Assembly: GCA_016649995.1 (NCBI GenBank)
Contig: JAENWJ010000014.1
Coordinates: forward strand, 1 to 34,407
From: Peptostreptococcaceae bacterium
Lineage (GTDB): Bacteria > Bacillota > Clostridia > Peptostreptococcales > BM714
Direction of reading: 5' to 3'
Length of the DNA: 34,407 bases
Each line of letters opens with the position of its first letter. Within the stretch, counting starts at the first letter, position 1. Position numbers and translations under genes: made by a program. Below the pieces are notes generated by a model. It saw nothing but the letters and a program-made list of their open reading frames with translations, made no database searches and was not told the origin of the DNA. Below, piece after piece: positions 1 through 34,407 of this stretch.

Positions 1-57
1 AAAAAGACCCGCATTTGATGTTAGATTCTTAACTTTAAAATCAATTTTGTTAACCAT
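1..57 (-). CDS. Transposase, N-terminal fragment (IS1380-like), cut by window edge
   Basis: Nineteen codons are visible, starting with ATG at 57-55 and running off the left edge. The peptide begins MVNKIDFKVKNL and continues TSNAGLF. A 'LTSNAGL' element near the N-terminus, directly after a short beta-like stretch, is what I know from DDE transposases of the IS1380 family. A ribosome binding site (AGGGG) lies eight bases upstream of the start and a plausible promoter lies further up. The rest of the gene, the catalytic residues and the far end of the element are outside the window, so the family call is tentative. The near end of the element should lie between 58 and 271, but I cannot define its terminal inverted repeat. 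Confidence 0.5.
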   Translation of the reverse strand, partial: MVNKIDFKVKNLTSNAGLF

Positions 58-271
58 AATCAAGACCCCTTTTCACTACTTTTGTTACTATTATCTTACC
101 ACATCTGGAGTGTCAAAAGCAGGTAATTCAACATATTTTTGTGCTATTTACTTTCGCCTAATGGGTGAAAGTTGAATTTTGAAGAAACCCTTATGTATTA
201 TGGCTTTGAGGGTGTTTTTTAAATTGTTGACGTAGAATCTAGGTTTTATGCTTTTGCATTCCAAACTTTCA
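58..271. other. Intergenic region with small hairpin; probable IS end
   Basis: This stretch separates the edge transposase from the stop of the oadA-like gene. It holds the transposase promoter and a short inverted repeat around 151-171 (CTTTCGCC and GGTGAAAG around a TAAT loop, with one G-T pair). It should contain the boundary of the insertion sequence, but without the other end I cannot place it. No gene is seen. Confidence 0.3.
90..116 (-). promoter_or_regulatory. Candidate promoter of the edge transposase
   Basis: On the minus strand TTGACA (116-111) is followed after 15 bases by GATAAT (95-90), upstream of the transposase start at 57. The -35 is perfect and the -10 has one mismatch, but the spacing is short. 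Confidence 0.4.
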
Positions 272-1672
272 TCAAACTGGATAGACCCCTTCCCTCTGAT
301 CTCCGATTGTATCGTCCAATCCATACTTCAGGGCCCTGCGTTCCTTAAAATACTCCATAGCCACCTCCGGAAAAAGCGCATAGGAAAGAACATCCTCTCC
401 CTGCTCCATATAGGCTTTTATCTTATTCCTCGCTGCCTCGTATTGCGGAGGAATCAAATCGGCCGGGCGACAGGTAATGATTTCTTCATTTCCTATTATT
501 TTTCTTCTTATTTCCTCGCTTATTTCAACGGTCGGTTTTCCGTACATGCCTTTGACGTATGCCTTCACTTCTTTCGGTATCACCTTGTATCTTTCTCCCA
601 TAATTACATTGAACACGGCCTGGGTACCTACTATTTGACTCGTAGGTGTAACTAGCGGAGGATATCCGAGATCCTCCCTCACCCTGGGAATTTCCTTTAG
701 CACCTCATCAAACTTATTCATTGCGTTTTGCATCTTCAGCTGACTTACTAGATTCGACAGCATCCCTCCGGGCACCTGATAGACCAAGGCCTTTATATTT
801 ACCTCAAGAACCTTGGGGTCGAGAAGCCCCTCTTTCATGTACCTTTCCTTTATGGGATTGAAGTACTCGGCTATGCAGTTTAGCCTATCCATATTCAGCC
901 CCGTGTCATACTGCGTCCCTCTCAGAGTCGCCACCATAGATTCCGTGGGCGGTTGGCTAGTTCCCCTTGAAAAAGGTGAAATTGCCGTATCCACTATGTC
1001 GGCTCCAGCCTCGATTGCCTTTAGGTAGGTCATCGAAGCCAGCCCGCTTGTTTCGTGAGAATGAACCTGCAAAGGCAGATTTACCTCTTCTTTAATGGCT
1101 CTCACCAATTCATATGCGCAGTAGGGCGTCAACAGCCCCGCCATGTCCTTTATACATATTGAATCGGCTCCCATTTCAGCCATCTCCTTCGCCAATTCAA
1201 CATACATTGCCGTTGTGTGAACCGGGCTTACCGTATATGAAATGGCCGCCTGAGCATGTGCATTTTCTGCCTTAGCGGTCTCCATAGCCTTCCTCATATT
1301 CCTCGTATCGTTCAATGCGTCGAATATCCTTATTATATCTATGCCTCCGTAAACAGCTCTCTTTACAAACTCCTCCACAATGTCATCCGAGTAGTGCTTG
1401 TACCCCAGAATATTCTGTCCGCGTAGAAGCATCTGCAGCTTCGTATTCTTAACCATTCTCCTTATTTTATTCAAACGGTCCCACGGATCCTCCGAAAGGA
1501 AGCGCATGCTTGCGTCAAAGGTAGCCCCTCCCCACATTTCTATCGAGTGGTAGCCCGCTTCGTCCATTTTTTTCAGTATGGGTTCCATCTCATCCGTTCT
1601 CATTCTAGTAGCAATGAGCGATTGATGGGCATCTCTTAAAACAGTTTCCGTAATCCCAACAGCTTTCGCCAT
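272..1672 (-). CDS. oadA: Carboxyltransferase subunit, oxaloacetate decarboxylase alpha / pyruvate carboxylase B type, without biotin domain
   Basis: The 466-residue protein is a biotin-dependent carboxyltransferase that transfers CO2 between carboxybiotin and pyruvate/oxaloacetate. Visible hallmarks are RDAHQS (13-18), EMWGGATFD (45-53), the CIKDMAG segment with the carbamylated lysine K175, and the metal-binding HSH pair (H204, H206). The C-terminal conserved PYC/OADA region covers roughly 280-460. Oxaloacetate decarboxylase alpha chains are usually near 590 residues with a C-terminal biotinyl domain; here the protein stops before it, so a separate biotin carrier must exist elsewhere. AAGGAGG lies six bases before the ATG. 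The gene follows an RpiR-type regulator on the same strand with a 232-base gap containing a CAA repeat. Whether it works in a sodium-pumping decarboxylase, a transcarboxylase or a split pyruvate carboxylase cannot be decided here. Confidence 0.85.
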   Translation of the reverse strand: MAKAVGITETVLRDAHQSLIATRMRTDEMEPILKKMDEAGYHSIEMWGGATFDASMRFLSEDPWDRLNKIRRMVKNTKLQMLLRGQNILGYKHYSDDIVEEFVKRAVYGGIDIIRIFDALNDTRNMRKAMETAKAENAHAQAAISYTVSPVHTTAMYVELAKEMAEMGADSICIKDMAGLLTPYCAYELVRAIKEEVNLPLQVHSHETSGLASMTYLKAIEAGADIVDTAISPFSRGTSQPPTESMVATLRGTQYDTGLNMDRLNCIAEYFNPIKERYMKEGLLDPKVLEVNIKALVYQVPGGMLSNLVSQLKMQNAMNKFDEVLKEIPRVREDLGYPPLVTPTSQIVGTQAVFNVIMGERYKVIPKEVKAYVKGMYGKPTVEISEEIRRKIIGNEEIITCRPADLIPPQYEAARNKIKAYMEQGEDVLSYALFPEVAMEYFKERRALKYGLDDTIGDQREGVYPV

Positions 1673-1698
1673 GGCAGCCTCCTTGAAATCCCGATCTC

Positions 1699-1747
1699 GT
1701 TGTCATTGTTGTTGTTGTTGTTATTGTTGTTGTTGTTGTCGTTGTTA
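1699..1747 (-). repeat. CAA trinucleotide microsatellite in the oadA leader
   Basis: Read on the minus strand, the leader of the carboxyltransferase gene contains about 15 near-perfect CAA units (TTG on the plus strand), interrupted by ATA/TGA-like variants. It lies between the candidate promoter (1752-1780) and the ribosome binding site, so it would be transcribed as an unstructured leader. Confidence 0.85.
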
Positions 1748-1780
1748 CTACATTGTATTTCATTGTTGTAGTATTTACAA
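1746..1780 (-). promoter_or_regulatory. Candidate oadA promoter with overlapping inverted repeat
   Basis: On the minus strand TTGTAA (1780-1775), 17 bases, then TACAAT (1757-1752) form a plausible promoter. A 7-bp inverted repeat, TACTACA (1746-1752) and TGTAGTA (1767-1773), covers its -10 and spacer, which is where a repressor would bind. The RpiR-type regulator encoded immediately upstream is the obvious candidate; that is inference. Confidence 0.4.
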
Positions 1781-1904
1781 TATCAAGGGCAAACTATATA
1801 TGTTTTTTTCTCTGAACACTTTCAAACGCAACAAAAGACGGCACCATCCCGCGGCCCGCCTTTATCTGTATGTTTTGTATTAATAGCTTTGATTTGCTCC
1901 CTAA

Positions 1905-2771
1905 TTATAAATACATGTCGAACATTTCAAACCCTTCTATTGTTTCCTTAAGATTCCTGTATACAAATTCCTTGTTCTTTTCTAGGAGCTTTATCAGGAG
2001 TATGTTGCACAGCTCCAGCGTAACAATATGTGAATTAAAAAAGCCTGTATTGTCAGTTTCAACTACGAATGCAATGTCGCTTTTTATTCCTATAGGAGAA
2101 AGCTCTCTGTCTGTGATTGAAATCACTGCCGCACCCTTTTCTGACGCAAACCGCACGGCATTAAGAGTAGTCTTTGAATACCTTGGAAAACTTCCTGCAA
2201 TCAAGAGGTCTCCCTCATGTACTGCTCCCAGCTTCTCTATGTTTTCGAGGCCTCCCTCGGTTATTGAAACAACCTTGAAGCCCATCCGCCTCATATGCAT
2301 AAGCAAAAAGTCCATAGCCAGCGCACCGTCGTGCAATCCAATAAAATATATCGTATCCGAGGCATATATAAGCTCCACAGTCTTTTCTATCTTTTCGATG
2401 CTTATTTCAAGAATAAATGACTTAAGATTATTCAAATCCCGCTCAGCAACCTGAAGTCCCATGTCTCCTGAATCCTTAAGGTCCGAAAGGCTTTTAAGAA
2501 CACGCTCATCAGGGGTGGCTATTTGCCTTGTTTCCACTATTATTGCGTTCTTCAAGTCGCTGTACCCTTCATACCCTATGGATCTAGCGAACCTGATTAT
2601 TGTAGCATCTGAAAACCCGACCCTTTCACCCAATTCGATCGCAGAAAGGAAAGGAACCTCCTCGATATGGTCTATCATATATTTTCCTATGGCCATCTGG
2701 CTCCCTGTTAGGCTTTCATAGTTTTCTTTCAGTCTCTCGAGCACGTCCTTTTCCCTTTTTGTTTTTTTCAT
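1905..2771 (-). CDS. RpiR/MurR-family transcriptional regulator (HTH + SIS)
   Basis: This 288-residue protein has the RpiR layout: an N-terminal helix-turn-helix with 'FSDATIIRFARSIGYEG' as the recognition region, then a sugar isomerase (SIS) domain with 'TIYFIGLHDGALAMDF' and 'LIAGSFPRYSKTT'. SIS domains in this family bind phosphosugars or related effectors and control the binding of DNA. An in-frame ATG 11 codons upstream (2804) lies inside deoD; I prefer the ATG at 2771 because a strong G-rich ribosome binding site (AAGGGGGGG) sits just before it and the gene then starts 16 bases after the deoD stop. It is probably cotranscribed with deoD and may control deoD, the following carboxyltransferase gene, or both. 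Confidence 0.85.
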   Translation of the reverse strand: MKKTKREKDVLERLKENYESLTGSQMAIGKYMIDHIEEVPFLSAIELGERVGFSDATIIRFARSIGYEGYSDLKNAIIVETRQIATPDERVLKSLSDLKDSGDMGLQVAERDLNNLKSFILEISIEKIEKTVELIYASDTIYFIGLHDGALAMDFLLMHMRRMGFKVVSITEGGLENIEKLGAVHEGDLLIAGSFPRYSKTTLNAVRFASEKGAAVISITDRELSPIGIKSDIAFVVETDNTGFFNSHIVTLELCNILLIKLLEKNKEFVYRNLKETIEGFEMFDMYL

Positions 2772-2787
2772 CCTAGCCCCCCCTTGT

Positions 2788-3492
2788 TTATTCGAATATG
2801 CCAAGCGCTATCTCAATCATGTCCCTAAAGGTTTTCTCTCTCTCCTCAGCGGTTGTAGACTCACCCGTAACTATACTGTCACTCACTGTCAGAATTGCAA
2901 GCGCCTTTGTTCCACGCCTCGCAGCTATAGTATAAAGCGCAGCAGCCTCCATTTCCACTCCCAAAACGCCGAACGCAGCCCATGTCTTCCACTCATCCGG
3001 ATTTTCTTTGTAGAAAAGGTCTGTGCTGAGTATATTTCCAACATTTACTTTTATCCCATTTCTTCTCGCCGATTCGACGGCCTTTTCAAGCAACCCGTAG
3101 TCAGCGCAGGAGGCATAGTTCATTCCTCCAAACCAGCGATCAGTCATGCTTGAATCAGACGATGCGGCCTGAGCGACAATAACATCCCTGACTTTTATAT
3201 TTTCTTGGTAGGATCCGCAGGACCCCACCCTTATTAAATTCTTCACACCATATTCATTTATCAACTCTGTGACGTAGATTGAAAGCGACGGCATTCCCAT
3301 GCCGGTTCCCTGTACCGATATCCTTTTCCCCTTATAGGTTCCGGTGTATCCGTACATGCCCCTTACCTTGTTATAGCAAAAGGCATCCTCAAAAAAATTT
3401 TCGGCTATGAATTTTGCTCTCAACGGATCTCCTGGCAAAAGTACTGTATCAGCTATATCCCCTTTTTTAGCTTCTATATGCACGCTCATCAA
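2788..3492 (-). CDS. deoD: Purine nucleoside phosphorylase, DeoD type
   Basis: Cytosolic phosphorolysis of purine (deoxy)nucleosides to the free base and (deoxy)ribose-1-phosphate. The 234-residue length is typical of hexameric DeoD enzymes. Phosphate-site residues are in GDPLRAK (21-27) and RVGSCGS (88-94); the nucleoside-site segment GVEMEAA is at 178-184 and the catalytic Asp of SDS is D205. AAAGGAGG precedes two adjacent ATG codons; either could be used. The gene has its own extended -10 promoter after nqrF and is followed 16 bases later by the RpiR-type regulator, so pentose phosphate produced here may be sensed by that regulator's SIS domain (inference). Confidence 0.93.
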
Positions 3493-3520
3493 TTTCCTCC
3501 TTTAAAAGATTCCTATTGAC

Positions 3521-3529
3521 ATTATATCA
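3521..3529 (-). promoter_or_regulatory. deoD promoter, extended -10
   Basis: The minus strand reads TGATATAAT, a perfect TATAAT with the TGn extension, about 30 bases upstream of the deoD start. Just upstream is a short inverted repeat (GTTCG/CGAAC, about 3532-3550) that may be an operator. This suggests deoD is not only transcribed by readthrough from nqr. Confidence 0.6.
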
Positions 3530-3559
3530 CAGTTCGAATGCCCTACGAACCTGACCTCT

Positions 3560-4657
3560 CTAGAACTTGTCGTAATAGATACGCTCCTCGTCCATGCCCT
3601 TTTCAATTAGCAACTTGACTATTGCGTCAATCATAACGGGACTCCCGCAAAGATATGCCTCCTTATTTTCAATATGTTCAAGATGTTTTAGAAGAGGCTC
3701 CGTCACTCTTCCCCGCTCACCCTCCCAATCGTCCTCCGGACCGATTCTGGAAAGAGCCGGAACGAATTCAAAATCGAATAAACTCTCCTCAAGATTCTGC
3801 ATCTTGTCCATGAAAAACAAGTCGTCCCTATTCTTTGCACCGAAAAAGAATAAGCATCTTCTTTCTATCCCGGAGCTTTTCATGGCTCTTAGAATGGAAA
3901 GTATTGGCGCCATGCCCGTCCCTGCTGCCACCATTATCATTTCCCTGTCATTGTCCTTGTAAAAGAAATTTCCAAAAGGCCCGTTGAAGCTAACGCTGTC
4001 TCCTTCCTTTAGGTACTTGTGGACGTAGGTCGTACATACTCCTCCCTCCACATAGCCTATTATGAGCTCTATGAAATTTTTGTCAGTAGGGCAGGAGGCT
4101 ATTGAGTATGCCCTCTGAACCGACTCGTCACTCTCTGCATAAGGAGGAGCCACAAGCTGAACATACTGCCCCGGCTTGAAATCAATTTCTCCTCCCTCAA
4201 GGATATCGAGTACAAGATGCTTGATTTTAGGAGTTATATCTTCGATTTTTCTGACAACAGCCTTGTATTCTCTTACGTTGAATAGATCCTCCGGAATTTC
4301 AATCTTTATAGGTTCCTTTACCTTTATCTGGCAAGCAAGACGCACACCCGCATCTATTTCCTCGACTGAAATGAGGCCCTCCTCCATAGGAAGTATTGCG
4401 CCCCCGCCTTCAATTACCTTTAGCTTGCAATACCCACAGGTCCCTTTGCCTCCGCACGCCGATGGAATAAATATCTTTTCGGAGGACAATGCCGACAAAA
4501 GGGTATCCCCTCCGCGTACCTCAAGCTTCTTCTTTCCGTTTATTGTAATGTCAACCATTCCATAATCACCGACGGTCCTCTTGGCAAGTGTAAGAAGAAA
4601 AGCAAGGAATCCCGTTATTCCGGACATTATGGCAATCGTAGATACAATGTCGTTCAT
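3560..4657 (-). CDS. nqrF: NQR-type complex subunit F (2Fe-2S, FAD, NADH oxidoreductase)
   Basis: NADH-oxidising entry subunit of a sodium-translocating complex. The 365-residue protein has one N-terminal membrane helix (about 5-25), a plant-ferredoxin-like 2Fe-2S domain with C68, C74, C77 and C109, and a ferredoxin-reductase module with the FAD motif RAYSIAS (182-188), the NAD-binding GTGMAP (246-251), LCGSP (336-340) and the terminal aromatic YYDKF. This architecture is that of NqrF, not of RnfB or RnfC. It is the last gene of the nqrBCDEF run, 13 bases after nqrE. NqrF of proteobacteria is about 40 residues longer. The electron acceptor is unclear because nqrA is absent nearby. Confidence 0.9.
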   Translation of the reverse strand: MNDIVSTIAIMSGITGFLAFLLTLAKRTVGDYGMVDITINGKKKLEVRGGDTLLSALSSEKIFIPSACGGKGTCGYCKLKVIEGGGAILPMEEGLISVEEIDAGVRLACQIKVKEPIKIEIPEDLFNVREYKAVVRKIEDITPKIKHLVLDILEGGEIDFKPGQYVQLVAPPYAESDESVQRAYSIASCPTDKNFIELIIGYVEGGVCTTYVHKYLKEGDSVSFNGPFGNFFYKDNDREMIMVAAGTGMAPILSILRAMKSSGIERRCLFFFGAKNRDDLFFMDKMQNLEESLFDFEFVPALSRIGPEDDWEGERGRVTEPLLKHLEHIENKEAYLCGSPVMIDAIVKLLIEKGMDEERIYYDKF

Positions 4658-4670
4658 AGAATCCCCTCCC

Positions 4671-5261
4671 TCAAGATATCTGCACCATACCCGAAAAACC
4701 CATGAACCCGAGAGCCATGAGCCCGGTTATTATTAATGTTATTCCGCCCCCCCTAAGACCCTTGGGGACACGGCTTTCGTTCAGACGTTTCTTTAAACCT
4801 GCCAATGCGACAATCGCCATTGTCCACCCAACACCGGAACCGAATCCGAATGCAAGGGACTGGATGAAACTGTATCTGCGTATCACCATGAAAAGCGAAA
4901 CACCCAAAATAGCGCAGTTTACCGTTATCAGAGGAAGGAAAATTCCCAGCGCATGATGCAAGACCGGCAAATGCCTTTCCACAATCATCTCAACCAATTG
5001 AACAAAGGCCGCTATGCTTATTATGAATACTATGTATCTTAGATACTCAAGATTCATCGGTATGAGCACATACTTGTATAGGAAATAATTTATTACGGTA
5101 GTGAATGTAAGCACAAATGTTACCGCCTGTCCCAATCCCAGGGATGTCTTTATATCCTTGGAGACAGCTATGAAGGAGCACATTCCAAGAAAATTTGCTA
5201 AGATCATGTTGCTTGTAAAGATTGATGCCGTAAACAAAACAAAAGGATTAAGTTCAGTCAT
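4671..5261 (-). CDS. nqrE: NQR-type complex membrane subunit E
   Basis: A 196-residue integral membrane protein with six predicted helices. The two cysteines that bind the membrane iron-sulfur cluster shared with NqrD are visible in LGMCSF (C28) and ITVNCAILG (C115). The segments [14 protein letters not shown] and [16 protein letters not shown] resemble NqrE more than RnfA. The start overlaps the end of nqrD by four bases (ATGA type), indicating translational coupling. Confidence 0.9.
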
Positions 5262-5893
5262 CGCGCTTTCGCCTCCTCAGCACTTTCGGAAATCTCCCGC
5301 CTGTCCCTCAATGTATTGACCCCCCAAACAACCAGCGCAAGCATGAAGAAGGCTCCCGGCGGCATTATCATTATGACCCAGTTAGTCCATCCGGACCCCA
5401 TCACAGGTATCCCGAAAAGTGTTCCAAACCCAAGAAGCTCTCTTGCGAAAGCCACTATAAGCAACACCGCAGTGTAACCTATTCCATTGAAAATTCCGTC
5501 AAGAAATGATATCACCGGCCTGTTCTTCTGGGCAAACACCTCGCACCTACCCATTATGATGCAATTGGTTATGATAAGCCCCACATATGGACCAAGGGCC
5601 TTGCTTACTGTCGGCAAGTAGGCCTTAAGATAGATGTCCACTATTATTACAAAAGCGGAAATTATTAAAACTTGAACCATCATGCGTATATGCTTTGGAG
5701 TGTATCTCCTTAAAAGTGATACAGTCAGCTCGGAAAAAGCCGTCACAAATATCAACCCAACACCCATGACAAAAGCATTGCTCATCCTATTTGTTACAGC
5801 CAGTGCGGAACAGATTCCCAAAACCTGTACCACCACAGGGTTTTCCTTCCATATTCCCATTATGAAAACATCCCTTGCCTTAAGCTTGGCCAT
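5258..5893 (-). CDS. nqrD: NQR-type complex membrane subunit D
   Basis: A 211-residue membrane protein of the NqrD/RnfE family. The N-terminal [20 protein letters not shown] contains cluster cysteine C28, and [13 protein letters not shown] carries the second one (C111) plus an extra C117 as in RnfE-type sequences. It pairs with NqrE around the buried 2Fe-2S site on the electron path across the membrane. It starts one base after nqrC and overlaps nqrE by four bases. The sequence sits between the NqrD and RnfE subfamilies; neighbouring NqrF decides the call. Confidence 0.88.
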
Positions 5894-5894
5894 T

Positions 5895-6506
5895 TTACTC
5901 GCCTCCCTTCAATTCATCAATCTTATCTCTTAAAAATGGATTAAGTATTTTAAGCACGGCTTTTGAAGTAGCTGTTGCCCCTGAAATAGCGTCAACATTG
6001 CCTCCCGGCTCCGGTCTGTATACAAGTGGACCGCCTTCCGCAACGTCCAGCGCGACTCCTCTGAATTGCTCCCTGAACCACAACTCGTCAATGCGCCCCC
6101 CCAAGCCTGGGGTTTCGCTATGCGTGGTAAAGGTCAAGCCCTCCAAGGTTTTCATGTCTCCGGAAATCGAAATGAAGCCCTCCATCTCGCCCCAAAGTCC
6201 GCTTCCGCTAAAGAATAACGCCACATCACCTGTTTTTTGGGCAACATACCCGTAATCCTCTTCTATAACCTGCTCGTCATATGCAGCCAAAATACCGTCA
6301 AACGAAGAGTCATTCTCTATCCCGAGGACATACAATATGCTTTCCCTCTCTTTAATTTCGCCGGCTCTCTTGATTGTTTCCCTTGTAGAGTCATTTAGAT
6401 ATGCCAAGACCGATATGAAAACCACTGTCACAACCACCATGAAAATCACTGGATAGTAATATGTTTCCTGCAATGGCCTTTTTGCTTTATCCCTTCCTTC
6501 CGTCAT
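5895..6506 (-). CDS. nqrC: NQR-type complex FMN-binding subunit C
   Basis: A 203-residue subunit with one N-terminal membrane helix (about 18-37) and an extracytoplasmic FMN-binding domain. FMN is carried covalently on the Thr of SGATATS (175-181, T178), preceded by the usual HSETPGLGGRI block (129-139). ApbE-type flavin transferase would install the cofactor; no apbE gene lies in this window. The length is shorter than proteobacterial NqrC (about 255) and close to RnfG. Its ATG overlaps the nqrB stop by four bases. Confidence 0.88.
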   Translation of the reverse strand: MTEGRDKAKRPLQETYYYPVIFMVVVTVVFISVLAYLNDSTRETIKRAGEIKERESILYVLGIENDSSFDGILAAYDEQVIEEDYGYVAQKTGDVALFFSGSGLWGEMEGFISISGDMKTLEGLTFTTHSETPGLGGRIDELWFREQFRGVALDVAEGGPLVYRPEPGGNVDAISGATATSKAVLKILNPFLRDKIDELKGGE

Positions 6507-7465
6507 GAGGCTATCACCTTCTCTGCTCTTTTTTCAAAATAACGCACCCCTTCATCTATAAGGGGACCGAACGTGTTTCCAATAAGTATCGCAAAGGTTG
6601 TTCCCTCTGAAAAAAGGCCGTATCCCCTGATTATTACCACAATCGATCCTATCAGGAATCCGTATATAAGCTTGCCCTTTGGTGTTTTGGGCGCCGAAAT
6701 CGGTTCAGTTATTATAAACACCATTGTAAAAAGAAACGAACCCGAAAGCACCCCATATAATGGATTTGCTACAATTTCAGGTTGCATCAGACTTAGAACA
6801 GACGACAGCGCAACAAATCCGCCCGCCATTCCTGCCATCAGTCTCCAGTCAGCCACCCTTGTCTTAAGAAGATATACCGCCCCAATCAGAATAAGGATTG
6901 CGCTTGTTTCACCCATGGAACCTGCAATATTTCCTAATATAAGCTTAGAATGCGGAAGCATTTCCCCCGCATTCTTGAAGAGAGCAAGCGGCGTAGCTGT
7001 TGAAACCCCTTGAATATTCGCTCCCAAGTATGACGAAAAACCGCCAAAACTGCCCTGCGCCACTCCGGTCCACTCTGCGTTTAATGGCTTTGAGAAGGAT
7101 ATGTATACAAATGCGCGCCCTGCTATTGCAGGGTTAAAAAGATTTGTTCCGAAGCCCCCGAATACCATTTTCCCGAAAGCTATCCCAAACGAAATCCCTA
7201 CTGCCGCAATCCAAAACGGCGTTTTGGGTGGAAGAGAAAGAGCAAATATAAGCCCGGTCACCAGCGCGGCCTCGGATATCTTCCCTCCCTTATTGCGAAC
7301 GAAAAACCATTCGACAAGGCAGGCAAATAAAACGGAAATACCTATAAGAAGCAAACTCCTTAAGCCAAAAAACCAAACCGCCCCTATTGCAGCCGGCGAA
7401 AGCGCAAAAATAACCCTTTCCATCATCTTCTGCTTCATGAAATGCTTTCTGTATAGATCCGTCAT
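6503..7465 (-). CDS. nqrB: NQR-type complex membrane subunit B (FMN, putative sodium path)
   Basis: A 320-residue membrane protein with about ten helices. The segments SLPPKTPFWIAAVGI and NPAIAGRAFVYI match NqrB rather than RnfD. The covalent FMN threonine is expected in QGVSTATPL, a variant of the usual (S/T)GAT motif. Proteobacterial NqrB is about 410 residues with a longer N-terminal part; here it is short, like RnfD. A TTG and an ATG lie slightly upstream, but GGAGGG at 7476-7471 places the start at the ATG 7465. It is the first gene of the run: directly upstream lies a divergent HAD gene, so no nqrA precedes it. Confidence 0.88.
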   Translation of the reverse strand: MTDLYRKHFMKQKMMERVIFALSPAAIGAVWFFGLRSLLLIGISVLFACLVEWFFVRNKGGKISEAALVTGLIFALSLPPKTPFWIAAVGISFGIAFGKMVFGGFGTNLFNPAIAGRAFVYISFSKPLNAEWTGVAQGSFGGFSSYLGANIQGVSTATPLALFKNAGEMLPHSKLILGNIAGSMGETSAILILIGAVYLLKTRVADWRLMAGMAGGFVALSSVLSLMQPEIVANPLYGVLSGSFLFTMVFIITEPISAPKTPKGKLIYGFLIGSIVVIIRGYGLFSEGTTFAILIGNTFGPLIDEGVRYFEKRAEKVIAS

Positions 7466-7488
7466 CTTTTCCCTCCGCATCAAATAAT

Positions 7489-7517
7489 ATTATCGAACTT
7501 TTCTAATTGATACCCAA
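7489..7517 (-). promoter_or_regulatory. Candidate nqr operon promoter
   Basis: On the minus strand TTGGGT (7517-7512), 17 bases, then GATAAT (7494-7489), giving a very short leader before nqrB. The -35 overlaps a CCAATTGG palindrome. It is the best of several weak candidates in the divergent gap. Confidence 0.3.
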
Positions 7518-7568
7518 TTGGTTTTCACGCTTAACAATCCTTTTCTTTTGTAAACATCCGCTTTCATG

Positions 7569-7574
7569 TATAAT
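7569..7574 (+). promoter_or_regulatory. -10 element of the HAD phosphatase gene
   Basis: A perfect TATAAT lies 30 bases before the start codon. A weak TTGTAA at 7548-7553 could be the -35. AAAGGAGG follows, well placed for the ATG at 7605. Confidence 0.5.
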
Positions 7575-7604
7575 ATTCTTGATGCACAAAGGAGGCCTGA
7601 TTAA

Positions 7605-8279
7605 ATGATTAAAACAATTCTTTTCGATTTCGACGGCACACTAGTAAACACAAACGAAATCATCAAACTTACACTAAACGAAATATCAATAAAATACGCA
7701 GGAAAGGAGCTTACTGCAAAAGACTTCGACGATATGCTCGGTAAACCGCTAAAAGACCAAATGGCCCAAATATACGGCCTAAGCGGTGATGAATTAAAAT
7801 CAAACTACTCGGAATTCTTCACTCTCTACCGCGAATTGTACAACAGCCGCAGAGACGATCTTACTAAGGAGTTCGTCGGAGTTCGTGAAATGTTAGAGGC
7901 TCTTCACCATAAAGGACTTGCAATTGGAATAGTTTCAAGCAAGGGAACAGATGGAATACGCCACGGTCTTGAAAAATTTGGCTTATCAAAGTATTTCAGC
8001 ATAGTGCTTTCAAAATACGATGTCGAAAACAGCAAGCCTCATCCTGAAGGACTTTTAAAGGCTATGAAACACTTGGATTCCAACACAGAGAATACCATAT
8101 TCGTAGGAGATAGCAGGCACGACCTGCTTGCCGCAAAAAACGCAGGAGTCCCCTTCGTACTTGTTGCATGGACCATAGCAGGCTATGAAAAGCTCAAGGC
8201 TATGGAGCCCGAATATATAATTCAAAACCCTATGGAAATGATGAACATCATAAAAGCCTGTGGAGGAATCGAAAAATAA
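7605..8279 (+). CDS. HAD-family phosphatase, PpaX/Gph-like
   Basis: A 224-residue soluble HAD hydrolase with a helical cap after motif I. Visible motifs: DFDGT with nucleophile D8 and general acid D10, SSK at 111-113, K144 in SKPHP, and GDSRHD (168-173) for magnesium. The N-terminal FDFDGTLVNTNEII is close to the pyrophosphatase PpaX of Bacillus, which hydrolyses the pyrophosphate made by HPr kinase/phosphorylase, but phosphoglycolate phosphatases look similar, so I leave the symbol open. It is transcribed divergently from nqrB and is probably monocistronic. Confidence 0.8.
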   Translation: MIKTILFDFDGTLVNTNEIIKLTLNEISIKYAGKELTAKDFDDMLGKPLKDQMAQIYGLSGDELKSNYSEFFTLYRELYNSRRDDLTKEFVGVREMLEALHHKGLAIGIVSSKGTDGIRHGLEKFGLSKYFSIVLSKYDVENSKPHPEGLLKAMKHLDSNTENTIFVGDSRHDLLAAKNAGVPFVLVAWTIAGYEKLKAMEPEYIIQNPMEMMNIIKACGGIEK

Positions 8280-8295
8280 TCGGTTTTCTCCACAG
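8258..8295 (+). terminator. Possible terminator of the HAD gene
   Basis: CTGTGGAG (8258-8265) and CTCCACAG (8288-8295) form a perfect 8-bp stem, extended inwards by AATCG/CGGTT. The stem begins inside the coding region and there is no direct T-tract, only a pyrimidine-rich stretch, so function is uncertain. Confidence 0.3.
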
Positions 8296-8555
8296 ACTCC
8301 ATCTCTTTTATTCACTTTTCCACAATATTCGATTTGCCGTCAAACCCTATTATAGTTTTTCATGATTAATACTACAATTTATGCAATTACAATCGCTTCT
8401 TTTGAAAATCACGGTCAAATTCCCACAAATCCTTTATATAGATATAACTCTTTGTTATAGTTATGATATATTTGAAAAGGAAGGTTAAATTACGATAACT
8501 TTCCATTTTTTTTGCATATCTTTCAATTTATAAAGACTAAAAAGGTTGGTGCCTT
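8280..8555. other. AT-rich leader region of the trk genes
   Basis: No gene is seen. The stretch is AT-rich, with a small hairpin near 8441-8460 (TATAAC/GTTATA). I looked for a c-di-AMP (ydaO) riboswitch, common before potassium transporters in Bacillota, and saw none of its conserved GC-rich stems. Confidence 0.3.
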
Positions 8556-9854
8556 ATGAAAATAATTATTATAGGAGCCGGAAAACTCGGCACAAAACTT
8601 GCGACTTCGATGCTTAGCAATAACATGCATGTCGCCATAATGGACAGCAATCCGGTAGTCCTCGGCAAACTGAAAGACCATATGGATGTATTGACCATAA
8701 ATGCCAACGGAGCGAGAAAGGAAATTCTCGAAAAGCTCAATATTTCATCCTACGATCTGGCTATTGCTGTAACAAGCAACGACGAAACGAACATACTAAT
8801 CAGCTCCATGGCCAAGAAACTCGGCTGCAAGAAAAACATACGGCATAGACCATGTGGTAAACCCCGACCTTGCAACCGCCAACGAGATACTCAGGTATCT
8901 GATGGAAAGCTATACATTCTACTTCGGCAACTACGCAATGGGAAAGGTCTCTCTTGTCAACTTCAATATTAAAAATATTCCCGCTTACGCAAATAAAAGC
9001 GTCAGCGAACTTAGCTACATGGACGGGCTGCTCATAGTCGCCATATCGCGAGATGGTCAGATTATTGTTCCGCACGGGGGAACTATTCTAAAGGAAAACG
9101 ATATAATATATGTAATAGGGCAAAAGAACAAAATAGAAAGCATAGCCAAGAACCTTCAGGAACCAATAGGAAACAAGGCTATTAAGAAGGTCATGATTCT
9201 AGGCGGAGGAAAGATAGGTTACTATCTGGCCGAACGCCTTTCAAAAAAAATATTAGCGTCAAGATTATAGAAGCCAATCTTGAACGTTGCAAGGAACTCG
9301 CAGACCAACTTAACGACAATGTCTTGGTAATCCACGGAAATGGAACAGAAGCCAACCTCCTTGAAGAGGAAGATCTTTCCGATATGAACGCTTTCATAGG
9401 GGTCACCGGCTACGACGAGGAAAACCTGTTCATGTCTCTGAGGGCAAAACAGCTTAATATAGGAAAGGTAATTGCAAAAATTTCAAGACAGAGCTATGTG
9501 CATATAATCGAAAAACTTGGAATAGACCTAGCCATAAATCCTGTCAACATAACTGCAAGCGACATACTCAAATACATCAGGGGCGGCAAGGTAGTTTCAG
9601 TCTCCCTACTTCTTGATGGACAGGCCGAGGTAAGCGAAATTATAGCCTCTAAAAGCTGGAAGTTTCTTAAGCAACCGATAATGAATCTTAATCTTCCAAA
9701 AGGCATCATAATCGGAGCGATAGTACACGACGGCAAGGTCCTCATTCCAAATGGAAATTCAATCATACAAGCAGGAGACAGGATTGTAGTCTTCTCTCTC
9801 ATGTCCGAGGTAACAAAACTCGACTCTTTCTTCCCCTTAAAGGACGGCCGATAA
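8556..9854 (+). pseudogene. trkA: trkA, potassium uptake regulatory protein, broken by two frame-changing lesions
   Basis: TrkA is the cytosolic gating subunit of the Trk potassium transporter, with two RCK_N (NAD-binding) and two RCK_C domains in about 450 residues. Three ORF pieces together give nearly the whole protein. Frame 1 covers IIIIGAGKLGTKLA (GxGxxG) to KKLGCKK (about 8834). Frame 2 resumes at KTYGIDHVVNPDLAT and continues to the second GxGxxG (ILGGGKIG) and AERLSKK (about 9248). Frame 1 returns with ISVKIIEANLERC and runs to the end. At the first joint about 20 residues that TrkA normally has (the IARIR..Y block) are missing, so sequence was deleted. At the second joint a run of eight A would need nine. 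The two losses together restore the original frame. The stop overlaps the trkH start. Confidence 0.85.
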
Positions 9855-11302
9855 TGAATCATAGAATGGTATTCAAAGTATTGGGATATTTATTGCTAAT
9901 AATAGCACTAGGAATGGTTACGCCTCTTCTTATTTCAGTAGCTCACCAACAAAGCGACACCATCCCCTTTCTTATAAGTATAGCCATAACAGCATTAATT
10001 GGTTTTGCTTTGACTAGGATCCCATTAAAAAGCAAAATGCTCAAGGTAAAGGAAAGCCTCGCCATAGTAACTTTTGGTTGGCTTTTCGCTTCCCTTTTAG
10101 GGGCCCTTCCCTTCTACATATCCGGATGCATACCCAATTATGTAGACGCTTTTTTTGAAACCGTATCAGGTTTCACCACGACAGGCGCCACCATAATAAA
10201 TGATATAGAGGTGCTCCCAATGGGGATCCTCTTTTGGCGTTCCTTCACCCACTGGATTGGAGGCATGGGAATACTGGTTGTCGCGGTTGCTATTCTTCCA
10301 ATAATGGGCACAGGAGTCTTCCATGTGTTCAAGGCGGAGAGTCCCGGACCGGTAGCCGACAAGATTGCCCCAAGAATAATGGAAACCGCCAAGATACTCT
10401 ACACGGCGTACATCGTAATATCTCTCGCAGAATTCCTGCTTCTAATGCTTGGAGGCATGTCGGTATTTGAATCCGCCGTCCATACCTTCGGAACACTTGG
10501 AACTGGAGGCTTCTCGACAAGAAACTCAAGCATAGGCGCCTTTAACAGCCCATACATTTTTAATGTCATATCTGTTTTCATGATAATGGCGGGTACAAAC
10601 TTTGCACTCTACTACAGCCTTTTCAAGGGAAAGTGGAGAGATGTCATAAAAAACACAGAGCTGAAATTCTATCTTGGAATCTTAGCCGTATGCGTTCTTG
10701 CAATAACAATCGACAACAATTTCCATATATATCACAATTGGTTTGAATCCTTCACGCACTCACTGTTTCAGGCAAGCTCAATAATGACCACTACAGGATA
10801 CACCACCTTCGACTATGAAAAATGGTCAGCCTTCTCAAGAAGCATCATTTTCATGCTGATGTTCGTTGGGGGATGCGCAGGGTCGACAGGCGGTTCAATC
10901 AAAGTTGTTCGTATTCTTGCACTGATAAAGCTAATCAAAAGGGAGCTTACCAAGATCTTGCACCCACGCGCAATAGTGTCTGTCAAGTTCGGTGACAATC
11001 CGATAGCGGAAGACACACTCCTTAACATATCAAGTTTCTTCATGCTTTACATGCTTATATTCATACTTGGATCGGTTGCAATCTCACTCGAGGGAATAGA
11101 TTTTTTGGGTGCGACAAGCGCCGTTGCCGCAACCCTAGGAAACATAGGTCCGGGATTTGGTTTCGTTGGTCCGACACACACCTATTCTGAGTTTTCCGTT
11201 TTAAGCAAGCTGCTTCTTTCATTCTTAATGCTGATTGGAAGGCTGGAGCTCTTCACTGTAATAGCCCTTATGTCGCCCAAGTTCTGGAAACGCGAAATGT
11301 AA
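9854..11302 (+). CDS. trkH: Trk-type potassium transporter membrane subunit
   Basis: A 482-residue membrane protein with the fourfold MPM repeat of the TrkH/KtrB superfamily. The four selectivity-filter loops are visible as SGFTTTGATI, GTLGTGGFST, SIMTTTGYTT and ATLGNIGPGF, each with its key glycine. Length matches TrkH (about 483) rather than the shorter KtrB. It lies directly after trkA with a TAATG stop/start overlap, so its translation is coupled to the broken upstream gene. A strong terminator follows. TrkH can move potassium with altered regulation if TrkA is lost, which matters given the state of trkA here. Confidence 0.93.
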   Translation: MNHRMVFKVLGYLLLIIALGMVTPLLISVAHQQSDTIPFLISIAITALIGFALTRIPLKSKMLKVKESLAIVTFGWLFASLLGALPFYISGCIPNYVDAFFETVSGFTTTGATIINDIEVLPMGILFWRSFTHWIGGMGILVVAVAILPIMGTGVFHVFKAESPGPVADKIAPRIMETAKILYTAYIVISLAEFLLLMLGGMSVFESAVHTFGTLGTGGFSTRNSSIGAFNSPYIFNVISVFMIMAGTNFALYYSLFKGKWRDVIKNTELKFYLGILAVCVLAITIDNNFHIYHNWFESFTHSLFQASSIMTTTGYTTFDYEKWSAFSRSIIFMLMFVGGCAGSTGGSIKVVRILALIKLIKRELTKILHPRAIVSVKFGDNPIAEDTLLNISSFFMLYMLIFILGSVAISLEGIDFLGATSAVAATLGNIGPGFGFVGPTHTYSEFSVLSKLLLSFLMLIGRLELFTVIALMSPKFWKREM

Positions 11303-11310
11303 CCAAAAGC

Positions 11311-11342
11311 AAAGCCGGCTCCAACTGAGCCGGCTTTTTTAT
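11311..11342 (+). terminator. Rho-independent terminator after trkH
   Basis: AAAGCCGGCT (11311-11320) and AGCCGGCTTT (11328-11337) form a perfect 10-bp stem with a 7-base loop and a T-run. It may also work on the other strand for the convergent aminotransferase gene. Confidence 0.93.
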
Positions 11343-11382
11343 TCAAGAGTTTCAATCTGAAAAGGTCCGAAAGAACCGTTTT

Positions 11383-12504
11383 TTAAAGCGATTTCACAAA
11401 TTCTGATATCCTCCTCAGCCCCTCAGCTATAATGACAGGGTCGTTCGCATATCCTATCCTAATATATCCCTCCATCTGCATCACATTTCCGGGAAGTAAA
11501 ATTACACCTGTTTCATCAAGCAATCGTTTGCAAAAGATTTCTGAATCCATGTCCAAATCGTATTTCAAAAAAGCGGTCGTTCCGGCCTTCGGCTCTACAT
11601 AGCTTATTTTCTCCTCTTTGGAAACCCAATCAGAAAGCATTTTCTTGTTTTCCCTTACAATCTTCAAGTTCCTTTCAATAATCTTATCCTTATTTTCAAG
11701 AGCCAATGCGGCAAGATATTCATCAATCATTCCGCAGCTGATTGTATTATAATCGCGATGCTTTAACACCTCATCCATAACATCTTTTGGTGCGCATATC
11801 CAGCCAGTTCTAATCCCAGCCATAGAAAATGTTTTGGACATGCTCCCAGTGCTGATTCCTTTTTCGTAAAGATCGAATACAGATGTCATAAAGGGATTCC
11901 CTTCATGGTTAAGGCCGCGGTAAACCTCGTCAGCCAAGATATACGCCCCAGCCTTTTCAGCTATGGCAACTATTTCCTTTAGAAAAGCCTCATCCATCAA
12001 TGCGCCTGTCGGATTGTTAGGATTGTTTATGCAAATAAGCTTGACTCCGCCCTCCGCCAACGCTTCGAGTTCATTTAGGTCGGGAAGGAATCCATTCTCC
12101 TCTCTAAGCTGGAGTATCGACACCTCTGCTCCTATGGCTTCCGGAATGGAATACATCTGCTGGTAGGTCGGAAGCACCGAAATCACCTTGTCTCCCGGTT
12201 CCACCAGGGAAGTCAGCACAAGATTATTCGCGCCTATTGCCCCATGGGTGGTAACAATATTATCAATCTTCGCAGTCTCATAAAGACCCGCTATTTCATT
12301 TCGCAAACGGTCTGAGCCTAGTATCGCACCATAGGTAAGATGCATTTTCATTATGTCTTCAACAACCTTTTCCTTCGGCTCTCCTGAAAGCTCGATGAGC
12401 TCTTCAACTACAAATGATTGCACACAGGTCTCTGCCATGTTCACTTCGCAGAAATCCTCATATTTGTTCATCCACATCTCCACACCAAAATCCTTGATTT
12501 TCAT
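11383..12504 (-). CDS. PLP-dependent aminotransferase, class I/II
   Basis: A 373-residue fold-type I aminotransferase. Motifs: NPNNPTG (161-167), DEVYRG (192-197), the PLP lysine K224 in GSMSKTFSMAG, and R232. The N-terminal WMNKYED..NMAETC pattern places it in a clostridial subgroup related to putative aromatic or capreomycidine-synthase-like enzymes, so the substrate cannot be read from sequence. It is the third gene of a minus-strand set with a dehydratase-like and an ornithine-cyclodeaminase-like gene, 19 bases after the latter, with GGGAGGAAG as ribosome binding site. It probably supplies or consumes the amino group of the product of these two enzymes. Confidence 0.85.
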   Translation of the reverse strand: MKIKDFGVEMWMNKYEDFCEVNMAETCVQSFVVEELIELSGEPKEKVVEDIMKMHLTYGAILGSDRLRNEIAGLYETAKIDNIVTTHGAIGANNLVLTSLVEPGDKVISVLPTYQQMYSIPEAIGAEVSILQLREENGFLPDLNELEALAEGGVKLICINNPNNPTGALMDEAFLKEIVAIAEKAGAYILADEVYRGLNHEGNPFMTSVFDLYEKGISTGSMSKTFSMAGIRTGWICAPKDVMDEVLKHRDYNTISCGMIDEYLAALALENKDKIIERNLKIVRENKKMLSDWVSKEEKISYVEPKAGTTAFLKYDLDMDSEIFCKRLLDETGVILLPGNVMQMEGYIRIGYANDPVIIAEGLRRISEFVKSL

Positions 12505-12523
12505 TTTTGCTTCCTCCCTTTTT

Positions 12524-13540
12524 CTACAAATCTATAATATCGCCTATTCCAAGCAATTTTGCCTTATCCAACGCCAATTTTGAAACCATCAGATCCTGAA
12601 GCGCTATGCCCGTCGAATCAAAAATGGTTATGTCATCCTCACTAAGTCGTCCCTCTGTTTCACCTGAAATGACTTCCCCTATCTCCAGCAGAGGATTTTC
12701 AATGTTGACTATTCCCTTGGCAACCGCCGTCGCCGTCTCGCCCACCGCCGCCGCCTGATTGAAGTCGTCGACAAAGACCCTTGCAATCTCATAGAGGCTC
12801 TCGTCAATCTCCTGCTTTCCTTCCATGTCCGCCCCTATGCAGCTAATGTGGGTTCCCGGTTTAACCCATTCCCTAAGAATCATTGGTTTCCTAGACGGAG
12901 TTGCCGTTATTATGATGTCGCTTACTCCTACAGCCGACTCAAGATTATTGACCGCCTCGAAGGTCGCTTGGAATGAAATACCCGGAAACATGCTTCTAAG
13001 ATTCTCCTCTACTCCCTCGCAGAATTTTTCAGCTTTCCCCTTCGTCCTCGGGCTGTGAACCATGACCTTCCTTATTCCCGGAAGAGCAGTCAAAACAGCA
13101 CCAATCTGGAACAGAGCCTGATGTCCCGTGCCCACCATCAGAAGACTCTCTGAATTTTTTCTAGCCAGATATTTGGCTCCTATCGCGCCAGCCGCGCCCG
13201 TTCTCATTCCCGTTACATGTTCTGCGCTTAGGAGCCCCACGGGGACACCCGTTTTTCCATCAAATACAAGGGTTGTACCTATGAGGGCCGGAAGATTCTT
13301 CTTTCCGTTTTCACCGAACCACGACACAAGCTTAAGCCCAAAGATGTCCGCTTCCTTAAGATAGCCCGACTTTATGTCCATGTCGGCAACGCCTCTTTCA
13401 AATTCATGGAATACCATTGGAAACACATCTGCCTTCTTTTGATGCTTCAATACATAAACTCTCTCCACGGCATCTATTACAGAGCTCATATCAAGTACCT
13501 TCTTTATATTCTCCTGATTCAAAACCCTAACCTTGAACAT
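12524..13540 (-). CDS. Ornithine cyclodeaminase / mu-crystallin family NAD(P)-dependent imine reductase
   Basis: A 338-residue member of the OCD/mu-crystallin superfamily, whose members include ornithine cyclodeaminase, alanine dehydrogenase, ketimine reductase and iminosuccinate reductase. Seen: the substrate-binding region MDIKSGYL, the arginine of GMRTGAAGAIG, the nucleotide-binding LLMVGTGHQA, and the C-terminal DSTGIALQD. A GTG eight codons upstream is open, but AAGGAGGA lies five bases before the ATG at 13540, which I chose. This start lies 14 bases inside the upstream dehydratase gene, so the two are translationally coupled. Coupling to a dehydratase favours an imine reductase role over ornithine cyclisation (inference). 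Confidence 0.82.
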   Translation of the reverse strand: MFKVRVLNQENIKKVLDMSSVIDAVERVYVLKHQKKADVFPMVFHEFERGVADMDIKSGYLKEADIFGLKLVSWFGENGKKNLPALIGTTLVFDGKTGVPVGLLSAEHVTGMRTGAAGAIGAKYLARKNSESLLMVGTGHQALFQIGAVLTALPGIRKVMVHSPRTKGKAEKFCEGVEENLRSMFPGISFQATFEAVNNLESAVGVSDIIITATPSRKPMILREWVKPGTHISCIGADMEGKQEIDESLYEIARVFVDDFNQAAAVGETATAVAKGIVNIENPLLEIGEVISGETEGRLSEDDITIFDSTGIALQDLMVSKLALDKAKLLGIGDIIDL

Positions 13541-14513
13541 GACGTTCCTCCTTGTCGTAAACACCTATAATCTGCCTTGTCATTTCCCAGGAAATATTCC
13601 CTCCGGAAATCACAAGCGCAGTTTTTCTACCTTCAAAAATTCCCCTGTTATCAATAAATGCCCCATAGCAAATTGCGCTAGATGGCTCACACATTATTCT
13701 CTCATTCTTCATCATAAGAAATGTAGCCCTTTTAATTGTCTCTTCGGAAACAATAATCACTTCATCTATGCAACTTGAAGCCATACTGAACGGGAGCCTG
13801 CCAACGCCTCCTATGAGCGCGCCGCAAACGCTTTCCTTCGATTCGTAGTATTCATGGCAAACATTGTCCCGCATTGAATCCACCATTGCCGGGCACGCCT
13901 CGGTCTGCACCCCTATTATGCGAATATCGGGATTAAACGCCTTTGCATATGCACCAATTCCGCATATCAGCCCGCCTCCCCCTATGGGAACGACCAATGT
14001 GTCGATTAGGGGATTCTGACGCAAAATCTCAAGTGCAACCGTACCCTGCCCAGCAAGAGCCACAGGATCCTCGTAGGGACTTACCTCTATAAGTCCCGTT
14101 TCAAGAATCTTCTCTTCCGCCACATGGTGGGCCTCATCGAAATTCTTGCCCACCATGCGAACCTTCGCACCAAATCTTTCCATCTTCTGCACCTTTGGAA
14201 GAGGCGTGGTCTCCGGAACAAAGATTTCAACCTTTTTTACACCGAGAAGGCTCCCCCCGTACGCAAGCGCAGCTCCATGGTTTCCCGATGAAACAGCAGT
14301 AACTCCCTGACGCAGTTCTTTATCCGTTAATGAAAGCAGCTTGCTCAGCACACCCCTTATCTTATAGCTTCTTGCGATTCTCTGGTGGCATTCCAGCTTC
14401 ATGAAAACCTCTGTTTCCTCCGAGCTGAGATGCAGGCTTTTTTCAAGTTCTGTCTTGGTAATCAGTGGCTCTATTCTTTCATACGCGCTTTCTATTTCTT
14501 TGATTCCAATCAT
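13527..14513 (-). CDS. Threonine/serine dehydratase-like PLP enzyme (fold type II)
   Basis: A 328-residue fold-type II PLP enzyme. The PLP lysine is K51 in ARSYKIRG, SGNHG (76-80) binds the cofactor, and the phosphate-binding glycine loop is GGGGL (178-182). Length fits catabolic dehydratases without a regulatory ACT domain. The segment before the lysine reads CHQRIARSYK, where threonine dehydratases typically have LQRTGSFK, so the substrate pocket probably differs. AAGGAGG precedes the ATG at 14513. Next to an OCD-family reductase, the arrangement resembles the bhcB/bhcD and eutB/eutC pairs, in which a beta-hydroxy amino acid is dehydrated to an enamine/imine and reduced. Confidence 0.83.
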   Translation of the reverse strand: MIGIKEIESAYERIEPLITKTELEKSLHLSSEETEVFMKLECHQRIARSYKIRGVLSKLLSLTDKELRQGVTAVSSGNHGAALAYGGSLLGVKKVEIFVPETTPLPKVQKMERFGAKVRMVGKNFDEAHHVAEEKILETGLIEVSPYEDPVALAGQGTVALEILRQNPLIDTLVVPIGGGGLICGIGAYAKAFNPDIRIIGVQTEACPAMVDSMRDNVCHEYYESKESVCGALIGGVGRLPFSMASSCIDEVIIVSEETIKRATFLMMKNERIMCEPSSAICYGAFIDNRGIFEGRKTALVISGGNISWEMTRQIIGVYDKEERHVQG

Positions 14514-14562
14514 GGCATCCTCCTTATGGTTTCACTATATATCAGACTTCTATCAAAGCCCA

Positions 14563-14727
14563 TCATATCTTTGTAATTTTATAAAAAGAGCCCTCCATTC
14601 CAGAATGAATTTCATGCTCAAGTATTCCGACCGCCTCTATAACTCGGTCCAGGCCTTCTGCCCCTGCAATTTGCCTGAATGCTGTCAGATGTTTCAATTT
14701 TAATGCATCCCTTATGGCAATACTCAT
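14563..14727 (-). pseudogene. Truncated PucR-type regulator, N-terminal fragment
   Basis: About 40 residues after the ATG at 14727 match the start of the PucR N-terminal domain: MSIAIRDALKLKHL, then IAGAEGLDRVIEAVGILE. Full PucR regulators have 400-550 residues with a C-terminal helix-turn-helix; here the similarity ends at GILE and the frame closes 18 codons later in unrelated sequence. A GGAG ribosome binding site is still present. It lies immediately upstream of the dehydratase operon on the same strand, the usual place for a PucR-type regulator of an amino-acid or purine catabolic operon, so this is probably the relic of that operon's regulator. Confidence 0.6.
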
Positions 14728-14842
14728 AGCTTTCGCTCCATTTCTTTTTTTATTAATTATATCAGTATTCCAATTTAATACCATGCTTGCACAGTTTTAT
14801 TGCGGGCAACCACCATTTTTTTTGTTAATATTTAAAAATCCC

Positions 14843-14871
14843 TTGACACTGCTTTAAATTTTTTATAAAAT
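14843..14871 (+). promoter_or_regulatory. Promoter of the T-box/trpB transcript
   Basis: TTGACA (14843-14848), 17 bases, TAAAAT (14866-14871). Transcription would start near 14878, just before the T-box stem I. Confidence 0.8.
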
Positions 14872-14885
14872 CAATTACAATAACT

Positions 14886-15171
14886 TAATCCATTAAAGCA
14901 TTGATTGAGACGAGTAAGTTTGCAGACCGATTGTAGAGAGCCGGGAACAGGTGGAAACCCGACATCGCGAAACATACCGAATGGACTCATGAGCTGGCGC
15001 TGAACCCACGAAAGTGATAGTATGCAACACGGGATTCTCCCGTTAGAGAGATAGGATATCGGCCAAGCCCGTATCCGATAAGAGAATCGGAACCTTTTCC
15101 GGTCGACACGAGGTGGTACCGCGTTAATACGCCCTCTGTAGCTTTTGCTGCAGAGGGCTTTCTTATTTTTT
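14886..15171 (+). ncRNA. T-box riboswitch, tryptophan specifier
   Basis: A full T-box leader before trpB. Stem I shows the AGTA segment of the specifier loop near 14913 and the opposite strand GAA-TGG-A-CTC, which puts the specifier codon TGG (Trp) at 14982-14984. The distal AGAGAGCCGG and CAGGTGGAAACCC elements are at about 14935-14960. The conserved T-box sequence GAGGTGGTACCGCG lies at 15110-15123; its TGGT pairs with the tRNA NCCA end. Uncharged tRNA-Trp should stabilise the antiterminator and allow transcription into trpB. The specifier and the downstream gene agree. Confidence 0.95.
15131..15171 (+). terminator. T-box regulated terminator
   Basis: GCCCTCTGTAGC (15131-15142) pairs with GCTGCAGAGGGC (15147-15158) over 12 bp with one G-T pair and a TTTT loop, followed by a T-rich tract. 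It competes with the antiterminator formed with the T-box sequence. Confidence 0.93.
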
Positions 15172-15189
15172 GCAAAGGGGGAATTCATT

Positions 15190-15267
15190 ATGGAACCTGC
15201 GTGGCGTAGAATACCGCATGAAAACGACGGCATAAACATTAAAAAACAACATCTATGGAGGATATGA
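15190..15267 (+). CDS. Candidate Trp-containing leader peptide upstream of trpB
   Basis: A 25-codon [13 protein letters not shown] to HLWRI, begins at ATG 15190 with a GGGGG ribosome binding site in AAAGGGGGAATTC. It contains two TGG codons (15202-15204 and 15256-15258). Its TGA at 15265-15267 ends one base before the trpB ATG, and the trpB ribosome binding site (TGGAGG) is formed by its last Trp and Arg codons. Ribosomes finishing or stalling on this ORF must therefore affect trpB initiation. The layout recalls the T-box plus Trp-rich leader peptide of the Bacillus subtilis anti-TRAP (rtpA) gene. A chance ORF cannot be excluded. Confidence 0.5.
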
Positions 15268-15268
15268 A

Positions 15269-16447
15269 ATGAAAAACAGAAACGGATATTTCGGAAATTA
15301 CGGAGGCGCCATTGTCCCCGAGCCCCTGGAAGCAGTCCTAAAGGAACTCGAAGACTCTTTCTTCACATACGTAGACGATCCGGACTTTCAGGAAGAACTT
15401 GCATACTACCAAAAGGAATACATAGGCCGGGAAAACCCCCTGTACTATGCTGAAAACCTAACCCAAAAAGCAGGCGGAGCAAAAATATATTTAAAGCGCG
15501 AGGACCTGAACCACACGGGCGCACACAAAATAAACAATGCAATCGGACAGGCCCTTCTTGCCAAACGAATGGGCAAAAAAAGAATCATAGCCGAAACAGG
15601 CGCAGGACAACATGGCGTCGCTGCTGCTACAGTCTGCGCTCTTTTCGGAATGGACTGCATAATATACATGGGCGAAAAAGACATCAAGCGCCAATCACTT
15701 AATGTCTATCGCATGAAGCTCCTGGGCGCAAAAGTCGTTCCGGTCACTGACGGCGACGGCACACTAAAAGAGGCAGTAGATGCGGCCCTAAATGATTTTG
15801 TAGAAAATGCCGACACAACCTTCTACCTTCTTGGTTCTGCAGTCGGCCCCCATCCCTATCCTGTAATGGTTAGGGAGTTCCAGAGCATTATAGGGAAAGA
15901 GGCGCGAAGACAAATAATCGAAAAGGAAAACCGTTTGCCTGACTATATAGTCGCCTGCGTTGGAGGAGGAAGCAATGCAATAGGACTCTTCAGCCCATTC
16001 CATGATGACGCTTCAGTTAAAATGGTGGGCGTTGAACCTGCCGGAAAGGGTCTCGACACTCCCGATCATGCCGCCACACTTACAAAGGGCATACCCGGTC
16101 TGATACACGGATTCAAATGCTACAACCTGCAGGACGAATACGGCGTACCCCTTCCAGTTCATTCAATAGCCGCCGGACTTGATTATCCAGGCGTAGGCCC
16201 GGAACACAGCTTCTACAAAGATTCCGGCAGGGCTAAATACGAATCGGCAACAGACGCCGAAGCTCTTGAAGCCTTTGCCATATTGTCTCAGACAGAGGGC
16301 ATCATACCCGCCCTTGAAAGCTCACACGCCGTAGCATACACCATAAAGCTCGCGAAAAGCCTTCCCTCGGACAATATCATCATAATGAACCTTTCCGGCA
16401 GGGGAGACAAAGACGTCAACCAAATAATGGCACTCCTTGATGCATAA
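15269..16447 (+). CDS. trpB: Tryptophan synthase beta chain (solo)
   Basis: A 392-residue TrpB that condenses indole and L-serine to L-tryptophan using PLP. Cofactor lysine K87 is in HTGAHKINN and catalytic E109 in [11 protein letters not shown], at the same numbers as in the Salmonella enzyme. GGGSNAIG (232-239) holds the PLP phosphate, and SGRGDKD lies near the C-terminus. The size and motifs are those of TrpB1, the type that normally pairs with TrpA. No trpA or other trp gene lies next to it: a terminator-like hairpin follows and then a convergent helicase gene. With the Trp T-box this suggests indole salvage or a dispersed pathway. Confidence 0.95.
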
Positions 16448-16458
16448 TTTTTAAATAG

Positions 16459-16490
16459 GAAAGAGGCTCCGGTAGTTCCGGGCCTCTTTC
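16459..16490 (+). terminator. Terminator-like hairpin after trpB
   Basis: GAAAGAGGC (16459-16467) pairs with GCCTCTTTC (16482-16490). The following sequence is only moderately T-rich, so strength is uncertain; it could also serve the convergent helicase gene. Confidence 0.65.
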
Positions 16491-16601
16491 AATTTGTACC
16501 AATTTCATTAAATGTCATTGACCTGACTACTTACACATTTCACAACGCCTTAAATATCCATGCGCATTGTGTTCTTGTTAGTAATTGGTTTAAACACGCG
16601 C

Positions 16602-18848
16602 TTATTCCTCTTCAAGCTGAATAAGTCTATTTTGCAATACGATGCTGATTCTGAAAGCCTTAGTTTTACCGTCAATTCTTATGGAAACCTTGTCTTTCAA
16701 ATTGTCTACTTTCTTAATTATGCCCGGACCGAACTTATTCACCAAAACTCTCTTTCCCGTTTTCAATTCATCCCTTGCTGCAACAAACTTCATTCCGGGC
16801 TCCGGCACTCGTTTCAGAGCCGACCTCTTGTATAACTCATCTAAATCATTCGCTTCAGCCTTGGCATTTCCATAAAATGCTCCGGCAGATTTTACAATAG
16901 ATATTCTTTCTGTCTCAGGATGATGTTTCTCTGCATTGCTTATTTTAATAGCTTTTTTCTTTTTTTTTGGCAATGCGATTCCTGTTTCAATAAGAAACTC
17001 AGACGGAGCAGCATCATTTTCACCATAAAAATTTCTTGGCGACAAAAGGCACAACCTGCTCTTTGCCCTCGTTCCTGCCACATAGAAGAGGCATCGCTCC
17101 TCTTCCAAGGATCCCCCCGAAAGTCCGCTTCCATTTGTCGCCGCATGGAATGGGAACTCGTCTTCCACTAGGTCTATTACATAGACACTGTCAAACTCAA
17201 GCCCCTTAACTGAATGCACGGCGGACAGGCTAACACTGGCACTTTCATCCATATTTGCAATGGCTGTCCAAAAGTTTCTGAGACGATTGCAATACTGAAT
17301 CGGCGTTTCATTCCCTACAATCATATCCTTCATTATGTTGAACATGGCCTTACTAGAGTTTTTACTATAGCCGTATGCATCGCCTGCATCATCGAGATAA
17401 TCCGCATAGCCCCAGCCATCCTCTAATTCCTCAAATAAATTTCGAACCGGCATGTGTTTTAATCGCCTAATTTCCTGCAATCTTTTATTGAATCTTTCTA
17501 TGTTTTGCTTTCCAGAAACCGAATTTCGTATGTTTGACTCTGTTAAACCTCCGTTTTGAACAAGGCTTTCCATGCTCCCCTTGTTTATAAAAAGCCCCAT
17601 CTTATGATAAATCTGCCTAAAAGATTTTATATCCAAGGGATTGTCTACAAGCTTGCAAAAGGATGTTACATCCTTGAAAACACTTTTCAAGAAGAATTCG
17701 TTTATACGGCTTTTTTCTATATTAAAGGGTATATTGCTCATCCAAAGCTCATGAGCCATCAAAAATCCAGAGCGGTTACGGCGATAAATCACAGCTGCTG
17801 TTTCACCATCATTGAGCGAATCCAACTCTTTTGCTATTAGTCTGTTTTGCTCAAGCACGGATTCCGGAATTTCTATTCTTACGGGTTCCCCTTCTTCGTT
17901 GTCTGTTGTCATGGTCTTTTCGTATCTATTCTCGTTTATGCTAATAACCTTATTCATCGCGCGCACTATATGTTTCGTCGAGCGATAATTCTTCTCAAGC
18001 CTCGTTATAGCCGCCCCCGTGTGGCGTCTCCCGAATTCAAGCATGTAGCCCGGAGCGGCTCCTCTCCAGCCGTAGATGCTCTGATCCTCGTCCCCGCACA
18101 TCAGCAGATTCTCCGACCGGCTTGCGAGCAGGCTGAATATCTCATGCTGCAGCTTTGAGGTATCCTGCGCCTCATCTATCTGATAGTAGTCATAGGCATC
18201 CTGATAAAACCTCAGGCACTCCGGACTATCCTTAAGTAGCTTATGGGCCATTTGAAGCATGTCGTCAAAATCAATAAGACTGTTTTCAATCTTCAAATTC
18301 TCGTAGCATTCGAGTACTTTATCGAAGCTCTCAATCTGCTTGTTGAGTCCCAAAATTTCTTCATTATCAAGCATTGAGTTTTTAGTGTATCCAATCAATA
18401 CTGCTGTTTCTTTGACTTTTTCGGAGTCTGCATATTTATTAATTGCTTTGAATGCGGATCCAACCAGTTTTTCCTGTGAAGGAAACCCCCGGGTTCCCAT
18501 GATACTTACCGACCTCAACCTCTCACCGTCAAACCTGTTTATACATCTGTTTGCAAAGCTATGAATTGTTGAAAACTCCGGTTCGCGTTGACTGCGTGAA
18601 AATATTGTAGAATAACGATTCTTCATATCAATGGCAGAAGCTCTGCTGAAGGTAACCGAAAGAATCCTTCGCGGGTCTACCCCGTGTTTCTCAACAAGAA
18701 ATCCGGTGCGGCACATCATTGTTGTCGTCTTCCCCGAACCGGGAACCGCTATGGCAAGTATTGGCCCGTCTTTATGGCTTGCCACTTTCCTCTGGCCATC
18801 ATTCAATATTATGTTGTTCTTTTCCTTCAATATCTTAAAAAAATCCAT
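16602..18848 (-). CDS. UvrD/PcrA-like superfamily 1A DNA helicase
   Basis: A 748-residue 3'-5' DNA helicase. Motifs in order: Walker A VPGSGKT (35-41), Ia in TFSRASAIDM, motif II DEAQD (225-229), motif III GDEDQSIYGWRGA (252-264), motif IV NYRST, motif V VHSVKGLEFDSVYV, motif VI EEERCLFYVAGTRAK. The C-terminus has the KFGPGIIKKV Tudor-like segment seen at the end of PcrA/UvrD. Motif VI reads YVAGTRA where the family usually has YVALTRA. An upstream in-frame ATG (18872) lacks a ribosome binding site; AAGGGGAAACAG precedes the ATG at 18848. It is smaller and more divergent than housekeeping PcrA, so likely a second UvrD-family helicase for repair or stalled-fork processing. Confidence 0.87.
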   Translation of the reverse strand: MDFFKILKEKNNIILNDGQRKVASHKDGPILAIAVPGSGKTTTMMCRTGFLVEKHGVDPRRILSVTFSRASAIDMKNRYSTIFSRSQREPEFSTIHSFANRCINRFDGERLRSVSIMGTRGFPSQEKLVGSAFKAINKYADSEKVKETAVLIGYTKNSMLDNEEILGLNKQIESFDKVLECYENLKIENSLIDFDDMLQMAHKLLKDSPECLRFYQDAYDYYQIDEAQDTSKLQHEIFSLLASRSENLLMCGDEDQSIYGWRGAAPGYMLEFGRRHTGAAITRLEKNYRSTKHIVRAMNKVISINENRYEKTMTTDNEEGEPVRIEIPESVLEQNRLIAKELDSLNDGETAAVIYRRNRSGFLMAHELWMSNIPFNIEKSRINEFFLKSVFKDVTSFCKLVDNPLDIKSFRQIYHKMGLFINKGSMESLVQNGGLTESNIRNSVSGKQNIERFNKRLQEIRRLKHMPVRNLFEELEDGWGYADYLDDAGDAYGYSKNSSKAMFNIMKDMIVGNETPIQYCNRLRNFWTAIANMDESASVSLSAVHSVKGLEFDSVYVIDLVEDEFPFHAATNGSGLSGGSLEEERCLFYVAGTRAKSRLCLLSPRNFYGENDAAPSEFLIETGIALPKKKKKAIKISNAEKHHPETERISIVKSAGAFYGNAKAEANDLDELYKRSALKRVPEPGMKFVAARDELKTGKRVLVNKFGPGIIKKVDNLKDKVSIRIDGKTKAFRISIVLQNRLIQLEEE

Positions 18849-18963
18849 CTGTTTCCCCTTCTGTTTGCTCATCTGTTTTTATCATAAACAAATGGAGTAC
18901 ACAACGCAACCATGTAGTATTATACTTTATATTTAAACACCCTTGTCCTTTGCAATGAATTGT

Positions 18964-18992
18964 TTGACAGAACAATGCTTAGGATATATATT
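18964..18992 (+). promoter_or_regulatory. Promoter of the GNAT gene
   Basis: TTGACA (18964-18969), 17 bases, TATATT (18987-18992). The predicted leader to the ATG at 19066 is about 65 bases and contains GGGAGGTGG as ribosome binding site. Confidence 0.75.
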
Positions 18993-19065
18993 TTTATTAA
19001 GGGCTCTTATATGTATTTAACAGACTCTTTTAAAAGATAATTGACTGCCCGGGAGGTGGATTCAT

Positions 19066-19581
19066 ATGCTTATTAGGCCAATAAAGGATAGTGATGTTCC
19101 TGCTATTGCAGACATATACAACGAAAATTGGAAAATTACATATCGAAACTTATTGCCTGATTCCTTTTTAAATGGAATGACGCATGAACATTCAAGAGAT
19201 AAATGGCTGAAATATTTACATACAATCTCCCATGGGGGTTTTGTTGCATTAGATGAAAAAAATCAAGTTATCGGTTTCTCGGCATATAAGCCATATACCG
19301 ATTTAGAAAACTGTATCCTGCTTGATTCCCTTCACATAAAAAAGTCCGCGCAAGGCAAAGGAATCGGCAAGGCGCTTGTTCTTAAAATCGGCGAATATGC
19401 ATGCAAAAGCGAATATAAAAAAATGGCCATTTGCATTGTTAAAGGAAATGACCGTGCTGAAAGAATATACACCCATTTAGGCGCGAGATTCTATAAGGAT
19501 TTCATCGATAGCTTTGAAGGAACACCCTCCAACTCAACACTCCTTGTTTGGGATGACCTTAGCATCTTCAAAAGCATATAA
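19066..19581 (+). CDS. GNAT-family N-acetyltransferase
   Basis: A 171-residue GNAT protein. The start IRPIKDSDVPAIADIYN is typical of the RimI/phosphinothricin acetyltransferase-like branch. The acetyl-CoA pyrophosphate loop QGKGIGK is at 96-102 after the beta-4 strand LLDSLHIKK, and NDRAERIYTHLGAR forms the following helix and motif B. The acceptor substrate is unknown; small molecules or protein N-termini are both possible. It stands alone on the plus strand with its own promoter, and a REP-like palindrome begins ten bases after its stop. Confidence 0.85.
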   Translation: MLIRPIKDSDVPAIADIYNENWKITYRNLLPDSFLNGMTHEHSRDKWLKYLHTISHGGFVALDEKNQVIGFSAYKPYTDLENCILLDSLHIKKSAQGKGIGKALVLKIGEYACKSEYKKMAICIVKGNDRAERIYTHLGARFYKDFIDSFEGTPSNSTLLVWDDLSIFKSI

Positions 19582-19590
19582 AAATAATAA

Positions 19591-19628
19591 AATCAACAAA
19601 ATGGGGACGGGGGCTATATCGTTGATTT
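19591..19628 (+). repeat. REP-like palindromic repeat, copy 1
   Basis: A 38-base element with arms AATCAAC and TCGTTGATT around a core ATGGGGACGGGGGC. From 19599 to 19628 it is identical, base for base, to the reverse complement of 21707-21736. Confidence 0.85.
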
Positions 19629-19639
19629 ATATCTATATA

Positions 19640-20023
19640 TTATTTTTTTGTATATTTATCTAGTCCATTCATCCATCTATTAGTTCTGTCCGGAATCAGC
19701 TCTACTTTTTCCATTAATTCCTCAACATCTTTTTTCAGCATCAATTCCTTGTCTACTATGCAAATTTGTCTGTCTCCATTTTTCTCAATAAATCCGTCCT
19801 TGCTTCTATAAAATTCTTCTTCATATCTAATAAAAGTTTCATCAATCCCAGCACCTTCAATATACTTTTCCACAATCTGTTTGCCGGCACTTAAGGCCGT
19901 TGTATATGCAACAACCTCTCCCGCAGCGTTATACGCTACCGCATAGCTATTACCCTTTGTGAAAAATTCAAATCCTTTTCCTATATTCCCATTATTACTA
20001 AACAAAGCATCTAAAATCCCCAT
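19640..20023 (-). CDS. Small protein of unknown function, downstream partner of rmuC
   Basis: A 127-residue soluble protein with no family that I recognise. It starts MGILDALFSNNGN, contains a stretch that looks like two or three beta strands (SYAVAYNAAGEVVAYTTAL), then a mixed acidic/basic helical C-terminal half ending NGLDKYTKK. No cysteine cluster, signal peptide or membrane helix is visible. GGAGG lies well placed before the ATG. It begins 27 bases after the rmuC stop on the same strand and is probably cotranscribed. Both genes lie between two inverted copies of a REP-like repeat. Confidence 0.7.
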   Translation of the reverse strand: MGILDALFSNNGNIGKGFEFFTKGNSYAVAYNAAGEVVAYTTALSAGKQIVEKYIEGAGIDETFIRYEEEFYRSKDGFIEKNGDRQICIVDKELMLKKDVEELMEKVELIPDRTNRWMNGLDKYTKK

Positions 20024-20050
20024 AATATTAATCCTCCATATATTTGCAAA

Positions 20051-21604
20051 TCATTCAGCGCTTTCCGCAACGCGAAGTGGCCGCTCTCTGTTTTCAGAAT
20101 AATTGACCAGCCCCTCCGGTAATTCTTTTTTTGTCTTTAGTCCCAATTCTTTAAGCTTCGTAGTTTGACGCACCAGATTGTCATTGCCCGTATACAATTG
20201 CTTGTAAGCATCTTGATATCTATCCTGCGCCTTGTCTATAGATTTACCCACCAATTCCAAGTTGTCCACAAAGCCCACAAATTTGTCGTAAAGCTTTGCT
20301 CCTCGATCCGCAATCTCTAGCGCGTTCCTATTCTGATACTCGCGTTTCCAAAGATCGACTATTATTTTCAGCGTGGTAATCAGGTTTGTTGGATTAATGA
20401 GCAGTATTCTCTTGTCATAGGCAAAATTCCACAATTCGGGATCCCCTTCCAAAGCGGCTATGTAGGCCGGCTCACTTGGAACAAACATCATTACAAAGTC
20501 CAGGGATTTGTCATAGTCGTCGTATCCCTTTGTGCTTAGTGAAACTATATGGTTTCTTATAGCCCTAACATGGGCATCAAGTTCTAGCTTCTGGACATCG
20601 GCATCCTCAGCAGTATTGTAGCGTGTATACGCATTCAGCGAAACCTTCGAATCGATGATAACATTCCTGCTATCGGGGTATTTAATTACAGCATCAGGGC
20701 GCATTTTCTTTCCTTCAGAATCGGACTTGAGAGCATTGCCTTTTTCATCCTTCAGTTCCATTTCCATAAAATATTGCTCGTTTTTACGAAGACCTGAGCG
20801 CTCCAGTATACTTTCCAGAATCATCTCGCCCCAGCATCCCTGGGTTTTCGCTTCACCCTTTAGCGCCCTCGTCAAATTCCTGGCCTCTTCGCTTATCACT
20901 TGATTAAGCTTAGCCAGCTCCTTGACCTTTTCCCCCAAGGAAAACCTTTCCTTCGACTCGCTGCTGTATACATCATTCACCTGCTTCTTGAAGTCCTCTA
21001 TATTTTGACCCAATGGGTCAAGTATGGTCTTCATGTTTGTTTTATTCAGCTGGGTAAATTTTTCGGTTTTAGTTTCAAATATCTTGTTTGCAATATTCTC
21101 AAATTCCGCATTGAATTTATTGCCGATTTCTTCGATTTCAGCCTTTTGGGTTTCAAGTTTTTCTTTAAGCGCTTCGTTGTATGCCTCTGCAATAGCAAAA
21201 TCCCTATTGTTCTTTTGAAAATCTGTTTTCAGCGACTCCAAGTCTTCATTGCTTTTTACTATGTCTCTATTCTTTTCCTCTATTGTTTTACTTGCAGCGC
21301 TATAGTTTGCTCTGGCCATTGCCAATTCGCCGCTTATGGAAGCCGATTGTTTCTCCCTTTCCAAAAGATCCATTTTAAGCGACACAATTTCATTTTCCGT
21401 ATCTCTATCCCTTTTTTCAAATGCCTTCAGTCTTTCATCAGATGTAGCCTTATGTTTTTCGTAAGCAATTTCAATTTCGTTATAAGCCCTTTTAGCATCG
21501 TCCTTAGCACTTTGCACCTCAACCCTCGATTTTGCATTTGCTATAGATCTGCCAACCATAAATCCTATAAAGATGCCACTAATAAGACCAATTACTATTT
21601 CCAT
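20051..21604 (-). CDS. rmuC: RmuC-family DNA recombination protein
   Basis: A 517-residue RmuC protein. An N-terminal membrane helix (about 3-20, IVIGLISGIFIGFMVG) is followed by a long coiled coil (about 25-205) and the RmuC nuclease-like domain, with ALKGEAKTQGCWGEMILE, RPDAVIKYPDSRNVIIDSK, FVMMFVPSEPAYIAAL and LINPTNLITTLKII as conserved blocks. In Escherichia coli rmuC limits inversions at short inverted repeats. An upstream ATG (21652) is open, but AAAGGAG places the start at 21604. A small unknown gene follows. The pair is bracketed by two inverted repeat copies. Confidence 0.9.
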   Translation of the reverse strand: MEIVIGLISGIFIGFMVGRSIANAKSRVEVQSAKDDAKRAYNEIEIAYEKHKATSDERLKAFEKRDRDTENEIVSLKMDLLEREKQSASISGELAMARANYSAASKTIEEKNRDIVKSNEDLESLKTDFQKNNRDFAIAEAYNEALKEKLETQKAEIEEIGNKFNAEFENIANKIFETKTEKFTQLNKTNMKTILDPLGQNIEDFKKQVNDVYSSESKERFSLGEKVKELAKLNQVISEEARNLTRALKGEAKTQGCWGEMILESILERSGLRKNEQYFMEMELKDEKGNALKSDSEGKKMRPDAVIKYPDSRNVIIDSKVSLNAYTRYNTAEDADVQKLELDAHVRAIRNHIVSLSTKGYDDYDKSLDFVMMFVPSEPAYIAALEGDPELWNFAYDKRILLINPTNLITTLKIIVDLWKREYQNRNALEIADRGAKLYDKFVGFVDNLELVGKSIDKAQDRYQDAYKQLYTGNDNLVRQTTKLKELGLKTKKELPEGLVNYSENRERPLRVAESAE

Positions 21605-21706
21605 AATCCGATTCTCCTTTCCCTGTTTCAATACATCTTGTTTTATATTCAATCCTTATTTCTATCTTGATTTTACCATACTCAACAGGATAACCATCGG
21701 AATAAA

Positions 21707-21744
21707 AAATCAACGATATAGCCCCCGTCCCCATTTCGTTGAAT
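21707..21744 (-). repeat. REP-like palindromic repeat, copy 2 (inverted relative to copy 1)
   Basis: Arms AAATCAACGA and TCGTTGAAT around a core GCCCCCGTCCCCAT. This is the most complete palindrome of the family in the window and lies about 100 bases upstream of the rmuC start. Confidence 0.85.
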
Positions 21745-21794
21745 ACGGACTTTTGTAAAATAATCCAAGATATCCTTTCTATTTCACAATACCT

Positions 21795-21839
21795 TGCAAA
21801 AAAGAAGCAAGGAGTGCGGTTAAGTCACGCATCCCTTGC
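21795..21839 (-). terminator. Terminator of the vWA gene
   Basis: On the minus strand GCAAGG..TGCG pairs with CGCA..CCTTGC (21807-21839, 6 + 4 bp around a 2x2 internal loop) and is followed by TTCTTTTTT. It sits 47 bases after the vWA stop. Confidence 0.75.
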
Positions 21840-21886
21840 AAATACTCATCATTTAACTATCCCTCTTGTTTCAAACGATGCGTACA

Positions 21887-22537
21887 TTATTTTTCGCCCC
21901 GCTCGTTATAGTCGTCGTCTATGCGCTTTTTCCATTCTCTTGCCACGGTTCGATTGGAGCGAAGATTCTTAACGGCCTCTCCCACCACATCATAGTTGAG
22001 CGATGTCCCTATAGAGTCTGAGTTAAACCTGGCAGCTCTGTCCTCAGTAATTCCGAAGCGCCTTGCCTCGGCTACTGCGTCGATGTTGGCTCCAAGGAAT
22101 ATGAATTCCCAGCCATACTTCATTTTCTGGTTATCCACCATCTTCTTGATTATTTCGTAGGTGAATTCGCGGCTTGAATTTTCCATTCCATCGGTGGTAA
22201 TAACGAATATTACTTTCTCGGCTCTCTCGTCTTCGGATGTCTGCTTCTGCGCGTTTCCTATCTTGTTGATGGTTTTACCAATTGCATCAAGCAACGCCGT
22301 GCTTCCCCTAACGAAATACTCCTTGCTTGTAATGGGTTCTACCCCGCGAAGGTTGATTCTGTCGTGCAGAAGTTCGTAGCCGTCATCAAAGAGCACCGTT
22401 GTTACAAAAGCATCTCCCGGCTCTTTCTTCTGCTTTGCCATCATTGAATTGTAGCCCCCGATTGTGTCGCTTTCCAGCCCACTCATTGATCCGCTTCTAT
22501 CCAAGATGAAAACAAGTTCAGTTAAATCTTTTTTCAT
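21887..22537 (-). CDS. von Willebrand factor A domain protein
   Basis: A 216-residue protein that is almost entirely one vWA domain. The metal-ion-dependent adhesion site is complete: D13, S15 and S17 in DRSGSMSG, T80 in RGSTALLD and D116 in TTDGMEN. No signal peptide or membrane helix is present, so it is cytosolic. Such stand-alone vWA proteins are often found near tellurite-resistance, kinase/phosphatase or AAA ATPase genes, but none lies here. GGAGGG precedes the ATG and a terminator follows, so it is a single-gene unit. Partner and function are unknown. Confidence 0.85.
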   Translation of the reverse strand: MKKDLTELVFILDRSGSMSGLESDTIGGYNSMMAKQKKEPGDAFVTTVLFDDGYELLHDRINLRGVEPITSKEYFVRGSTALLDAIGKTINKIGNAQKQTSEDERAEKVIFVITTDGMENSSREFTYEIIKKMVDNQKMKYGWEFIFLGANIDAVAEARRFGITEDRAARFNSDSIGTSLNYDVVGEAVKNLRSNRTVAREWKKRIDDDYNERGEK

Positions 22538-22825
22538 GATGTCACCCTCCTTATGTTTTATGGTTTAAGGATAACACCTGCGTAAAATCAATTGGTCGCA
22601 TGGAAAGCGACAAATAAACTCAAAGGGTCTTTTGTACAAAGTAGAAGAGCGTTTCATTAATTTCAAAGATGTCGAAGTTTCCATCTTCTATGAAGTACTG
22701 AATTATAACATCAAACATACTGCTGCTTGAAAGTGCAAAACCGGCCCTAGTAATTATAATTATTTGTCCACACCCCCATTTTAACCATACAAAAATCACA
22801 TAAATTCCATTGATTTTAGACAACA
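22538..22825. other. Gene-poor stretch left of the peptide module; possible 3' remnant of a gene
   Basis: No gene is convincing. A minus-strand frame (22620-22826) has a protein-like C-terminal part (MFDVIIQYFIEDGNFDIFEI), followed on that strand by a small hairpin (GTCGC/GCGAC near 22594-22610). Its N-terminal part is read through the 21-bp repeat, so it may be the 3' tail of a gene cut by insertion. Confidence 0.25.
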
Positions 22826-22829
22826 AAAA
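22809..22829 (+). repeat. 21-bp direct repeat, left copy
   Basis: Begins ATTGATTTTAGACAAC and is identical over 21 bases to 27218-27238, in the same orientation, 4.4 kb apart. Both copies sit directly after a terminator T-tract when read on the minus strand. Confidence 0.85.
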
Positions 22830-22873
22830 TAGCGTAAGGAAATTAAATTATAATCACTCCCTTACGCTATTTT
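22826..22873 (-). terminator. Terminator of the DUF819/transglutaminase/dipeptidase operon
   Basis: AAAATAGCGTAAGG (22826-22839) and CCTTACGCTATTTT (22860-22873) form a perfect 14-bp stem with a 20-base loop, followed on the minus strand by T's. The flanking A and T runs make it usable in both directions. Confidence 0.85.
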
Positions 22874-22920
22874 ATCCATTAAATCTTATCAAACAATTCT
22901 ACTAGTACTATTAAAACAGA

Positions 22921-23889
22921 CTATCCTAAGTTTTTTTGTAAAAAATGCTCTGCGTTTTTATACATAATTCCTTCCGCCTGTCTTTGGGTTAACCCTTTAG
23001 ATAAGAAATACTTGTATAACCCAGCAACATCCGTTGGAGTGCTAAGGCACTCGGGTAGCACTGCACCATCAAAATCAGAACCTAAAGCTAAGTTCTTTTC
23101 TGCTCCTAATGCAAAGAAATGCTCTACATGACGATATAAATCATCTAAGTTTTTCACCTCACCATCATCCTTAATGAATTTAACAAAGTAATTCAAACCA
23201 ATAAGGCAATCTCGTCGAACCATCTCTCGAATCATATCATCAGTGAGATTACGCTTATGACTACATACCGTTCTAGCATTAGAATGGGTAGCCATAAATG
23301 GTTTTTTTGCAATTTTCAAAAGGTCATTAAAGCCAGAATCATTGAGGTGGGAGATATCCACAATAATTCCCTGTTTTTCGAGTTCAGGTACCATAGCCTT
23401 GCCAAAATCAGATAATCCATGATCAGTTGTATGCCCGGAACCCAACTCGTTTTCACCATTCCAGACCAAAGTGAGAGCTCTTACGCCTTCGTCCGCCACC
23501 ACTTTTGCCCGATTTAAATCACCTGCTAAGGCGGAGCCATTCTCAATGGAAAGAAATGCAGCTGTCTTTCCTGCCGCCCAAGCTATTTTCATATCAGAAG
23601 CAGTACGACAAGGCATAACCCGATCATTAAACTGCTTCATCTGACGGTAAAAACTATCACTATTAAACTCAAAATAATCAATGGCATCCTGTCCTCGCAC
23701 CTCATCTGGAATGAACACTGCGTAAAACTGTGCCCAGTGTACACCTTCTGGTATGGAAGTTAATGACAGCACCCTCTTTGGATCATCCAATGTGTCTGGA
23801 TTTCCAGTACTTGTATATTTCCAGTCGGTCAGTGTATCACAATGAAGGTCTACCAAAGCATAAGGTTTTATCAATTTATCTGTTTTCAT
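22921..23889 (-). CDS. Membrane-dipeptidase family (M19) zinc dipeptidase
   Basis: A 322-residue member of the renal dipeptidase family (peptidase M19), which hydrolyses dipeptides, including ones with a C-terminal D-amino acid. Metal ligands are visible: H16 and D18 in DLHCDTLTD, the bridging glutamate in FLSIENGSAL, the histidine in MATHSNART, and GSDFDG towards the C-terminus. No signal peptide is present, so it acts in the cytosol. AGGAG precedes the ATG. It is the last gene of the operon, starting 15 bases after the transglutaminase-like gene, and is followed by a strong terminator. It probably completes cleavage of a peptide substrate to amino acids. Confidence 0.9.
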   Translation of the reverse strand: MKTDKLIKPYALVDLHCDTLTDWKYTSTGNPDTLDDPKRVLSLTSIPEGVHWAQFYAVFIPDEVRGQDAIDYFEFNSDSFYRQMKQFNDRVMPCRTASDMKIAWAAGKTAAFLSIENGSALAGDLNRAKVVADEGVRALTLVWNGENELGSGHTTDHGLSDFGKAMVPELEKQGIIVDISHLNDSGFNDLLKIAKKPFMATHSNARTVCSHKRNLTDDMIREMVRRDCLIGLNYFVKFIKDDGEVKNLDDLYRHVEHFFALGAEKNLALGSDFDGAVLPECLSTPTDVAGLYKYFLSKGLTQRQAEGIMYKNAEHFLQKNLG

Positions 23890-23904
23890 TATATCTCTCC
23901 TAAC

Positions 23905-25305
23905 TTAGAGCCTCGATTGTAGCTCCGTAAATCCAACAACTTCTTTAAATCTATCAAACTCAAAGTATCGTAATGCACGGTGAAGAGTTTCAATCTCACC
24001 CACCTGATTATCATATGGATCAGCTCTCCAAAATTCCTTTGGCACTGTGAAATCAGCCTGAAACTGGCTATTAGCTACCATTCGGAAGGGATCCAAATTG
24101 CCAAAATAGAATTGGCGTCGCTCCTCATTTTGCTCCCGTACTGCACCCGTTCCAAATGACGGATCAGCATACAACCATCCATACGGAGCAATATAGAACA
24201 TAGTCCAATCATGTGCACCACAAAAATCTGGTCGTGTAATTAAACCACTTTGCCAATGAGCTGGTATACCTGCACAACGACAAAGTGTAATAAACAACAG
24301 TGCCATAACTCCACAATCTCCTCGCAGATTGCGAGCACCATTTTCTGGAATACTCTCTAAGCAAAAGTAAGATCGCATAAAACTGTATTTCATATTTAAG
24401 GTCACAAAGTCGTAAATTGCTCTAGCTTTTTCCAATGGAGAGTTCAGTCCCTCTGTTAAAGACCGAGTGAGCTCCCGGATATAGGGTGTAAACATAATAT
24501 GTGGAGGTTGTTCATGGATGTCAAAAGAAGGCTGCTCTTCATTCGGAACAATTGAATTCACATCGATATACCGAGCTGTATAAATATAGGAATACTCCAC
24601 CATAAACGGATGATTCTCCATCATCCGCTCTTCCCAGTATACTGTGCGTTGCGGGGCATCTTCTGGTGCCACTTGTCCGTCGAATGGGCTCATCTGTTCA
24701 ATGCGAATTTCACTTTGTTGTGAACAACTACACGGAATCGGCAAATGAATTCTAACTATCTCGCCCAGCTTAAAATACTTGTCCTTAATCTGCACACTGG
24801 CGCGAACACAAATCCGATTAGAAACACTTCCTTTTTCTCGCATTCTACTTGCTTCCCGATCCAGCGGATTTTCTTGCGTACCACTACCAACGCTACCGCC
24901 GTCACAAACCATGTTTTGTACGCCAGCTCTCGCTGCAAATATTGCATCCGTCTTTATCATACTTTCATAAAAGCGGTCAAAGTAATGTGGAATACCATCA
25001 ATGTATATCCATTCAATCTCTCCATTTTGTTCTCTCTCATCAAACTCTGCTTCTGTAAATTCCGGAATATGCTCTTGCACTTTGATAACAGCTTTTTCTT
25101 TGGTATATGGATAGTTTTCCGACAAGCGAACCATTATTTCTCGTTGGACAACCAAAGAATTCCGCATTGATAGAATTTGATTTCCTGCTTTTAGCTTTCT
25201 ATCAATCAGCCGGATAGCACCCTTGAAATCTCCATACTCTTTACGACGTAAAATATCATCAGATAAACCCATTTGTAAGTATTTAAAATTATCATTTGGA
25301 TTCAT
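23905..25305 (-). CDS. Transglutaminase-like (papain-fold) protein
   Basis: A 466-residue cytosolic protein. A transglutaminase-core domain occupies about 285-400, with the likely catalytic triad C331 (NLRGDCGVMALL), H365 (GAHDWTMFY) and D381 (YADPSFG). The N-terminal 280 residues are unassigned: first helical, with acidic/basic repeats to about 130, then beta-rich, ending before the core. No signal peptide is seen. Prokaryotic members of this fold more often act as peptidases or amidases than as crosslinkers. The context (membrane protein before, M19 dipeptidase after) favours hydrolysis of an imported peptide or isopeptide. GGGAGG precedes the start. Substrate unknown. Confidence 0.8.
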   Translation of the reverse strand: MNPNDNFKYLQMGLSDDILRRKEYGDFKGAIRLIDRKLKAGNQILSMRNSLVVQREIMVRLSENYPYTKEKAVIKVQEHIPEFTEAEFDEREQNGEIEWIYIDGIPHYFDRFYESMIKTDAIFAARAGVQNMVCDGGSVGSGTQENPLDREASRMREKGSVSNRICVRASVQIKDKYFKLGEIVRIHLPIPCSCSQQSEIRIEQMSPFDGQVAPEDAPQRTVYWEERMMENHPFMVEYSYIYTARYIDVNSIVPNEEQPSFDIHEQPPHIMFTPYIRELTRSLTEGLNSPLEKARAIYDFVTLNMKYSFMRSYFCLESIPENGARNLRGDCGVMALLFITLCRCAGIPAHWQSGLITRPDFCGAHDWTMFYIAPYGWLYADPSFGTGAVREQNEERRQFYFGNLDPFRMVANSQFQADFTVPKEFWRADPYDNQVGEIETLHRALRYFEFDRFKEVVGFTELQSRL

Positions 25306-25340
25306 AGGTTTTTCCTCCCTACTTTAAATAGGCGTTGCAA

Positions 25341-26498
25341 TTAACTAAATAGTTTCATAATATTTGCCACTATCAGCCCCATAACACTCCCGACAGCTGC
25401 ACCAAACACACCCATCAATACACCAATACCAGCATAAGAACCATCATAAGCGGATGCAATGATAGGAGCTGAAGCAGCGCCACCGATATTTGCCACAGAT
25501 GCTGTAGATACCATTGTAAAATCCCATTTAAATAGTTTAGCCAACAATGCCATAATTACAACATGAACTATCATTACAAATAAACCAGCCATTAGCCACA
25601 TAGGCGAATCTAATATTTCGTTCAATCCTGCACGAGAAGCTAACAATGCGATTACTACATATAAATATATATTGGCCGTTTCTTCTATTCCGGCCATTTT
25701 CCCAATTGGGGACATAGCAACTATCAGCCCAATTGCAGTAACTATTAACACGGTCATCGTTCCCTTTCCCAGTATACCGAAAGCTAAAATCCCACCCAAA
25801 TTCTGACTGATTGCAGAAATAATTAGGGACAGTCCTAGCAAAGTAAGTAGAGAAGTAAAATCAAGAATTTTCGTATCTTTATCAATTTCAGCATTGGTTG
25901 CAACTGCAATGGCTTCTAACTTAGAAGTATCAGCATTCATTGCCTTGTTCCATTTGGGTGCAAATGGAATAAGAACCAACAATATTGCAATCCATACTGA
26001 GTAGAAAATTGTGTCAACGATTAGCGCAGCACCGAAATCAGCTTCAGGCACAGCTAGTGCACCCTGTAAGGCTGCCATATTACCGGATCCACCAATCCAA
26101 GAAGCACACAGAGCAGCCAAAGCGCGCCATGACTCTACGCCTAAAGTGTTCTTAAAGAGTATGTATGCTAATATAAAGCCTATGCTAATAGAAACCGCCC
26201 CACCCATGAAGATGGCAATCATACGACCACCTAACTTTGCTAATTTACGGAAGTCGCAACGCAATAGCATAATAAAAATCATTGCATATAAAAGATTGTT
26301 TTTTGTTGCGGAATAAGCGCTAGCAGTTGCTCCCATATCCCATAACCCGAAAGTACAGAAAGCCATATTGAACAAGTAAACCATAACTATCGGCGGAATA
26401 AACTTAAAGATTTTCCAGTTTGTCGCCTTTTTTACAGCAACAAGCATTGAGGCAAAGAATACTAAAAACGCGATGTAAGTAAAGCCATTTGTAATCAT
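25341..26498 (-). CDS. DUF819 family membrane protein, probable transporter
   Basis: A 385-residue protein with about ten to eleven membrane helices, of the DUF819 (YjcL-like) family. Typical features are the two glycine-rich inverted halves: AALCASWIGGSGNMAALQGA in the first and VSTASVANIGGAASAPIIAS in the second, the pattern of secondary transporters with re-entrant loops. The substrate of the family is not known to me. A small soluble linker (about 190-215, KWNKAMNADTSKLEAI) separates the halves. AAGGAG precedes the ATG. As first gene of a set with peptide-cleaving enzymes it most likely imports their substrate. Confidence 0.85.
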   Translation of the reverse strand: MITNGFTYIAFLVFFASMLVAVKKATNWKIFKFIPPIVMVYLFNMAFCTFGLWDMGATASAYSATKNNLLYAMIFIMLLRCDFRKLAKLGGRMIAIFMGGAVSISIGFILAYILFKNTLGVESWRALAALCASWIGGSGNMAALQGALAVPEADFGAALIVDTIFYSVWIAILLVLIPFAPKWNKAMNADTSKLEAIAVATNAEIDKDTKILDFTSLLTLLGLSLIISAISQNLGGILAFGILGKGTMTVLIVTAIGLIVAMSPIGKMAGIEETANIYLYVVIALLASRAGLNEILDSPMWLMAGLFVMIVHVVIMALLAKLFKWDFTMVSTASVANIGGAASAPIIASAYDGSYAGIGVLMGVFGAAVGSVMGLIVANIMKLFS

Positions 26499-26576
26499 TG
26501 ATTTTTCTCCTTTTTTTATGTTTTTTATAAACGGGTCTCCCTCCCGATTTATAACGAAAATATTTTACTATAATAA

Positions 26577-26627
26577 AAAACCCAACAAAATCCAAGCATG
26601 AAATCACGCTTGATTCTGTTGGGTTTT
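26577..26627 (-). terminator. Terminator or attenuator between DUF3870 and DUF819 genes
   Basis: AAAACCCAACA (26577-26587) pairs with TGTTGGGTTTT (26617-26627) and the stem continues inwards with AATC-AAGC/GCTTGATT. On the minus strand it is followed by a T-tract. It lies in the roughly 200 bases between the two genes and could either end the DUF3870 transcript or attenuate the operon. Confidence 0.8.
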
Positions 26628-26694
26628 ATCTGCGACGATATGGTTGAAATCATATCAAGCATAGACAAAGCAACAATTATAAGTTTTATTTAGT

Positions 26695-27018
26695 TTACTT
26701 ATTTCCAGTCATAACCTGCCACCGTTTTAAAGCATCTCTATAAGATACCATCACTGCTTTACGAGAGGAACCTCCATAACGAAGCTCTAACTCTCTCTCT
26801 AGCCAATTCTCAATATTCTGAAAGCATTTACCTATAAACAGTTTGGCTAAATACCTTTCGGTAAGATCAATTGTATGAGTACAACTAAAATCTAACACTT
26901 CATATGTAACATCGTCTACCTCAAAAGCCATATAGAAAGAACCATACATCTTAGTAATTGCATTATCTGCATTCGTCCGCGATTCTCCTATTACAAATGC
27001 AGAATTTATTTTATTCAG
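26695..27018 (-). CDS. DUF3870 domain protein, probable CTG start
   Basis: A small soluble protein of the DUF3870 family: VIGESRTNADNAITKMYGSF near the N-terminus, DFSCTHTIDLTE in the middle and ELELRYGGSSRKAVMVSY at the C-terminus match the family pattern. With the first ATG (26949) the conserved VIGESRTN block would be lost. In frame upstream is a CTG at 27018, seven bases after AGGAAGGAGG, giving 107 residues and a full-length domain, so I choose it. The role of DUF3870 is unknown; the family occurs near amino-acid and peptide catabolism genes in anaerobes. Here it heads the DUF819-transglutaminase-dipeptidase module. Confidence 0.72.
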   Translation of the reverse strand: MNKINSAFVIGESRTNADNAITKMYGSFYMAFEVDDVTYEVLDFSCTHTIDLTERYLAKLFIGKCFQNIENWLERELELRYGGSSRKAVMVSYRDALKRWQVMTGNK

Positions 27019-27217
27019 ATATAAGCCTCCTTCCTATATAAAGGTATCTCTTAAATTATATGTTAAATATAATTGTGTCTTTTGTCAAGAACTTTTCATA
27101 ATTGGGGATGCGGACAAAAACTTGGACTACTTGCATTCAATTATCATTATTATGAATATACCATCAAGTATAATCTAAATTAATCGCATTTTCTATCCCA
27201 ACAATTTCACAAATCTT

Positions 27218-27238
27218 ATTGATTTTAGACAACAAAAA
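27218..27238 (+). repeat. 21-bp direct repeat, right copy
   Basis: Identical to 22809-22829. It overlaps the T-tract of the tRNA-Lys terminator, about 45 bases downstream of the tRNA 3' end. Confidence 0.85.
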
Positions 27239-27262
27239 AACCTTGCCGAAAGCAAGGTTTTT
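27236..27262 (-). terminator. Terminator of the tRNA-Lys gene
   Basis: AAAAACCTTGC and GCAAGGTTTTT form a perfect 11-bp stem with the loop CGAAA, followed on the minus strand by a T-run. It lies 20 bases after the tRNA. Confidence 0.93.
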
Positions 27263-27281
27263 AAATGTATGTATAGATTTT

Positions 27282-27358
27282 TGGTGCCCTATCAGGGATT
27301 CGAACCCTGGACACCTCGATTAAGAGTCGAGTGCTCTAGCCAACTGAGCTAATAGGGC
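27282..27358 (-). tRNA. tRNA-Lys (anticodon CTT)
   Basis: The 77 bases include an encoded CCA end (27284-27282). The acceptor stem GCCCTAT/ATAGGGC pairs over seven bases, U8, the D-stem GCTC/GAGC, anticodon stem ACTCGA/TCGAGG region and T-arm with GTTCGAATC are all present. The anticodon loop CTCTTAA reads CTT, decoding AAG lysine. A strong terminator follows. Confidence 0.96.
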
Positions 27359-27636
27359 ATATTTGAACTGCAAGATTTATTATACTCCTGTTGTAATTGA
27401 TTGTAAAGGTAATGTAGCGTTTCATTTATTCCGCTATTATCACACTGGAATCTTTTCGACGGAAATGAAATTTCTCTAATCATATAGGCTTGTATGGTTG
27501 CTATCCACTTTGCGGGTGAAGGGAATTGTAAATAGGCTCCCGTTGGGACGATATCCCTTTCCCTTGGCAAACGAAAGCAGTCGGGACACAGTCTTCCTGT
27601 CTGCGAGCCGCATGCGAAACAATAGGCAAGGAAAAC
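27349..27636 (-). pseudogene. Fragment of a zinc-ribbon-like protein reading into the tRNA gene
   Basis: From the stop near 27637 a frame of about 95 codons runs to the stop at 27349. It contains CFACGSQTGRLCPDC, a CxxC-x7-CxxC knuckle typical of zinc ribbons, then a plain tail with GINETLHYLYNQLQQ. There is no good start at the N-terminal side and the last three codons plus stop lie inside tRNA-Lys, so this is unlikely to be an intact gene. It may be the relic of an integrated element's gene. Family unknown. Confidence 0.3.
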
Positions 27637-27779
27637 CTGCTAAGCCTCGCCGAGCCTGCAATGGGTTCTGAATATTTTGCGTTTTACCTCGAGAAAATCC
27701 CCGAGGCGTTCTTTAGGATAGTCCCCATTTAGTTGAATCAGTTCATTGTAAAACCACTCTAAAAGCAACATGATTCTTA
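27359..27779. other. 421-base stretch without an intact gene
   Basis: Between tRNA-Lys and the stop of the deiodinase-like gene I see only the zinc-ribbon-like fragment, a small hairpin CCTCG/CGAGG near 27687-27706, and a partial REP-like repeat at 27721-27738. Confidence 0.4.
27721..27738 (-). repeat. REP-like repeat, partial copy 3
   Basis: GTCCCCATTTAGTTGAAT matches one half of the palindrome at 21727-21744 with a single difference (A for C). The other half is not recognisable. Confidence 0.6.
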
Positions 27780-28391
27780 TCAGTAAAACTCAGCAATCTC
27801 ATTAATAGTTTTTCTCTTGATGTCTGGAAGTTCATAGCTTTCATCTGTTTTTCCTACAGACAAAATCATGACGGGGGTTTCTCCTTCCGGCCTTTTAAAC
27901 ATGTCCTTTAAAAATGTCATGGGTGCAGGAGTATAGGTCAAGCTATGGTATCCCGAGTCCCTAATGGCATTTATCAAAAGTCCGATAGCCAGCCCCGCGC
28001 TTTCATTTACATAATAATTCTTGTCTTTTTGGCCGTTTTCCATAGTCTTATAAAACTCTTTGAATATTAAAATAAGACAAGGCGCTTGACTTAAAAACGG
28101 TTTGCTCCAATCAGTTTTCAAGACCTTTAAGTCCTTACGCCATTCATCGCTGATTTTTTCCCTATAGAAAACTTCCTCGACTTTTTCAGCCTCTTCTCTG
28201 ATTTTCATCTTCATTTCTTCATCTGTAACGACGCAGAAAAACCATGGTTGCTTATTTGCTCCACTGGGTGCGGTGGATGCAATCATAAGCCAATCTTCAA
28301 TGGTTTCCCTGCCAATTCTCTCCGGCAAGAATTTTCTATAGGTTCTTCTTAACTCACTTTGTTTTCTAAGTACTCTTGATCTTTCAGACAT
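27780..28391 (-). CDS. Iodotyrosine-deiodinase-like nitroreductase-family flavoprotein
   Basis: A 203-residue FMN protein of the nitroreductase superfamily. STAPSGANKQPW (39-50) is the FMN-binding segment. The sequence follows human iodotyrosine deiodinase closely: KTDWSKPFLSQAPCLILIFK, YYVNESAGLAIGLLINAI, and the C-terminal LPDIKRKTINEI. The substrate-lid residues that grip the halotyrosine zwitterion in that enzyme (Glu-x3-Tyr, and Lys 25 residues after the Glu) are all present as E72, Y76 and K97. This supports reductive dehalogenation of halotyrosine, or a related tyrosine-analogue reduction, rather than a general nitroreductase. The gene stands alone. Confidence 0.85.
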   Translation of the reverse strand: MSERSRVLRKQSELRRTYRKFLPERIGRETIEDWLMIASTAPSGANKQPWFFCVVTDEEMKMKIREEAEKVEEVFYREKISDEWRKDLKVLKTDWSKPFLSQAPCLILIFKEFYKTMENGQKDKNYYVNESAGLAIGLLINAIRDSGYHSLTYTPAPMTFLKDMFKRPEGETPVMILSVGKTDESYELPDIKRKTINEIAEFY

Positions 28392-28461
28392 TTTTTACTC
28401 CTTTTTAATCTATAATGAAAATAATGTTGTATATTTTAAACATTATATCACTTTTTCTTAT

Positions 28462-28499
28462 TGGAGTATAAAAATGTTTTTATTATAAAAATTCAATTA
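28462..28499 (+). repeat. Imperfect direct repeat, left copy
   Basis: TGGAGTATAAAAATGTTTTT and the following AT-rich bases resemble 29129-29164, where the same element reads TGGAGTAAAAATGTTTTT. The pair bounds a segment of about 630 bases holding a DUF4143 fragment. Low complexity weakens the case. Confidence 0.5.
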
Positions 28500-28572
28500 C
28501 CACCTCAATATCCTTTATATCGCCTTTTCCCACCACTTCAAACTATATCTTGCACATTATTTTTGCTACTTC

Positions 28573-28917
28573 TTGCACATTATTGTTGATTCCATTCATT
28601 TTGAATCTCTGGTTGTAAGAGATCTAAGGATATACGCCCAGGCACTCGGGGGCAAACTTTTCCATTACAGAGACAGCACCGGTTTGGAAGCAGATGCTAT
28701 CATCCATCTTGTCGATGGCAGATGGGGGCTGATTGAAGTTAAGCTTGGAACTGATTCAATCGATACCGCCGCCGCAAATTTGATTAAACTTAAGGAAAAA
28801 ATCGACACCAATAAAATGCATGAACCTTCCTTCTTGATGATTGTAACCGGTACTGAATTTGCCTATAGAAGAAATGATGGCGTATTAGTTGTTCCAATTG
28901 GATGCCTGAAAAACTAA
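28573..28917 (+). pseudogene. C-terminal remnant of a DUF4143 ATPase
   Basis: The 114-codon frame starts with a TTG, but recognisable sequence begins at FESLVVRDLRIYAQAL and continues with RDSTGLEADAIIH, WGLIEVKLG and the end VVPIGCLKN. This is the C-terminal DUF4143 region (PD-(D/E)xK-like, with EADAI and EVK as the acidic/lysine motif) of AAA_14/DUF4143 ATPases of about 400-430 residues. The ATPase part is missing, so the gene is truncated at its 5' end. Just upstream TTGCACATTATT occurs twice within 30 bases. It is not a duplicate of the intact DUF4143 gene nearby, which belongs to another subgroup. Confidence 0.7.
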
Positions 28918-28988
28918 GCTTCATCTATACTGCCAAAGCAATAACCTCATCACCATGCTTTCATAGCATTTCCAATCTCTTCTCGCAA

Positions 28989-29030
28989 GTAAAGATACCC
29001 TCTCCTAAATATCAAAGAGGATATCTTTAC
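28989..29030. repeat. 15-bp inverted repeat (hairpin)
   Basis: GTAAAGATACCCTCT (28989-29003) and AGAGGATATCTTTAC (29016-29030) pair at 14 of 15 positions around a short loop. There is no clear T-tract on either side. It lies in the 282-base gap between the DUF4143 remnant and the intact DUF4143 gene, where no other feature is seen. Confidence 0.6.
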
Positions 29031-29128
29031 AATATTATGCGCATTCATATTGGTTTGATTCATTTCAATCGCGAAGCTATTTTCAAAGGAAAACACGGTA
29101 TTTCATTTTCCCCCATGCATTTCCTTAC

Positions 29129-29164
29129 TGGAGTAAAAATGTTTTTATTAAAAAAATTTGATTA
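29129..29164 (+). repeat. Imperfect direct repeat, right copy
   Basis: Partner of 28462-28499; same orientation, differing by small A-tract length changes and a few substitutions. Confidence 0.5.
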
Positions 29165-29199
29165 ATCGGCTTTCCCCAGTGATTATGCCGTGACAGAAA

Positions 29200-30411
29200 T
29201 TATTTGTTTCTCTTTAGTAAAAAATCAAGAATGTTTATATGTTTTATGCCTTCTCTTGAAAAATCATATTTATCCATTGATAAGACATATTTGGGAAAGT
29301 TATCGTCCACTAAATCAAAGACTCCAAATTCTCGCTTAATAACCTTATCATCAGTAAGAAGATAAGCCACTTGATAGTAACTTCGATCATCTCCATCCAT
29401 AACAATAAAATCAATTTCACCTTTTACCGTCTTTCCAACATATACCTCATATCCTCTATAAATCAATTCATTGTATATTACATTTTCTATCAGTGCTCCA
29501 ATTTCAGTTTTGAAACCGGTATTATTGATTTTAGAAAGACCTAAATCTGTTAAATAATACTTATCCGATCTAGTTAAGATTTTCTTTCCTCTAATGTCAT
29601 ATCTAACCGCTTTATTAATGATTAAAGATGCTGTTATATAGTTAATATATCCATAAATAGTTTCTGTTGATACCTTTCTATTAACACTTTCAAAAAACTT
29701 GAAAATAGATTTTGCAGAAAAGATTTGTGATGTATTCAGCACCATGTATTCAACAATTCTATTTAATACATCTACATCTTTAATTTTACTCCTTTGAACA
29801 ATATCTTTAAGGACAATGGAATTATACAAATCACGAAGGTACACTTTTGTTTCAGTCACCGATTGCATTAAAAATCGCTGTGGCATCCCACCATAATTCA
29901 AATAGTCCATGAAGTCCTCATCTTGGATATTTTCTTTGTCCAGCCCCTTTATTTCACACATTTCCAAAAATGAAAAAGGCATCATCTTAAAACTCACATA
30001 CCTTCCCGATAAATGAGTTGCTAGTTCCCCGGATAACAGCTTACTGTTGGATCCGGTCAAAAACACGCTGCAATTTATTGTAGACCTAAAAGAATTAATG
30101 GCTTTTTCAAAATTAGCAACATTTTGAACCTCATCAAACATCAAGTAATATTTCTTGTCATCAACAACCTTTTCCATAATGTATTGGTGCAAATCCATCT
30201 CGTTTGCAATAAATGAGTAACTTAAATCCTCAAAATTCACATAGATAATATGTGATTCATTGACATCTTTATCCATTAACTCAGCTTCAATTTGTTTTAA
30301 TAATACCGATTTTCCTGAGCGACGAATTCCTATTAATACCTTTATTAAATCCGATTCATAAAATGGTCTAATTCTCCTCAAATACTCTTCTCTTAAAATC
30401 ATGTTTTCCAC
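29200..30411 (-). CDS. AAA_14/DUF4143 family ATPase
   Basis: A 403-residue cytosolic ATPase. The Walker A motif is GIRRSGKS (28-35), the Walker B is YLMFDEVQ (89-96), and sensor-like LTGSNSKLL follows. The DUF4143 C-terminal domain covers about 195-400, with YYLTDLGLSKI and GEIDFIV, then YYQVAYLL, where the usual glutamate of ExK is glutamine as in this subgroup. These proteins are widespread in anaerobes and archaea, often in many copies; their role is not established, with nucleic-acid binding or stress functions proposed. The gene stands alone. Its start abuts the AbiE promoter region, transcribed divergently. Confidence 0.87.
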   Translation of the reverse strand: MENMILREEYLRRIRPFYESDLIKVLIGIRRSGKSVLLKQIEAELMDKDVNESHIIYVNFEDLSYSFIANEMDLHQYIMEKVVDDKKYYLMFDEVQNVANFEKAINSFRSTINCSVFLTGSNSKLLSGELATHLSGRYVSFKMMPFSFLEMCEIKGLDKENIQDEDFMDYLNYGGMPQRFLMQSVTETKVYLRDLYNSIVLKDIVQRSKIKDVDVLNRIVEYMVLNTSQIFSAKSIFKFFESVNRKVSTETIYGYINYITASLIINKAVRYDIRGKKILTRSDKYYLTDLGLSKINNTGFKTEIGALIENVIYNELIYRGYEVYVGKTVKGEIDFIVMDGDDRSYYQVAYLLTDDKVIKREFGVFDLVDDNFPKYVLSMDKYDFSREGIKHINILDFLLKRNK

Positions 30412-30480
30412 CTCTTTGTTCCATCATAACAAAACAAAGTACAAATTTCAATTTATATTTCGTTTCAACAAAATATAAGA

Positions 30481-30514
30481 GTCAACGATATAACCCCTTC
30501 CCAATGCTTTAACT
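30481..30514 (-). repeat. REP-like repeat, decayed copy 4
   Basis: GTCAACGATATAACCCCTTC followed by CCAATGCTTTAACTC aligns along its whole length with the 21708-21744 copy, with several substitutions. It marks the left flank of the AbiE module. Confidence 0.5.
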
Positions 30515-30518
30515 CAAA

Positions 30519-30650
30519 TCAAATGTGACTTACGCGCTTATAAATCGTCATTATATTAGCGCGTTTGTAACAATTATATGGTATAATGCGAATGCGGGAT
30601 ACAATCGCGCTAATATTTTATGTGATTGTCAGCTGGAATGTCACATTTGA
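30519..30650 (+). promoter_or_regulatory. abiE promoter with two nested inverted repeats
   Basis: An extended -10, TGGTATAAT (TATAAT at 30582-30587), lies inside an 11-bp perfect inverted repeat ATATTAGCGCG (30553-30563) / CGCGCTAATAT (30606-30616). An outer 11-bp perfect pair, TCAAATGTGAC (30519-30529) / GTCACATTTGA (30640-30650), encloses both and its right arm touches the abiEi ribosome binding site. AbiEi antitoxins repress their own promoters by binding inverted repeats, so the inner pair is the likely operator. Confidence 0.75.
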
Positions 30651-30664
30651 GGTGGTGAAGTTTG

Positions 30665-31255
30665 ATGGATAGAAAGAAAATATTAGAAGTTATGAGTAAT
30701 TCCAATGGGATTATTAGCACTAAAGAAGCCACGAATTATGGTATTTCACGGATGGCTCTCCACCGATTGAAGGAACAAGGGGCTATTCGATCGGTCTCTA
30801 GAGGAGTGTACTGCTTGAATGATGAAATGCCGGACACAATGTTAATCATTCAAATCAGATGCAAGAGAGGAACTTTTTCTCACGAAACAGCTCTCTATTT
30901 TCACGATCTTACTGATCGAACACCGAGTCAGCATGTGATGACAGTTCCTGCAAATTACAATACAACTAGCCTGAAAGATTTACCGGTAAAATTTAGATAT
31001 GTGAAACCGACTCTTATTGATATCGGCAGAAAAAAGATGAAAACAACACAAGGAAATGAACTCTATGTGTATGATATCGAGAGAACAATTTGTGACATTA
31101 TTAGAAACAAGGCAAGCATGGATGTCAACATCGTAAATAGTGCTTTGAGGCAGTACGCAAACAGTAAAAAATCGAAATTTTCACTTCTTATGATCTATGC
31201 AAAAAAGCTTCAAATGGAAAAGAAAGTGCACGCGACAATGGAGGTGCTGTTTTGA
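30665..31255 (+). CDS. abiEi: AbiEi-type antitoxin / autorepressor (type IV toxin-antitoxin)
   Basis: A 196-residue AbiEi-family protein. The N-terminal winged helix (about 1-60: IISTKEATNYGISRMALHRL, then GVYCL) is followed by the AbiEi C-terminal domain with THDL-like FHDLTDRTPSQHVMTVP and the YDIERTICDIIRNK block. The antitoxin neutralises the nucleotidyltransferase toxin indirectly and represses its own promoter. The TTG at 30662 is also open, but the ATG at 30665 fits GAGGTGG better. The stop overlaps the toxin start by four bases. Confidence 0.88.
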   Translation: MDRKKILEVMSNSNGIISTKEATNYGISRMALHRLKEQGAIRSVSRGVYCLNDEMPDTMLIIQIRCKRGTFSHETALYFHDLTDRTPSQHVMTVPANYNTTSLKDLPVKFRYVKPTLIDIGRKKMKTTQGNELYVYDIERTICDIIRNKASMDVNIVNSALRQYANSKKSKFSLLMIYAKKLQMEKKVHATMEVLF

Positions 31256-32085
31256 ATTCGAGAGCATTGAAAGATAAGATTAGGAATTTAGCTAGAGCTA
31301 ATAACATAGATCCACAATCCTTGATGCAGAACTTCTTTTTAGAACGAATTCTTGCAAGGATTGCCCAAAGTGCTTACAGAAACAACATCATCTTAAAGGG
31401 TGGTTTGCTGATTGCATCTCTCATTGGATCTTCAAAACGAAGCACGATGGACTTAGATGCGACACTCAAGAACTACCCTGCCGACGAGGACAAGATTGTA
31501 GGCTTGATTAAAGAAATTATTGATATTGATGTCAATGATGGCATAACATTTGATTATGTTGGCATCATTTCAATCAGAGAAGAAGATGAGTATAATGGAT
31601 TTCGAATTAAACTTAATGCAAAATTCGAAAGAATAGTCCAGCATTTAAAAATCGACTTTTCTACCGGCGATATAATTACACCCGAAGACATTCACTACAC
31701 ATATAAATCCATGTTCTGTGATGAAATCATAAATATTCAAGCCTACAACATTGAGACAATTATTGCTGAGAAATACGAAACCGTTATCAGAAGAGGTGAA
31801 GCCAATACCAGGATGAAAGACTTTTATGATTTATATGTGTTGAAAGCACTGAAATCTGATGAAATCGATTTTAAAATATTAAGAAGCGCAGTGGAAAATA
31901 CTGTTCTAAAAAGGAATTCAGAAGACTTGATATCGTTTACAGGTGAAATTTTTCAAGGCCTTGAAAAATCTGATGAACTTATGCGATTATGGAATGCATA
32001 TCGTGAAACATATTCTTATGCTAATCATATCGAGTATGCAGAGACTGTAGAAGCCATTAAATGGATTTATGAAAAAACCAGTTAA
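31252..32085 (+). CDS. abiEii: AbiEii-type nucleotidyltransferase toxin
   Basis: A 277-residue toxin of the AbiEii/DUF1814 (MenT-like) family, a polymerase-beta-fold nucleotidyltransferase that stops growth, for some members by modifying tRNA 3' ends. Seen: LKGG (48-51), then GSSKRSTMDLDA with the metal-binding D67 and D69, a later DFST strand, and the helical block IIAEKYETVIRRGEANTRMK with FYDLY. All family landmarks are present, so it should be active. It starts with TTG, preceded by GGAGGT, overlapping the antitoxin stop (TTGA). AbiE systems also act as abortive phage defence. Confidence 0.9.
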   Translation: MNSRALKDKIRNLARANNIDPQSLMQNFFLERILARIAQSAYRNNIILKGGLLIASLIGSSKRSTMDLDATLKNYPADEDKIVGLIKEIIDIDVNDGITFDYVGIISIREEDEYNGFRIKLNAKFERIVQHLKIDFSTGDIITPEDIHYTYKSMFCDEIINIQAYNIETIIAEKYETVIRRGEANTRMKDFYDLYVLKALKSDEIDFKILRSAVENTVLKRNSEDLISFTGEIFQGLEKSDELMRLWNAYRETYSYANHIEYAETVEAIKWIYEKTS

Positions 32086-32216
32086 TTATTTGAATTTCTT
32101 ATCCATCCGTAACCCCTAGGCATCTTAAGGCCCAGCCTATGAACCATCTGCCTTTTGGGGCTTATCCTTGCAGATACTTTTTTCTTTAGGCGCGGCTTCC
32201 TTATTCCTATTTTCAT
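32082..32216 (-). pseudogene. Truncated small basic protein gene
   Basis: A 44-codon frame with AAGGAGATGG before the ATG. The peptide MKIGIRKPRLKKKVSARISP and KMPRGYGWIRN resembles a widespread short, very basic protein of Bacillota and their phages of 55-65 residues that ends in a PKKA.YN..YN.TT-like tail. Here the tail is replaced by Ser-Asn-Asn and a stop that overlaps the abiEii stop, so the AbiE module seems to have cut the gene's 3' end. The family assignment is from memory and modest. Confidence 0.45.
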
Positions 32217-32244
32217 TTATCCATCTCCTTGGTTTAAAGCAGCA

Positions 32245-32267
32245 ACCCCGTCCCCATTTCGTTGAAT
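32245..32267 (-). repeat. REP-like repeat, partial copy 5
   Basis: ACCCCGTCCCCATTTCGTTG with AAT following matches 21724-21744 nearly perfectly; the outer arm of the palindrome is missing. It lies between the ZIP gene stop and the truncated basic-protein gene. Confidence 0.7.
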
Positions 32268-32273
32268 CTATAT

Positions 32274-33089
32274 TTACCCAAGCGCTACATCCAGAACCAT
32301 CATGACGGCGAAACCAAGCATTACGCCTATGCTGGCGATATCTGTGCTTCTCTCCATCTGTGCCTCGGGAATGAGTTCCTCTACTACTACATAGATCATT
32401 GCTCCGGCGGCGAAGGAAAGGGCATATGGAAGTATTGGCCGCATGGCGATTACTGCCAAAGCACCTAAAACGCCGGATATGGGCTCAACCACTCCGGAAG
32501 CCTGGCCGTACATAAAAGCCTTATTCCTTGAAAGGCCTTCCCTCCTAAGGGGTATGGATACTGCGGCTCCCTCGGGGAAGTTCTGTATTCCTATTCCTAT
32601 TCCAAGTGCAATGGCACCGGCCAAGGTAGCCGAGGGAAATCCCGCTGCTATTGCTCCGAACGCAACACCAACAGCCAGCCCCTCCGGGACATTGTGCAGG
32701 GTTATTGCAAGCACAAGAAGAACGCTCCTGTGCCAGCTTGTCTTTACGCCCTCGGCCTCTTCTGTAGGCAGGCCTATGTGAAGGTGAGGTAGAATGTTGT
32801 CGATTAAAAGAAGAAAGCCCCCTCCTGCGAGAAAGCCAACTGCCGCAGGTATCCACGGGGCTATTTGTCCGTCCGCCTCAACCATTTCGATGGCAGGTGC
32901 AAGGAGAGACCAATAGCTTGCTGCTATCATTACTCCTGCAGCAAATCCCAGCATTCCATTTAATACAACTCTATTAATTTCTTTGAAGAAAAAGACCATG
33001 GCAGATCCAAGCGCAGTCATGAGCCATGTGAACATTGTTGCGGCCAAAGCCTGCCAAACCGGGTCTAGTGTGTAGAACCACTGCATCAT
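32274..33089 (-). CDS. ZIP-family metal transporter (GufA type)
   Basis: A 271-residue membrane protein with eight predicted helices, importing zinc or other divalent metals. The metal-site motifs are [10 protein letters not shown] in helix 4 and [13 protein letters not shown] in helix 5, with a short histidine-poor loop (LPHLHIGLP) between helices 3 and 4 and EELIPE near the C-terminus. These place it in the GufA/ZupT branch. The frame is open further upstream (33164), but AAAGGAG precedes two adjacent ATG codons at 33089. It follows the antiporter gene on the same strand after 90 bases. Confidence 0.9.
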
Positions 33090-33179
33090 AGTGTCAGCTC
33101 CTTTGTTGTCATATATTTTTATATAACCCTTTTGCCGCACAGCAAAACACCAAAAACTTTCCAATTAAGCAGTTTATTG

Positions 33180-34385
33180 TTACGATTTTTTATCGTACTC
33201 TACATACTCTTCTTTTTCCTTGAAGGCAAGTTTTAACAGCGACGGGGTTATGAGTGTCGTTATAAGCACCATAAGAACAACAGCAGTCAGTTGCTCGTTG
33301 CCTATGACTCCAAGCCCTACTCCAAGGCTTGCAATTATTATGGCAACCTCCGCCCTCGGAATCATACCTATTCCAATCTGAAGAGATTGCTTCCACTTAA
33401 AGCCCGATATTTTCGCGCCAAGCCCGCACCCTATTATCTTTCCTATTATTGCAAAGAATATGAATGACAGTTCAGGCAGGCCCCCAAAGGATATTTTTGT
33501 AAGGTTTATGCCCATTCCAATTGAAACAAAGAATATGGGCGTGAATACCACGCTTCCTATTCTATTGATGTTATGTGTTATGGTGTGCCTGCCATTTGCC
33601 ATGCTTAGTATTACTCCTGCAAAATAGGCGCCCGTTACGGCAGCAACACCCATCTTTTCGGAAAGGAATGCCATTGCAAGTGTAAATATGAGCGCATAGG
33701 ATATCAACATTCTATCTATGTTGAAGATTCCCATGAGTCTCAAGAAAGAAACATTTCCCTTTGAATAGTCCTTTACAGCAATCCCTACTATTGCAACTAT
33801 TATAAAGAATACTACGAGCTTCACTATGACAGATGTCATGCCCGTGCCACTTTCGGGAACAAGAACACTTATTGCAACTGAAAGCAGTATTATACCAACA
33901 ACATCGTCAATTATTGCCGCCCCCAGGATTCCCATCCCCTGTCTGCTTTTAAGTTTATTGAGTTCCCTCAGTGTCTGAACCGATATGCTAACACTGGTAG
34001 CCATTGAAGCCACTCCCATAAATATTGAAAGCGTGAGGTCCCCGCTAAAGAAATAGAAACCCCCGCATACAAGTGCAAACGGTATTGAAACCCCACCAAG
34101 TGCAATGAGCGACGAGGAGCCCTTCGACCTGTTTAGTTCATTCACATCTGTTTCAATCCCAGCTATGAACATCAACATTATTACTCCTATTTGGGAGAAA
34201 TAATATATGATTTCCGTTTTTTCCATGAAGTATGTACCGAGCAAAACCCCTGCAATTATTTGTCCGAGAACCTGGGGCTGCTTGAATTTTTTGCTGATGA
34301 GTCCGCCTATGTTGCCCGCAAGAAGAACAAGCGCCAGCTGAAGCAAAAAATCGTATCCTTCTTCCACAAAAATCCCTTCTTTCAT
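33180..34385 (-). CDS. CPA2-family cation/proton antiporter
   Basis: A 401-residue membrane protein with about 12-13 helices of the monovalent cation:proton antiporter-2 family (NapA/KefB transport domain). The ion-binding Asp-Asp pair is D160-D161 in GAAIIDDVVGII. GQIIAGVLLG (41-50) and FFVSIGMGINL are other family blocks. It ends after the transport domain, without the RCK/TrkA-N domain of KefB/KefC, so it resembles NapA-type Na+/H+ exchangers. AAAGG lies before the ATG. In a cell with a sodium-pumping NQR it would help set internal Na+ and pH. Sodium versus potassium specificity is not decided. Confidence 0.9.
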   Translation of the reverse strand: MKEGIFVEEGYDFLLQLALVLLAGNIGGLISKKFKQPQVLGQIIAGVLLGTYFMEKTEIIYYFSQIGVIMLMFIAGIETDVNELNRSKGSSSLIALGGVSIPFALVCGGFYFFSGDLTLSIFMGVASMATSVSISVQTLRELNKLKSRQGMGILGAAIIDDVVGIILLSVAISVLVPESGTGMTSVIVKLVVFFIIVAIVGIAVKDYSKGNVSFLRLMGIFNIDRMLISYALIFTLAMAFLSEKMGVAAVTGAYFAGVILSMANGRHTITHNINRIGSVVFTPIFFVSIGMGINLTKISFGGLPELSFIFFAIIGKIIGCGLGAKISGFKWKQSLQIGIGMIPRAEVAIIIASLGVGLGVIGNEQLTAVVLMVLITTLITPSLLKLAFKEKEEYVEYDKKS

Positions 34386-34407
34386 AAGAAACCTTTATTT
34401 TCTAAAT

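Follow-up and report, generated by a model that had tools for sequence, protein, structure and literature searches.

The closest described counterpart of the locus reported here is the dppBCDE-ykfABCD operon of Bacillus subtilis, which combines import by an ABC transporter with cutting of the murein peptide and cytoplasmic processing of L-Ala-D-Glu, the latter carried out by a dipeptide epimerase (YkfB; this family is referred to below as AEE) and a dipeptidase. Lmo2462 of Listeria is active on L,D-dipeptides. On the regulatory side, the nearest parallel is the pyr operon of B. subtilis, which is controlled by PyrR attenuation and in which the regulator gene lies among terminator and antiterminator elements. 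In the MpaA-YcjG-PepD route of Escherichia coli, an endopeptidase likewise acts before L-Ala-D-Glu is processed to amino acids (PMC2954226). As of 2012, no peptidase acting on the L-Ala-D-Glu bond had been described in eubacteria (PMC3305447).

The window, i.e., the whole stretch of 34,407 nucleotides that was analysed, carries on its minus strand four genes that the original prediction had assigned to DUF3870, DUF819, a cytosolic transglutaminase-like protein (TG), and an M19 dipeptidase; Pfam confirms all four families at the positions predicted. Together with the signals around and between them, the features are:

22821-22872, minus strand: operon-end terminator hairpin and T tract
22921-23889, minus strand: M19 dipeptidase, 322 aa (Pfam Peptidase_M19, 8.6e-74)
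23905-25305, minus strand: TG, cytosolic transglutaminase-like peptidase, 466 aa (Pfam Transglut_core, 1.2e-19, residues 278-382)
25341-26498, minus strand: DUF819 membrane protein, 385 aa (Pfam, 3.5e-107)
26574-26624, minus strand: rho-independent terminator, its 5' arm overlapping the 3' strand of helix P0
26615-26677, minus strand: conserved structured RNA with helices P0, P1, and P2, 63 nt
26695-27018, minus strand: DUF3870 protein, 107 aa (Pfam, 1.1e-26 from the CTG at 27018)
27060-27088, minus strand: promoter-like site TTGACA-17-TAACAT, upstream of DUF3870

The intergenic gaps measure 15 nt between TG and M19, 35 nt between DUF819 and TG, and 196 nt between DUF3870 and DUF819, and the operon-end hairpin (-25 kcal/mol) lies ~45 nt past M19. 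Because promoter-like sites in this region are no more numerous than in shuffles, the site upstream of DUF3870 is weak evidence alone. The four genes are a single unit bounded by promoter-like and terminator signals. Set against the B. subtilis operon, this unit has DUF819 instead of the ABC transporter, TG in the position of YkfC, and M19 replacing AEE and the dipeptidase; set against the E. coli route, it lacks the epimerase step, and MpaA, a metallocarboxypeptidase, is unrelated to TG. We consider it likely that the module represents a variant type of operon for using murein peptides, with activity, transport, and expression not shown.

TG is a member of the transglutaminase-like superfamily, with a Transglut_core domain and a Cys-His-Asp triad. 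In 29 homologs, the triad originally read as complete, C331/H365/D381, is invariant, and so are two motifs, GDCG and the C-terminal R-x-D-x-x-D-x-Q-x-G-E. TG is without a signal peptide, and neither TG nor M19 has a hydrophobic N-terminus, consistent with the cytosolic location predicted for both. Sequence searches against solved structures returned no homolog of TG and none of DUF819. The AlphaFold2 model of TG (pLDDT 92) has as its closest solved structure 3isr, a putative cysteine protease of Cytophaga hutchinsonii whose title assigns no function (Z 18.8 over 256 residues, rmsd 3.6, 14% identity), from which TG differs by an additional N-terminal helical region of ~150 residues; farther structural matches are transglutaminases, TgpA, and the pseudomurein endoisopeptidases PeiW and PeiP. 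M19 belongs to peptidase family M19 both by profile and by its metal-site residues. It aligns over its full length with the Listeria Lmo2462 structures (3neh, 3lu2), with metal-site and active-site residues kept, and the metal site predicted to be complete is so, its HxD, Glu, His, His, and Asp aligning with those of solved M19 dipeptidases. Its specificity for L,D-dipeptides (L-Ala-D-Glu) is predicted, and hydrolysis itself is inferred. For the membrane protein, the DUF819 profile (PF05684) is covered nearly whole (positions 1-377 of 379).

Of 394 genomes sampled from the source's taxonomic order, 34 contain full-length TG homologs. An alignment search of a species-level genome collection returned 536 relatives of TG, whereas a scan of genome contigs with the single TG protein gave no match. 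After six duplicates were dropped, the set comprised 119 distinct TG loci, for which a neighbourhood of 8 kb was used and genes were located by tblastn; longest-ORF gene calling had missed TG in GC-rich contigs. All four genes occur in identical order in Oscillibacter valericigenes An907 (L190; identities to the window of 73% for DUF3870, 53% for DUF819, 61% for TG, and 70% for M19), and all four lie within about 9 kb in Clostridiales bacterium CCNA10 (L202), as DUF819-TG followed a few kilobases downstream by M19 (67%) and DUF3870. In 49 of the 119 loci TG has DUF819 nearby, in every case directly upstream on the same strand. Failure to find the four genes together elsewhere would have refuted the original prediction, which survives this check. 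An AEE gene is found no more than 8 kb from TG in 46 loci (on the same strand in 45), and M19 is near TG in 13; pathway genes are nearby in 84 of the 119 loci, and no recognised pathway gene is found within 8 kb in 35. As controls, 34 stretches drawn at random from the same genomes or from related ones (539 kb) contained any pathway gene in only four cases and AEE, M19, DUF819, or TG in none. The four-gene module is thus not a chance neighbourhood.

The neighbouring genes point to the logic first proposed for the module, i.e., import, a first cut, and then dipeptide cleavage of D-residue-containing peptides. The pathway itself (murein peptide, L-Ala-D-Glu) had not been named at that stage. In common with the B. 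subtilis operon, TG-related loci have AEE (YkfB), S66 (YkfA type), M55, and Dpp. TG neighbours confirmed by Pfam are S66 LD-carboxypeptidase, Asp/Glu racemase, S58, M55 D-aminopeptidase, and beta-lactamase-like proteins, and in Dpp-type operons containing TG a YkfC-type NlpC/P60 protein, a DAP decarboxylase, and a D-cysteine desulfhydrase-like protein were named by sequence reading. Within the source's taxonomic order, DUF819 orthologs lie beside AEE, and mostly DUF3870, without TG, and two of the AEE-associated orthologs are also accompanied by S66 and M20. The best solved match of the AEE beside these orthologs is B. subtilis YkfB (1jpm, 5e-115). Of 60 AEEs near TG or DUF819, 55 carry Arg where residue 24 aligns and 58 carry DxD, both of which we take to matter for L-Ala-D/L-Glu specificity in YkfB.

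These YkfB-like epimerases, together with S66 LD-carboxypeptidase, YkfC, and DAP decarboxylase, all of which indicate murein, make us doubt that the module instead scavenges D-residue or unusual dipeptides and isopeptides generally. Such a broader role, in which many dipeptides would be substrates of the AEE and M19 partners, nevertheless remains possible, and it would suit the M20/PepV and PepD-type dipeptidases, S58, M29, and APC or SSS transporters present at some TG loci. Also against the murein reading, no S66 LD-carboxypeptidase was found in the source genome (PF02016 without a match; 6 of 14 control genomes positive). Because AEE relatives vary in dipeptide specificity, we regard murein as the likeliest, not the sole, substrate class.

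AEE and M19 are both near TG in none of the loci (46 and 13 singly; naive hypergeometric P 0.001). Relatedness is not corrected for in this P; L077-L079, which make up three of the 13 M19 cases, form one clade, and some of the M19 cases near TG are only 25-34% identical. In these data, and with P taken as naive, AEE and M19 replace each other at TG loci. The source genome yielded no AEE ortholog, only a 27% partial match, in a search that found AEE in other genomes. A search for the NlpC/P60 endopeptidase YkfC gave no match in the source genome or in a second one (G001), and this search had no positive control.

In the proposed route, DUF819 would import a murein-derived peptide, and TG, a cytosolic papain-fold enzyme, would cleave the longer peptide, the gamma-D-Glu-diamino acid bond being the likeliest site, and so fill the place held by YkfC in Bacillus. 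M19 would then hydrolyse the resulting L-Ala-D-Glu directly, so that the epimerase (AEE/YkfB) and L,L-dipeptidase step would be unneeded. Gene content, synteny, active-site residues, and folds are read from sequence, from which the substrate, the bond cut by TG, the specificity of M19, and the direction of transport are inferred. On this footing, and with the biochemistry untested, the proteins would represent a new variant of this type of murein-peptide pathway. If so, M19 would be a direct L-Ala-D-Glu hydrolase, an enzyme undescribed in any eubacterium according to the 2012 account (PMC3305447), and a widespread cytosolic transglutaminase-like family of gut Clostridia would gain a testable function.

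The bond cut by TG is uncertain and is the weakest point of the model, because a YkfC homolog and TG occur together in 11 loci. For the same reason, TG need not perform the step of YkfC everywhere, and the idea that it simply replaces YkfC in all genomes is weakened. TG may not be a YkfC analogue at all but carry out another step needed with or without YkfC, e.g., deamidation of D-isoglutamine or amidated diaminopimelate, or the cutting of cross-links. We lean away from this possibility but treat it as a serious one: TG adjoins YkfC in eight Dpp-type operons and a C39-like peptidase in L077-L079, and its fold is common to several kinds of amide-processing enzymes. However, most AEE-TG and DUF819-TG loci are without YkfC nearby (YkfC is present in 2 of the 46 AEE-TG loci), and one locus (L258) has the order S66-M55-TG-AEE, with TG at the place of YkfC. 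We retain the assignment of TG to the YkfC position as the preferred reading for the window.

The 196-nt gap between DUF3870 and DUF819, in which the structured RNA and its terminator had earlier been overlooked, aligns with the corresponding gap in Oscillospiraceae. Minimum-free-energy folds of nearly every copy of the RNA share one architecture, i.e., the outer helix P0, a C opposite an ACC bulge, P1, an internal loop, and a P2 hairpin. In the window, P0 pairs 26671-26675 with 26617-26621. Since the 3' strand of P0 is the 5' arm of the terminator, the two structures are mutually exclusive, and an overlapping terminator follows the RNA in 37 of 37 copies examined. As a plausible mechanism, transcription would cross DUF3870 and reach the RNA, where P0 competes with the terminator; stabilisation of P0 by a ligand, a protein, or both would then allow the transporter and enzyme genes to be transcribed.

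A model of the RNA built from seven DUF819 leaders of the source's taxonomic order (R1) found copies outside its build set at three loci and the window copy at E 0.085, and a model built from five sequences including the window (R2) brought in ten more loci (E 4e-7 to 0.03). The ten copies outside the R2 build show 29 double changes versus 10.6 when shuffled (0/500), and an alignment of 24 sequences (A12), with 94% of cells paired, shows 94 versus 26 (0/500), with all slid controls low. The alignments used for covariation were fitted to the model and are biased toward structure; an anchored count without gaps still bears out the pairs of P0 and P1 closest to the bulge. All three helices, P0, P1, and P2, lie ahead of the terminator and covary, unpaired bases are conserved, and the RNA also occurs where DUF3870 is not just upstream (five loci, L191 and L202 among them). 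All this makes it very improbable that we are dealing with ordinary terminators ending DUF3870 transcripts, with non-functional helices upstream, even though a terminator is present every time and is often close after the DUF3870 stop codon. That the RNA is a conserved structure tied to termination has good support; antiterminator or riboswitch function is a candidate role. Rfam 15 has no family above its gathering cut-off at 26615-26677, and likewise none at L165, L191, and six more RNA loci. A match to SQ1002_RNA in L191 (21 bits, below the gathering score of 128) was set aside. A literature search found no functional study of an RNA linked to a dipeptide epimerase.

With the R3 model, RNA copies were found beside DUF3870 in six loci and nothing convincing in random stretches or beside DUF3870 genes that accompany CoA-transferase-like genes; weak R3 matches in six genomes, with no pathway genes after them, were taken as chance. 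Two further real copies came from an unbiased scan of 398 genomes in the phylum, one arranged as DUF3870-RNA-AEE (E 4.5e-9) and the other as DUF3870-RNA ahead of a D-aminoacylase-looking gene. The source genome has one real copy, a second match (E 0.28) being taken as chance. Downstream of the RNA lie DUF819, AEE, M20 dipeptidases, and a peptide-binding protein, as well as beta-lactamase-like proteins and an alanine dehydrogenase-like gene, both named by sequence reading. The RNA marks the same regulon across Clostridia, and it is probably the on/off switch of this route and of related routes in other gut bacteria. Covariation, overlapping terminators, and regulon membership are again properties of the nucleotide sequence, and the trigger of the switch is an inference from them. 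We are evenly divided on the larger proposal, that the RNA is a new regulatory class (a riboswitch or a DUF3870-bound attenuator) sensing a product of D-amino-acid/murein peptide metabolism and controlling a Clostridia-wide regulon of DUF819, TG, AEE, M20 dipeptidases, alanine dehydrogenase, peptide-binding proteins, and beta-lactamase-like enzymes. Besides marking a whole regulon, the RNA is short enough for direct in vitro study.

The distribution of the RNA also bears on DUF819, whose role as an importer of murein-derived peptide is predicted, with transport and its direction inferred. DUF819 belongs to the CPA/AT clan, in which it is closest to Na_H_Exchanger_1 (PMC8396727), and this placement would suit an exporter or ion antiporter with an ion-responsive RNA, peptide use being incidental. 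We hold this to be improbable: the clan also includes glutamate and aspartate/alanine carriers (PMC8396727), DUF819 adjoins an M15 peptidase gene in Neisseria meningitidis (PMC12671195), and the RNA is also found ahead of the non-transporter genes AEE, M20, and alanine dehydrogenase. DUF819 as a peptide importer is the reading we prefer, and it makes the protein a candidate for the unidentified murein-peptide permease. Literature searches found a functional study of neither DUF819 nor DUF3870.

DUF3870 adjoins the RNA element in many genomes, often ending 20-40 nt ahead of it, and in some operons (four loci) the RNA flanks DUF3870 on both sides. With terminator/antiterminator RNA on either side of a gene for a small protein, these operons recall the setting of regulators like pyrR, and by this analogy DUF3870 may act on the RNA and is a candidate partner of it; RNA binding is not shown, and both DUF3870 and the window RNA are unrelated in sequence to the pyr system. 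Since one genome (G051) has the RNA before DUF819-AEE, yet is absent from the list of 63 genomes with DUF3870, the protein cannot be assumed necessary, and its standing as an obligatory RNA-binding partner is not settled. The predicted fold of DUF3870 is IscU/SufU-like (Z 9.3, 98 aligned, rmsd 2.9), a weak clue to function given Foldseek E values >0.04. The mechanically listed ATG ORF (26695-26949) misses the first strand of the protein. The CTG start at 27018 is preceded by GGAGG, and from this start DUF3870 aligns with its Oscillibacter homolog from residue 1 (identity about 71-73%), with 93 of the 94 positions of the PF12986 profile matched.

The four-gene operon encoding DUF3870, DUF819, the transglutaminase-like protein (TG) and M19 is bracketed by two exact copies of an 18-bp repeat, TTGTTGTCTAAAATCAAT, one of which adjoins a tRNA gene:

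22809-22826, minus strand, 18-bp repeat, one side of the operon
27218-27235, minus strand, 18-bp repeat, other side of the operon
27285-27358, tRNA gene

The chance expectation for this flanking repeat is 0.11, even when three mismatches are allowed. TG and DUF819 are both missing from the congeneric genome G001, so acquisition of the whole operon in one piece is possible.

In three loci (L216, L220, L234), the RNA element is followed by an alanine dehydrogenase-like gene and then by DUF3870-DUF819-TG, an arrangement that fits alanine release from an imported peptide. A separate group of DUF3870 genes adjoins CoA-transferase-like genes (L140, L142, L144, L148, L152, L155, L157, L158), and beside this group the RNA element is absent. 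A second copy of the element was located in Oscillibacter valericigenes An907 (L190):

L190 2374-2436, minus strand, second RNA element copy

It lies ahead of a gene, on the opposite strand, for a protein of 639 aa whose N-terminus resembles a signal peptide. Since a protein with a similar N-terminal start is encoded immediately 3' of TG in Clostridiales bacterium CCNA10 (L202), this protein type may represent a secreted member of the regulon.

In another genus (L073, L080, L081, L082), a LysO-like membrane protein gene replaces DUF819 immediately 5' of the TG homolog. Upstream of DUF819 in eight loci (L208, L212, L214, L217, L219, L225, L240, L242), a leader unlike the RNA element is conserved around GGAGAGGGGCTNNAANCANTACTAC; this could point to a further regulatory element or to close relatedness among the loci.

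Elsewhere in the window, a T-box leader precedes a 392-aa ORF at 15269:

14892-15139, plus strand, T-box leader (RF00230, 94.9 bits)
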